Part shown: positions 1-64,000 of the stretch, one piece after another
How the letters are laid out: each line of letters opens with the position of its first letter
How positions within the stretch are numbered: position 1 is the stretch's first letter
NCBI GenBank assembly: GCA_963995525.1
Contig: OZ023214.1
Span: 36,925,169-36,989,168, forward strand
Direction of reading: 5' to 3'
DNA length: 64,000 bases
DNA from: Escarpia spicata
Lineage: Eukaryota; Annelida; Polychaeta; Sabellida; Siboglinidae
Position numbers and translations under genes: made by a program
Notes under the pieces: model-generated
Told to the model about the DNA's origin: nothing
The model's input: the letters and a program-made list of their open reading frames with translations, nothing else
Databases searched by the model: none

Positions 1-383
1 ACAGTAGTTGTTCCTGGATGGAACTACTACTGCTCTACTAATTGTAATACATAGTAACTTATTATTAATTTTTATTTATTACCATATGGCTCGGTCTCTT
101 CTCATACTAGCCATAGGGTCAGCTGTAATGAAATTACTCTTCTCTTCCTTGTGCTGTTCCTACTACTACCTGTCATACTTCAGTTTCCCTGTCCTAATCT
201 TTATGATATCTGTCCACAGAATTCTTGGTCTTCCTAGCTTCTCTTGCCATCATTATTTTTTATTATTAAAATATTACAAATTATAAACATTTACAAGGTC
301 CTAACTTCTGTATATTTGAACAAACCTTATTAAAATTTAAGTCTAGAATCAGAGGCTTATTGTTGGGTAAATATTATAGACCT

Positions 384-385
<2 letters not shown>
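1..385. other. AT-rich sequence, nothing recognised
   Basis: No homology-like reading frame or repeat stands out. The longest open frame (plus, from base 8) is hydrophobic low-complexity and does not look coding. Confidence 0.5.
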
Positions 386-419
<34 letters not shown>

Positions 420-542
420 GTGCGTGGGTGCGTGGGTGCGTGGGTGCGTGGGTGCGTGTTTGCGTGTGTGCGTGTGTGCATGTGATCGGGTGTGCGTGTT
501 TGCGTGTGTGGGTGTGTGCGTGTGTGCGTGTGTGCGTGTGTG

Positions 543-614
<72 letters not shown>

Positions 615-624
615 TGTGTGTGTG
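386..624. repeat. (GT)n / (GTGC)n microsatellite
   Basis: A run of GT dinucleotides passes into GTGGGTGC and then pure GTGC tetranucleotides (about 544-615). The open frames on both strands here (Cys/Val and Thr/His repeats) are artefacts of the repeat. Confidence 0.97.
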
Positions 625-639
625 ACAATAACAATTATA

Positions 640-1044
640 TATGTATATATACACAGGTGTATATTATTTCCCTATGACCCCTTGCAAAATATGATTTTTC
701 TCTCTACAGTATAGTTTAATCGAGCATATTGTATTCTTAAGAACATCTAGACTTATATTGTATAAATCATATTTATAGTATGTAAAACATAAACAACACA
801 AAATGCATAAAACGTTCAGTGACCTTGCTGTATTAAGTGTTTTAAATAATTTTATAATCAGCAGTGCAAAACAAATAATGTAAAATAGTGTAAAATAAAA
901 TAAACCAATTACCGGGTATTATAGTATTTATACATGTATTGCACAATTTGATCTCATTTACATGAAATTATATGACTAGTAAATTAACTATATGCTACAT
1001 TGTTTCATCTACGCAATTCACAGTTTTGACAGGAAATTTGTTAG
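640..1044. other. AT-rich sequence, nothing recognised
   Basis: No open frame, tandem repeat or element boundary can be supported between the microsatellite and the LINE remnant. Confidence 0.4.
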
Positions 1045-1906
1045 TTACACAAACTTTGACATGATGACATTAATAAATCTGGAAAGATCTGTCAACCGTT
1101 TCACATGATTATGTACATTAAACAACTGGTTCATTTTCAAAGTATTAGGTCTGATTCTAAAGTATTTCTTTATGTAATTTGACGTTTCTTCTACTAGTGA
1201 TGGACATACAAGTACATAATGATATTTCTGACCTTGGTCTCCATTGTTGCATAAGTTACGGTTACGCAGCCTCTGATGAGCGTTTTCAGAGAGATAAGAC
1301 CAAGAGAGGTAATTTGTGATTTCCACAACGAAATTTACATAAATTGATTCTGTCAGTTGGACTCAAGTAGATTAAATACTTCTCGAGCCTACTTAATTTT
1401 TTAATATTCTGTAATTTGAACACAGCCTATTTACATGAATTTCATTGTCTGTTGATGTCTTTCATTGTAAGTTCTATGGTATGCTTCAACCATTTTACAT
1501 TTACATATCCATGATCATGCCACAAGTTAGATAGTCCACATCCATCAATGATTCTCTTGATTTTTAGAATCCATTTTGATTAAAAATTACCTATGTCATG
1601 GATATTTGTTATTAGTCTAAACATAATACTTGCTTTGTTTGCCTTCAATTAAGTGTACCCAAAAGTTTATAATTCTTTTTTCTATAATTGTTGTCATGCT
1701 TGGTGTGCTAACTTCTCCATGTTCCTGTAAAGTTTTAGTAGACTTTTCAAAAATGTTCTATGAAATCTCTCAATCTGCTCTACATTTTGAAAACCCCATA
1801 TTTCACTACCAGATAGCAGGATTGGCATTACAAGCTGGTCAAACAGTTCACACTGTATGTCTATAGGTAGATCTAGCTTCCTTGCTTTAGTTGTGAGGTT
1901 GAACAT
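1045..1906 (-). pseudogene. Non-LTR retrotransposon (LINE) ORF2 C-terminus, decayed
   Basis: Two open pieces on the minus strand are collinear with the end of a LINE reverse transcriptase protein. The first (1906 down to 1694) carries the thumb-like stretch with FDQLVMPILLSGSEIWGF and IERFHRTFLKSLL. The second (1326 down to 1045) ends in a Cys-His-Cys motif region, RNLCNNGD followed by YHYVLVCPSL. Between them the translation continues in LINE-like fashion (EKRIINFWVHLIEGK) but is broken by several stops and frameshifts. No endonuclease or catalytic YADD box is present, so this is a 5'-truncated dead copy. It lies just upstream of the KLHL-type exon 1 in the opposite orientation. The clade is not assignable by eye. 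Confidence 0.8.
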
Positions 1907-1962
1907 TGCACGCCTAGCTTGGTTAACTTGTTTTTGTTATGGCTTTGTTAAACCGTCCATTA

Positions 1963-2093
1963 TAGTGTGTGTGTGTGCGTGCGTGCATGCATGCATGCAT
2001 ATGTATGTGCACATGTGTTTGTGCATTCACGCATGCATGTGTGCTCATGCATGTGAATACACACATAACATTCATGCACACACATATTTTTGC
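1963..2093. repeat. GT/GTGC/CATG-rich simple repeat
   Basis: Degenerate dinucleotide and tetranucleotide repeat (GTGTGTGTGTGC, GCATGCATGCAT, ACACAC) ending about 120 bases before the first KLHL-type exon. Confidence 0.85.
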
Positions 2094-2215
2094 ATAAAGA
2101 CAATAGTCCATATCAATTGATCCTTAAACAGAACTGTGAAAACATAGAATTTCTTCACCTGTCAGAATATCAACTGATATTTGCACCACTTATGCCCGCA
2201 CAGCGAGACACCACA

Positions 2216-2412
2216 ATGAAGCCAAACATGAAGACCAAGGACCTCCTGCTCCAAGCCTATGAGTTTGAGTCGGGGGACCATTGTAGCGGTCTGTTGACGG
2301 GTCTGCACAGCCTGTGGAGACAACAACTCCTATGTGATGTCACTCTTGTGGCCAGCGGTGAGAGCTTCCAAGCTCACAGAGTCGTTCTTGCTTCCTGCAG
2401 CCCATACTTCAG
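2216..2412 (+). CDS. BTB-Kelch (KLHL-type) protein, exon 1 (N-terminus and first half of BTB)
   Basis: First coding exon seen of a kelch-like protein, a family of substrate adaptors for Cullin-3 ubiquitin ligases. Residues 1-66 contain the BTB start: LLCDVTLVASGESFQAHRVV then LASCSPYFR. The frame ends exactly at a strong donor (CAG|GTGAGT, GT at 2413) in phase 2; the split Arg codon AG+A is completed by exon 2 and restores the family string SPYFR-AMFT. I chose the ATG at 2216 (context CACAATGA). An in-frame ATG at 2192 would add eight residues, and the frame is open upstream to about 2090, so the true start or a 5' non-coding exon is unresolved. No promoter is recognisable. Splicing to 11033 implies an 8.6 kb intron. 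Confidence 0.9.
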
Positions 2413-3980
2413 GTGAGTGGTGTATCACAGTGCTTCAATTGGTCAGAAAACATGTAGAATTATTAAAGAAAATTTTCCCTGCACAGAAAAATCAAGGAAT
2501 TTAAACATCAACAAATTTGGAAAAATCAGGGAATTTTAGCTAAATTATTATAAAGCTATAATGAATACTATAACTATGTATAATTAAATCAATCAGAAAT
2601 TTGTTTCCAGCAACAAAATAGTATAAATCTAAATCATTAGGCCCCAATAAAATATAGTTGTGTTTCCTGTAACTTTGATTTTTTAAAATAGGGTAGGTAG
2701 GTAGGAAAAACATTTAATATAAAAAAAAATTATTGCAAACAAAATAGGGTATGCAGACCAATTGTAATATTTTATTTTATTTTCGTCACACTATAAAATT
2801 TCCGGCAGTCTATAATATGGCATATGTTATAACTTGCACTGCTGGGGTTAATATGAAATGGACACATTTGATTGAAACTGGGAGGTACTGTTGTGTATCT
2901 TAATGTGATAAAGAAAACACTGACATCATGCTAAAAATGCACTTGTCTTATTAATTGAACATGAAATATCAAGATAAACTATGGCTTCTAGTTAAACCAT
3001 ACAACCCACCATTTACTTTAATAGGAGCAAAACAAGCTGTAGCACATTTAAATGGTCTTTCATCAGTGTGAGTTACAGAATAAGGAATTGTACATTTAAA
3101 TGATCTTTCAATGTGAGTTACAGTTACAGTCGAACAAAAGCAACCGAATCCAATCATACCTTTTAAAATTAAATCACATTAGAAGCTGCAGTGTGCATCA
3201 TTTATAAACACTGAAATCAAATCATGCCTAAGGCTATCTATTAATACTATGGGCAATTAAAGTAATGTCACTGCCAAAATTTACAATAATATATTAAAGA
3301 AACAAATCCCACAGGCCATGGTCTATGCAAGCTCTGTGTCACTATTATTTTTGTTCAACCATTTTAGCTAGCGCCATATATGACGCCATCCAACAGAATT
3401 TATTAGAATTACCAAACCCAGACTGTATCACTTTGAGCCAGCAGGGGCGCCATGACACTTCGCAACAATTTACGCGGAAATCCATCCAATACTACAGATG
3501 ATCGCAGAATTTCCAATCCAAAAGGCCAATTCTTGTTACTTTTCAGGACTTTTGCAATGACTATCTGTATTTTTATTATGTTGAATGATCGTTGTAATAG
3601 TCTTTTGCCGGAATATAATATAATGTTAAAAGAAACGATTTTTATCAGAAGCAAGTGTCAAGGGTCGGCATCATAGACACATATTTTTCTTTTGTTCTTG
3701 AAAAAATGCATAGGGTCGCACAGAAATACTATGGGCGGTCGGGTTACCGGAAACACAGGTATATATAGTGTTTTGGTACAGGTATGAATAGAAGTATGAG
3801 ACTTATCTATTTAAAATTAAATCAGTTCCTACCGGTAGTGATTCAATGTGCAGTCAAAAGATTTCTTGAATTCAGTCTGAAAAAAGGCAGAAACTCAAGA
3901 GCTATGTATTTGATGCATGGTCTCTCGTTTCCAGAGAAATGAAAACTGGTGTAGCGAAAATCAGTGATATTTTCAATCCA
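2413..3980. other. Intron 1, 5' part
   Basis: AT-rich intronic sequence with little recognisable content. A minus-strand open frame at 2969-3157 has two short strings resembling C2H2 zinc-finger linkers (THIERSFKC and THTDERPFKC), but no complete finger. Otherwise nothing is supported. Confidence 0.5.
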
Positions 3981-4039
3981 TGTAGGGACCAGACCTGCCA
4001 TTTGATACGAATTACCTGTATCCGATACGGATTTTAAAG

Positions 4040-4400
4040 ATTTTTAGTCCTTTGGCCGAAGGTCCAAGGGACTATTGCCATCACTCTGCATCCGCCGTCC
4101 GCCGTTAGCTGCCGTATCTCAGAAACCGTTCAGCAACTTTTTATATATTTTTGCATAGACATATCTTAGGGCACTGCCACTATGCACGAGAAATCTGTAT
4201 TTGATTGAATCATTTTGAGGGCTCCCTAGGACCGCCAAGGACCCCAAAACTGGTAAAAATGTAACATATTGCCTATTTTTTTTTAAACTGTTCAGCAACT
4301 TTTTTTTCTTTATAATTTTGCATAGATGTATCTTAGGGTGTTGCCACTATATACAAGAAATCTGTATTTGATTGAATCATTCTAAGGGGCCCCCAAAGTG
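4040..4400. repeat. Tandemly duplicated ~163-bp repeat in intron 1
   Basis: Two diverged copies begin with TTCAGCAACTTTTT (about 4128 and 4291). Each continues through TTTGCATAGA, TATCTTAGGG, GCCACTAT and GAAATCTGTATTTGATTGAA. A third short piece of the same sequence (GAAATCTGTATTTGATTGAA) recurs at about 5034-5053. The leading sequence from 4040 (GTCCTTTGGCCGAAGGTCCA) resembles a dispersed interspersed repeat; its family is unknown. Confidence 0.65.
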
Positions 4401-4719
4401 CAAAAGTTTTACATTATCTAGTGATGTGGTTTTGAGAAGGGCCCTTGAGACCATCCCCAACAGTAGATTTTGTTTAATGTGCAAGAAAGCCAGCAGCATG
4501 ACTAAATTCTGCAGCCTAGTGCTATTCTTCCATTGAGAGCTTGACTAATCTTTAATTGGTCACATGGCCCAGGCAGAGTAGACACACTTGACCCCTGTTA
4601 GACTGAACAGTTGCCTAAAACTTTTAAACTGTATCTTCAAAACTATTGATTTTCTATAATTGCAAGTTGTGTTTATTTTGATGTTCATTTAATTAAAATG
4701 GTGTGACTGTGGTGTCTAT

Positions 4720-4815
4720 TGGTTAAAGATGTATTGTCTGTAGAAACCTGTAGGTGACAAACATAGAACATTAATATTCTGTCACCTGTAGGTGACAAAC
4801 ATAGAAAATTTATAT
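4720..4815. repeat. ~47-bp tandem duplication
   Basis: CCTGTAGGTGACAAACATAG followed by AA-ATTNATATTCTG occurs twice in direct tandem (starting near 4747 and 4787). Confidence 0.7.
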
Positions 4816-5069
4816 TCTGGACAACTATAGAGTGAAATATCCTACACTTTATTGATATCAAATGCATTCTACTGTTCTGTTTACGCTTGCCATGCCTTGT
4901 GTAGACATGGTACTGTGTAAATCAATTGTATCAATATAGACTAATAATTACAGATTCACAATATAGTTGACACCTGAAACAACCAAATGTCAACCATTAG
5001 AAGAGTTGACATAGTTCCGTTATACACAAGCAAGAAATCTGTATTTGATTGAATCATTCTAGTGTCATC

Positions 5070-6580
5070 AGCATATAGTAGAACATACATTTTTTACATC
5101 ATCATCACTAAGGTTGTTATATATTTCACCAGCTGCCATTTCAAGTCCATTATAATTGTGACTAACAGTGTTTAAAATGATTCAGGTAAATAGCAAATAA
5201 CAAAGGACACAAGTTTTCTCCTTGCCATACCTATACATCACATGAGAAGAAGGCTGACACAGCCTGGCCCTGATTTATACATGATTTAGCATTTTTGTAC
5301 ATGTTTTATACAACTTTCAACACAATACCATTAATACCGCATGAAATTATCTTAGACCACAGGGAGGACCGGTCTACTAAATCAAATGCTTTCTTATAAT
5401 CGATGAAGGCACAATAAAGCCTTTTGCATCGAGACAAATACAGTTCAACCAATACCCCTATTTGAACACTGCCTGTTCTTCACCTATTACATTCGCTTTG
5501 TTTAGGTATGTGGTCAGCCTGGTGTTCTGAACAATCACTAAGGATTAATGAACACTTGTGCAGAATGTCACCCACTTGGCAGGTTTAATTGATCTATTCA
5601 GCAATGAGGACACTGCTTAGGCCTCACTCTGGACACTGTCACTCACAGTGTTGTGTATTGTCTTAGTTGGTGCATTGAGCTAATCTACTTGACCACAAAT
5701 CAGTGGTGGCTCTGTCTGTGTATTACAACCAGCTGTGGAGCTAAGATTCTCTGCCTGCTATCCTGTTTGATGGAAACTGTGACTAATGTGTAATTGGTCA
5801 CTGGCAGTAGCTGGTGTCAACAGACAGCATTAAGCCACTAGACCCCTGTTAAACTAGACAGTTGCCTGTAGGTTTGAAACTGTGTCAAACAGTGAGTCTA
5901 CCTTTTGCTCTCAAATAATCTGTCCTCTTAGTTTTACACATGAAGACATAATCTGGCATAACTTGGTAAGTCTTTGTAGCAGCACATTTGTACTTCCAGT
6001 GTATCATTGCAACATAACATACATATTACATACTGTGTGCCACATTTGAATGTTGTGTATGTAATATTTCCATGCAATCCATTTGCATATATAATGTAAA
6101 ACTTCAACAGCCGTTTTCTTCATTTTCACTTTTTGATCCCTACCATGTTCAATGCTCCATAACTTTGCCAATTTTGTAGCGGTCATAATTTTTGAAACCG
6201 TGCTAAGCACCCTACCAAACCTTTACAAGGATGTAAGAAAACAATGTTACAATTTTTCGGACTTATCACTCATTTGGTCAGCCGGGGTCACATATAGACA
6301 TATTAGTTCAAAGGACTTCAGGGCCACTTGGCCCTTTTTTTAGTAATACGGCCGTACTCCATTTTGATACGGATTTCAATGAAATTTAGAAAAAACCTTT
6401 ATATAGCCACACTATTTACTTGTATGCACCACAAAACCATATTGAAGTCATATCAGTCGAAAATAAACAACAGCTTTCGATGCAATGAAGTAATCATTTA
6501 TTTTAGTGACTAACTTCATCGAAAGAACGAACTGAATCACTGACAATAGTCAGTGATTTAGTTCGTTGTAGCGCGCAATA
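5070..6580. other. Intron 1, middle part
   Basis: Mostly unremarkable. A stretch around 5770-5870 (TGTGTAATTGGTCAC, then GACCCCTGTTAAACTAGACA, GTTGCCTG) is a diverged copy of 4537-4620, so an old duplication of about 90 bases is present. No gene is supported. Confidence 0.45.
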
Positions 6581-6584
6581 GCCA

Positions 6585-7125
6585 ATAGATAGCACGCTCG
6601 TAAAGTGTAGTTCTGAAAAATGCGACAGGCGGCTCAACGGCGACCAGGTGTTGCGCGATTTGAGTGTTCTCGACCCTGCAGCCCATGTGAACCTCACGTA
6701 TGAGCCGACTGTTCGTCTAGCAGCATGCTTTGCCCCCGATGTTGATGCAGAACAGCTGAAAGATGAGTATGTTGGCCGATGACATCAACGTGCTGGAGGA
6801 GGATGGCCAGGCGCGGCAGATCGACCACGTCTGGTTTGAGGTCATCTCAGTCAAGACGCCGTTGCAGGCCGTACGCTTCCCGCTGTCGGCAAAGGTGATG
6901 GCACCGCTAGAGAGGCTGTTTTCCATCTTGCGAAAAATACACACAGATGCACGCCACAGCTTGAAATTGGACACCATTACTGCAAACCTTCAGTGTAAAC
7001 TGAACATCGACAGCCCCTGCCACCGGTTGGCTGTGTCAGCTGAGATGCTGAACTGGCTAAATGTGCAACGAATGCTGAGTCACAGTGAAGAATGTAATTT
7101 GTGGCAGATGTTGGGTATAATGTAA
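6585..7125 (+). pseudogene. hAT-like transposase C-terminal region, frameshifted
   Basis: The plus strand encodes a remnant like the C-terminal dimerisation region of hAT-superfamily transposases. An upstream frame (VLRDLSVLDPAAHVNLTYEP, to about 6768) continues in another frame from 6763 with DHVWFEVIS, FPLSAKVMAPLERLFSILRK and LDTITANLQCKLN, ending at a stop at 7123. The ERLFSILRK string corresponds to the conserved ER-FS box of hAT C-termini. The frame break and lack of an N-terminal catalytic part indicate a dead fragment. A weak match between 3983-4003 and the reverse complement of about 7260-7280 (AGGGACC/GGTCCCT) could be its terminal repeats. It lies in intron 1 of the KLHL-type gene, same strand. 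Confidence 0.65.
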
Positions 7126-7848
7126 GAGTTATAAAATTACGTACTTGTATTCATATGTAGTTATGGTATGCGCAACAAATATATATACATGAATGATATG
7201 GATTGATACAGATTCTTACAGAATTTTAGGTCAAAAATACAGATTGCAACCAAAAAAATATGGGAGATCTGAGGGACCCTGAATATTATCTGTTGCATAC
7301 ACACTGACTCTACTCTAATATAGAGTTGGTAAGTAGAGTTGGTCAAAGATATTGTACGATTTTCATTGGCTACCCTGATTGACTGTTTTCTGAACATAGT
7401 GACAATGTTTCATTTACAATATATTAGTATGTATAACATTTTGGTGGGTTACAAATAATATACATACAAAATGTTATCATCATGGTTTTCCTCTTAATAT
7501 TTTTGAATATATGTATGATTTGATGATGCATTGAAATAAGGCAGCTGACTAGAATCATTATGCATTATAACACCACAAGAGTGAGGGACTACTAAAGATT
7601 TAAGGTAGACATGCAGTATCGAATAAATATGTCTATTGTATAGTTTCAGATGATTTTTAAAGCTGCTTTCTCAACTGGTTTAACCTATCGCGAATCTGGT
7701 TGTTTGGTGTCCAGCTATATATTGGATAAACAGTATAAGTAATATCCGCTGTCGGTTTAATAAAAAAAGTGGTTACATTTGTTTAATTGGTTGAAATAAT
7801 TGACGTTGGTACATGTTCTGGAAATTCGCCAGGCACACAATTAGAGAG
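7126..7848. other. Intron 1, between hAT remnant and SINE
   Basis: AT-rich sequence. Apart from a possible right terminal repeat near 7262-7281, nothing is recognised. Confidence 0.4.
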
Positions 7849-8200
7849 AGTGTGATAGTGTAGTGGTTAGAACATCCGCCTGGCATGCCAGCGCTCTGAG
7901 TTCGAAACCCAGGCCGGGCAGGCATGGCATTTGGTGTAATAACCTGGCTCTCAACATTGGGGACTGTTTATCTGTCATGACTCGGAGATCACGTTAATGT
8001 CGGTCCCGTCTCAATTTGGGACGTAAAAGAACCACTGGGGATGATAAACACCCTGGCAGTGACGCCCCTCAGTGCCAGCATAGAAAGATCGGCTTGGCGA
8101 TAATGTTCTGAAAAAGGCTGACTAGATGAATGAGACCTCATTAGACCATAACATTGTAACCAGTCAGTTAGTAGAACGTTGCCGAGTGCTGGGAACAACT
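7849..8200 (+). mobile_element. tRNA-derived SINE (family 1)
   Basis: The head has RNA polymerase III type 2 promoter-like boxes: an A-box-like TAGTGGTTAGAACA and, about 40 bases on, a B box GAGTTCGAAACCC, in the spacing of a tRNA. CCTGGCATGCCAG sits where the anticodon arm would be. The tRNA-like part is followed by a non-tRNA body (GGGACTGTTTATCTGTCATG, GGGACGTAAAAGAACCACTG, CACCCTGGCAGTGACG). It does not fold as a full functional tRNA by eye, so I call a SINE rather than a tRNA gene. Confidence 0.7.
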
Positions 8201-8700
8201 AGAACAATTAGCCTTCAAACCACAGAACTTGTTGGCCACGTGGTTTTCAAGAGAATTAGTAACCTTGACAACATCAACTCAGAAACACTTGCATAGTCAT
8301 ATCACACAATCACATGAACATTTCAGTTTTGAAAATCTCTTGAATTAATGCTTAGGCAAACACTAAATCATTCATTAACTTTTCTGGTGCTCTCATCAAG
8401 ACTGCAGAAAAATGTGTTCCACAAGCATGTTGGCAGATTGTATTGAATACTAGACATATCTGAATTTTTTTTCACAAAATGAATTTGAAATTAGATTAGT
8501 GAAAAAATAAAATTGAGGAGACACCTTTAATGCCACATAAAATTAATTCCGATTTTTCTTCAGTGCACATAATTTCTCTAAATGTATGAAATACATGGAA
8601 ACTATGATTCGTATCAGGCCAAATAAATTTGTCATATGTAATATTATAGTCATTAACACCTCCATCAGCATACTAAAACTAAAAACTGCACCTCTCATTT
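8201..8700. other. Intron 1, nothing recognised
   Basis: AT-rich, no coding frame or repeat boundary seen. Confidence 0.4.
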
Positions 8701-8704
8701 ACTT

Positions 8705-8820
8705 TTAGTAGCCAAAGTTCTGATGGGAAACAAGGAATTATTTTTATATGGCCTAAAGTCATGGGAATTCATTCCACATTTTAGATGCAGCTACAGAAAA
8801 GTGTGTTTGCCCATTAAACT
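8705..8820 (-). pseudogene. LINE C-terminal tail remnant
   Basis: Read on the minus strand, about 35 codons resemble the terminal motif of many CR1/L2/jockey-like LINE proteins (FSVAAPKLWNSLP type): KHTF, then SVAASKMWNEFPMTLGHIK allowing for one or two frame slips. It is too short and broken to be more than a fragment. Confidence 0.45.
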
Positions 8821-9210
8821 ACATGAACAAGTTAACATTAGTGTGTATCACAATTTGTTACAAAGCTATTTATATCAGCTATCATGGTTCGCAATATAGA
8901 TTTATTTGTAAAAATGCAGAGAACGCTGCTGCCTGGCATCTGGATGTTCTGTGTGTGTATGATCACCAGGTAGCGCCACACAGATGCTGTTACATAATTG
9001 AACTGTGTAATATAAGACATAATCACCAGATGGCGCCATGATAGATAACTGACATCTACTTGAACCAGAGCTTTCACTAACTGTAGAAACTCTTCTTGAA
9101 CTTGCAGCAATTGTCAACAAGAGACTCACTCGTTGTTTCACTCTGAATGTCACTTAAGGTCGATCTGCTTGTGTTGAACTATATGAAGGATAAACTTATA
9201 TGCTGTGTAA

Positions 9211-11040
9211 AGTGTGTTGTGGTTTCAGAGCAATGTGTTGTGGTTTCAGAGCAATGTGTTTTGGTTTCAGAGCAATGTGTTGTGGTTTCAGAACAATGTG
9301 TTGTGGTTTCAGAACAATGTGTTGTGGTTTCAGAGCAATGTGTTGTGGTTTCAGAGCAATGTGTTGTGGTTTCAGAGCAATGTGTTGTGGTTTCAGAACA
9401 ATGTGTTGTGGTTTCATAGCAATGTGTTGTGGTTTCAGAGCAATGTGTTGTGGTTTCATAGCAATGTGTTGTGGTTTCAGAGCAATGTGTTGTGGTTTCA
9501 TAGCAAAGTGTTGTGGTTTCAGAGCAATGTGTTGTGATTTCAGAACAATGTGTTGGTTTCAGAGCAATGTGTTGTGGTTTCAGAACAATGTGTTGTGGTT
9601 TCAGAGCAATATGTTGTGGTTTCAGAACAATGTGTTGTGGTTTCAGAGCAATATGTTGTGGTTTCAGAGCAAGGTGTTGTGGTTTCAGAGCAATATGTTG
9701 TGGTTTCAGAACAATGTGTTGTGGTTTCAGAACAATGTGTTGTGGTTTCAGAGCAATGTGTCGTGGTTTCAGAACAATGTGTTGTGGTTTCAGAGCAATA
9801 TGTTGTGGTTTCAGAGCAAGGTGTTGTGGTTTCAGAGTAATGTATTCTGGTTTCAGAACATTGTGTTGTGGTTTCAGAGCAATGTGTTGTGGTTTCAGAG
9901 CAATGTATTGTGATTTCAGAGTAATGTATTGTGGTTTCAGAGTAATGTATTGTGGTTTCAGAGCAATGTGTTGTGGTTTCAGAGCAATGTGTTGTGGTTT
10001 CAGAGTAATGTATTGTGGTTTCAGAGCAATGTGTTGTGGTTTCAGAGCAATGTGTTGTGGTTTCAGAGCAATGTGTTGTGGTTTCAGAGCAATGTGTTGT
10101 GGTTTCAGAGCAATGTGTTGTGGTTTCAGAGCAATGTGTTGTGGTTTCAGAGTAATGTATTGTGGTTTCAGAGCAATGTGTTGTGGTTTCAGAGCAATGT
10201 GTTGTGGTTTCAGAGTAATGTATTGTGGTTTCAGAGCAATGTGTTGTGGTTTCAGAGCAATGTGTTGTGGTTTCAGAACAATGTGTTGTGGTTTCAGAGC
10301 AATGTGTTGTGGTTTCAGAGCAATGTATTGTGATTTCAGAGTAATGTATTGTGGTTTCAGAGTAATGTATTGTGGTTTCAGAGCAATGTGTTGTGGTTTC
10401 AGAGCAATGTGTTGTGGTTTCAGAGCAATGTGTTGTGGTTTCAGAACATTGTGTTGTGGTTTCAGAGCAATGTGTTGTGGTTTCAGAACAATGTGTTGTG
10501 GTTTCAGAGCAATGTGTTGTGGTTTCAGAGCAATGTGTAGTGGTTTCAGAACAATGTGTTGTGGTTTCAGAGCAATGTGTTGTGGTTTCAGAGCAATGTG
10601 TTGTGGTTTCAGAGCAATGTGTTGTGGTTTCAGAGTAATGTATTGTGGTTTCAGAGCAATGTGTTGTGGTTTCAGAGCAATGTGTTGTGGTTTCAGAACA
10701 TTGTGTTGTGGTTTCAGAGCAATGTGTTGTGGTTTCAGAACAATGTGTTGTGGTTTCAGAGCAATGTGTTGTGGTTTCAGAGCAATGTGTAGTGGTTTCA
10801 GAGCAATGTGTTGTGGTTTCAGAGCAATGTGTTGTGGTTTCAGAGCAATGTGTTGTGGTTTCAGAACAATGTGTTGTGGTTTCAGAGCAATGTGTAGTGG
10901 TTTCAGAACAATGTGTTGTGGTTTCAGAGCAATGTGTTGTGGTTTCAGAGCAATGTGTTGTGGTTTCAGAGCAATGTGTTGTGGTTTCAGAGCAATGTGT
11001 TGTGGTTTCAGAACAATGTGTTGTGGTTTCAGAGCAATGT
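9211..11040 (+). repeat. 21-bp minisatellite made of the exon 2 splice acceptor (87 copies)
   Basis: A near-perfect tandem array whose unit is AGCAATGT (identical to the first eight bases of exon 2) plus GTTGTGGTTTCAG (identical to the last 13 bases of intron 1). CAG sites run from 9226 to 11030 at 21-base intervals, with a single 2-bp deletion near 9556 that separates 16 upstream from 71 downstream sites; the last site is the presumed authentic acceptor. Variants include CAGAACAAT, CAGAGTAATGTATT, CATAGCAAT and TGTAGTGG. Downstream of 9504 the frame shared with exon 2 is open throughout and reads a heptad (CCGFRAM, with variants). Block duplications of 147, 252 and 420 bp (7, 12 and 20 units) are visible. 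Long open frames in all directions here are repeat artefacts. Confidence 0.98.
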
Positions 11041-11157
11041 TTACGAATGAGATGAAGGAGCAACATCAGGACGAGATAGAACTCAACGGAGTCTCAGCTA
11101 TTGGAGTCGGCCACCTCGTCCACTATGCATACACGTCTAAGCTGACCATTGATCTCT
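11033..11157 (+). CDS. BTB-Kelch (KLHL-type) protein, exon 2 (second half of BTB core)
   Basis: This 125-base exon encodes residues 67-107. It starts in the middle of the split Arg66 codon (A, then GCA ATG TTT ACG) and ends at donor CTCT|GTAAGT (GT at 11158) in phase 1; its final T joins GC of exon 3 to give Cys108. The product AMFTNEMKEQHQDEIELNGV, then YAYTSKLTIDL, is the canonical BTB continuation and includes M-K-E at the place of the hydrophobic-X-Glu motif that contacts Cullin-3 in relatives. Its acceptor, GTGGTTTCAG, is the last of 87 near-identical copies, so local sequence does not mark it out from the decoys. The frame would run into intron 2 and stop at 11183 if unspliced. Confidence 0.9.
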
Positions 11158-11235
11158 GTAAGTACAGGCTAGTGACCATCTAGTTGAACATACACCGATT
11201 GTAATGCATGCACATTGGATATCATGCAGCATGTA
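11158..11235. other. Intron 2, 5' end
   Basis: Short intronic stretch between the exon 2 donor and the hAT-type element; it ends in ATGTA, which is repeated after the element. Confidence 0.6.
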
Positions 11236-13085
11236 CAGTGTTTCCCCTGGGTGAAATAATGGGCGAGGTGGTAGGGGTGGAGTACGCGAGCGCAGCAGAC
11301 GCGAAGCGTTACTGGGGGGATGCGGGGGGCATGCTCCCCCGGAGATTTTTCTAAAACAAGCTTTAAAATGGTGCATTCTGAGGTACGTTTTAACCTTTAC
11401 TCTTTAATATAGAGGGGAAGATACAAAACAAATAGGCATTACTTGTAAATGTAATAATCATGATTGATAAAAGTCAGTAATCATGACTGTTCCATCGTGG
11501 TGAGATGTGGTTTCCATTTTATCTCTGCTACTCAGTAGAGGTGTGGTTTCCACTTCACCACTGGTACTTGGTTATGGTTATGTTTTTCTTGCACTAACCC
11601 TAGGCCTTATTTCCTCGCTGACAGAGTCAGTAAAAAAGTAAACGGTAAGTTCTTATATAGTGCAGGACTGGTCAAAGCGCTTTACACTTTACTCCCTGGC
11701 AGACCTGTTCAGTCGAACACCATCTCGACTTCTCTGGGAAGCATCCAGTGGTATCATCTGAAGACTCTTTCATCATCACCTTTAAATTATTTTAATATCA
11801 TAATATTATGGTAAATTGGTGGTTTATGTTCACAAAATTATATTTTATTTGTTGCTAGCATGCTATACAATTACTTAAACAGTCATTTCTGGAATGCCAC
11901 AAAAGTATGTTTCAATTAATCGCAAGAATGTTTCTAAAATTGTGTCCTTTTTATAAAACAGTATAAGTTGTTTAGTACATCCAACTGCTGTGCAAACATA
12001 TCATTGCCTAACCCAAGTTATTGATAACCCGCTAGTATAAACGGTTTTGGGTAGTAGGCATTTTTTTTATGAGATGTGAACTTCGGTGGTTTATATTCGT
12101 AAGTATTTCACTCAAATCAACTTTCCCAAAAGTTTGGTTGCACAACTTTGTCGGAATATGTATTATATATTAAGCACAAAGATATCTTACGAATAACATT
12201 CCTTATTTTGCAAAAAAAACAAAACCGCATAGAACATTAGTTGAATAGATTTGTGTTGTGGGCATTTGCGTCGAATCCGGACCCACTTTGACTTTGTCAT
12301 TGATTTCGCCGCTTGAGTTTTGCTTAACTTTGATACCTCAGTGAGATACACTGTAGTTCCATCATTCAACATTATCCTAGGCATATTTACCTTTAAGAAT
12401 ACTGCGTCTTACGTCCATTTGATGCGTAAATAGCGCCCCGGTTTTTATCAACATATGCAGCTATAAATTTATATATCTTTTTATGCGCGCTGTGCGGTAA
12501 CGCACGGCCGCAGCGGCACAGACTAGCGCAAACCGGGTCGCTATTTGAGCTTCAACAGGGTCCGGATTAGATACAAATGCCTACTAGTGAATAGGATGCA
12601 CGGTTTTTATTTGGGATTGAAAAGAGTCCGGATTCGACACAAGTGCCGACAAGTGACGTAGTGCCATCAGCCTGCACGGTTTTCACTCCCACCACCGTCA
12701 TGAACTAAAACGCAAGTTACCGTTTGGGCGCCATTTTACATGTCTAGATTTCTAGTATGTCGAAACTCCGCAAGGTGTCACCACTGGAGACACCGGGGAT
12801 CCCGCAGGAATATTCAGTGATTGGACAACTGACAAGTGATATCTTTCACGTTGTCCAATGACGGCTAAACGATGTTGCTACAAATCTGCGATTTTGCAGG
12901 AATATAAGTGACTTTGTGGTGTCATTATGTGCTGCTCGCCGACGCTGAATATATCGTGAAAGAACGAAACAAAATAGGCGTATGAAATAGCTATGAGGCG
13001 GCAATTTCGGCATATTTTGGGCGAGGCGGCATAGAAAAAAGGCAAGGCGGCCCGCCTCGCTTGTTGTATACCAGGGGAAACACTG
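11236..13085. mobile_element. Non-autonomous hAT-type DNA transposon in intron 2
   Basis: The element starts CAGTGTTTCCCCTGG and ends with its exact reverse complement CCAGGGGAAACACTG (15-bp perfect TIRs). It is flanked by ATGTA on both sides (11231-11235 and 13086-13090), a 5-bp target-site duplication. CAGTGTTTCCC-like ends and 5-8 bp duplications are typical of hAT elements. Subterminal GGCGAGGTGG and GGCGAGGCGG motifs occur at the two ends. The interior (1.85 kb) encodes no recognisable transposase, so mobility would have depended on an enzyme in trans. A SINE fragment (11641-11765) lies inside. Confidence 0.8.
11641..11765 (-). mobile_element. tRNA-derived SINE (family 2), 3' fragment
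   Basis: Matches on the minus strand the 3' half of the SINE copies at 24.7, 30.4, 35.1 and 45.8 kb: TTCTTATATAGTGCAG, then GGTCAAAGCGCTTTACACTT, ACTCCCTGGCAGACCTGTTC and CACCATCTCGACTTCTCTGG. The tRNA-like head is absent. It is nested in the intron 2 hAT-type element and therefore younger. Confidence 0.85.
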
Positions 13086-13090
13086 ATGTA

Positions 13091-13490
13091 TACACATTCA
13101 CACATGCATGTTCACAAATACACACATGCATGCATGCATGTGCACACGCATGCACGTATACATATACGCGCATGTGCGCACACACAGTGTCACACATGCA
13201 TGCACACATTAACACTGTTAACTCATTCGTGCACACATACACACACAAGCATGCAAACACACACATTTTCACTCACTCACTCACTCACTCACTCACTCAC
13301 TCACTCACTCACTCACTCACTCACTCACTCACTCACTCACTCACTCACTCACTCTCCCACCCACCCATGCACTCACTCATTCACTCTCAAGCACCCACCC
13401 ACTCACCCACTCACTTACTCACCCACTCACTCACTCTCTCACCCACCCATTCACTCGTCAACACACTCACTCAACGGACCCACCCACTGT
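13091..13490. repeat. CA/CATG-rich then (TCAC)n microsatellite next to the exon 3 acceptor
   Basis: ACACATGCATG-type sequence (13091-13265) leads into a pure TCAC tetranucleotide run (about 13270-13353) and then degenerate CACCCACTCA repeats to about 13480. It ends only about 70 bases before the exon 3 acceptor. Confidence 0.95.
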
Positions 13491-13558
13491 TTTCACACGA
13501 TAGATTCCCCCCGTGTCCTCATACCAGCAAACCACACCACAATGTCTATGTTATACAG

Positions 13559-15048
13559 GCAATGTGCAGGACATCCTTGATGCTGCCAACCACCTCCAGG
13601 TGGTGCCAGTGGTGGCCGCATGCTCCCACTACCTCCGCTCACAACTCGACATCGACAACTGCCTTGACCTCCTCACCATAGCCGAGACCTACACCCTCCC
13701 CGATCTGTGCCAGTATCTCTACTGCTACATGGGCCAGAACCTTGGTCGACTCTCCTGTCTCCCGCAGTTCCAGCGACTCTCAGCGGAACAGCTGAAGTGC
13801 CTGCTGAAGCAGAACTACCCGATCGAGTGCTTGGAAGCGGAAGTCCTCCAAGCCGTGCTCTCATGGATAGTGTTCAATCTGAACACCCGTCAGCAGCACG
13901 CCGAGGCAATTCTCTCCTGCATCCGATACCGTTACATCAGCAAGGCAGAGTTCCAGGGCATCCGACAAGGCACAGTGTTCCGCGAGATCTGTCGGCAATG
14001 GTCGAAGGTGTTCTCCTTGGTTCATTCGGCACTGATGAAATCATGGTCGCGATGCCAACACGCTCCAGTCATCGACCGACATGGTCTGATAAACCCTCGG
14101 GGCTTCGACAAGGCGATTGTCAACATCGGTGGATTCCAGACGGTGAAGGGCATCACGAACAACCTCAGTTACCGCCATGTTGGCAGCGACAAGTGGTACC
14201 ACCTGACGAGCATTCCGCACATCGACCAATGCGATTTCGGTGTGGCGGTCGTCGACAATTTGCTGTATGTGATTGGCGGTTGCTTTAATCAATCGCTACA
14301 GGAGCACGTGCATCCGTTCGGCTTCTGCTACAACCCGCAGCGCGACAAGTGGATTACGACGGCACCGATGTTGCAGGAGAGATGTCGGTTCTATCTCGGC
14401 AGCGTCAACAAGAAACTTTATGCCATCGGTGGTGTTGGTGAACAAGACAGCTTCCGGGTGGAACACAACTGCGAGTGCTACGATATCAAGACGAACTCGT
14501 GGAGCATTGTATCACCGATGCCGACCAATCTGATGCAGCAGGCTGGAGCTGTCATCGGGCGAAACATCTACGTGTGTGGCGGCTTGGACGCCAACGACTT
14601 TGTGTCATCCCCGCTTAGCTGCTACAATACGGTCACCGACATGTGGACACAGAAGCCGGACATGTTGATGCCTCGTGCTGACCACTGCATGGTGGCACAC
14701 GGCGGATGTCTGTATGTTGCCGGGGGGTGGTATGAGGACTCAGCGACAGGAAATCGCATCATCCTTGATAGTATCGACTGCTATAACGTGCACACGCAGC
14801 AGTGGATGACAGTAACACGCATGCCGACACCATGCTACCAAGCCAGTATGGTCGTCATCAATGGCGTACTCTACGTGATTGGAGGGTTTACAATGGGTCC
14901 TTCCGGTCGCCAAGCAACCAGTAGGGTGGAGGCGTACAGCTTGAAACGAAACATGTGGGAGACCGATTCCAACTTTCCCACGGAACTCTGGGAGCATCTG
15001 TCATGTGTGCTTTATATTCCTCTATGTCGTGCTGATAGTTATTATTAA
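13559..15048 (+). CDS. BTB-Kelch (KLHL-type) protein, exon 3 (BTB end, BACK, six Kelch repeats)
   Basis: The large terminal exon encodes residues 108-603, stop TAA at 15046. Acceptor TTATACAG|GC gives NVQDILDAANHLQ, the usual end of the BTB domain. The BACK domain follows (about 150-260, e.g. LSAEQLKCLLKQN and AILSCIRYRYISKAEF). Six Kelch blades follow from about 290 to 595, with GG doublets in VNIGGFQ, LYVIGGCF, LYAIGGVG, IYVCGGLD, LYVAGGWY and LYVIGGFT, and downstream Trp in most blades. The total of 603 residues is normal for KLHL proteins. The C-terminus (W-E-T-D-x-N-F-P) is like the KLHL9/13/26 or KLHL15 groups, but orthology cannot be decided here. The coding sequence is GC-rich compared with its surroundings and has no internal break, so the gene appears intact and presumably serves as a Cullin-3 substrate adaptor. 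Confidence 0.95.
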
Positions 15049-15410
15049 ATAGGAAACAACGACGCTTGATAGCATGACTGTTTTAAGTGCGTCGGCGATG
15101 CTTTTGAAGAAACAGTGGCTGAACACAATGACATAGTCTAACTTCGATTTTATTATTTGCACTTGAAAATATCTGCCATGCTTTTTATCTTCATCAGAAA
15201 ACTGTTTCATTAATTTTGTGTAAGTATTTGGTATAAGTGTAGTTTCTGTAATAGAATTAGACTGGCTTTTGATGTTGTATTTCTTAATGTAGAAAACATG
15301 TAAAGCAGCAAGTTTTCAAAGTACAAAGGTTAAGACGACAGCCACAAAGGCAGCACTGCTAGTGTTTCTTTAAAGGGAGGTAGTCAATTTGTTGTTAATG
15401 TAAAATAATG
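15049..15410. other. KLHL-type 3' flank / probable 3' UTR
   Basis: AT-rich sequence after the stop codon. I do not see a convincing polyadenylation signal close by, so the 3' UTR end is unknown and may include the following minisatellite. Confidence 0.4.
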
Positions 15411-15715
15411 TTTTACAGTATAAACTATATCTACTATAACATACTAACTGCCAAAATATGTTATGCAGTATAAACTATATCTACTATAACATACTGACCG
15501 CCCAAATATGTTATGCAGTATAAACTATATCTACTATAACATACTAACCGCCCAAATATGTTTTACAGTATAAACTATATCAACTTTAACATACTAACTG
15601 CTCAAATATGTTATACAGTATAAACTATATCTACTATAACATATTAACTGCCCAAATATGTTATACAGTATAAACTATATCTACTATGACGTGCTAACTG
15701 CCCAAATATGTTTTA
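15411..15715. repeat. 50-bp minisatellite, six units
   Basis: TAAACTATAT begins at 15421, 15471, 15521, 15571, 15621 and 15671, exactly 50 bases apart. Each unit reads TAAACTATATCTACTATAAC, then ATACTAACTG, CCCAAATATG, TTATACAGTA. It may be transcribed in the 3' UTR of the KLHL-type gene. Confidence 0.97.
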
Positions 15716-16194
15716 ACGGAGCATAAACATCTTTTGAATTCAACAGTTCAGTGCTTACAAAAATCACTATGATGTCATTCAAATTTCAATATAATGCCCT
15801 CAAATAATTATGTAGAATGTCATGACCCAACAGGGGCGGAGTTTCTAATGTCAGTACGCTGTCATCATGCCTTCGGTCGGTAGGCCACACCTTCAAAAGT
15901 TATACACTGCCATATAAACAAACCTCCTCCAGAAGCACTTAAATTTCAACAACTACAAATGGGTTATTACAAATTTGGGCAGTCAATCTGCTATAACGTA
16001 ATATTGTATAGTATATATTGTATAACATGGTGTTACGATAAAAACTGAATCAACAGATGGTCTCCCTTTGACCCTTTAATATACTGTAGCTATCGTGATC
16101 GCGTTGTGTTTGATTGTGTTTTGCAAGCAGTGGTGCGACGATTGTTTTCTATTGATCGTCATTACTTTCTCCAATATTTTAATAGTACTGGCAT

Positions 16195-16680
16195 CTCCGT
16201 GAATGAAACACTAGGAAAAATGTTGTTTTACCAATGATCATTGCCAGAGTGTATCATTCTTTCATAATATTTATAAGAATTATTCTTTTTATGTCCCACG
16301 AAGTAGGAGGTAAATTGGTTTAATAGTGATCATTATTTATAATCTTGGTCTTGCATAATATTAATGAATGTTATTCGTTTTTAGTCCCCATTATGTAAGT
16401 AAGTGAACAAAGGTTTCTGCTTCTAAAACTACTTAGTACAATTGTTTTTATCATGAAATCTTGTTTTTCTTCTTATTATAATAATGTTTTAGTGAAACAC
16501 TAGGAGATAGATTGTTTTACCAGTGATCATTATTTATAATCTTGGTCTTTCATAATATTGATGAAAGTTATTCATTTTTAGTCCCCATTATGTTAGCAAA
16601 TGAACAAAAGTTTCTGGTTTTAAAACTACTTAGTATGATTGTTTTTATCATGAAATCTTGTTTTTCTTCTTCTTTTTTAT
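16195..16680. repeat. ~200-bp degenerate tandem repeat
   Basis: TGATCATTATTTATAATCTT and the following bases (GGTCTT-CATAATATTNATGAA, TTTTTAGTCCCCATTATGT, ATCATGAAATCTTGTTTTTC) occur at about 16327 and 16524. A more diverged third copy begins near 16232. TGAAACACTAGGA (16204, 16493) marks the unit start. Confidence 0.8.
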
Positions 16681-16689
16681 CCCTTGGGG

Positions 16690-18360
16690 ATGAGGTCCAC
16701 ATCGTCCCTTGTGGGGGTCACATGACCCCCTCCTTTCTGCCCTCTTGAAGATGTGTCTTCTGTAATTTTCTTCCATGCTCAGCTGTTCATACCTGCTGTT
16801 TCAAAATCTAAAAATTATGTTATAGTATAAATAATATCTATTCTAACAATTTCATTGCATAAAACTTATTGTTGTCGTTTATCTACTTAATTTGAAGGTT
16901 TCAGCTTGAAAAAGTATCGGACTTGTACCTTTATTGCAGAGATCAGATTGCATGTACCACAGGTAATGACCGAACATATAATGGAAACTCCTTGAAAAAT
17001 TAATTTCAATGGAACTTAAAATTATTTACTAACTTGATTAGTCACGCAAACTTAGTAGCACATTTGACTTAGTCTTGGGGACATGTTCAACATTAATCAG
17101 ACGTGATGTGATTGAACATAGCTAATGACTGGTGATTGGTGAATAATTATTTAATATAGGAATGACAGTTTGTTAAATATTAGTTCATATTTAGGGTCAT
17201 ATTTAATGAATGGTGATTGGTCATACTTAATGAATGATGATTGGCCATATTTACTACATAACAAATTTAAAACAATGATCACTGACATTTATGGTGATTA
17301 AAAATCACTTTCAAATTGTAATTCTTTACTCATTGTCATGCAGATGTCATATGGGTTCAACTTGACCAGTCAAAGGGAATCCTGTATTTCTGTAGGCCTT
17401 TAATTTGACATTTCCCTCCTCATTCTATTACTTCAGTAAAATTCAGCCCAGGTAAATGATCTAGCCATATATATTGCCCCAGTGCAATGCATTTCAGATC
17501 AGCTGTTCATTTAGTTGGGAACCATTTTGAGGTACATTGTACTTTGTTTCGTTAATGAGCCGGTATAAAATCAACTCAATCGGTCATTGTGAACAAGAGC
17601 AAGATGTTTATTTTGACCCCAAAGAGTACAAGTATAATTATCACAATATCGTATACTTCAACTATTAGTAAACAGAACTAAATTATAACTACCGGGGTGG
17701 GTAATTTAAAACAATGTGAAGCCATAGAACCTAATTAAATTTGAATTTAAAAGCAGACATTTAATTTTGACTGCCACTGCATATGGCTCAATTTAAATCA
17801 ATTTTATTACTAACATAATGTATGGATGTAATCATTACCTGAATGATAATGCATTTCACCATGTTCACATTAAATGCTCACTTTAAACGCACACATAGTA
17901 AATTTTAATGCATTTCAAAACTGTGTTGTTCTGCTGTGAATGTTGATGCAACAGTTCAGGGGATTATATATGTAACATTTTTGTTACTTTTAATGACATT
18001 CTGTGTAACAGTATCATGTATGTGGCAAAAGGTCATGACAGTGTGTTTGCCAAAGTCACAATAATAATATTTAACTAGTATGAATAACCCGGTGGGAACA
18101 AAGGTTGTCTGATTGACCTTTTAGTCTCTTGCTGCCAGACAGAGATTTGGATCTGATGGAGTGTTTTATTGTATACTCTGTGCAGTTTGTGAGTGTTGAA
18201 AAGTAATTCAGATTGATGATCTGTGACAGATTGTATTGATGACGTACATGTGTGGGAATGTGCAAAGGATCAGTCTGCTCAGGAAGTGTGTATGTGCAAG
18301 CCAGGTATTGTTTTAAGAAAAGATTATGCAAATTTTGTTTGTTTGGGTTTTTCTGTCCCA
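16690..18360. other. Intergenic, AT-rich
   Basis: No coding frame seen. Small local repeats occur (ATGAATGGTGATTGGTCATA and TGAATGATGATTGGCCATA at 17205-17250). A KLHL-minisatellite-like piece (TTATAGTATAAATAATATCT) recurs at 16820-16840. Confidence 0.4.
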
Positions 18361-18369
18361 AAGTATACA

Positions 18370-18650
18370 TATGCTTGCACCCGCACATGCACCCGCACAT
18401 GCACACACACGCATGCATGCACGCACACACACACATCACACACACACACGCATGCATGCATGCACGTATGCATGTACGCATGCACACACCACACACACAC
18501 ACACAACACAAACACACCCACTCCCTCCCTCCCTCCTCCCTGCCTCACTCACTCACTCACTCACTCACTCACTCACTCACTCACTCACTCACTCACTCAC
18601 TCACTCACTCACTCACTCACTCACTCACTCACTCACTCACACACACGCAG
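18370..18650. repeat. CA-rich microsatellite and (TCAC)n run
   Basis: Degenerate CACACGCATGCA sequence (18370-18540) followed by a nearly pure (TCAC)n run (about 18545-18640). The composition and order match the array at 13.1-13.5 kb. Confidence 0.95.
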
Positions 18651-18916
18651 TGTATATAATACAGTAACAGGTGTTAAGCAGTGCCTTCTGAAAGCCCTGT
18701 ACAAGGACCATGAACTAGGAACATTTCTTGTACACTGTATTTTTCTTATATCTAAATGGAATACAGTTTCTCTGTCTGAGACACTGTTTACCTTTGAAAA
18801 TGAGTATGTTTATAAACAATTTAGTTTATTGGAATTGAAAATAGATGGGCGATATCCTGGAGATATTTGAAACACTCCAGAAAAAGTTGCAAAGGAGTGA
18901 TTTGTTCATCAGCGAT

Positions 18917-19089
18917 CATTCATCATGTTTTCCCACTGCTCGACTGCCCCGTCCGCAAAGTCAGATGGCTCATCTGGGAAAAGGCGTCTGACGACGTGCA
19001 CACCATGCTCAACGTCAGGCACCTTTTCCCAGATGAGCCATCTGACTTTGCGGACGGGGCAGCCGAGCAGTGGGAAAACATGATGAATG
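18917..19089. repeat. 77-bp inverted duplication with 19-bp spacer
   Basis: Bases 18917-18993 are the reverse complement of 19013-19089 with only about three mismatches, around a 19-base spacer (18994-19012). The right arm is in frame in the hAT-like coding region; the left arm is an inverted copy of its first part. A transcript would form a very stable stem. Confidence 0.95.
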
Positions 19090-19466
19090 TGCCATTCCTG
19101 CCTGCTGGCTGTGATCTCGGTTGTAAGTTGACTGTCAGACTACGCCAACTTCTTCCAGCCACACCAGGTTCAGTTCAGAAGGTGTTGGCATCTCTGCCTT
19201 GTATGAGTCCACACTCTATGCAGACCGAAAGGATCGTGAGCCACCACAACCTCGTGATCGATAAACACCGCACCAGTATGAATGAGGACACGAGAAACGC
19301 ACCACTTATGGTGGCACTGAATAGTGTGGGCACCGCCTACTATGACCCTCGACCCGCTGACGTCAAATTCTTGGAAAAGACAAGAAGATGTTGGGTTCCA
19401 TACTGGGATATCTACAAACAGCGTGAATTCGTTAGGAAATTCACCCGCGAAACGAGACTCGTCTAG
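18994..19466 (+). pseudogene. hAT-like transposase C-terminal fragment
   Basis: The open frame ending at 19466 contains LFPDEPSDFADGAAEQWENM, then MSPHSMQTERIVSHHNLVID, TSMNEDTRNAPLMVALN and DPRPADVKFLEKTRR. This resembles the C-terminal dimerisation region of hAT-superfamily transposases and their domesticated relatives (S-x-x-TER-x-x-S core, DPRPA end). The frame stays open upstream to 18867 only by reading through the inverted duplication. The catalytic domain is absent, and I see no flanking TIRs. It is best read as a truncated, rearranged copy. Confidence 0.65.
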
Positions 19467-19469
19467 TCA

Positions 19470-20260
19470 AATTGAGACAACTATCAAACGTCCTGACTCC
19501 TGGCTGCAGGACACGTCTCATGCTTCTTTTTAAATTTTCATACCAAGATGCACTCGTCACTGTAGGCCCCACAACTATGTGGATACAAAGATAACACATT
19601 ATATTAATCTTTCATAAATGCCTAAGGGTTATGAACATAATCATTAATACATGCGTAGACTGCCCTTTTTACCCATTAGAAGTGCCCTTTTAAAACATTG
19701 CCTCCCAGTGAAAATTCAATAAAAACGCCCTAGAGCAAACAATAAATAATACAGCTTCCATTTTGATGTTGAACAGTTAATTCACTATGACATTATGTCC
19801 CTTTAAAAGTATTTACACTTCAGTCGTTCTTTTAAACTGTATTTAATCCAACGATAGATAATTCGTTGTGACAATTATGGAATAGGGCCTTTTTATAGAT
19901 TTTGTAATTTTGCCTTTTAGCAATTTTTCTTTATTTAGACCCTTCTGTAGAAACTAATGTATTTGTAAGTATTTTTTTATGGTTGATGATGAACATACAG
20001 CAACTTGTATGCACGTTGGTATACAACGTTTAACCAAAACCCTGTCCTTTAGGTGGCGCCTCTGTTCAGGAGCTGATCGCGAAACTCAATTTTCAGTTCC
20101 ATCGCCAATCAATGTCGCGTCCAACCATTAACACAAATAACTGATGTAGCGATCAGCGTCGTAAGCCCATCGGCCAGCCTTTTGGACCGTCCGGCATCAA
20201 ATGTTCGCAGGTTTTGAGGAGTCTTATTAACGGGATCCGTTTGTGTGTTTTCTTAACAGA
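19470..20260. other. Intergenic, nothing recognised
   Basis: AT-rich; no frame or repeat boundary supported. Confidence 0.4.
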
Positions 20261-20261
20261 G

Positions 20262-20440
20262 CAATGCACACACGCACAAACACATGCACGTACACGTACA
20301 AACACACGCGCATGTACACTCACTCGCAAGCACGCGTACACACACTCGTACACTCAATCTCTCACTCAAACAAATACATACACACACACGCAATTGGCAC
20401 GCACACACGTACGCACGCACGCACGCATACACAGTGTAGT
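20262..20440. repeat. CA/CGCA-rich microsatellite
   Basis: Degenerate ACACGCACAAACAC and CGCACGCACGCA repeats. Confidence 0.9.
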
Positions 20441-20926
20441 TCTCTTCTTACAAGATCGCCCTTCGACAAAGATGCAATAATGGCTTCATAAGAATAATGG
20501 CCACTCGTGAGGGGAGATGACACATTAGGAAGAAGGATATATTATATTGCAAGAGGCATGGTTGTGGAGGGAGTGAGCAGAACGACTGGATGGATGCCTC
20601 TATTACTTGTTAGAAATGTCCCCTTCTGAAGAGCAAGTGCAAGAGGTCGCCACGTCGGGATATCACAACAACTGATACTGATTTATAATACTGTCCCGCC
20701 AAAATAAAGGGAGTTTCTAGGCACCTGATGGACACACCCTGTTTTCGCCCATAAGACATGCCTTAATTGGCTTTTTACCAAACAACTATGAATTTAAGCA
20801 AATATTAAGCATTGAGCAAAAATAGCTATCGTCTCGTTTTTTGGTGGACACTATATCAATGGGTACGGAGAACACACTATGAAGATGATTTCTATGGCAT
20901 CTTTCTCAGTGTTTGTTTTGAGCGCA

Positions 20927-21840
20927 TTAGGATAGGAGACTGAACTCGTTTATGGTCTCAGCCTGGACCTGCGACTCGTTTAGTTTATTCCAGTCTACTA
21001 TTGTCTTTACAAAGTATGAGTTTTTGAATTGGTCGGTGTGGGATGCAGGTACTATATAGCACCTGGTGTTATTGGTTGTTAGGTGTTGTACAAAGTTTGA
21101 GGATACGTGATCTGGAAAATGTTTGGGTTGGATGCGTCTTTTATTTATTTTTTGGGGCCGAAAGTATGTTTCTGCGGGGATGGCTGGGATAGATCCCTCA
21201 GCTATTTTGTACATGTATTTGAGTCGTAGATCCCGACGTCTGCTTTGTAGGGTATTGAGTTTTAGGTCTATTAATATGTTTGTCATTGATCCTTCATGTC
21301 TGGAGTGGTAGTCGCCGGTAATGAAGCGAGCAGCACGGTGTTGTATACGTTCTAGTTTATCTATGTCCCCCTGATGGTATTGATCCCACACTATGGCTCC
21401 GTACTCTAAAGCAGCGCGCACAAGGGTAATATATGCGGTCCGTTTGTTGTTTATAGGACAGTGTCGTATGCTACGTCTTAGGAAACCAAGTGTTGAGTTT
21501 GCTTTTTTAGTTGTTGTTGCGATGTGGGAGTGCCATTTAAGGTCGTCGGAGATAGAGATACCAAGATATGGATTGCAGTTTACACGTTCTATGGTGATGT
21601 TATTTAAGGTGTAGAAATAGTCAGTTTTATGTTTTACACTGAGGATGTAGCATTTGTTTGTATTGAAGTTCATACCCCAGTCCTTTGCCCATGTTTGGAG
21701 TTGTTTTACGTCGTGTTGTAGTGCAATGTGATCGTTGAGTGTTTTGATTTCTCTATATAGTAGGCAGTCATCTGCAAATAGGCGGACTTTAGATTTTACT
21801 GATGCTGGTAGGTCGTTTATATGACAGAGGAATAGTAGGT
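20927..21840 (-). pseudogene. LINE reverse transcriptase, 3' part (CR1/L2/jockey-like)
   Basis: A long uninterrupted minus-strand frame encodes the end of a non-LTR reverse transcriptase. From 21840 it reads LFLCHINDLPAS, KVRLFADDCLLYREI (the catalytic F-A-D-D box), WAKDWGMNFNTNKCYILSV, NPYLGISISDDLKWHSHI, then the C-terminal LVRAALEYGAIVWDQYHQGD, LERIQHRAARFITGDY and VDWNKLNESQVQ, stop at 20927. The active-site Asp pair is intact and no stop lies inside, so the insertion is comparatively young. The fingers half of the domain and the endonuclease are missing: at about 21840 the frame breaks directly into the PHD region of the same strand. Confidence 0.9.
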
Positions 21841-22350
21841 CGGGGAGAGCGATTCAAGGGTAATATTCTCATTTGCAATGGGTTCATAGAAACTTGGGGA
21901 AATTTCGAAGCTTCTGAATGTGAAGCTTGATACATTAAGTGTTTGACACTTACAGCATAACCACTGTACCTTTGAGCGTTGCAATAGGCTGTAGTCTTTA
22001 GTGCACATTTCTAGGCATGACCGGTGGTACCATATGCTGCATTCATCGCAGCATACGGCTTCTTCATTGGGTGACCATGACACAGCAAGCTCACTGAAGC
22101 CGCAGGGATATATGGGGAGTTGTCTTGGGCCTTGGTTTGTTTGTATGTCGCCTGAGAGGAAGAGGGCGAGTATTGTCAGCGTCTTGTTACTTTTTGGTTT
22201 GGGCCACATCAGATGGGATGAGTTGAAGGAATGGCGTGGGAACGCATATATTCCGTTTATTGAGTCAGTTTCAGAAGCATCGAAGGATCGTGTAAGGAAT
22301 CGATTTGTGGCTGATACGAATAAGAGCACGAACAGGGACCCTTGGAACAT
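21841..22350 (-). pseudogene. LINE 5' region: degenerate 2A-like motif plus PHD finger
   Basis: The minus-strand frame begins at ATG 22350. It has a hydrophobic leader ending LALFLSGDIQTNQGP, which resembles the 2A translational-recoding motif (D-V/I-E-x-N-P-G-P) known at the N-terminus of some invertebrate LINE proteins. Here Glu is Gln and the first Pro of NPGP is Gln, so activity is doubtful. A Cys-rich segment follows (CCDECSIWYHRSCLEMC ending WLCCKC), the C4HC3 pattern of a PHD finger. The same order (2A-like, PHD) occurs in the LINE at 50.4-52.7 kb. About 2.5 kb of expected endonuclease and reverse transcriptase sequence is missing between this and 21840. Confidence 0.75.
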
Positions 22351-22429
22351 TGTTGTGATTGTGACTGGCGCGCAGGTGAGTGTCAGAAGAGTGGTATAAC
22401 CAGTGTCAGTATATAGTGACTGTTAATAA

Positions 22430-23685
22430 TTGGAAATAAGATTGAAGTGGTGTGCTAAAGATCCAAGTTGAATAGGCTGCGGCGCTGTTTCAAAATTACT
22501 AGTAATTTTAAGAGTGCATGAGTATCAAGACGTTGGTGTGGTGCAAATGAAAATGTAGGTCTTCGCCCTAGCTGGGCCCCAGGGCGATACTGGCAAGACG
22601 TCTTGACGGAGAGCCTGTTAGTAGAAAGTTTATTGTTGAGGGCACTGTTTTCCTTCTGTTAATAATGGCAGCCTGTGATCAAAGTGGATCTCTACAACTG
22701 CGTACGATGGAACGATTACGGTTTACGTTAACTTGATATGGGAATAGTCGTGGTAGCGTAGCCGTGGTGGGCCCGTAGGCGTAGGCCGTAGGCGTAGCGT
22801 TATCGTTGCTAGGGGCCGAAATTACATACGTAGTGCTTGTTGGCCGACTGTGGGCGACTTGGTTATATTTATTGCTTATGATTAATGTTTAGTTTAAAAT
22901 ATGGTTTGAAAGTGATTATCTTGAGCGTGCTTGGTGGGATTTAGTGGCACTTAGCTGTTTAGTAGACCGGTTCGTGGCTTCTTCGGTGTTGATGTGTAAT
23001 CCAAGATGGCCTGTTTTGGCGGGAAGTCTGCGGAGGTGACCACTTGTTTAAAGTTGTTTATTTTGAATCTAACATACACCTTACGTTGGTAATTTATGCC
23101 TATTTAGATTTAGTGAGACTAGTGTCGTATGCTGGAGTCTATAGTATTTGATCGAGAACGTAATTTTGAATTTCGAATAAAGTTTTAGAGCCGATGTTGA
23201 GAACTTGTTTTGTATTATCACGCATGCGCATCCTACCTCACCTGTAGACAACGATAATGGTAATAGCGCATGGTTTAACGTAGTCTCGCTTAACCGACTC
23301 TCGCCTGGCTGCGTGGCTTCGCCAGGAAGATAGTCTGGCTCAGAATCGCGTTTTGACTGCCCACTTGTTGACAGCCATGAGAGCTGCCACCTAATGAATA
23401 TGCATGTGATTCAAATTAATTAAACTACGAAAAAAGTTTAATGTCGGTTTATTTGTGTGTGACATGTTTCAATATAAGTTTAATGTTGAATAGTTGTTAT
23501 AGTATAGTATTATCTAATCAAAGTGTATCCTTATTCAATTTGTTATTTCATAGTTGGCCTGAGAGCCAATCATCGTCTCTACCCGAATCTGGGATAAAAC
23601 CCCCTACCGGTAACATTGGCAAGGCCTTAATAATCCAGGCCGTAGTGAGGGGCCTGTGCTGCCACCACACGGCGCCTGGGTAATC
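22430..23685. other. Intergenic / possible LINE 5' UTR
   Basis: The sequence adjoining the LINE start (22351 to about 22700) may be its 5' UTR (e.g. TGGGCCCCAGGGCGATACTG), but no second copy in the window confirms this. Nothing else recognised. Confidence 0.35.
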
Positions 23686-23689
23686 GACG

Positions 23690-23895
23690 CCAGGTTTAAT
23701 GAGCAGTGGCGACGAGCGACGCGCGTCAGAACAAGCGAGTACTACAGCGGAAGTGATGTAATTTCCGTCTACTTCTGCCAGAACATAGGGAAGCAACTGC
23801 AAATTACGCTTTACAGCGAGCAGCAAAGGAAAACATAATTAGCACTTGGAAGGAACAATGGAACTATCGACTTGGTAAGCTGACACGTTATTCAG
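23690..23895. repeat. Dispersed repeat, copy 1 (partner at 55608-55845)
   Basis: Shares with 55.6 kb, in the same order, AATGAGCAGTGGCGACG, GGAAGTGA-GTAA, TACAGCG-AG-CAAAGG-AAA-AT, CTGGAA-GAAC-AATG-like sequence and TAAG-T-ACACGT-ATT. Divergence is substantial; family unknown. Confidence 0.5.
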
Positions 23896-24169
23896 TTTTT
23901 ATTTATTACGTTACGTAATGACGGGACCGCTTTGCTATAAATGTGCTATAAAGGACCGTCCGACGAGCGCCCCCTTAAATTAGGCTTAATATTTAAATAT
24001 GCCATTTAAAAAAAAATCTCAAAAACATTTGCAAAATATTTACAAAACATCATCCTCGCAAGCCAGGGTTGTTTGCTATGCAAAACTAGCCGACTGGCAG
24101 ATCCCCTACGCTGAGTCAACCTAGTAATTGACTTCGCCAGCATCACCCGTGAGAACAACAACCGAATAA

Positions 24170-24262
24170 CAACAATAACAATAGTAATAACAATAATAAT
24201 AACAATAATAAAAACAATAATAATAATAATAGCAACAACAAAATTACATCTTTAGACCAATA
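24170..24262. repeat. (AAT/AAC)n trinucleotide repeat
   Basis: AACAATAATAAT-type tract ending in AATATCCTCGGAAAATCCGA, then GCTCAGTGGCGCAAC. This end matches the LINE 3' sequences at 25.97 and 31.58 kb, so it is probably a LINE 3' tail in minus orientation. Confidence 0.75.
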
Positions 24263-24344
24263 TCCTCGGAAAATCCGAGCTCAGTGGCGCAACAAAACAA
24301 GAGGATTATGCATTCTCATACTTGCAGGGGCGGATCCAGAGAGG

Positions 24345-24425
24345 GTAGACTGGGGGGGGGGGGGGCAAAAGAACTCCAACTGTACCCCTTGAGGCTCGCC
24401 AGAAATATCCACTGGCGACCGAACC
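24345..24425. repeat. G-run and single unit of the AACTGCACCCC minisatellite family
   Basis: A homopolymeric G run (24350-24364) followed by AACTCCAACTGTACCCCTTG and AGGCTCGCCAGAAAT, a unit of the array at 26.5-26.8 kb. Confidence 0.55.
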
Positions 24426-24694
24426 AAATTCATATTGGCTGGTCTGAGCCGGAACTTCAGCACGACACAGCTATTGCGCTGTCGCGCTGCCGGACCATGA
24501 CATCGGAAGGTGGGTGGGGGATGAGGGAGTGATGTTGACATGTTTTCGCCGCCGTACCGCCGTAACTTCAACTCTTCCGTTGTCTTGGCTCGACTGATGA
24601 CTTCGGAAGATGGGGGCTCTTGGGGGGTTGTTACAATTTTTTTCACCGCTGCACCGTCGTAACTTCAGCTTCTTCTAACCTGTAGAGCGCAGTA

Positions 24695-25030
24695 GCACAG
24701 TAGCACAGTAGCGCAGCGGTAAGAGCTCCGGACTCTCGACTGAGAGAACGCGGGTTTGAATCCTGTGCGGAGGTGTCGAACCTTGGGCAAGTTCGTTTAC
24801 TCTACATTGCTTCAGTTCACTCAGCTGTATGAATGAGTGCCTGACGATAGGCAGTGGTGGATATTTGTGTACGAATAGTCTTCGCGCATTAATTGCAGCG
24901 TGGCTGAATGCTTCCCAGAGAAGTCGAGATGGTGTTCGATTGAACAGGTCTGCCAGGAAGTAAAGTGTAAAACGCTTTGAGCAGTTCTGAGGACTAGATA
25001 CTGCGCTATATAAAAACTTACCTTTAACCT
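24695..25030 (+). mobile_element. tRNA-derived SINE (family 2), full-length copy
   Basis: The head carries an A box (TAGCGCAGCGGTAAGAGC) and a B box (GGGTTTGAATCC) in tRNA spacing, with CTCTCGACTGAGAG at the anticodon arm. The body has TTCACTCAGCTGTATGAATG, TTAATTGCAGCGTGGCTGAA, TGCTTCCCAGAGAAGTCGAG, GTTCGATTGAACAGGTCTGC and TAAAGTGTAAAACGCTTTGA. It ends ACTAGATACTGCGCTATATA, then AAAACTTACC. This is the most complete of at least five copies in the window (others near 11.6, 30.4, 35.1 and 45.8 kb). Confidence 0.9.
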
Positions 25031-25844
25031 AAATGAGTGCATATTCCAAAGGTCTAAGGGGGCACACAACGGGGGCACATTTGGAAAGGTGTATAGATTT
25101 GCCGAATTGCAAAGATCTAGGGGGCACGTGCCTCCAGGTCTCTGGATCCACGTAAGACTCGTGTACATTGTATAATGCAAACGAGGTCAACAGATGGGTG
25201 GAACTGCTGAGAAGCTAATGAGGATAGGCAACATTGAAGAGATAGGTTTTGAGATGACGGATCATCACATCATATTCCCTTGGGAGTCACGCCCAATCTC
25301 CTCAGTCAAACACAGACAGCGCCGTATCTATTGCGGCAAGATCTAACGAGATTTCTCGGGGACGGATAACGGCTGACTGGCTATAGAGTTTACGCAGGAT
25401 GTTTCCAGGCGTACATGTTTAACGACATCAGATAACATGCATATACGTAGCACGGTGTGATCTACAAGATGACTGAATAGATGACCAACAATAACAACGT
25501 TGCTTAGTCAGTGATCACGGTCCCAGGGCGGTGTGGGAGGCAGACCAGGAGATTATAATTTTACAGTTCTCGTAAATCCACCAGTCAGCCGTTTTGGTCG
25601 TACTGTGTCACATCCCTTGTGGGTCGCCGATCTTCGATATCAAGTTTTGAAGGGATCTTTTGGGGTTTGTTTCGGTGTTTTATGAACATGGCGGTGTTGG
25701 GTCTATGGCAACGTGGTGCACATCGTGAGATGTTTGATTAGCTTATGGTAAACTCAGCAAGTATGACTTCAAGTAGGTATTGAAATGTTTCATGGTGAAA
25801 TCTTTTGGGAATGAAGATCGTTTGCGTTAGTTAGTTAATAATAA

Positions 25845-25948
25845 TACATATAATATTAAATAATAATAATAAATATACTACTACTACTACTAATTAATAA
25901 AATAATAATAATAAATATAATAATAATAACAACAACAATAATAATAAA
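25845..25948. repeat. AAT/ACT/AAC trinucleotide repeats
   Basis: Mixed AATAATAAT, CTACTACTACTAC and AACAACAACAATAAT tracts immediately 3' (minus sense) of a LINE tail. Confidence 0.9.
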
Positions 25949-26350
25949 CCTCCGTAGCGCTTAAATCCTCAAGAATCCCAGCTCAGAGGCGCAACATTAA
26001 AAAATAATTAGGTAAAATCGTGAACAGGGACGCGCAAGAGACATCATTAGAGCAAGGAACTGCCGCAGGTTAGCGTGGAAATGCGATTTCAAACAAATAA
26101 ATATGTTTTGAGGTTTTTAACGAAAGGTAGTTTCAAATGACTTTAAAGTGATTGGGAGTTGAATCCATAATTTGAGTGCAACTACAGAGAAAGCACGATT
26201 GTCAATGTTAAGCTTAGTTTTAAGAACAAAAAGTTTTTGTGAAACAGATAATCTGAGCTTCCTGGAGATATCTGAACAACGCAGGACACGAAACATCCTC
26301 GCCTCCACGGAGCGGGATGTTGTGGCGCAGGTATATGCGGACAAAAACTT
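25949..26350 (-). pseudogene. LINE C-terminus and 3' UTR fragment
   Basis: On the minus strand, codons from 26344 to 26117 end in DNRAFSVVALKLWIQLP, ITLKSFETTFR, the terminal motif of many LINE ORF2 proteins. A 3' UTR follows whose sequence (GCTCAGAGGCGCAAC and CAGGGACGCGCAAGAG) recurs at 31.57-31.81 kb, then a trinucleotide tail. The rest of the element is missing. Confidence 0.65.
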
Positions 26351-26504
26351 GCAAAGAAATCGGCGCCTGACGAATGCGTTTGACTTAATTCTGTGACAAG
26401 TGCCTCGCCAGTCTCCTTGTCTGTGTGATGCGCCAACGTGGTATCAAGTGCGTGCAACAAACCTTTAGCGGGGTTGATTCTGTGCATGCTCACTAAAAAC
26501 CTCA

Positions 26505-26830
26505 AAATACACCCTCCTCATGAGGCTCCGACTACACCCTTGTTGAAGCTCACCAAGAAACCCAACTGCACTTGCCGAGACATCCAACTGCACACCCAAT
26601 TAAGGCTCACCTGAAACCTCAAACTGCATCCCCATTGGAGCTCACCACAAACCTACAACTACACCCCCTCTTGAAACCTCAAACTGTACCCATCCCTCTT
26701 GAGGCTCACCAGAAACGTCCAACTCTACCTCCTTCAGACCACAAACGCACCCATGTTGAGGCTCATCACACCTTTCAACTGCACCCCTTCAGATCCCCAA
26801 GTGCATCCATTTAAGGCTCACAAAAACTCG
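26505..26830. repeat. Degenerate ~40-bp minisatellite (GAGGCTCACC...AACTGCACCCC)
   Basis: About eight imperfect units, each containing a GAGGCTCACCA-like string, then GAAACCTCCAACTGCACCCC-like sequence (e.g. near 26520, 26555, 26604, 26636, 26701 and 26757). Single or double units of the same family lie at 24.37 kb and, inverted, at 54.2-54.3 kb. Confidence 0.75.
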
Positions 26831-27102
26831 CGAAGGTGCCCTTCTTACTAAATTGTGAAAACTGTTGATATTGGCCATCTTGTTGAAGTTGTTCGCAGTG
26901 TCGAACTTTAGGCATGGCCCACACAAAACACCGGTTAACAGTCATGTTTACATCGTATTCACAGCTCAAGACTGTTCGAAGGTTCTTTCCTGTTCCTTGG
27001 GTCTCACTCAATTGGCTTGTCGAGGTCGGCTGCTTTAGTTCAGCAGCGGAGGGGGTAATCCCTTTTTGCCTTGTATAGTTTTTTCTTTGTTGATTATTCA
27101 CC

Positions 27103-30100
27103 CCTAGTATATGTATAATGAGATCGAGGTGGATGTGGAGTTCTCACCCTTGGCATTTTGAAAAACGTGACAAAATCCAAAATGGCCAACAAAACCAACT
27201 TATTATTATATCTTCGCAATCAGACAAGATACATACATGATTGAAATGGTGTTTTATATGTTTCCAGATATGAGGAATTCGATTCTACCATCACTGATGT
27301 GACAAGGTTTGAAGAAAACAATATGGCGGCCATGTGTATGCTACAAAATGGTTGCCTACGATGCAAATTGTCATATATTTTCAAGCACATAATATACACA
27401 CGTGATTAAAATGTCTTTTCTTCAGGCATAAGACATTTGATGCCAACATTATTTGTTTTGTGTGTAAATGTAAAGAAAGCAATAAAAATCGTTGCAGAAG
27501 ATGCGGTAAAAGTTTTCGGCAATCAGAAAACATGCATCGCCCAATTCCGTGGTAACGCGGTATTGTATTGTTTTTCAACTACGACACTGGGGCTAATGAG
27601 GTGTCCGAGAAGAGAGGAGCATTATTTGGATTGAGTGCAGTAAATCCCCCCTCCTGTTACCGATAAAAAGTTGTATGCTTTAGTACAGGCGGGTCTGCGT
27701 CAGAGGCATCAAGCAAAGTTTCTACTTGCAGTCATTTGTGGGTATCCGTGAATAACGCTTTGGTGCGGACACCTTGCTTATATTCACTTTGCAAAACCAC
27801 ATTTTTCTGTATGCGTTCGTCATTGAATGACATATACATACGCTTACCGTAGCGGGCCACCATGGAGTGTGTGGCCTGGTCCACTACTTCCAAAAAAGTT
27901 GGTCCGCCGGTGTTTTCCAATAAGTTTTCCAAGAGAGAATGTTGACCATATGTCAGAACTTTCAGAACTAAAATCTTCACGACACCAAAGTACGATGCCA
28001 GCGGAGCTGCGTTGATGTCTAGGACAGCTGTGAATTGGTGAAACCAACATTACTTTGAAGGATACTGCCCTGGTGACAGAATACAAGAGAATGAATATGT
28101 CCGTGTCGTTCACAACGACCGGGACGGTACTATCCTTAGTGTAGTTGTTCTCTCGCATGGTAGCTGTGTCCTGATGTTTGTTTACACAACCAGCAAGTAA
28201 TATCTACGTGAAGAGGATCTCTGCCAGTGTTTACTAGTTCATGCTTTTGAAAGTCAGCCTTGTAACCAGATCTTCGAAGATGAGATCAGGCAGCTGGGCT
28301 TTGTTCGTGGTGACGGCTACGACGACTTCCTATTGTGGCAGGCGAACTGTACCTATCGAGGAATGTTGTCTGCACATCTTGTTCAGCCAGCTGCATTGAC
28401 ATTTCCACCATTGAGCACAATCTTGAAAATGGATTTATTGTTTGCATCCCTCATATTTCCATTTTCATTGACAATATACAACTGTACATAGGGATAGGTG
28501 ACAGATCATTGCTCCTTAGTTTGTGGCAAGATCTCGGGATCGCTTGCGCAGGACTGTAAACACATGGTCTCCGTGTCAAACACTTGGCCATCTCCGACTT
28601 TAATGTATTTCCTGAATAAAACCATGGTAGTAAAAATTTTAGTATTGGATCTTGAGATCCACCAAGCCAACTGTGATCAAAAGACTCCATCTTTATTTTC
28701 CCCACAGTTCTGCCTTGTTGATATTGACCGAATTAGGATTGATTCTCAACTTGCCAACTGATTATTCATCAGCTCATTTTGATGTTGCTGTGGGTCGAGT
28801 GAATCTATGCTGACCCCCAGTGGCCCCGACTTATCGCGTGATCCCACGTAAAGCTTTCCAGTCTTGATCTTCTCCCTTGATTCTTTATAGGAAGTTTGAG
28901 CAGATGGTCGACTGTTGTTTCTCGTGTCGTTCATATTGCCGATGGTGCCATGTCAGGTATGACAGCTGTAAGCCCATGTTGAGGGAATTTCCGGTTGCAT
29001 AGTTATTCCAGTGATCTCAACTCATAAAAGTAGTTTCAATGGCCACGTCACACCAACTGCCACTGTACAGATAAGCGGTGTGGTGCATCGTGTGATTAAT
29101 ACATTGCACTCTCATTGTCAGTGGGCAAGCTTTCCATATATCGTAAATTGCACAGTGCGTGCAGGGCATAATGCACGTGTCCTGTGGCAACGAACAAAGA
29201 CATCTCGTCCTTGACAATGGCTAGATATAATGCCCAGTCTGTGTCTCGGTGTGCTCGTGAGTGATTGGGAATCACGGAGACTGGCTTTATGTGATAATCC
29301 ACCACAAGCTTTGTTGTTTTGATCTGAGAAGAAATGTCATCCAATGCTTGTTGGAAGTCACTCATGCTTTCCAGATGTTGTTTGGCAAAGTTTAGCCAAT
29401 TAGTTCCTGTACCAGCAACCTGAGAGCTCTGACATTCTTAGTGTATTTCTTGCAGCTCAGCAATTTCAATGCACCTCGAAATGCAGCAACTAGTATTTCT
29501 ATGATGCCAGTTTCAGCCACTAGTGTGCCGACACAACCGCATTAACTCACCAGGAGGGGCATGCCATCCAGTTCCAGGTAGATGTTACCTAGTTGTGTTG
29601 GATTCTCCCACTGAACATGTGGTGCAAGCGAAGTATGCTGGATAAAATGACGTTTCACCATGTCCTAGAACTCCCAACTCGTAAAAACAGTATGCAGCAT
29701 TGTTGTAGTAAAATAAACAATGGGGAATACTATATAACGATTCGCATCTGTTATTTTAGTGTATAGAACAATCTTCAAGCACTTAAGAAGCAACAATTGA
29801 ATTTGGCGAGACATGTTTTCTGATTGCCGCGAACTTGAAATAAAGCGTCTGTAGCATCTTCTGCAATATTGGTTCTTGCTTGCTTTACATTTTTCAAAAC
29901 AAATAATGTTGGCATCAAATGTCGTAAGTCTGAAGATATGTAAAAATTTATTTTAGTCATGTGTGCACGTTATGTGCTTGAAAATATACGCCGATTTGCA
30001 TCGTCGGCAACCATTTTTAGCATATATATGGCCGCCATATTTTTTCTTTAAACGTTTCATGTCAGTGATGGTGGAATCGAATTTCTCATATATGGAAACA

Positions 30101-30251
30101 TAAAAAAAAATTCAATCATGTCTGTATATTGTATAGTTGCTAACATATCATAATAAGTTGGATTTGGCGGCCATGTTGGATTTTGTCACTTTTCAAAATA
30201 CCCAAGGGTGAGACCTCCACACCCGTCTGGGTATCATTACATACATGCTAG
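27103..30251. mobile_element. DNA-transposon-like element with ~445-bp terminal inverted repeats
   Basis: The left arm 27103-27545 and right arm 29800-30251 are inverted copies. Shared strings (left sense) include TTCTCACCCTTGG, GTGACAAAATCCAA, CTTATTATNATATNTT, GATTCTACCATCACTGA, ATTTGATGCCAACATTATTT and GGCAATCAGAAAACATG. The arms have diverged by perhaps 20-25%. The 2.25 kb interior carries decayed minus-strand coding sequence. I could not identify a target-site duplication with confidence. Long TIRs around one decayed protein suggest an old DNA transposon of unassigned superfamily. Confidence 0.75.
27732..29640 (-). pseudogene. Decayed protein of an uncharacterised dispersed invertebrate family
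   Basis: Minus-strand pieces are collinear with a recurrent, functionally uncharacterised protein type in cnidarian and mollusc genomes. Upstream (29640-29100): NIYLELDGMPLLVS, LVAETGIIEILVAAFRGALK, then SDFQQALDDISSQ and HRDTDWALYLAIVKDEMSLF with VHYALHAL. Downstream (28158-27732): VPVVVNDTDIFILLYSV and a tail to 27732. The order (WALHLA-type block, then a V-x-x-x-DTD-x-x-x-LL block) is as in those relatives, as I recall them. At least four frameshifts or stops are present. It fills the interior of the TIR element and may have been its transposition protein; that is inference. Confidence 0.5.
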
Positions 30252-30439
30252 GAGATCCCCAAAAAATATATCGGGCAAAAATGGGTTAGGTCAAAAGAAG
30301 CTGTTGCCTGCCGGACTACTTTGGGGAACCCTTTTTCGTCTTGCAGCTTCTCGTCGTGGCTTTTCGTCGACTTGGTTGCTATCCCCGTGTTAATGGTTCT
30401 CCCAAACCCAAAGTTTTTGTGAGCAATGTCCAACCACAG

Positions 30440-30770
30440 CTACCTGGAGCGCAGTGGCGCCACTAGCGCATCGGACTCTCAACCGAGAGAACCCGGGTTC
30501 CAATTATGTACTGCTGTGCGGAACCTTTGGCAAGTTCGTTCATTTGACGTTACTCCAGATCACTCAGCTGTATGAATGAGTACCTGGCTATAGACAGTGG
30601 TGGGTATATGTGTACGAATAGTCTTTGCGTATTAATTGCAGCGTGGCTGAATGCTTCCCAGAGAAGTCGAGATGGTGTTCGATTGAACAGGTCTGTCAGA
30701 GAGTAAAGTGTGAAGCCCTTTGAGCAGTCCTGAAGACTGGATATAAAACCTGATCTTTACCTTTTACCAC
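30440..30770 (+). mobile_element. tRNA-derived SINE (family 2)
   Basis: Head with TAGCGCATCGGACTCTC, then CGAGAGAACCCGGGTTCCAA. The body is nearly the same as the 24.7 kb copy (TCACTCAGCTGTATGAATGA, TTAATTGCAGCGTGGCTGAA, AGAGAAGTCGAGATGGTGTT, GTAAAGTGTGAAGCCCTTTG). The 3' end lacks the GCGCTATATA string. Confidence 0.9.
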
Positions 30771-31535
30771 ATTCGCCACGTTTCTCTTCCCGGTCTGGTC
30801 GGTCTCGCGATCTTTGTGCGTCCTCTCCTAGCATTTGGGGGAGGTTACTGCTCGAAAATTATATTAGTGCAGCATCGGATTTAGGACTGTGGAGGCCCCT
30901 GGGCAGTGACTGAACTGGTATCGTATCATAATAGCTCTCACTCCTACCTTCTACAATAGAGAATTAATTCACTGCAAAATACGACGTTTGTCCATAATTT
31001 TTAGATAGATTGGTTTAACCAATCGTGTGTACATACGCCGAACGTAGACATTCTCACGCGGATTACAGAATCTCTGTCTGGCGATAGTCATACGATGACT
31101 GTTTTCGACCAGGTCACGGTCTGCTGCACTGACAAATGTTGCACAATCAACAATGTCACAAAACAAAATGTAATAAATCAAGGAATATCATCACAACGTT
31201 GCCATTGAATGTAATAACATTTACCATTGACAAATATCATGAACATTAGGAAACTATGCGAGGACAAATATCGCAACAACAATATATCATAATGCAGATT
31301 ACGGAAGATAGAGGAAACGATTTTACCAAGTTGAAAGTGTTCCTTATCAGGGAACAGCCAAGCAGGAGAAAGCAATGTGGGTTTCAGCTGAATTGTAACA
31401 AGGTTTCGCTGAGGGGTCGATTTGAACATATTTTTATCGTACAAATGCGCATGGCGGTAGATCCTCCTTGTTCTTCAATTTTCAGTTCACTACATTTTTG
31501 CGGTTGCCTCAGCCACCTAGACCTCATGAGTACCA
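30771..31535. other. Intergenic, nothing recognised
   Basis: A minus-strand open frame (31178-31444) and a plus-strand one (31256-31585) overlap each other. Neither shows recognisable motifs, so I do not call genes. Confidence 0.35.
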
Positions 31536-31539
31536 TATT

Positions 31540-31815
31540 ACTTGATAATAATAAAACTAATAAATCACAACGCCTCTATCCTTAGGCCGGAATCTGAGCT
31601 CAGGGGTGCAACATACAAGAATTATTAGGCAAAATCGATACCAGGGACGAGCAAGAGCCATAATTAGAGCAAGGGACGGCCGAAGGTTAGGGTGGGAATG
31701 CAATTTCAATAAATAAATCGTAAGTTCTTTTTATGAAAGGTAGCTGTAGTTTCAGATGATTTTAAAGTGATAGCGAGTTGACTCCGGATTCTTGGTGCAG
31801 CTGCAGAGACAGCAT
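31540..31815 (-). pseudogene. LINE 3' end fragment
   Basis: Homologous to 25949-26200: GAGCTCAGGGGTGCAAC, TTATTAGGCAAAATCGATAC, CAGGGACGAGCAAGAG, then TTTTAAAGTGATAGCGAGTT. The minus-strand translation near 31815-31720 gives a weak SAAAPRI-like LINE tail. A short AATAATAAAACTAATAA tail marks the 3' end. Confidence 0.6.
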
Positions 31816-32548
31816 TACGATGTAAGGGGCAAGTCATCGTACATCTTCAAAACGCTGAACTGGTTTAATTGTTACTCTTCAAAACTGATATCTATCGCCG
31901 CTTTCCCCTCCAATTATCACCCCCACACCTTTCATGTCTACCAATTATTGCAATCTCCCCAATTCCCATCGTAAATGTGATCTTCCCCTTTCATTGTTTC
32001 ATAGTTTCGGCTCCCAGCGGCACTTGGCAGTGTCCATGTTCCGTTTCCTTCTCTCCAAAATATTCAATGGCAACTTCATAACATGACTTTGAAGTGGGAT
32101 GTCTCAACATTTCTCCAAGGACCCAATTACGGTTGTTTGTTGGACAATTGGTGTAAATATGTGTACTGCATGTGCGCCTACCTGGCAGCCTAGTAGACAG
32201 TCTCGTGCATTACCTATGATGTTGATGTCTTAAGGCTATTATTACATGCCATTTTTACACACTATGCCAGGAAGGTACAGTGAAGGAGGTGGGAACTTTA
32301 TTTTGAAGAATACTTCGACAACTTTTTAACCAGTCAACCATGACGTCTGCCATTCAATATTCAGCCAAGGCCCTTGATCAGCTGGCTGGCAGTGTACTTG
32401 GAATGCCAGTCAGCAGACCATTGTGGCATGCGTTGACTACCAATGGCATATCAAGAGTGCAGCCGACAAGACGAGGCCAAAGAGGCGGAACGCATTTGTG
32501 CAGACCGATTGCAGTGATAGTGTCTGCCTTCAGACGCAACCTATGTGC
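31816..32548. other. Unassigned sequence
   Basis: A plus-strand open frame starts at 32340 (96 codons) but runs into the hairpin and shows no recognised motif. Not called as a gene. Confidence 0.35.
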
Positions 32549-32627
32549 CAATTGTATGACTGCCCCCACATTGATTTGTTACGCTGTGCAGCGTAACAAT
32601 TCCGTGTGGGGGGCAGTAATACAATTG
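32549..32627. repeat. ~38-bp arm hairpin (imperfect palindrome)
   Basis: CAATTGTATGACTGCCCCC, then GATTTGTTACGCTG, is followed after about four bases by its inverted copy CAGCGTAACAATTCC, GTGTGGGGGGCAGTAATACA, ATTG. Arms 32549-32585 and 32590-32627 match at most positions. Confidence 0.85.
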
Positions 32628-32659
32628 TGATTATGCAACGTCGTGTGTTGCAAGTTCAC

Positions 32660-32807
32660 CAGCGGCAGCAACAGCAACAAATTCAACAACAACAACAACA
32701 AAAACAACAACAACAACGACAACAGCAGCAGTGACAGTAGCGATGGCGACAGCTGCAGCAGCAGCAACAACAACGGCAATGGCAGCAGCAGCAACAGGAG
32801 CAGCAGA

Positions 32808-32846
<39 letters not shown>

Positions 32847-32882
32847 AACAGCAGCAACAGCAGCAACAACAGCAACCGAGAA
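32660..32882. repeat. (CAA/CAG)n trinucleotide repeat
   Basis: CAACAACAACAA and CAGCAGCAACAG tracts with interruptions (GGCGACAGC, GGCAATGGC). All frames give homopolymer peptides (Gln, Asn/Ser, Ala/Thr on plus; Leu, Val, Cys on minus). It lies directly upstream of a LINE endonuclease fragment. Confidence 0.95.
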
Positions 32883-33007
32883 CGACGACAATTTGTTTAA
32901 CTTTCGCGATGCCAGGACAGGCGTACATCGAACTGGCGTTAATCTGGACAATCTGATCCGTGTTGAGCGAGTGAACACAGCCTCACGCTGGACAAGGGAC
33001 CTCTAAT

Positions 33008-33325
33008 TCGCCCTTGTTAATCCATGTTCTGTGCGGAATAAGACAGAGGACATCAGTGACTATGTAGTGAATAATGATATTGACGTCGTTCTGATGACAG
33101 AAACTTGGCTAACATCTGATGATGCGGTTAAACGTGCGGAACTGACGCCCGGAGGGTATAATTTGAAAGACAACCCGAGACCGTCCGGCAGAACTGGTGG
33201 CGGGGTTGGTATACTTTTCAAGACTGGTATTCAGTGTGCTGTCATCTGGCGAACTCAATTCCTTTGAGTATAGTAATTATGAGCTATTATGTCAAAAGAC
33301 GAAAGTTGATGTGCATGTGTTTATT
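33008..33325 (+). pseudogene. LINE APE-type endonuclease N-terminus
   Basis: The plus-strand frame encodes NPCSVRNKTEDISDYVVNND, IDVVLMTETWL (the conserved N-x-x-S-x-R-NK and E-T-W-L motifs of LINE apurinic-like endonucleases), then GGYNLKDNPRPSGRTGGGVG and ILFKTGIQ. A frameshift near 33262 moves the continuation FEYSNYELLC into another frame. The catalytic His and SDHD end of the domain and all reverse transcriptase are missing. It follows the (CAA)n tract, possibly in the 5' region of the same element. Confidence 0.8.
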
Positions 33326-34014
33326 TCATGCTCAAATTGTCCTGCTAGCTCTATTATCAAACAACGCATTACACATTCTGCTGCAGCTGTGAAACTACAG
33401 AGGCGGCATCATTGGCTGCCTGTACAAGGACATACTGTTTGACCTGTACTAGACTGAGGAAGCAGACTATGGTGGACATGCTCACTACATGCTCACTACA
33501 TGGTCATTAGTGTTACGGTGAGGTAAATTTTACAGATATATAATTAACTGCTGTGTTTGTCGTCACAATGCAACTTCCAAGTATTCCAGGACGATGACTA
33601 CAACAGAGAATGCAGACTTCAGTGTGTACAGTGCATGTGTACGACTGACCCATCTTGTCTCACAAAACGAATGCAGCGTGCACTCCACGATGGGTGCCAT
33701 TTTGGCAGCTCCTTCATATCACCGAGTGCATATCTTTGCCACCAAAACTCCATATTTTTCCCGTTGAACTATACACTTTGTGGACAATGCTTCACCGGTT
33801 GTGCTGGCGGCTTCAACAAATCCAAGACATTCACTGGAGATGCGAGAAGATGCCTCATCCACTGCAGATACTTTCTGGGAAAGACTTAAAGCGAATTATC
33901 TCACATATATTAAAAGACACTTATAATTTCAACAGTTTGTGTCCACATTGATGGAGACAATGAATTAATAGGATGTCTCCAGTTAGCTTCACGGAAGGTA
34001 TGTTTGGTATTTTT
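33326..34014. other. Unassigned, possibly retrotransposon-derived
   Basis: A short RRHHWLPV string at 33400-33430 recalls the LHWLPV motif of LINE C-termini. Two overlapping plus frames at 33557-33951 have no recognised motif. No gene is called. Confidence 0.3.
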
Positions 34015-34497
34015 GAGCATTGGCGTTCCAGTTTTCCACAGCTAGATCTAGATAGTTAAGCTACATGTCATTCTCGAAGGTAACAGTGAGAAAGCCTACT
34101 CTTCTACGTCAATGGCTTTCCCATGTTCTTCGTCCTTGACCACCACTTCTCCCACTTGCCCACCAGCTACCTAATCATTGACAATGTCAATATCAGCTGC
34201 ATCAACAGTTTTTTATATATAATTTAAATGATTAAAAAACCTAACTTGTCGATTTCTTTTTCCGATGTGAAGCTACATCTCAACGCCACCATTAAGGGTT
34301 TGTATGCTATCACCTTACTGACTTCATAGTGGCTGCATGCTTCTGTTAGTTTCGCCCCCATAGAGGTAGTCAAACATTGATAAATTGTTACAAGTGAATG
34401 ATGACATAAATTATATGCTTTGCTTAGACAACGGCTTGCCTGCCGGTGGGTATATCAGCGGTAGCTGCTTCTTAGAAAGGCTGCCTTCGTCTAGTGA
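34015..34497 (+). repeat. Dispersed direct repeat, copy 1 (partner at 39243-39672)
   Basis: Strings shared with the second copy, in order: CCAGTTTTCC, GCTAGATCTAG, GTCATTCTCGAAG, AACAGTGAGAAAGCCTA, TGGCTTTCCCATGTTCTTC, CTTCATAGTGGCTGCATGCT, TCTGTTAGTTTCGCCCC, AGAGGTAGTCAAACATTGAT, AAATTGTTACAAGTGAATGA and AGAAAGGCTGCCTTCGTCTA. The unit is about 430-480 bp; family unknown. Confidence 0.9.
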
Positions 34498-34584
34498 CTT
34501 CATCCTTTGTCATCAAAGTATTGATAAATTATCTTTGACAAGGAGTACAACGTTATCAGGGATTTCAGCGACCACTGTCTTAAA

Positions 34585-34905
34585 TTGAATTTTTGGTTTG
34601 ACAAATTGATGTGGAAGCGGCTAGTTACGCCCCTGACCACGTATGAACTAAGGAAGACCAGACTGCGATGGATTGGACATGTGGTTTGGAGAGACGACGA
34701 CAATGCGATCAGGAAAACATGGAGGCTGCCGGTGGAACGCAAACGCAGCAGCGGACGACAAAGGATACGAATGAGGGACATAGTGAGGAGAGAGACGTGG
34801 AGATGGCAGAGGTTGTGGAAGAGGACGCAATGGACTTCGTGGAGGATGAGGATCCTATATTTAGAGAATACACCGTCGACAGAAGATGAGATAATACGTT
34901 GTTAA
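34585..34905 (+). pseudogene. LINE C-terminal fragment
   Basis: The open frame reads YELRKTRLRWIGHVVWRDDD then ERKRSSGRQRIRMRDIVRRE. This is the LRW-GHV--RDD and G(K)R-GR- pattern at the C-terminus of many endonuclease/reverse-transcriptase proteins of LINEs. It is followed by an acidic alternative frame. Only the tail of the element is here. Confidence 0.7.
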
Positions 34906-35084
34906 TTAGACAAAACTGCAACTAAGGAGATGCCCTTGATACTCTTTGGTGCAAATATCGAGGACCCAGTTGTCTGACTAGAATACAGTAATACAATAAA
35001 ATACTTGTGTTACACTAGACCAAAGCAACATAAATATTTGCACGCTACTAGAGTCTCACTGCCGTTTTGCATCTTGTTCGTTCA

Positions 35085-35320
35085 CTATATAAGTTACTCC
35101 AGTTCACTCAGCTGTATGAATGCGTACCAGGCTACAAAGAGTGATAAACGTTTATGTGCGAATAGCCACCGCGCATTAATTGCAGCGTGGCTGAATGCTT
35201 CCCAAAGAAGTCGAGATGGTGTTCGATTGAACTGGTCTGCCATGGTGTAAAGTGTAAAGCGCGTTGAGCAGCCCGAAAGACTGGATACTGCACTATATAA
35301 GAATTTACCTCTACCTTTTT
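35085..35320 (+). mobile_element. tRNA-derived SINE (family 2), body and tail
   Basis: Begins within the body (GTTACTCCAGTTCACTCAGC) and includes GCGCATTAATTGCAGCGTGG, AAGAAGTCGAGATGGTGTTC and AGTGTAAAGCGCGTTGAGCA. The end is GACTGGATACTGCACTATAT, AAGAATTTACC. The tRNA-like head is missing. Confidence 0.9.
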
Positions 35321-36055
35321 TGGTCTTTCCCGTCATCTTCTTCTACAATCCTCTTCTGTTTTCCCTGCTCTCGTTGTCTGTCTGTCCTCCTCATTCTGTA
35401 TACACGTCGTGCCCACCCCTGTCTGCTTCAATTGTTTTCATGTTTAGGTGTTTAGGCAGTAATCCTGTGTTAAAGGCCGCGTAATCTGCAACAGCAAACC
35501 TAACACCGCCACCATCGCGCGGAGAGAGATAGATTATGACAGCAATAAATTATTAGTCCACGTTATAAATCGGAATAAGAAGGAAACACTCGGTAGCACA
35601 GTCGAACGACCAAAATATATATTGGTATGTTGTTACAATACGATGCGCATGTAAAAATATACGAGCTTTGCTTGTATCCAATACCCTATTATCCTCGTTC
35701 ATAAAATGCTATCTCGTGACCTTCAATCTGGAAGCGGGATTGGAGGATTATGTGGCAAGAGAATCGTTAATCAAACGATCGTCGCTTTATTCGCAGAAGC
35801 AGAGTTAAAGCCCCTGAGCTACGTTCAATATTTCATGAAAACGAAATGCCGGTTTGAGGAGCTATTAATCCAGATGCGAATTGCTTTTGATTGAGTAGAC
35901 ATCACGGACGGAAATCCCACGACCGTTTGACAAACAATTCACACCCATTACTGTGTCATTCGGACATTTAACAATATGGTTGTAACAACAGCATAGTCAA
36001 TCAGTATCAGACTGAAGTGAAATGGTTGGCGAAAATCGTAACATGTCGAGAGTGT
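35321..36055. other. Intergenic, nothing recognised
   Basis: A pyrimidine-rich stretch (35310-35440) and otherwise unremarkable sequence. The open frame at 35706-35894 has no known motif. Confidence 0.35.
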
Positions 36056-36059
36056 TGGG

Positions 36060-36352
36060 TTTACAACTAGTGCCTACCAAGTTACGAGTAAGATATGCCT
36101 TACTCTAAAGTATTTATGTGGACATAGTCAAAATGAGTAAGAAGTTTCGATGGCTTACTCTGGAATATGTGTGTGGATTACAACCAATGCGAGCAAGACG
36201 TTTCTAAAGTTTACTCTGAAGTACGTGTATGGACTACAACCAATACGAATAAGACGTTTTTAAGTATTACTAGAATATCTGTGTGAAGTACTGCCAATAC
36301 GAGTAAGACGTTTCTATGGCTTACTTTGTAGTATGTTTGTGGACTACTACCA
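36060..36352. repeat. ~57-bp degenerate minisatellite (five units)
   Basis: Units contain GAGTAAGACGTTTCTATGGC, TTACTCTGAAGTATGTGTGT and GGACTACAACCAATAC, at 48-57 base spacing (near 36086, 36134, 36190, 36246, 36302). A further unit (GGGGTATCACCAGTATGAGT, AAGATCTTACC) resumes at 36590 after an intervening LINE piece. Confidence 0.8.
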
Positions 36353-36369
36353 GTACTTGTCATAAGGTG

Positions 36370-36495
36370 TATTTTATGGTGCGCCTACATGTCTACATTT
36401 GCCCAACCTGCTTCAAAGCCTGGAAATCCAGGATAGGCCTCTACAACCACCAGAATGCGTGTCGCCGTCCCCAGCGACAAAGATCTTCCTATTGA
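36370..36495 (+). pseudogene. LINE C-terminal zinc-finger fragment
   Basis: The plus frame VYFMVRLHVYICPTCFKAWK, SRIGLYNHQNACRRPQRQ then stop matches the C-terminal Cys2-His-Cys finger (C-x2-C-x-[12]-H-x3-5-C) of many LINE-encoded endonuclease/RT proteins (…CKSRIGL-SH-…). It interrupts the 57-bp minisatellite. Confidence 0.65.
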
Positions 36496-36589
36496 TCTTT
36501 GCAAGCCAAGAATCTGCCATCAACCAATCACTACCCGTATAAGCCAGACATGTTAAGTACGTCCACTTGGAGTATCATTATTATGTGTG

Positions 36590-37024
36590 TGGGGTATCAC
36601 CAGTATGAGTAAGATCTTACCATACCTTCTTATTCTGCTGATAATATGTTTTAAGAAGAAGTTGGTGAGGAGAGTACTAAATTGGGCTGGACGTGTGGGG
36701 AGAGCGGGTATAGAACGGCTGGCAAAGAAAGCAGATATTCGGAGTGTGGAAGAGGAAAGGAGGCGAGGAAGACATAGACTGCGATGGAAGAAATATGTAA
36801 AGAGAGATTTGGAAGGATTGAGAGAGGAGAACGAGAGCACAAAATTGAGAGGAAGGGAGACGGCTGGTGGAGAGAGCAGTGCAAAATCATTGAGGGAAAA
36901 GAAACAATTAAAGAAAAGCAAACAGAAGTCGAGGATCAGAATCGAGGCCAGCCTCACCCCTGATAGACAGGGAAACAAGAGGGGAACAGCATATGTGCGG
37001 AATACGACCGACAAGACGAAATAA
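36590..37024 (+). pseudogene. LINE C-terminal fragment
   Basis: The open frame, stop at 37022, reads VLNWAGRVGRAGIERLAKKA, VEEERRRGRHRLRWKKYVKR then DLEGLREE. This is the W-GHV-R----RLA-K and GR-RLRW---V-DL pattern of LINE C-termini, with Arg in place of His in the first motif. The N-terminal 25 codons are minisatellite-derived. It looks open by chance; no upstream RT is present. Confidence 0.65.
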
Positions 37025-37865
37025 TGAGATTTACCGGGGCGTACTGAAGAGGATATATCCGGACTACTGCTCTACGACCAGTGACAGTAAAACTTTAACA
37101 ACGCCGACCTAACTCAGACAACCCACAGTATATCGGCTTCCTATATTTGTTTTCAAGGCGCTGATTTCCCGCAGGAATATCTTCACTGCCGATCGTGAGC
37201 TCTCCTCAACGTCTTCCGCCTGTTGTTCATGCGAACGCACTCTGCGATCAAGACCAATCGTCTTGCAGGAAGCAGAGCAATACACGCGAGGGAGCGATTT
37301 CGTCAGCATTCGTACGCCGCATTAACGGGAACAGACAGCATCAAGTGTTCGCTAGATAAAAACCACCATTCCCGGGGTACTGACGAAACCTCGCGTCCTA
37401 CCCATACGAATCACTGCTTAGATGGAAGATGCCTTTACATTATGTCGTCCCTAATCTTTTTACTAGTCAACCCTATAACTGTTCGAAGGCGCTCGCGTGG
37501 AAGGAATTTGTTTACTTCCGGATACCTGGGGGTCGCGTCGTTCGTTCTTTGTCCGTTGAGCAGATGTCATTTTCGCATGATTGACGGCATCTGTGAGTAG
37601 GACGTCTGTCTCAGCGACAGAAGGCGGTGGTGGATCGTACTGAGGGTATTGATCGGTGCGGGCGACACCTGCCGGACTGTCAGGACAGCGCAGTTACGCC
37701 GCACAGGCACGTCTGTGACAGGTGTCCAACGGAGACGGGCATGATCAGAGGCGCACGGAGAAACCACAGGGTCGGCCATCAGGGAAACACTTCGACTCGC
37801 TCGGCTAAAGTAAATGTGTTTCGTAAAGATCAGCTATCTGGAAGAGACTGAGAGAAAGGTAAATG
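37025..37865. other. Intergenic, nothing recognised
   Basis: Moderately GC-rich; overlapping short frames on both strands with no motif. Confidence 0.35.
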
Positions 37866-37867
37866 AA

Positions 37868-37873
37868 AGAGGA

Positions 37874-37905
<32 letters not shown>

Positions 37906-37940
37906 CACACACATACACACACACACACAACACACACACC
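37868..37940. repeat. (ACGC)n/(CA)n microsatellite
   Basis: GACGCACGCACGCACGCACG run passing into ACACACACATACACACACAC. Confidence 0.95.
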
Positions 37941-38369
37941 ACAATATTGACTTCTCACCGGCCTTGTGTTTATATGTTGTATATTTTTGGTGTCTGTTAT
38001 TCTTTGTAATCTAACCATTGCACGAAAGGGACATTCGTCTGTTTTGCAGAATACGACGAATAAGTTGAGGCGATATATGTAGGCGATCCGTTTACTGGTT
38101 TATTGGCATACCACTTACAACGTTGCAAATGATGTGATATTCTGCAGTTTTATGAAACATAAATTTGTTAAGAACCCGTTATATAGTTGCAGTCTCTGTT
38201 AAACTACAATGTTAACTGTTTTTTAAGAAAGCATATGTACACCATGATCAATATTTACTTATTTAATCATAGTTTATACGATATACGTCACTTTGGCGAA
38301 TGTAGTTGTTCGTCCTTTGCGCCGTTTCATCTTGACTTCACTTAATTCATCCATTTAACTTGGTGACAT

Positions 38370-38625
38370 GATGGATTTGTTTCCGCCTGACATTGTGACA
38401 GCCAGGCAAGACCCGCTGAGGCCGCTGTCCCTCTCAACGGTGTCTGACATTGTGACAGCCAGGCAAGACCCACTGAGGCCGGTGTCCCTCTCAATGGTGC
38501 CTGACATTGTGACAGCCAGACAAGTCCCATTGAGACCGGTGTCCCTCTCAAAGGTGTATGTCATTGTGACAGCCAGACAAGTCCCAATGAGACCAGTGTC
38601 CCTCTCGATGGTGTATCTCAGCGTC
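38370..38625. repeat. 57-bp minisatellite, four to five units
   Basis: GACATTGTGACAGCCAGGCA, AGACCC-CTGAGGCC, then GTCCCTCTCAA-GGTG recurs with exact 57-base spacing (TTGTGACAGCCAG at about 38393, 38450, 38507 and 38564). 57 is a multiple of three, and the array is open in one plus and two minus frames. Confidence 0.95.
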
Positions 38626-38639
38626 GTATTAGGGTGATC

Positions 38640-39242
38640 TCGTCGCCAATGGCCCTCGGGTTTCTAAAGAAGAACACGGTTTGCAACTTCATCGTGGGGC
38701 ATCACAGACCCTGCCAAGCTTAGACGTCGTTGCCTCACGGCTTTTATCTTTACAATGCATGCATTGTGTGACAATATATATTTGTTGTGTTGAAGAAAGT
38801 GATACTTGACTGTATAGAGCATATTGATTCACAGTAGTTGTATTTTAAAGATGAACGAACTCAGTTTGCAACATTAATATACAACTTAACACTTAGGTTT
38901 CGCGGCAATACCAGCATTGTGTTACCCGAGTGAAGTTCCAGTATTCTAAATGTTAAAGTAGTCTATCATGCCATTCACAGTAGCATGTTTTATGCGTACA
39001 GACGTCACTCCCAGTTGTCGGTGCAATTCTGTTCATGCATTGTACACTTAACAATGCTTTGCACGGTTGCGTAGTTCTGACATGAAAAGCGTCATTGGCA
39101 ACACTCGATTTGTTTGAAGTGAGATCACAATTTAACGACGGATTAGTGTCAATCACACGTGGCTAAATAATTGTCATAACAAATACATTCAAACATATTG
39201 ATCAATAGTGTTTCATTGTGGTAATGTATTATTATAATATAT
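38640..39242. other. Intergenic, nothing recognised
   Basis: No supported frame or repeat. Confidence 0.4.
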
Positions 39243-39672
39243 GTTGGGCATTGGCTTTCCAGTTTTCCAAAGCTAGATCTAGGTAGTTAATCTACGTGTC
39301 ATTCTCGAAGATAACAGTGAGAAAGCCTATTCCTCTCCGTCAGTGGCTTTCCCATGTTCTTCACCCTTGACCACCATTTCTCCCACCAGCTAATTATTAA
39401 CAATGGAATATAAACTGCAGCAACAGTGTTTTTGATAATTTAAACTATTAAAAAGTTTCGATTTCTTTTGCCGATGTGATGTATGGTATCGCTTTACTGG
39501 CTTCATAGTGGCTGCATGCTTCTGTTAGTTTCGCCCCATAGAGGTAGTCAAACATTGATAAATTGTTACAAGTGAATGACGACATAAATTATATGCTTTG
39601 CCTAGACACCGACTTGCCTGCCGAGCCGTATACTAGCGGCAGCAGCTTCGTAGAAAGGCTGCCTTCGTCTAG
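39243..39672 (+). repeat. Dispersed direct repeat, copy 2 (partner at 34015-34497)
   Basis: Same order of shared strings as copy 1, with deletions of about 30 bases (after GCCGATGTGA) and about 15 bases (around CACCAGCTA). Divergence is roughly 10-15% by eye. Both copies end at GCCTTCGTCTAGT. Confidence 0.9.
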
Positions 39673-40130
39673 TAAGCCATTCATTCACTCATTTCAAACT
39701 TCATAATAAAAAATTGCCTAAACAGATAACATTAATATTGATAGAAATGATGTTTTATACTTTGTATAACAGAACGTGATTTGGGCGGAATTTCATTTAT
39801 CTTTTATATGTGACACTCTTCGACACAGACGAAGTGTTTTTCTTCCAAGACATTTTATTGATCACGTTATAGGACTGCTGTTGTAGTTTCCTGTGTTGTT
39901 TAACAGTCATAATCTTAATACGTTAATACGAATGTGTAAACCATCAAAGTTATGAGTTGTAAACTGCGTGAAGGTCGCCACACACTGCATATTATCCACA
40001 CAGAGTTAGACCGGATAGATTGGTTTAATGACAACTACGTAGCTTGAACAATTACAGAAAGGAAGCTTGGCGTTGCGAGCAATACTACGTTATAAATCTG
40101 TCTGAAGTTAGACCGGTGTAGGACATTCAA
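39673..40130. other. Intergenic, nothing recognised
   Basis: AT-rich; no supported frame. Confidence 0.4.
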
Positions 40131-40202
40131 AACACTACACCGCTGAAAACACTACAGTAGTGTTTTGAGCGTACTTTCAAAACACTACCGTAGTGTTTTT
40201 GA
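40128..40202. repeat. Cluster of short palindromes (AAAACACTAC/GTAGTGTTTT)
   Basis: AAAACACTACAGTAGTGTTT (T) and AAAACACTACCGTAGTGTTT (T) are two near-perfect palindromes with 10-base arms, preceded by a further half-site AAAACACTACACCG. They lie within 75 bases. Confidence 0.85.
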
Positions 40203-41555
40203 GGATAAAATCTTGAACTTACTACACCGACTAAATGTTTCTGTGTTAATTCGACATAAGACACTGTGACGAAAGAAAAGAAAGACGCGTTGATGAAGGT
40301 GATTTCACTTGATTGCACCGGGCACATAATTTATGTTCTTGTTCCAACACTTGGTCGTGTGTCCTTTACGTATGGAGGCTCTTTGTAAAAATGGCTATGC
40401 GTCTGTGATTCGTATGTCGGTGGCAATATTAAAGACTCCGTGGCTATTTTGTAAAGCAATGTATTGCAATTCTAAATTAATATTTAGTTAAACTCAGTTC
40501 TTGTTTATTGCATCTTGATAAAACCATAGACTGAAAAACCACAGGTATCAAAAATAAAGTTGATCTTCACAATCCATTTAAATTTTACCGTTTTTTGTTG
40601 TGTCGTCTTCCTAAAAATGTATAAGTTATATAATTATGGTAACCTTGATTGCTTCCCTATGATTCTTCTCATACAGAAATGAAATTAATAATTTTCAAGC
40701 AAACAGTAACACTAAGATTAACTAAGATTCCCATCTTCACCATATATAGTTAACTGTACCCATATTTACCGTGATGACATTCTGAAGAAACCATTTATGA
40801 AATATTTTTATTTGGCTTAATTCATTAAATCCTCAAACTTCACGATCATACAAAAGTATCAGTTTTATAATTAGTGAGATATCAACGATATCGTGGAAGG
40901 ACGTATTTACACAGTGACTCGATGACGCTCTTCCGATATCGCATATTTGTACAAACTCGGAATAACTGTTACGGGTATTAGGTTCAGTTATCCTTGAAAC
41001 CACTGGATAGGTGTCGGTCACGTGCTTTTTTGTAGAAAGCAACGATTGCTGACAACATCAACACAAAAACACAGCATGATACTATCGCGCATTAATCAGC
41101 TAGTGTTGTTAATTCAGCAATATGAACATTTAGCAACCGAAAAGGGTTATGGTGAAAGGTACCTCATTTCACAACGCGATATCCAGTTCGTATGGTCGCC
41201 CAACGCGTGGTAGGCTCTTCCTCGGCAGACCTATTCATTCCAACGTCAATTTGACGACACACGACACCAATAAAAATACCTCGTTGTGCCATAACAATGC
41301 TTATGGTATACAGAAAATTACGCTTAAGTGGAACTCATATGTTTCAATTCACAGCAAACTATAGTTCAAAACTTTATTGATTTATATGCACCTCTCAATT
41401 GTGAATGGAAATCTGGTGACTGGCCTTGCGAGAACAAAATATTACATGAACGGTAGGAGTTGATATTGTAATTTTGTTTGACGCTTGATGTGTAATGTTA
41501 ACTAAAACACAGACTCCCTAATGCTTTATTGATACCTATTGTAATACCAATAAAC
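40203..41555. other. Intergenic, nothing recognised
   Basis: AT-rich; small open frames without motifs. Confidence 0.4.
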
Positions 41556-41568
41556 TACGAGATAGCCG

Positions 41569-41742
41569 ATGGACATTACTACCTGTAGACCGTATGAAGG
41601 GAAACGATCCAGAGGAATACCGGCAAGACGGTGGAGAAACGAACTAGACAAGTACTGGAAGGGCACCATCTGGCAGAGAATAGCGCAAGACAGGCAGATG
41701 CTGAGGCCTTGGCCCAACCACGGAACACTAAGGCCGCACAAT
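41569..41742 (+). pseudogene. LINE C-terminal fragment
   Basis: KRSRGIPARRWRNELDKYWK, GTIWQRIAQDRQML matches the GRP--RW-D(E)L…W---AQDR--W end of LINE endonuclease/RT proteins, with Ile-Pro in place of Arg-Pro. It runs directly into an ATG/GAT trinucleotide tail, the usual 3' end of this class. Confidence 0.75.
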
Positions 41743-41815
41743 GATGTTGATGATAATGATGATGATGATGATGATTGATGATGATGCTGATGATGATGAT
41801 AATGATTATGATTGT
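41743..41815. repeat. (GAT)n microsatellite, LINE tail
   Basis: GATGATGATGATGATTGATG and related trinucleotides follow the LINE C-terminal codons. Confidence 0.9.
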
Positions 41816-41984
41816 AACACTGTCATGCATCAGATAGACCTTTGACCGACGATCTGCATTATACTTACTTAGCTACTTAGTCTTCTTCGTGCCTATATGG
41901 TATACTGTCACGCAAGGCGGTATCTTTAGTTCTTCCGGCTGCAGCTGGCTTTGGTGCCTGGTCCCAACTTAGGTTACTTTTAAT

Positions 41985-42065
41985 AATAATACTATTTTAT
42001 TTGTATAGCGTCAAGTATCCGGATAAAAACATGTTCGAAGGCGCTTAAAATACAACATTGTTAAA
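41985..42065 (-). mobile_element. LINE 3' terminal fragment
   Basis: Read on the minus strand: AAGCGCCTTCGAACATG, then ATCCGGATACTTGACGCTAT, ACAAATAAAATAG and an ATT-rich tail. The AAGCGC…GGATACT…GCTATA arrangement is the same as the 3' end of the family 2 SINEs. Only the tail is recognisable. Confidence 0.5.
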
Positions 42066-43375
42066 ATATAATCGCTATAATACAATAATTATTTTACATA
42101 TAAAATGTGTAATATGGTAAGAATGATAAGAATCTAATACACAATTTAAATGTACAATTGTAACTAAGTAACGTATATAACATAAAATATCGGCATAATA
42201 TTGACTAGACTTAACTATATAAAATGAACAATTTGTTGCTTTAAAATCAATCAAGTAACTAAATTAAAGAAATAACTAAAATGCTGTATAAAATAAAAAA
42301 TTATATTTATGTAACTATGTAATAGTTAGAATGGAATAAATGTCGTGTAGTTCCCCTCCACAGTTCTTCTGCAAGTTGTTCTGGGTAGTATTCGTTTGCT
42401 TTTGTCCTTCAGGTGACCATCTCAGGGCTGTCTTCTTTCTCAACACACGGTCCATCCATCTCCATCTTCGTATACATACATGTTAAGTCTCCTGCATTCG
42501 CCTGGGCACTCCTGGAAATCCATCAAATCCCCCGATCTCCTGGAAAGCAGAACCAGTCTCCTGGATTTTCAGTGAAACCAAAACTATTTTTTTCTATCTT
42601 ATTTTCCGAACTCGGCATGGTGCCATGGCCTAATTGGGTTTTATTTCTGGCAGATTTGAGTATGTTTTTCTGGGTCAACAGAATGTGGTCAATACAGTCA
42701 GTGTCAGTGCGTTAACTTAATTGCAATCGCGCTTGCGACCGCGGGTTCCATATTATCGCCCGTCAGCTTGCCGATCTTGTAGAACGAAATGTAATCCGTT
42801 TCAATCAATACTCAAATAATGTCAGTCGATCCATCTACACTATGTGCACGCTTTATTTAATCCATGTATATCTGTAACTGTTAGAACTGGAACACATTAT
42901 AAATGAAAAGATGTATTTTATAACATCAAATGCTCCACCAGCAAGACCAAATGTCACAAATTTCAAATACGCATGCCTCCGTCACCCAGGCCATGGCAAC
43001 AAACTTTGAAGCAAATACAATGCTACATCTGGTTCTTATACTTGTGAATATAGTATATGTTTGTAATAATGTAATAAAAGAAGATGTATTTACTGCCTAT
43101 ATGCAAGGTTCTTTGCACCATAAAAATATATACTTAATATATGAACACATTATGCCTAGAACATCAATTAGTAAACTTTTTTTCTTTCTACTATACATAT
43201 AAAGCCACGCACATTTAAATTTATATATAATTAATTTAATTATTTTACATATACATATTAACATGCTGTTATGTGACATTGATTTAAGAGCACATGTGCA
43301 ATGCATTGGGAAATAAAGCTGATCTGTGACCATTTTCATAACATGAAATACTCAGATTTATACACAATTCCATAA
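42066..43375. other. AT-rich sequence, nothing recognised
   Basis: Contains short diverged pieces (CTCCTGGAAATCC, CTCCTGGAAAGCAG, CTCCTGGATTTTCAG at 42500-42575) reminiscent of the minisatellite at 43.4-43.7 kb. No gene is supported. Confidence 0.35.
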
Positions 43376-43690
43376 TACCCTCCTATTTACACAACATTTC
43401 CCTCCAATTTACACAACATTTCCTGATATTACAAAACCCTCCAATTTACGCATAAATCTCATGCATTGGCATTTCTGAAACTTAACGTTTTATTATAACA
43501 TGATTAAAAATATCCTTTTTTGTCATATTTTAATCCGATTTATGTATAAATGCCTGATTTTCCAAGATCCTCCGATTTACGTATAAATGCCCGATTCTCT
43601 GAGATTCCGATTTACGTATAAATGCCCGATTTTTCGAGACCCTCTGATTTACGTATAAATCTCCTGGATTGGCGTTTCTGAAACTTAACA
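43376..43690. repeat. Degenerate ~35-45-bp minisatellite
   Basis: Repeated CCGATTTACGTATAAATGCC, CGATTTTTCGAGA units (about 43535-43670) and related CCCTCCAATTTACACAACAT units (43380-43450). ATTGGCATTTCTGAAACTTA and ATTGGCGTTTCTGAAACTTA end two blocks about 200 bases apart. Confidence 0.75.
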
Positions 43691-44194
43691 TGTATGCGTA
43701 TATATCATTCATGTTGCTCTTTGTTGTATTAATATACGCTCAAAACAAAGAAAATGACATTTTGTCTTTGTTTTTATGTAATTTTAATGTTAATCGCGAA
43801 AATCAAGAATAGCATTGCATAATCTGAGACTACCGATACATTGCGCAAATCTAGCTGGTTATGTGTTTTCGAAATTACCTTTCCACCCAAAATCATTGGT
43901 GGTCCCCAGTTGTGATGGGCCTTTTGTGTGTCCCTGTTCCCGATATCGTGCATGGCCCTTGACATTTAGTTTGCATCGTCGGAGCTCTGTTACCCTGGGT
44001 GTAAGTTGTATCCATAGCCAGTGAGACCTTACGCTGCACTTGCCCTATAAACATGTCAGATCTATTTTTTTCTGTCCCAGATTGTCCCCGAATGGTCGCG
44101 CGATTTAATTTGTAGTGTCGATGTAAACGTCCTAGTCCGGGTGTTGGCCAGTGAAACGTTCATTGCTGTCTGCACGATGTTTTCTTTTGAAAGT
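43691..44194. other. Intergenic, nothing recognised
   Basis: No supported frame or repeat. Confidence 0.4.
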
Positions 44195-44569
44195 AAATAA
44201 TACAACGGATACCACACTGGCGCACTGAACATTTTTGCACAAACTCATTAATATGCAAATTAATCATCGCCATTAAAATACATACAACTTTTCTCAATAT
44301 CTCGAATTGTAAACATCCAAACAATCAAAATGATGTTTTCAGAGTATCGGAGTATGATTACGTCAGTAAACAAATGATAGTATGCATATTTGTCACATGA
44401 ATATGCAAATTAGCTCTGACCAATAAAACTTCATGATATTCGTTTATATCTCCGCAATAGGCGAGCGATAGGCACTACTTAACGGACCGACTTAAATGCC
44501 CCCTCCCCATACAAACACCAAATTGTATGTAATTTGAAAACCCTAGATATCCCCATCACAACGAGGCTT

Positions 44570-45480
44570 GTCGTAGAACTATCGTGACTCCAAGGTCAAA
44601 CAAGGTCACCGTCAAATGGTAATATTTTGAAACTATCCGCTTCCGAAAACGTATTATAATTACAACGGTTGTATATCTACTTTTATTAATAATAAAATAG
44701 CCACGCCATATATTTTTGGAAAGTTTATTGTCTACAGGTCAAAAATTGAAACAATATGGAGCTGTTACACTGTAAGTGTCAAACAAGGTCATCATGAAAT
44801 GATGAATATCGGAACTTTTGCAATACCGTGAACGTCATTAAGTTACAATAACTCTGTAGCGACTTCATTTCTATGGACATGTTACATACACCGCGAAAGA
44901 ATAATTTCTTGCCGTCAAAATGAGGTATGACTTGGAGGTGTCAATTGACGGAGTTTGTGTGGAGCGGCGACCAAACAATGTCACCGTCAAGCGATAAGTG
45001 TTCGAAATTGCACCATCCCGCAAACGTTATACAATACCAATGGTGGCTTATAGCCTATCTACGTTACTTGCTTTCTCATGGCCATGTGATAGACATTTTG
45101 AAATTTTACTGGCTCCACGTAAATACAGGATACCACGGGGAGCTAAGGTGCAGTAAGTTTGGAGTGAAAGTCAAGCAAGGTCATCACCAAATGATGATTG
45201 TCCAAAACTGTGCCATTCCGCAAACATTGTACAATTACAATGTCCGTTATACACATATGGGTATTGTATCCCAGTCAAAATGATTGGCGTGAAATTGTAA
45301 AATAGTGGTCTAACTGCGGAGTGAAGGTTAAACAAGGTCACCATTAAAATATGCATTTTTTGAAATTGTGCCATTCCGCAGATTGTAGGTGATGTTATAC
45401 TTCAACAACGGCATTTTTGCATCACTCATTGGATTATAAAATAGATATTGGTGGATGCCACCGTCAATTTTAAATGTCAT
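44570..45480. repeat. Degenerate ~155-200-bp tandem units in and next to the left arm
   Basis: A GTCAAACAAGGTCACCGTCAA-like string, an AT-rich part and a CCATTCCGCAAACGTTATACA-like string recur from about 44590, 44788, 44970, 45170 and 45325. At least five units are present on the left and about two to three in the right arm. Confidence 0.75.
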
Positions 45481-45754
45481 TTTGAAGGTCACAAACTCAA
45501 TATTGTGTCAAAATAGTTTGAATAATTAACTGATAAGTTCTTGTGCGCATGACAGCCTCTTCACGTCCTATTTACATCCCAGCCAAGTGGAGTGGGTGTC
45601 TACTGATGAACCAGTTGACTGGTCAACCAAATAAAAGCTTGTTACGCTAGGCGCTCTGAGTACTGCTAAAGAGCATCCTAAGTTATTGAGTGATATTATT
45701 CCTTTGACAGAATATCGTTCTCATTGCCCCGATAACAGAGACCACGCACGCTGC

Positions 45755-45918
45755 AACTCGTAATAGTCTTCGCGCATTAATTGCAGCGTTGCTGGATGCT
45801 TCCCAGAGAAGTCGAGATGGTGTTCGATTGAACAGGTCTGCCAGGGAGTAAAGTGTAAAGCGCTTTGAGCAGTCCTGAGGACTGGATACTGCGCTATATA
45901 AGAACTCACCTTTTTTAC
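45755..45918 (+). mobile_element. tRNA-derived SINE (family 2), 3' part
   Basis: TCTTCGCGCATTAATTGCAG, CTTCCCAGAGAAGTCGAGAT, TCTGCCAGGGAGTAAAGTGT and GACTGGATACTGCGCTATAT, AAGAACTCACCTTTTTT. The head is absent. It is inserted inside the foldback structure. Confidence 0.9.
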
Positions 45919-46039
45919 AACTCTATTTACAGAGGGCAATTGTGATGCGTTCCTGTAGTTAAAGTGTCGCAAATCCAGATCCAAATGGATGTGTGAATGC
46001 TGTTGTTCCTTCGTGGTATGACATTTGGGTTTCCCATGC

Positions 46040-48132
46040 TATTGGGACAGTTCTTTTCCCAGAGCACGATGGGTGCCTTTGCCATTAAGATGAATAACGT
46101 TATTGCCTGTCCCTGGACGACATTTTGGTGACTGGCAAGACAGAACAAGAACACATGGAAACCTGAGAACGGTACTACAGCGTCTCGAGAACGCAGGTTT
46201 GACACTAAACCAACAGAAGTGGAAATTTGTCCGTCTGCGGTGACGTATCTGGGACAACGAATCGATCGGAACGGTCTACACCCGACGGCGGATAAGGTAG
46301 GCCAAGGCCCACAAATGTGAAGGAGTTGAGAGGTTGGCTCGGAATAATGAAGTACTATGGTCGATTCATGCAGAACCTTTCTACAAAACTGGCACCGCTG
46401 TATGGATTGCTAAGGAAAGGTGTGAAACGGGTGTGGGAGAAGCCACAAGAAGACGCGTTACAGTCGGGCGTAATCTTTGTTAATTTCGACCCGAGTCTGC
46501 CGATCCTATTTGCATGTGATGCCTCACCATACGCCTCGGCGTAGTACTGTCTCATGTGATGGTTCAGAACAACCGATTGAATATGCATCACGAAGCTTAC
46601 CAGCAGCGGAAACGAACTATTTGCAGCTACACAAAGAGGGACTGAGCCTGATATTTTGAGTGACTAAGTTTCACCAGTATCTGTAGGGAACCCATTTCAC
46701 ACTGGTCACGGATCACCGCCCATTACTGGGGCTGTTTGACAAAAAATTACCGGTGCCACATAATGCGTCTGGGCACATCATTCAAAGGTGGACACTTGTA
46801 TTAGCAGGGTACAATTACACAATTAGGTATCGCAGTGGTGTTACACATGAGAACTGCGATACATTGTCACGAAGGCCTTTGTCAGCAAAGCCAGTTGTAA
46901 CACCTTCGCCTGCTGAGTATGTTGACCTGATCGGGCAGCTGGACGAGTCGCCAGTGACAGCAGCGCACATCCGGGAGTGGACGCTACACGACAAAACACT
47001 GTCCATAGTACAGAGATACGTACTTACCGGTTGGCCTACAAACGACCCGGTTACTCAGGAAATACATTAGATTCCGTGATGAACTGAGCATGCATGACGG
47101 GCGCATAATGAGAGGGGCCAGGATTGTCGCTCAGAAGAAAAGACAGACAATCATACTGGAACTGCTCCACAGTAGTCACAGCGGAGTGGTTAAGACGAAG
47201 GCACTGGCGCGATCTGGTGGCCAAGCATAGATGCACAAACAGAACAAGTGCCGAAACGTTGTTTTCAATGTGAGCAAAACGCGAGGGAACCGACTCGCGA
47301 ACCAATGACGCCATAGTTATTTTCATAGAGACCATGGTCTCGTCTGCATCTTGATTATGCTGGACCTACTGAAGGCAAAATGATCCTGGTCGTGGTAGAT
47401 GCTTATTCTAAAAAGATGGCAACCTCAGTCGTGAAGTCAGCGACACCGCACACAACCATCGACGAGTTGCGAAAACTATTCGCGGATCATGATTAGCCGG
47501 ACTCTATCATCACCGACAACGGGACATGTTTTACCAGCAGTGAACTTCAGTGTTTCCTGAAACGAAATAATGTGACACACATCAAGAGTCCAGCGTACCA
47601 CCCATCCTCAAACGGATTGTCAAAAAGAGCGGTGAAAGTCGTAAAAGCTGGTTTGAAGAAGATGCGTGAAGGCTCGATGGATACACGACTATAGCATGAT
47701 ACTTGCTAACATATCGCGTGACACTTCTCAGCAACACTGGTATAGCACCTTCAGAACTGCTGATGAACCGCAAGCTTCGAACAGTATTTGATGCAGTACT
47801 GCCCGACCTCAGTTCGACGGTAACCAGACGTCAGCAGCATATGAAGGACTACTACCCAAGTGGATTCCATCAACATTTCGCGATCCGAATAGTGACGTCA
47901 CGGTTGCAGAAACAAGCGACGGTCGCGTGATCAGAAGACACTTGGATCACGTATCCCGTCGGCTTGGCGCGGACCTTCAACCAATTGTGGAGGAGAAGGT
48001 CCCGGAAACTGAACAGGTCCGAGAAACAGAGATTCAACCGACAACGCCACTACTGAGTGAGGTTGTCGAACCTACTGTGGTTAACACTCCGGTACTCAGA
48101 AGATCCACGCGCACTCGAGTGTCAGTAAAATA
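46040..48132 (+). pseudogene. Ty3/gypsy-type LTR-retrotransposon pol remnant (RT, RNase H, integrase)
   Basis: Plus-strand pieces occur in pol order but several frames. Reverse transcriptase end: LDDILVTGK (the Y-x-DD region, about 46117) and GLTLNQQKWKF. RNase H: LPILFACDASPYASA, IEYASRSLPAAETNY, FTLVTDHRPLLGLF. Integrase zinc-binding region: H/H pair in ELLHSSHSG and C/C pair in CFQCEQNA. Integrase core: LDYAGPTEGKMILVVVDAYS, IITDNGTCFTSSEL, SPAYHPSSNGLSKRAV; the usual Glu of the NG-x-x-ER motif is Lys here. Multiple frameshifts and stops, and no gag, protease or LTRs. It ends abruptly at the right foldback arm, so it may be an insertion or captured cargo. Confidence 0.85.
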
Positions 48133-49035
48133 ACTTTTTGTGTTGTATAACGTTTATGGGATGGCGTAATTTCGAACATTTATTACTTGACGGTGATACC
48201 GTTTGATCGTCGCTCCACACAAACTCCATCAACCGACACCCCCAAGTCATATCACATTTTGACGGGAAGAAATTGTTCTTTCACGACGTATATAACATGT
48301 CCATAGAAATTAAGTAGATACAGAGTTATTGTAACTTTATGAGGTTCGCGGTATTGCAGGCGTTCGAATATTCATAATTTCACGGTGACCTTCTTTGAAC
48401 TTAGCTCCACACTTACTATGCCGGGTAACAGTTTCATATCGTATCTCATTTTGACGGGGAAATAATAAGCTTTCCAAAAAAATTATGACATACCTATTTT
48501 GTTTTTTAATAAAGTATATATGCAACTATTGTAATTTTTAAGACGGAAGCGCACAATTTCGAAAAAATTTCATTTGACTGTGAGCTTGTTTGACCTTGGT
48601 GTCATGCTTACTGCATTATTTGGCATTTCTAAGACAGGCCTCGTTGTGATGGGGATATCTTGTGCTTTCAAATGATATACCATTTGGGCGTTTGCACGTA
48701 CGGGGAGGGGGGGTCATTTAAGTTGGTGCGTTAGACAATGCCTACCACTTGCTTATTGAGGAGATACACACGTGAAGTGTGAGGTTATATTGGTCAGAGC
48801 TAATTTGCATATTCATGTGACAAATTTGCATACCATGATTTATTCACTGACGTAATCATACCCAGATAACCAGAAAACATGCGTTTGGACACATCATTTT
48901 GATTGTTTGGAGGCTTGCAATTCGAGATACTCAGAAAAGTAGTATAATAATTTATTTGAATGGCGATACCTAATTTGCATATTAATGGGTTTCTACAAAA
49001 AAGGGTGCCAAGGTGGCATCGCCTGATTATTGACC

Positions 49036-49925
49036 TAGAAGGTTAGATGATCACAAAAATGCAATAAAACACCGTGCAGATCTTGATGCACGGTCCACCT
49101 TCAAAAGGGCGTTTGACTGCCTGATTATCCGTTAAATCAAGTAGTGAAAAACATAAACATGGCTAGACAGCGAGACGGCGCGCACCTGCTTGTTGGTATA
49201 AATGGACAAAAACGTTGAACGTGCTGCATTGACATACAACCTTATTTGTTTTTTTGCCTGACATTTAAGTCGGGCGTCTGATATAGTGGTCGTCGAAAAC
49301 AGAGACGCCGCTTGCAGTATGTCAATGCGGAAACTTCACCGCCTAAAAGCCCACGCTCTGCCGGATACTTCCGTGACATCTATCTCACCGCTGTCTCGGT
49401 AATATATATTATTTTCCCGTTTTTTTAATTCAAAGCTGTTTGCGTGATTCTGTTTATATTATAAGGACATTGACTTGATGTAATGAATTTGAAAGCGCCT
49501 TTGAGTAACCAGGCTGAAAATGACGTTATATGAAATGTCATATCATTATAATTATTGCATACACTAGCAAAAGGGATGCCTTGGTAGAAGACAATCGTGA
49601 AAGTAATATTGACAAAATGTTAGAAAACACAGAGCATCGTTACATAAACACCACAACGCGCTCACATATACTCGTTGTTTGTTTAAAATGACGAACGTCG
49701 GAGAGAAAGTTCACGTCAATCGATAGGTCCTAGTCGTGATGGTGTAGAATTGTCAAAGAGTATTCGTGTTGCTAAGCTAGTGGCATGAGGATACACACAA
49801 GCATTATTGTGTCTGCGTCTACCATATGATGCCAAGTCTGTGACGTAGAAGCCGTTTTACCGACGTTTTGCCCCGAGGTTCAAGCCGTCTAAAAAGGAAA
49901 CTTTAACATACGCCAACTCAGTTAT
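49036..49925. other. Intergenic, nothing recognised
   Basis: No supported frame. Confidence 0.4.
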
Positions 49926-49927
49926 AA

Positions 49928-49990
49928 TACGTGCGTGCGTACGTGCGTGTGTGCGGGCGTGTGTGCGTGCGAGCGTGCGTGCTTGCATCA
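49928..49990. repeat. (GTGC)n-type microsatellite
   Basis: GTGCGTGCGTACGTGCGTGT, GTGCGGGCGTG and related tetranucleotides. Confidence 0.9.
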
Positions 49991-50350
49991 ACACTGATCC
50001 ACAGTGTACACCCCTCAAAACCTGCTTCCAATTAGAAACTTCCCTCTTCTCTATACTGCTACTTTAAATAACAATGGTTAATATGATTTGTTGGTCTTCC
50101 GAACCATTTATTGAAACTGTCGAAGTTTTCCGTATGCCTGTGTCTACTTCTAACGTCACACTCGTATTTGTTCCTGCAACAAGCGTCGAAAAGTGACCAC
50201 CGCAGACTCTTACAGGGCTTGCCGCCGGAGGATACGCCAAATTCTAAATCTTTAACCCGTTTTTCTCTCAGAATTCTTCCGTGGACGTATGTGATAAATT
50301 GTTTTCTAGCATTTATGGTACGTACATTATCCATATAGTGCATAATTTGA
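49991..50350. other. Flank of LINE, nothing recognised
   Basis: A minus-strand open frame (50059-50343) lies 3' of the truncated LINE. It is not reverse transcriptase-like and has no motif I know. Confidence 0.35.
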
Positions 50351-51180
50351 CTATTTTGTTTTGTTTTTGCATTTATTTACATTTATTTTTAAATGTTTGG
50401 TCAAAAAATGTTTAATCCAAAGGTGGGTCCTGGCTCTAATTCCATAGAGATCCAGTTTGTTCAAGAGTCGATTGTGAGGGACAGTGTCGAAAGCCTTAGA
50501 GAAGTCTAGAAGTATAAGATCAAGGATGCTCATCAAGTCATGGATCGTCGTGAGCAGTGAAGTCTCACAGGAACGTCTACGTCTAAAGCCATGTTGTCGG
50601 TCAGTAAGAATATTGTGGGATTCAGGGTGGTTATGGATTGATTTGGATATAATGTGCTCAAGAATGTTGCAGGGTATAATAGTAAGGGAGACTGGTCGAT
50701 AGTTAATAGCAGCTGTTCTGTCATTCTTTTTGTAAATGGGAACTTTATGTGCTTTGAGCCAGTCTAAGGGGACAGTTTCGGAGTGTATTGATTTCTGGAA
50801 TATAGTTGGCAGGATGGGTGTTATTTTGGAGGCCATTTTCTTCAGGATTCTGGTAGGGATGTTGTCTGGACCTTGGGTTTTGTTTGGTTTTATATCTTTC
50901 AGTAATTTCTTGACACCTTTCACTGTTATTTGGTTGGGGGGCATATGTGGGGATCGATTTTGGTTGGGGAGATGGGGGATGTTATCCAGGCTTTCGTTGG
51001 TGAACACAGATTGGAATTGTCTTGAAAGAATGTCTGCTTTGGATTTGCTATCTGTGTGCAGGGATGCCTTTATCTTTAGTGGGGAGATTCCTGTTGTATC
51101 TTTGTTGAGCGATTTAATGTAGTGCCAGAACAAATTATTTTGTTTGTCTTGTTCCGGGTCTACTATATGTACAATATATT
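50351..51180 (-). pseudogene. LINE reverse transcriptase, N-terminal half (3'-truncated)
   Basis: A clean minus-strand frame of 260 codons reads FWHYIKSLNKDTTGISPLKI, GVKKLLKDIKPNKTQGPDNI, LDWLKAHKVPIYKKNDRTAA, INYRPVSLTIIPCNILEHII, HGFRRRRSCETSLL and ILLDFSKAFDTVPHNRLLNK. These are the fingers and palm motifs, including the first catalytic Asp (DFSKAFDT), of a CR1/L2/jockey-like LINE. After HLWIKHFLTK the homology stops near 50405, so the YADD box and thumb are missing. The lack of stops suggests recent truncation. It continues upstream into the endonuclease at 51.3-52.2 kb. Confidence 0.9.
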
Positions 51181-51298
51181 TCCAATATTCTGATTGGATC
51201 TTCTTTTTGGTAGCCTTGCGGAATTTCCTAAATAATGTCCAGTTAGTTTCTCTTTTGAATTTCTTAGCTTTGTTGTACAGTCGTGTTGTTTTTGTTTA

Positions 51299-52170
51299 TC
51301 ATTTTTTTACTTCTTTAATGATCCAGGGGAGTAAGAATATGTTTGAAGAATATTTGAAGGGGGTGAATTTGTTCATAATTTCCCGGAGGCCGCATTTGAA
51401 GAGGTCCCAAAGTGGTTCTGGAGAGTCAGTAAATGGGGCTTCGTTTTGAATTTTTTTTCCAAGGTCCTGGAATTCTTGTTCAATATGTTCCCACTCTGCC
51501 TTGTGGTATTTGAAAACTTTGTGAGGAGGGGGCACGGTTCTGGGCAGGTTTATGTTGATATTTAGTAGGGGGATACTGTCATGGTCGCTGATGCCTGTTA
51601 TGCTATGCGTGCTTTCTATGAGGGAGGGGTTGGTGGTGAGGAAACGTTCTAGTATGTTTTTGCCTCTGGTGGGTTCCTGTACAGCTTGGTGAAGGTGAAA
51701 GTCCCTAGTCAGGTCTAGTAAGTTAGTCGCTGTTTTGTCATTTTCTGGGCAGGTCAAGGAGGTCCAATAAATTTTGGGACAGTTAAAATCGCCGGCTATC
51801 CATATATTGTGTTTTCCATTTTGGTTAATCCTGCTAATGGAGTTTCGTAGATGGATCAGTCCCTTCTCGTCGGTAGGAGGTCGATAAAAGCTACAAACGT
51901 AAAGATCTGGGTTTTTAATTAAATTTTTGCCCAGATGAGCTCTCCATCAGTGTCCGAGTCTGTTTGCATACAAGACTTAATGGATATTTTGATTGCCGGG
52001 AGTACTCCTCCACCTCTGGAGGATCGATCTTTCCTATATACTGTGTAATCATCAGGTAGGATTTCCGAAGTTTCGATATTCTTGTTTAGCCATGTCTCGT
52101 TATATAATATCTAGGTTGGTATTTTTTATTGTGGGTTTTGTTTTTAGGCTCTGAAAGTTTATGACAATGG
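51299..52170 (-). pseudogene. LINE APE-type endonuclease
   Basis: Same LINE, minus strand. In order: VINFQSLKTK (near 52165), ETWLNKNIETSE-like sequence, RSSRGGGVL, DLYVCSFYRPPTDEKG, IWIAGDFNCP, then the open frame to 51299 with TATNLLDLTRDFHLHQAVQE, RGKNILERFLTTNPSLI and TGISDHDSIPLL. E-T-W-L, G-DFN and S-DHD are the catalytic signature motifs of LINE apurinic/apyrimidinic-like endonucleases. Frameshifts occur near 52100 and 51900; the last third is intact. The linker FKYHKAEWEHIEQEF leads to the reverse transcriptase. Confidence 0.88.
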
Positions 52171-52194
52171 CTCGTAAGTTGTTATTTTTGTTCC

Positions 52195-52710
52195 GGAATG
52201 TAATCTTTTCTCTCACGGGACGTTCAGGTTGGGTTGTGTGAGGGGAGGAGTGGGCTATAGGCTGGAGACTGAGCTAAAGCGGAGGGAGTCATCATCAGAA
52301 AGAGAGGAGAATCTGTTGCTGTCACAGTCAGTGTCGTAGGGTGGGTCAAAGAACGTGGTTGATAGGTTTGGTAGGCCACACTCTGGGCAGTACCAGGAAA
52401 CATTTGTTGGTTTTGTTTATGCAAGAGTATATCTTGTTGGAAATTCCGGTGCATCTTATATGGAACCTGTGTCAGATGAGTCGCAACATGTGGCTTTTTG
52501 GTTGCATGCTACGGCCTTATTGCATGTGCCACATGGGAATCTGATTGGGCCTGGATTTGTTGGGGTGTCATTTGCCAGTGCGAGCAAGAGCTTGAACACT
52601 CTCGCAAGAGCTTGAACACTCTCACAAGTTTGAACACTCTCGTGTGGCGGCAAGGCTGTTTTTTCGCTCCAATGTGGAGACACACTTTCGTTTATCGCAC
52701 ACCCACCCTA
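52195..52710 (-). pseudogene. LINE 5' region: 2A-like motif and PHD finger
   Basis: The minus frame from 52683 has ALARVFKLLLALANDTPTNP, GP, i.e. a 2A-like end (-NPGP intact, preceded by DTPT instead of D-V/I-E-x). A PHD-type pattern FPCGTCNKAV…ATCCDSSD follows and, after a frame slip near 52470, WYCPECGLPNLS. A Ser/Asp-rich linker (SLSDDDSLRFSSVSSL) leads to the endonuclease. A 23-base unit (GCTTGAACACTCTCGCAAGA-like, plus sense 52590-52640) is repeated three times in the leader. The domain order is the same as the LINE at 20.9-22.4 kb. Confidence 0.7.
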
Positions 52711-53590
52711 CACTGTTTCATTGTTTAGTTAGGCTTCTAGTGTAGTTGTAGACCTACTTGTAGATAATTTTTTGTACATTTCTCGTCATCAGCAACATCT
52801 AGGTTTCCTAGCACAGTTACATTAGCGTTCAGCCCGGGTGCGACGTGTTATCGAAAGCTCTTAGGAAAGCAGTAGAGAACACCGACTGTCGGCGCCTCGA
52901 CTGCGAGCGAGATAAGCGTTAGTGCGTACAGGTCAGACCGCAGCTACAAAGCCATTGTGCCTCGTCGCCATTGCGCTATACCGCCCGTGAAATTAGAAGT
53001 ATCGATTTTGTTGCAGCAGACTACGATGTCCGACTTCCTTTGCGTCCCCATAACACCGTGTCCGCCAACACATTCGCGACAAGCACTAACGTGTCGAATT
53101 ACGACGATGACCTCGTGAAATACTCCGGCAACATCAAGGCGACTACGTGATGTCCAGTAAGCTTTGTGATGCTGTCAGGATGGGAGTGACTCGAGAATTG
53201 TATTGACAAGTCAATAAAACTTGGTTCCCAGCTCTGTGAGGTCAATACGACACTGATTATGGCCACTTGAGGGTCATTAGAGGATTTGGCGTGATGCGTG
53301 ATAGGACAAGACCCATTTAATCCAGTTTCCTAGGACGAATAATTGTCCATGACATCTTGTGAAATATGTAATCGAAGTGTGTGATCGATAAATTAATTGT
53401 AAGGAGAACCGTATTTCTTGTTATCACTCTGTTGACGTTACGGCGCGTGATCTATGACCCTGTTTTTTGTTTTTCTCGTCATAAAACAGTTGGTTCCCGG
53501 GAGATTGCATCATAAAGAGCTGCTATTACCGGTTATCTATTACCACCTTCCCCACCGATGGAAGGGTGATGTCGGGCTTCAGATTTTGAA
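52711..53590. other. Intergenic, nothing recognised
   Basis: No supported frame; could include LINE 5' UTR immediately after 52710. Confidence 0.35.
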
Positions 53591-53599
53591 CGATGCAAA

Positions 53600-53995
53600 A
53601 TGGCTACCAAAACCACAACTGGTAATTGGTTCCGATATCCACATCAGCGATTATGTTCATTAATATATGTATGTTTCGGTCGTTACGTGGCGCGCTTTAT
53701 GGTATGCCTAGATGTGACTTCACAGAGAAGTGTGGCTGGCATTCACCCAGAGCACGTTTACAACGTTAGCTCCCAGGTCGAAACGAGTGTCAGAATGTGT
53801 TATTGTGCGGTATTCCGATGTACTACATGCACTAGTCGTAAGAGACGAACACGGTTCCACACGAAACAAATTTTGTTGGCGAAATCGCTCGCAAAAATTA
53901 AGCGAGCGAACTTCGAGTTCAAGCTGACGACTCTTCGGCTCAAGTTAGACAAATTGTTTCGAGTCCGACCCGGAGAAAATAATGTACATCACTAA
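53600..53995 (+). CDS. Hypothetical open reading frame, 131 codons
   Basis: An open frame with a basic C-terminal half (CTSRKRRTRFHTKQILLAKS, LAKIKRANFEFKLTTLRLKL, DKLFRVRPGEN) that could form a helix. It also contains several Cys residues (MCYCAVFRCTTCTS). I recognise no family. An AT-rich stretch with AATAAA-like strings (54000-54012) follows the stop. It may be a small gene, a last exon, or chance; splice signals do not decide it. Confidence 0.2.
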   Translation: MATKTTTGNWFRYPHQRLCSLIYVCFGRYVARFMVCLDVTSQRSVAGIHPEHVYNVSSQVETSVRMCYCAVFRCTTCTSRKRRTRFHTKQILLAKSLAKIKRANFEFKLTTLRLKLDKLFRVRPGENNVHH

Positions 53996-54184
53996 ACATA
54001 AATAAAATAAAAACAAACATTGTATCCAGTTGCAAAACGAAACGTTATATGGTATCATAATATAATATTTTAGGTGGGGGGTCAGGGTCAATGAAAAAGA
54101 AGACGTTTATTCGTTCCATTACAGATACATTATTAATTTGTGCTACATCGACATTGATTTGACACAAATAGGCATGGAGATAGG

Positions 54185-54325
54185 ATTAACCCCCAATATT
54201 TAAGGAAGTGGGTTTATTTTGGGGTGTAATTGTATGTTTTTGGTGAACATCAAGGCAGGGTTTTGGCGAGCCTCACATGGGAGGGTGCAATTTGAAGTTT
54301 TTGGACAACCTCAGCCCCCTGAATA
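54185..54325. repeat. Inverted short array of the AACTGCACCCC minisatellite family
   Basis: On the minus strand: AAACTTCAAATTGCACCCTC, CCATGTGAGGCTCGCCAAAA and CACCAAAAACATACAATTAC, ACCCC. The same unit pattern as 26.5-26.8 kb, about two to three units. Confidence 0.6.
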
Positions 54326-55607
54326 TTCAATACGTTCCGACGCCAATGAGTTAATACACACACATATATATATGGCAGTACGACAGGCAAAAATCAATAT
54401 ATTATGTCATATATACAACAGTCTAATGACGTCATTAATGTGCGCGAAAAAAACAGCGGGGAAGTCGTTGGCGTCCAGATACATAACTGCTACATTGATG
54501 TGAGCGAGCGCTCGTAAAGAGCTGGGGGATTTGCGGCGGTGAGAACTTATGCGAAATAGTTCCTGCGGGTGCCGTCTGTTCTACCGCTGCAGTGCCTATC
54601 CAACTATCTACGAGTGAAGGAGTCAATGAAACTATGCCCGTGAGAAGACAGTCCGCCTATTCTGTTTATAAACATCGTCGTCTGTTCAAAACAAGTCTTA
54701 TATATGGGCTGGGCTTCTTCGTTGTTGCATTTCTGCGGTGGAACGCCGGCTTCGATCTGGAACAGGGATAAGTCGTACGACGCCGGATATTGTCGCAATT
54801 TTGTGAACCGTGACACCTAACGAGGTCTTGAATAGGCGTTCGCTGCGAACGGTCGTGAACGAAATTATATTCTAGAAGTACGCTAATAGCTTTACGAAGT
54901 AATAACAGGCATTAAATATGTCGATAAACATACCCTTACAAAGCCGGGCGGACAGTTAGTGGCAGTAAGTGCATGTGGCGGCACGCGAACTGTTGCCGTC
55001 GTTGCATTGATATCGCCATAAAATCGGTCATAATGTGGAGAAAAAATTGTCGTCATCATCCCATATTTTCACAGGCTTCCTTGACAACGTTGTAAAATAG
55101 ATCTGATCAGATCATATATATGCAGTCTGTATTTCCTACTACACTTGTTACGTCTTTCTGGAGTAATTGTCTCAAGGTTCAAATCACAGCGCTAAATGGG
55201 AAATGGTCATTTAGCTGCCGGAATCGTTGCTGATAAAGATATTTTTTTGCTAACACAAATTTACAAATAAATTAATTGTGGGTTTGTCCTGAGTAGAACG
55301 ACCGTCCATCGTGATAGCACATGCAGAATGTGTACACTGCAAATGGCTTGTATTTTAGCTGGACATAATGGTCACGAGAAAACAAAAAAGATGCGCATCG
55401 CTAAACAACATGTGCAGGTTTGTGTTACCTCGTACTCTCGTACTGTAGTTTGCACGCTAGTGTTCTACCGGTTATACACTGTATGTGGGGTGGTAACATA
55501 GCTACGTTTCCTGCTGGCGACCATTAAGCCTACGTACGTTGCTTCATGGGCCACGGGAACGTGTGTCCAGTTGTTTTGGTTAAACTCTCGCTCCCGCTGT
55601 TATACTA
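54326..55607. other. Intergenic, nothing recognised
   Basis: Short minus-strand frames (54435-54816) without motifs; no repeats supported. Confidence 0.35.
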
Positions 55608-55845
55608 AAATGAGCAGTGGCGACGCGTAGTGATGCCCCTTTGGAAGCAGCGTGTAACTAAGGAAGTGACGTAACTGTCGCGTTACGCCATTTCCGCTCG
55701 TTTCTGTTGGTACAAAGGGTCGTCGCTCTGGATTGACCCGGATTACGACTGTACGGTACAGCGGAGACCAAAGGGAAATATGCAAGGCAACTGGAACGAC
55801 CAATGTTACACTATTGATAAGTAATGTAAGTTAACACGTAATTAA
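55608..55845. repeat. Dispersed repeat, copy 2 (partner at 23690-23895)
   Basis: Shares AATGAGCAGTGGCGACG, AAGTGACGTAA-like, TACAGCGGAG-CCAAAGGGAA and TAAGTTAACACGTAATT-like strings, in order, with 23.7 kb. Confidence 0.5.
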
Positions 55846-55924
55846 ACTTTTTGAAGCGGAATGTAATGCAGGACATAACCTCCTAGGGTAGGGCCCAGCC
55901 CCGGGCTAATGTGGGTAACAGGGA

Positions 55925-55985
55925 GTGTGTGTGTGTGTGCGTGCGTGCGTGCGTGTGCATGTGTGTGTGTGTGCGAGCAAGCGAG
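55925..55985. repeat. (GT)n/(GTGC)n microsatellite
   Basis: GTGTGTGTGTGTGCGTGCGT and related repeats. Confidence 0.9.
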
Positions 55986-55993
55986 CGTGCCTG

Positions 55994-56138
55994 CGCCACC
56001 ACCACCACCACACCACCGCCACCACCGCCACCACCGCCACCACCGCCACCACCGCCACCACCGCCACCACCGCCACCACCGCCACCACCGCCACCACCGC
56101 CACCACCGCCACCACCGCCACCACCACCGCCACCACCG
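55994..56138. repeat. 9-bp (CACCACCGC)n array
   Basis: About 15 copies of CACCACCGC, preceded by (CAC)n. All plus frames are open (His-Arg, Pro, Thr-Ala repeats) for compositional reasons. Confidence 0.97.
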
Positions 56139-56469
56139 CTGTTGAATGATACCCCTCTGATTAATAATTATTACATGTAGCTACTGCTAAACGCTTTGGC
56201 AAAAGCAAGTCGTTGGCCGCCAGCAACCTTAGTACCCAGACTAGTCCTCTAAACACACACGTGACGTCGTGACTTAGAAACGGCACGCCTTGCAACGGGC
56301 ATGAATTACGTCATGTACCGGTTCTTAGAACGCACAAAATACGCAATTATTCACTACTATTTTTGAGCTATGATATACTAAACGTCGTTATTTATCATTA
56401 TATATAGGTACATTAACAAATAAAGAGTGTATGAATAAAATATGATTTTTATGATCACAATTGGTATAT

Positions 56470-59400
56470 GAGCCTGTGACAAAAGGTGGTGCCAAAAAAG
56501 GGGACATCTAGTCAAAATTTCAAAAGTGCTTTTTTACTTTGAACTTGATGTTTTCCTGAATGTGTTATATCTTAGGTGTGTAAAATGATGCATGGCAAGA
56601 TAACTGTTGTAGAAGTTCTAGGCTGGTGCATCAATTTATGTCATTAACTGAAAAATGTTGTTTTTGATGGTGGACATAAAAGTTCTTTGAATTTTACATG
56701 TTGGCACCATCCAAGAAGCTCCCCGTCCATTGTAATGATATTTTGCTGATTTATGTTTAGAATAATGGACACTTTTGTAAAATTGTCCTAGTGCTTTGTT
56801 TCTTTTCAGTCTTGATTTCATGTCCACCATCACAACACAACTCTGAGTGAAGTGCTTCAGCAACATCGACATTCACATCCCCAGTGGTAGAGTCGAGTGC
56901 TTCAGCAAGATTGACATTCACATCCCCAAATTCGAGTGCTTCAAGCAAATCCTGGTCTTCAACCACAGGTACTGCAGCTGCAGCATCTGTCCTCGCTTCG
57001 TTTCTGCCCTCAGTCTATTTCTCGTTTTCTTCGTTTTGCAACTTTGAGTTGTACGTTGTTCCAACAGTTGACAAACGTCTTGCTGAGACATTCTTGTGGA
57101 TTGTCTTGCAAGCATAGAGGGCAGAAACACGTAAGATTCCTTGTAGCCAACGTGTTATTTCCCACGCGCTTGATGCTGTGAAGCTGACGTGTTCCTGGAA
57201 CGCTCATCACAGGTGATGACGGAATTGATCTGTCAATTTGCTTTGTTGTGATCTGCGTGAAGGAGCGCCTGGTGTGGCAGCATTGGTCTGAAGGGGAATC
57301 GGGCAATGGCAAAGTGTAGTTATCACAGCAGTGCTGGTACATTGCTGCATCACTTTGTACAATGCATTCACCCGCTCGAATGTCATCATCAACTGCCCTC
57401 TTGATGACGCCTCCACCAAGCATCACATGCACTTTTGCCATATTTTGAACCAAAATAACATTTCTCAATGGGGATGTTGCCACACGCATTTGAGAGGTGA
57501 AAGAATGGGAGTTTTGATTTGTACTGGGCTGCACACCCATCTGAAAAGACAACCATCTTCTCAACCGTATCCATCACAGACAGAATGTGGTCTGTCGTCT
57601 CGTCAAAGATCGTATTTACCATACTGGCATCATGGCACAAGTCATCTGATAAAAATATCAGATGGTCCGTTACAGTTGCAGAGCAATGAGGGCAATTGTA
57701 ATGCAGCACTGTGGGATGCACGGTCCCTTGACTGTAACCCCAGTGGGCTGACTGCACTTCATCCTGATATTTGCAAAGAAAGTTCTCTGCAAAATCACAG
57801 ACAGCCACCGCTCACATTTTGGGGATTGTCAACAGGAGCGTCCTGAACTGGCCAAACTGCCACCTGAAGACGAAGAGATGTTTTTGAGAATAGTTGCAGT
57901 TCCTTCATCAGCTTATCAAGGAGTACCTGCAAGGTTCCATCCTTTGATACTAGTTCTCTCCTCTTGCCACGATCAGATTTAACTATTTTTGTGAAAGGAT
58001 TGGATCTCCTCTTGCAGCTTGACTTTGAGCTTGCTTGGACCGCAGATCGGGCACTTTCGATCCAAACAAGACTGCTTTGGCTCCTGGCAGAGCCTTTTTC
58101 TGACAGTACATCTCTTCCATCAATTGGGTCCCTCAAGTGGCGATTGAGTGTGTCCAATTGGAGGTCTACAGTCGTGCAGATCTCACAAAGGTACTGCCTG
58201 TAGGTCTGCTTCCTCGACGTGAGGACACTGGTGGGCAAGTGGCGGTATAGATTCCGAAGGGACAACCTATTTTGAGGATGCTTTGATTGAAAATCCTTGT
58301 GGATTCTTTCAATTCTTTTTGGGAGGATTTTTTTGCATCAAAGTCTTTTTGGACACAGATCTTTTTCAAGGCATGTTTTGTACAATATATTTTCAGGCCG
58401 TTTCTTAGTTGGAGAGATTATGTCAAGCATCAGTTTTCTAGTTGCTAAAGCTTTTTTTCGTTGTCTTTTGACTTTACCAAGTTCCTTACAGAAGGAAGTT
58501 TTTTTATTTTCATGGGGAAGGGGAAACTCCTGTGTTCTTTTTGTTTGGGGTTGTCTTTGCCTTCCTGAGCAGACTAGACACAAATGCACTGTATACGGAA
58601 CATTTGTTACTCTTCTGATTGAGAAGGCGTTTTTTCATTCTGTAGATAGCCTTCTTTTTCTGTGCTTCCTTCCCAGAAGATGGAGGGGTCACATTGACAT
58701 ACTGCGATGCACTATGTCTGTCTGCTGGGTGAAGTTGTTCTGCCTTTGATGAAGGTGGCAGTGGCATAAAAACAGTCTGTTGCAGCGTCGCAACACTCAG
58801 TGGTGTTGGCGGCATATCTACACTAGGTGATGGCGAAGTCTCTACACTAGGTGGTGGCAGCATCTCTACACTAGGTGGTGGCGGGGTCTCAACACGCTGT
58901 CTTAGCATCTTTTCTTTCTGATTGTAGTATGCAGCACATATCTCTCTGTGACGTCGCTATTACTATTAATTCTTTTTGGTTGTGACGTTTTTGGTCGATT
59001 GTGACAACTAACAATTCCCGGACATGGCAGCAAAACTTGCCCGGCCTTCTCGGCGGCGCCATTGTACGAAGCCCAACCAATGTGGTAAATCATGTGACTG
59101 CTTCAGGCCAATCACTGCTTAATCCGTGGCGCCGTAAGGGCTTTTGCATATATGATATCGGACATTAATTTCACGTATCAACAAAATGATCGTCTTACAG
59201 TATTTTATATTACACTAGAACGCCCGACATGTTAATTTATGAAAAAGAAATAGTTGTATACGTGCTTTGATACAAAACTCGGGATCACCGCGCGAGCATT
59301 TGTAAACAAACATCGGCTTTTATGTAACATGGTCGGCGGACATTAAGCGTCACTTTATAAAAATTAGTTCTTTTTACGTTATTTCTAAGTAAGTATATGT

Positions 59401-59713
59401 TCTGTTCCATGTTTGATCGAATCCGTAACCGATGGTTAATGTTAGTGCTGTGAGTTTTGTTCACGGGACGTCGAAAATGAGTCACCGTCAGATGTCCCCT
59501 TTTCTAGCCTTTCAAAATTGCGCCGTTTTCAACTTCCACTGAGATTTTAACGCAGTTTGCGGTAACTGAATAACACCATTTTTTCGTATGTATGTCTTTA
59601 TTGTATTCTAAGAACATGACATAAGAAACAGACATATATTTTGTAACAGAAACATTTTAATTTGGGATGCAAACCAATCGGGGGTTCGCCCCACTACCTT
59701 TTGTCACAGGCTC
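56470..59713 (-). mobile_element. Candidate autonomous DNA transposon with TIRs (unclassified DDE-like protein)
   Basis: The left end GAGCCTGTGACAAAAGGTGG (from 56470) is the inverted match of the right end CACTACCTTTTGTCACAGGC, TCC (59690-59713). A subterminal AAAAGGGGACATCT is also inverted: 56498-56511 versus the complement of AGATGTCCCCTTTT near 59491-59504. The right side carries about 190 extra bases between the two blocks. TAT lies close to both ends and may be part of a short target duplication, but this is not certain. The interior carries one coding unit on the minus strand, 56.8-58.9 kb. Confidence 0.65.
57010..58908 (-). pseudogene. Uncharacterised invertebrate-family protein with possible DDE/D-like core, frameshifted
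   Basis: Four overlapping minus-strand frames are collinear with a protein type common in cnidarian and mollusc genomes, function not established. N-terminal piece (58908-58510): Pro/Ser repeats (PPPSVE, a 24-base unit three times at 58817-58890), then a basic KEAQKKKAIYRMKKRLL region. Second (58589-58338): KRQRKKALATRKLML. Third (58265-57795): TSRKQTYRQYLCEICTTVDL, a Cys pair. Core (57808-57389): AVCDFAENFLCKYQDEVQSA, VVFSDGCAAQYKSKLPFFHL, YFGSKYGKSACDA. After a one-base slip near 57415 comes GGGVIKRAV to 57010 (SVPGTRQLHSIKRV, CFCPLCLQDNPQEC). The spaced Asp residues in CDFAEN, FSDG and SACDA suggest an RNase H-like nuclease; that is inference. Three frame breaks make the copy inactive unless introns are involved. 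Confidence 0.6.
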
Positions 59714-60555
59714 CTATCCATTTCGAAGGTCGGCGCTTCCTCAAATCATAACGTATTTTAATATTTTTGACACACACAATTAAGAATTTAACGGAGATCA
59801 GGATAGGAGTCGAGATAGCGCCCTGAACTCGTGACGCATCCCTATCCCGATGGCGCCACGCACTCAGTTAGATTGTTGAGTAATCGAACCGCGCGTTTGA
59901 CGTGATCAGGGCCGAGTTCAGAGTTCGCGCCGCGCCGCACCGCGACGTCGCGATCCATCGCGGTTCGCCACCAGCAATTAAACGGTTAAATTTTACGTAT
60001 CGCGACGTTCACCGCATTAAAAATGGATGCTACTGATTTCGAATGTTTTTTACTGGTCAAGACGCTGTCTCATTGCGATGGATTACAATAAAACAAAACA
60101 AGATGGCACCATTTCATCAATATTACGTACCATGTAGGCTCTCTAAGCTTGATTACAAAATTTCATCTTTCATACGAGACCACAATTACTGGTGACAGCA
60201 ATAGGATGAAAAAGCGTACATTTATCACACAAAGACGGACCACGATCTAACAATTACACTGAACCAAAGTCAGCGCGCAGCTGAGCCAGAACAATACCAC
60301 GTCGCAAAAAATCTGCAACACTATATGATATCTCGAATGTTACCTGGTTTTATTTTACGTGCGAGCTTACGGACTTGAACGTTCATTGTTCAATTTTCGT
60401 TGATTCAAAAAAAGACACCATTCTTATATTATATTTTGCTGCTAATCATTAAGGCCTGTAAATAGACAACCACAGACAGGGACACCAGATCTGCAGAATT
60501 AGTATCAAATGCAAATCAAAATGTCCTGAAGCACAAAGCAGGGAGTCAGCACGAA
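59714..60555. other. Intergenic, nothing recognised
   Basis: Contains a short GC-rich stretch (59915-59965, CGCGCCGCGCCGCACCGCGA). No gene supported. Confidence 0.4.
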
Positions 60556-60559
60556 AGGT

Positions 60560-60850
60560 AGACTGGCGCAGCCTAAAGATTTTGTGCTAACCTCATAAAA
60601 AGGACGTATCCGGTTCGAATCTAGGACTGTTAATAACCCTACCGTTTTGTTAAAATTGGCTATCATTATCATTTTGTCTAGCACCTGGTATATTCGAAAT
60701 AAGTTTGAGTTATGTGTCTTTCGGGTAAGACATTAAATCCCTTAGGGTTCTTCTACCCGGTGTTCACGCAAGGGAGGTCACTACCCCGTGTTTACAAAGG
60801 ATACGTGCAGTCATAGAAAACTCGTTACATTGTGGATAAAGTCTACTAAA
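60560..60850 (+). mobile_element. Possible tRNA-derived SINE (family 3)
   Basis: An A-box-like CTGGCGCAGCCTAAAGA and a B box GGTTCGAATCTAG about 45 bases later are followed by a body with TTTCGGGTAAGACATTAAAT, CCCTTAGGGTTCTTCTACCC and GGGAGGTCACTACCCCG. Only one copy is in the window, so element status is inferred from the promoter-like boxes. Confidence 0.5.
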
Positions 60851-61300
60851 CAAAGTTAGTTGTTTATGTCAAATAAATTGTTTCTCTCCAACGTATACAG
60901 GCACAGTTTTGATCAGTTTTAGCTGACATGATTTAGACGATTTATGCGAAACGAGCACAACTAGTTATAGTTTTATTAACAGGAAAGATCACTTAGGAGC
61001 ATCGTGTCAATTCGTTTTCGAAGAACTGATTCGTTACTATGTATATACACATTGTCAACGAACAGTCGTTCATGTATTGGTGACATCTGTATCGGCAAAA
61101 TGCTCACAAACAGACAACAAGAAGCAGTGCTTTGTCTTCCATGAAGTTCAAGTCAAAGCAAAGGTCACAGCGACAGCACCTTGGTCCCAGTACCATTCGC
61201 TTGCCAAAGCTGTTAATTAGATAGGCCTAAGACATACTAGCAAAGCGTGTGTTTTGTACTACATGGAACCACCTCTAAACAACATATAAATGACACTATT

Positions 61301-61500
61301 NNNNNNNNNNNNNNNNNNNNNNNNNNNNNNNNNNNNNNNNNNNNNNNNNNNNNNNNNNNNNNNNNNNNNNNNNNNNNNNNNNNNNNNNNNNNNNNNNNNN
61401 NNNNNNNNNNNNNNNNNNNNNNNNNNNNNNNNNNNNNNNNNNNNNNNNNNNNNNNNNNNNNNNNNNNNNNNNNNNNNNNNNNNNNNNNNNNNNNNNNNNN
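61301..61500. other. Assembly gap (200 N)
   Basis: Exactly 200 unknown bases, probably a fixed-size placeholder. Open frames reported across it have no meaning. Confidence 0.99.
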
Positions 61501-64000
61501 GAGGGCGTGCGGGCGTGGTCAGCGGTGTCTACATTCCAACAATCACCTGTCGTGGATGCACCATATCTTTGCAACCGGGTTGGCATCTTCGATACACGGA
61601 TCGGCTTCGCCGCATAATAGTGTGGAGAACTTCTAGGTCTGACATTCAAAGGGTGATAGTTTTATGGCGAAACTCCCACTGCTTCCTACACGTTGCTAAC
61701 CAGCTGTTGTCTACCCTGACGCAGCATAGTCAACGTGTTCAAATGTCCAAAAATGTGCATCAGAACACAAAGTTCAGTTCGAAACTCATTATCTTCCAAC
61801 TGAAAGACCAGCCCACTAATTCCATGGAATAAACACGCAAAAGTACCATACATCTTATCTTTTATATCTTAGCGGAGGTCTTGCGGGCCATCTGGAAACC
61901 ATCCGTGTGGCCAAATGTTTCCCGCGGAATGCCGATTAAGACGAAACAATCACAAATGGTTATTTTTTATTTACATTTAAAAAATCGGACTTATATTTTA
62001 GAAAAAGCCTGTATAGAAGTTTTGAGTTTCGCCGTTGTTTATACGTAGTACTCTAAAAAATAGCTAAGGAATGGTCTTATAAGAATTATTGATGGTCTGA
62101 AACGTTTACCATTGGTTCAAATCCCCCTCTCCGACAATACGTGGTTTGGGACTTGCGATTTTTCCGATCCAAAATGGTTATTAGGGTCAATTTGCATTAA
62201 CAACTGTGTTACTCGCTAGGTGGCGTCACGGCATAAATTTTTTCCCCGCGACACGCGGTGACAATTAAGATCAAACCCCCCTCAAAGTTTGTTTGACAAC
62301 CCCTAAGGAACAACCGTTCGTATATATCGGTGTACACGTATACCTTATTCGTTAGTGCACGACTGTTCAGTGCAAAAAGTCCACATTTTATATTGGTTAA
62401 TAGTTAATACACATCTAGATTATAGATGTCTCTTTCCTCGTATCATTCAAACGCATCTCTCCCATCGTGTCGCGGTAGCTCATCTCGCTTCTCAAAATAA
62501 TAGGCTCGTTTCGCTCGTTTTATGTCGTTGGCTCAGTTCGCTCCTCTTGTGACGTCACTGTCACGTGCGTTCGTCTCATTCTACCAGTCACGTGGACTCA
62601 CCTAGATCCCACAGATCTCTATTCATGGATAGGAAACACTGATCTATTATAACGATAGAAAGCACTGATCTGTTACATGGACAGGAAACCTAACCAGTAC
62701 TTTCACGTTACGCCCGCCAAACATGACGTAGACATACAAGCGCCACAAAAGACGGGTACGCGTTGCGCGTATATCGGCGACTGTCCTCTATTATCGTCTA
62801 TTTAGGAAAGCAAGATGGCGGACAATGCCTTCACGTAATCGCCAGCGCTTCCTTTCCATGTATGAACGCTGGCTCCTCGTGTCACGTGGGCTCATTGCCA
62901 TCGTCGTATCACGGAGGTCATGGGTCTGTAAAATTGTTTCATGCCAATTAATAGTAGGTCATCTTCTTAAGGGTGTATGACGTAATATTGCTATTGGCAT
63001 ATTGGTCTGGATTATGTCGTCTAGCTTCTTCGTAATTTGGTCGAATGTTTCGATCTTCTACACATCCGCACGTGTTACGTTTTATTCTCGCACTCCATGC
63101 ACGCTGGACAGAAACCTACGTATTATCATGCAGCTTTGTATTCTGTCTGATACTACATGGTATTTATTGTTATATAAATCCAGTGTTGGCTTATGCTCGG
63201 TGTACACATCAGTCATGCAATGTACGCTGATCTTCAACTCAATGAAACTGGATGCCCAATCTCAGGTTTAGTACGCCGAACATTAGGGGCAGCGTTTTCG
63301 AATATTTTACATTTGACCTTTGCCGACATTTATGTCCGCCATTAAAAAAAAATGGCACCCATCACAACGAAGTGTGTCTCGATTCCTTGTGTTTAGTGAC
63401 GCGCCGTCACATTCCAACACATTTGGTGAAGGGTCTGTCTGTCTGTGCATGCGTTGGCATGAGGAGAGAGGAGAGTCTGATGAAACAACGAACGTATAAA
63501 ACATACATGTTTGCTGGCTTTTTACAACAACGATTTTCCAACAGACGCCCGATAGCATGTGATAATCCCTAGTTTTTCGTTGAAGTCGATCGTGTGTCTC
63601 CTGCCGCGCTCATAAAACCGTACTAATGATACTATGCAAGCCCCCAACAGTCAATTGCACGGGATTAATGTCCATTGGAAGGAGACGGTGCAATCTAGTT
63701 GGCTTACAAGGGGCGACATCGCGTGACTTGTCGTATCTTTGGTTTTTCCATTAGTCCATGTAGACGGTACCCTAGCGAATCATTGTCGCTAGGAGACATC
63801 CTGGCTGTTACTGAGAATTTATTGTCTGTGTTTCAGTTGTTACTATGTCGTTGGAATATAGTGTTATCGTTACTTAAATGGTGTTTCTTTGAAGAATGTG
63901 GTATCGTTTGTTTGGCCGTAGTTTAATATAAGTTTCTCGAGGGCGATCATGAAAGTAAATGTGTGTATAATGTCATTAATTAAGCACCCTGCTTTTATGC
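61501..64000. other. Intergenic, nothing recognised
   Basis: Several short open frames on both strands (e.g. 63002-63271, 63252-63572) show no motifs and overlap one another. A palindromic CCGCGACACGCGGTG lies near 62246. No gene supported. Confidence 0.4.

Follow-up and report, generated by a model that had tools for sequence, protein, structure and literature searches.

What becomes of a gene when the end of an intron, together with the start of the following exon, is copied over and over again? Tandem duplications of an exon-intron boundary were named mirages in the lancelet, where they were described in Adh3 and in the globins BflGb6 and BflGb9 (PMC3087553). A kelch-like gene of the annelid Escarpia spicata poses this question through the last 1.8 kb of its first intron. 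How did an array of splice junctions arise here, and how would one acceptor be chosen out of it? To approach these questions, we analyzed a window of 64,000 nt (GCA_963995525.1, OZ023214.1, positions 36,925,169 to 36,989,168, forward strand), to which all coordinates without a locus prefix refer. The window lies on contig C11, which spans 61 Mb in an assembly of 1.06 Gb and 1,097 contigs.

A KLHL26-like gene and the array at its first acceptor

The three coding exons (Table 1) join into an intact coding sequence with a spliced product of 603 aa, in which Pfam places a BTB domain (residues 31 to 136), a BACK domain (142 to 240), and then Kelch repeats up to residue 576. Many of the best 120 of 425 protein matches are named kelch-like protein 26, and others diablo or kelch-like 9, 10, 12, and 13; within the same best 120, the two best named homologs are hypothetical proteins of the annelids Capitella (51%) and Paralvinella (52%). 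From these matches we refer to the gene, provisionally, as KLHL26-like, in line with the KLHL exon that the original prediction had recognized from the letters of the DNA. Two metagenome proteins, P0001 and P0002, match exon 3 at 83 to 84%, indicating that a near relative exists. Exon 2 has a single match in the genome assembly and exon 3 has one at 99%, the next locus being a different KLHL at 31%; neither search revealed a second copy of the gene in the assembly. The predicted donor of intron 1 also stands where it had been placed.

Table 1. Features of the KLHL26-like gene in the window, and boundary arrays at other loci of the genome.
Feature	Location	Strand	Details
Exon 1, coding part	2216..2412	+	Ends ...CCATACTTCAG, phase 2; from spliced translation
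Intron 1 donor GTGAGT	2413..2418	+	GT at 2413-2414; last base of exon 1 is 2412
CTTAT, branch-point-like yUnAy motif	9195..9199	+	A at 9198, 30 nt before the G of the first unit's AG; consensus match only
Boundary minisatellite, 87 units x 21 bp	9213..11040	+	87th unit holds the true acceptor; last TGT in exon 2
Stretch with three TTTCAT copies	9413..9501	+	AG lost; yUnAy motif TTCAT gained at 9413, 9455, and 9497
19-bp unit with 2-bp deletion	9544..9562	+	Decoys upstream are out of frame with exon 2
Intron 1 true acceptor AG	11031..11032	+	Predicted from YFRAM across the junction in homologs
Exon 2 (BTB)	11033..11157	+	Followed by donor GTAAGT at 11158
TCAC microsatellite, intron 2	13269..13473	+	Ends 85 bp before exon 3
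Exon 3 (rest of BTB, BACK, Kelch)	13559..15048	+	Includes the stop codon
Array at another KLHL, acceptor	L014:635-1520, exon at L014:1507; G000:C3 ~58862788-58863673		32 bp x 28
Array at a third KLHL, donor	L021:2296-2732; G000:C6 from ~34588980		57 bp x 7.6
Array at an RRM exon, donor	L071:662-1177; G000:C1 from ~80119720		40 bp x 12.8
Array at a kinase exon, acceptor side	L042:2062-3368; G000:C1 near 18936477-18937783		42 bp x 27; partial fit

Tandem Repeats Finder calls the array at period 21 with 87.1 copies and 93% matches. Each unit consists of the 13 terminal bases of intron 1 and the first 8 of exon 2, and the last one (11017 to 11037) contains the AG at 11031 to 11032 with its exon bases, so that the intron-exon boundary itself was amplified, as had been claimed, and the array ends inside exon 2. 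The 87 TTTCA[G/T] cores are spaced by 21 bp in 85 cases and by 19 bp in one, the latter being the 2-bp deletion foreseen near 9556. Eighty-four cores read TTTCAG, the true acceptor counted, and three read TTTCAT; the 86 decoys of the original prediction are therefore 86 upstream copies, 83 of which carry an AG. The decoys had also been called locally indistinguishable from the true site, which holds for 11 of the 86 upstream copies over -20 to +3 and for 8 over -20 to +8. Most copies differ from it, however, and identity falls to 1 copy over -80 to +8 and to none over -100 to +8.

Thirteen substitution types occur among the copies in a nonperiodic order, and some blocks are duplicated within the array, such as seven units at 10402 that recur at 10654. 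The exon-proximal end is the most uniform, with 0.33 mismatches per unit in units 81 to 86. A higher-order repeat period was sought and rejected, since the best lag (7 units, 37% identity) stays below the 95% shuffle limit of 41%. Could the array be an artefact of assembly? Repeats of 1.8 kb can be mis-sized, and one lancelet mirage appeared misassembled in a draft genome (PMC3087553), but the variety and order of the substitutions, the duplicated blocks, flanks that each match the genome once, and a contig of 61 Mb leave an artefact with very little probability.

Other features of the window were recorded along with the gene. The TCAC microsatellite of intron 2 holds 41 YCAY motifs, presumably Nova sites, and 32 yUnAy motifs; both introns of the gene thus carry a tandem array near the acceptor. 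A minisatellite of 50 bp x 6.2 (15403 to 15712) begins 355 bp past the stop codon. Farther away lie a reverse-transcriptase fragment on the minus strand (50354 to 51133; Pfam RVT_1, E value 1.9e-12) and a run of 200 N (61301 to 61500) that is probably an assembly gap.

Origin of the array

Where does the unit come from? The exact unit occurs 41 times in the 1.06-Gb genome and 84 times at up to 2 mismatches, with all 84 matches inside the array and none found elsewhere genome-wide at that threshold; the reversed unit, searched through the whole genome as a control at up to 2 mismatches, gave no match. At this threshold the unit is private to the locus, indicating that the array was born here. 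The left flank (9000 to 9212) also has one genome match. Among the best 120 of the 425 homologs, 116 have a BLAST match to the first 133 residues and 112 span the junction of exons 1 and 2. None of these 112 has an insert at the junction, and 108 have YFRAM across it, the RAM of which is encoded by the exon bases of the unit, indicating that the exon sequence is the older part and that the array was derived from it. The translation of the array (frame 9513 to 11180) found no protein relative at an E value of ≤10 among 752 candidates. Viral contigs searched for relatives of the array gave none, and bacterial and archaeal genome contigs with P0002 gave six pattern-matching stretches, none of which was confirmed.

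A second copy of the junction could have arisen by slippage duplication between two TGT triplets, the one that opens the unit and the one within the exon (AATGTTT), and the remaining copies could have been added afterwards by duplication of blocks and by conversion; the duplicated blocks inside the array argue for such stepwise growth. Growth would be tolerated because each added copy sits upstream of the outermost junction and is removed with the intron. By its sequence the array is, structurally, a mirage: the unit spans the boundary, the splice signal is present in 84 of 87 copies, and the copies were born locally, a feature that we added to the definition.

The lancelet cases are the closest relatives in kind. 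Troponin C was later added to them, and PGBD5 repeats were likened to mirages (PMC3902484). As in the E. spicata array, boundary copies, which in the lancelet lie on the acceptor or the donor side, resemble a minisatellite and many, not all, keep the splice dinucleotide, and the 21-bp unit falls within the 10 to 72 bp reported for lancelet Adh3 (PMC3087553, PMC3902484). Length differences between haplotypes or cells also belong to the description of mirages. RT-PCR suggested normal splicing of lancelet mirages (PMC3087553). However, BflGb6 has 6 and 3 units in the part of the lancelet report used here, compared to 87 in the annelid, so normal splicing there may not carry over. The annelid unit also differs in having no yUnAy branch-point motif. 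The ends of the cluster in one lancelet globin escaped homogenization, whereas the exon-proximal end is the most uniform in E. spicata. No mirage from an annelid is described in the literature searched, by searches that were not aimed at annelid mirages. Taking these lines together, we consider it probable that a minisatellite grew from the 3' splice junction of intron 1 as a neutral mirage, and that most mRNA joins 2412 to 11033 with some leakage to the decoys.

Acceptor choice and the products of the decoys

The choice among these acceptors is a real puzzle, as the original prediction held: the 1.5 kb that precede the true site hold no yUnAy motif. Between 9100 and 11033, such motifs start at 9125, 9137, and 9195 before the array and at 9413, 9455, and 9497 in the CAT copies, where each TTCAT lies 22 nt before the AG of the next copy; none starts after 9497 up to 11033. 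The CTTAT at 9195 is probably the ancestral branch point, to judge from its position, which would give an ordinary intron-end layout. On a simple ad hoc motif score devised for this analysis, 24 of the 87 copies beat the true acceptor and another 62 equal it, and a score as low as that of the true site is reached by only 12% of 2,849 AGs taken from the rest of the window. The missing motif and the low score mean that the branch-point picture speaks against easy use of this site. The spliceosome strongly prefers the first AG past the branch point (PMC7317903), and a strict first-AG rule applied from the 9198 motif predicts an early decoy (9228), 1.8 kb upstream, with a frameshift.

What would the decoys encode? 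The frame of exon 2 is open back to 9504, as had been claimed. When joined to exons 1 and 3, 70 of the 83 AG decoys keep the KLHL frame through the normal stop, the same number as predicted; the other 13 shift the frame and lead to a stop after 188 to 293 residues, compared to 16 in the original prediction, which had counted the three CAT copies. Does the array then break the gene? If the original branch point still drove splicing into the early decoys, frame-shifted mRNA would leave a low-output or broken allele. The CTTAT 30 nt before the first AG, the lack of a yUnAy motif in the last 1.5 kb, the early stops from the 13 distal decoys, and the strong first-AG preference (PMC7317903) all fit such damage, but the coding sequence is intact over three exons, no second copy that could compensate was found, and an array that silences its gene would not be expected to persist. 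We regard a damaged allele as unlikely.

The intact coding sequence and the lack of another copy favor exon definition in spite of the first-AG prediction. Under the mirage reading, the GTAAGT donor that follows exon 2 (125 nt) would, through exon definition, make the exon-proximal site the main acceptor, and a weak branch adenosine in the last units could be used, the TTTCA of the previous unit lying 22 nt upstream. Neighboring decoys would leak at a low level and yield proteins longer by 7n residues, while leakage to distal copies would produce frame-shifted mRNA subject to nonsense-mediated decay. A fold of the array that brings the 9198 branch point to the true site is also possible. In the predicted structure of 9150 to 11100 (minimum free energy, -590 kcal/mol), 51 steps lead through the fold from 9198 to 11032; of the 83 decoys, 81 have a paired A in their AG and 2 a paired G. 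A 168-nt piece of the array is more stable than all 200 of its shuffles (z = -2.66). The consensus, compared with shuffled 21-mers in 20 copies, was equaled or exceeded in stability by 41 of 100 dinucleotide and 51 of 100 mononucleotide shuffles; it folds in an ordinary way, and such a link between the old branch point and the true site thus receives no special support.

Could the decoys serve the protein? Use of an in-frame decoy would add (AMCCGFR)n after SPYFR and before AMFT, which is the heptad and the place originally claimed, up to rotation, and the Cullin-3 contact presumably lies just downstream. A unit of 3 x 7 bp, the 70 of 83 AG decoys in frame, and the stop-free stretch from 9504 would suit regulated or useful BTB-length isoforms that vary with allele length. 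A stop in the exon 2 frame results from only 3 of the 63 single-base changes that the unit can undergo, however, and 10 substitution types occur in the in-frame part, so an open frame is expected and tells little about function. The insert would sit within the folded BTB domain, two of the four boundary arrays at other loci are built of 32- and 40-bp units, and neither the 112 junction-spanning homologs nor the 752 candidates offered a counterpart of the inserted sequence. Useful isoforms are therefore improbable; a functional isoform population is possible by frame arithmetic, and the population of BTB-length isoforms raised by the original prediction found no support in these comparisons.

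Other genes show what near-equal splice sites can do. NAGNAG tandem acceptors are two sites 3 nt apart, the choice between which changes the protein by whole codons; the array offers the same kind of choice between like acceptors, but among 84 sites over 1.8 kb. A donor-side repeat in intron 7 of coagulation factor VII, for which the literature was searched, is not described in the passages found and does not serve as a comparison. The first two bases of the 25-bp unit of the human ABCA7 intron 18 VNTR, present in ~12 to 427 copies, are those of the exon 18 donor, and an isoform that retains one unit makes up ~2% of transcripts (PMC5954066). In the same report, skipping of exon 19 grows with repeat length, reaching 12% in cell lines and 45% in brain area BA10, where alternative transcripts exceed canonical ones in 90% of cases (PMC5954066). 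This length effect means that a boundary repeat need not be silent. In both genes the decoys adjoin the real site, but ABCA7 is a donor-side case with a measured effect (PMC5954066), whereas the E. spicata array is on the acceptor side. Internal tandem repeats across exon-intron boundaries also alter splicing patterns in human duplicated genes, which are paralogs in segmental duplications, unlike the KLHL26-like gene, for which a second copy was not found (PMC2812944).

Boundary arrays at other loci of the genome

Is this array a singular accident? We ran Tandem Repeats Finder on 84 further loci, some of which come from one gene or are near-identical copies, so that they are not 84 independent genes. 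They comprise 18 other KLHL-like loci (the best 20 of 99 matches minus two of the KLHL26-like gene) and, in a survey extended after two KLHL arrays had been seen, the best 30 of 137 kinase matches and 36 of 103 RRM matches, taken in rank order with 20 ranked ones passed over, mostly near neighbors. Arrays lie at the edge of a recognized exon in four of the 84 loci, two at acceptors and two at donors, one of them a partial fit (Table 1).

At another KLHL (L014), the likely upstream exon 1 ends TTTCAC|GTAAGT and exon 2 begins CAG|GTGCACAAG (SFH|VHKVLLAATSDYFRAM). Its unit consists of the acceptor and the exon start, identical to them at 17 of 21 exon and 9 of 11 intron positions. The GTAAGT donor at L031:6483, provided that it is part of this gene, would give an intron of ~4.0 kb. 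The third KLHL (L021) has an array whose unit is the exon end RTRPRKASG followed by GTAAGT, equal in 22 of 22 exon bases and with a length that is a multiple of three. At the RRM exon (L071), which we take to be RBMS-like, the unit is made of 35 exon bases, all 35 equal, and GTGAG, with 11 donor-like AG|GT[AG]A[AG] copies. The partial fit concerns the kinase exon (L042), presumably PAK-like: its unit has CTCTAATGTCCCTC and CAG|TG in common with the true acceptor. However, ~8 extra bases are inserted at the true site, the called array ends ~12 nt short of the exon, and the similarity to the exon is weak. As a separate observation, the L042 unit holds CTAAT, a pyrimidine stretch, and CAG, a near-complete acceptor module, whereas the KLHL26-like unit has no yUnAy motif.

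With unit lengths of 32 bp (L014) and 40 bp (L071), frame keeping is no rule, and boundary arrays evidently arise without an isoform function. All genome matches to the L042 unit (18, allowing 2 mismatches) and to the L014 unit (12, allowing 3) fall within their own loci, and all four arrays are unrelated in sequence to the KLHL26-like array. The last point bears on a further possibility, that the KLHL26-like array is retained for a regulatory function, as an enhancer within the intron or as a sink, through copies of TGTGGTTT, which we take to be the RUNX/enhancer-core motif. The motif occurs 87 times in the window compared to 5.0 expected, with 77 copies in the array, but this count follows from the copying of the unit, the other boundary arrays differ in sequence, and the RUNX identity is presumptive; a regulatory role of this kind is hardly credible.

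The direction of events could also be reversed, an exonic tandem duplication with a proto-splice site having turned into an intron. Intron gain of this sort has been suggested for globins of the lancelet, for Drosophila, and for paralogs in humans (PMC3087553, PMC2891723, PMC2812944), and the L071 unit, of which 35 of 40 bases are exonic, would suit it. In the KLHL26-like unit, however, 13 of 21 bases are intronic, and the intron measures 8.6 kb, with the array confined to 1.8 kb at one end; both points make intron gain quite improbable at this locus. We thus retain the reading of a mirage seeded by an existing junction.

Do arrays fall on exon edges more often than expected by chance? The placement test used 13 arrays with a period of at least 15 and at least 5 copies from the first 78 loci, simple sequence excluded (the AT-rich array of L074 and the CA arrays of L085), and 20,000 random placements. 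It gave four boundary arrays compared to 0.66 expected, with at least four in 0.2% of placements and, without L042, at least three in 2.4%, under a design made after the matches had been seen and with arrays and edges chosen by hand; six later loci added no such array. This enrichment is a lead, not proof. The share of ~168 recognized exon edges with an array is 2.4% for four arrays and 1.8% for three. Arrays of the same class at L022 (two), L047, L050, L051, L054 (two), L082, and L085 were judged to lie off the recognized exon, the first array of L054 by reading the exon start and the others by distance or array ends alone, and they may touch other, unrecognized exons. A dense cluster of KLHL-like matches with many long open frames at G000:C1:22.9-23.7 Mb was seen besides, suggesting a local KLHL expansion.

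Boundary minisatellites were so far chiefly lancelet and human cases in the literature examined, and there are now several in an annelid, which suggests that they are a wider by-product of minisatellite growth hidden by splicing. A broader proposal, which we hold only tentatively, is that splice junctions are preferred birthplaces of minisatellites, with arrays at at least 1% of exon edges, and that the KLHL26-like gene, with its 84 near-identical acceptors and yUnAy-free last 1.5 kb, is spliced at the exon-proximal site or spread over the last few, giving BTB isoforms that depend on allele length. In any case, 84 consecutive, nearly equal acceptors amount to a natural experiment: the distribution of junctions over them would show how first-AG scanning, branch-point strength, and exon definition compare in their influence on the choice. 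Boundary arrays would also be raw material for the lengthening of introns and for intron gain.
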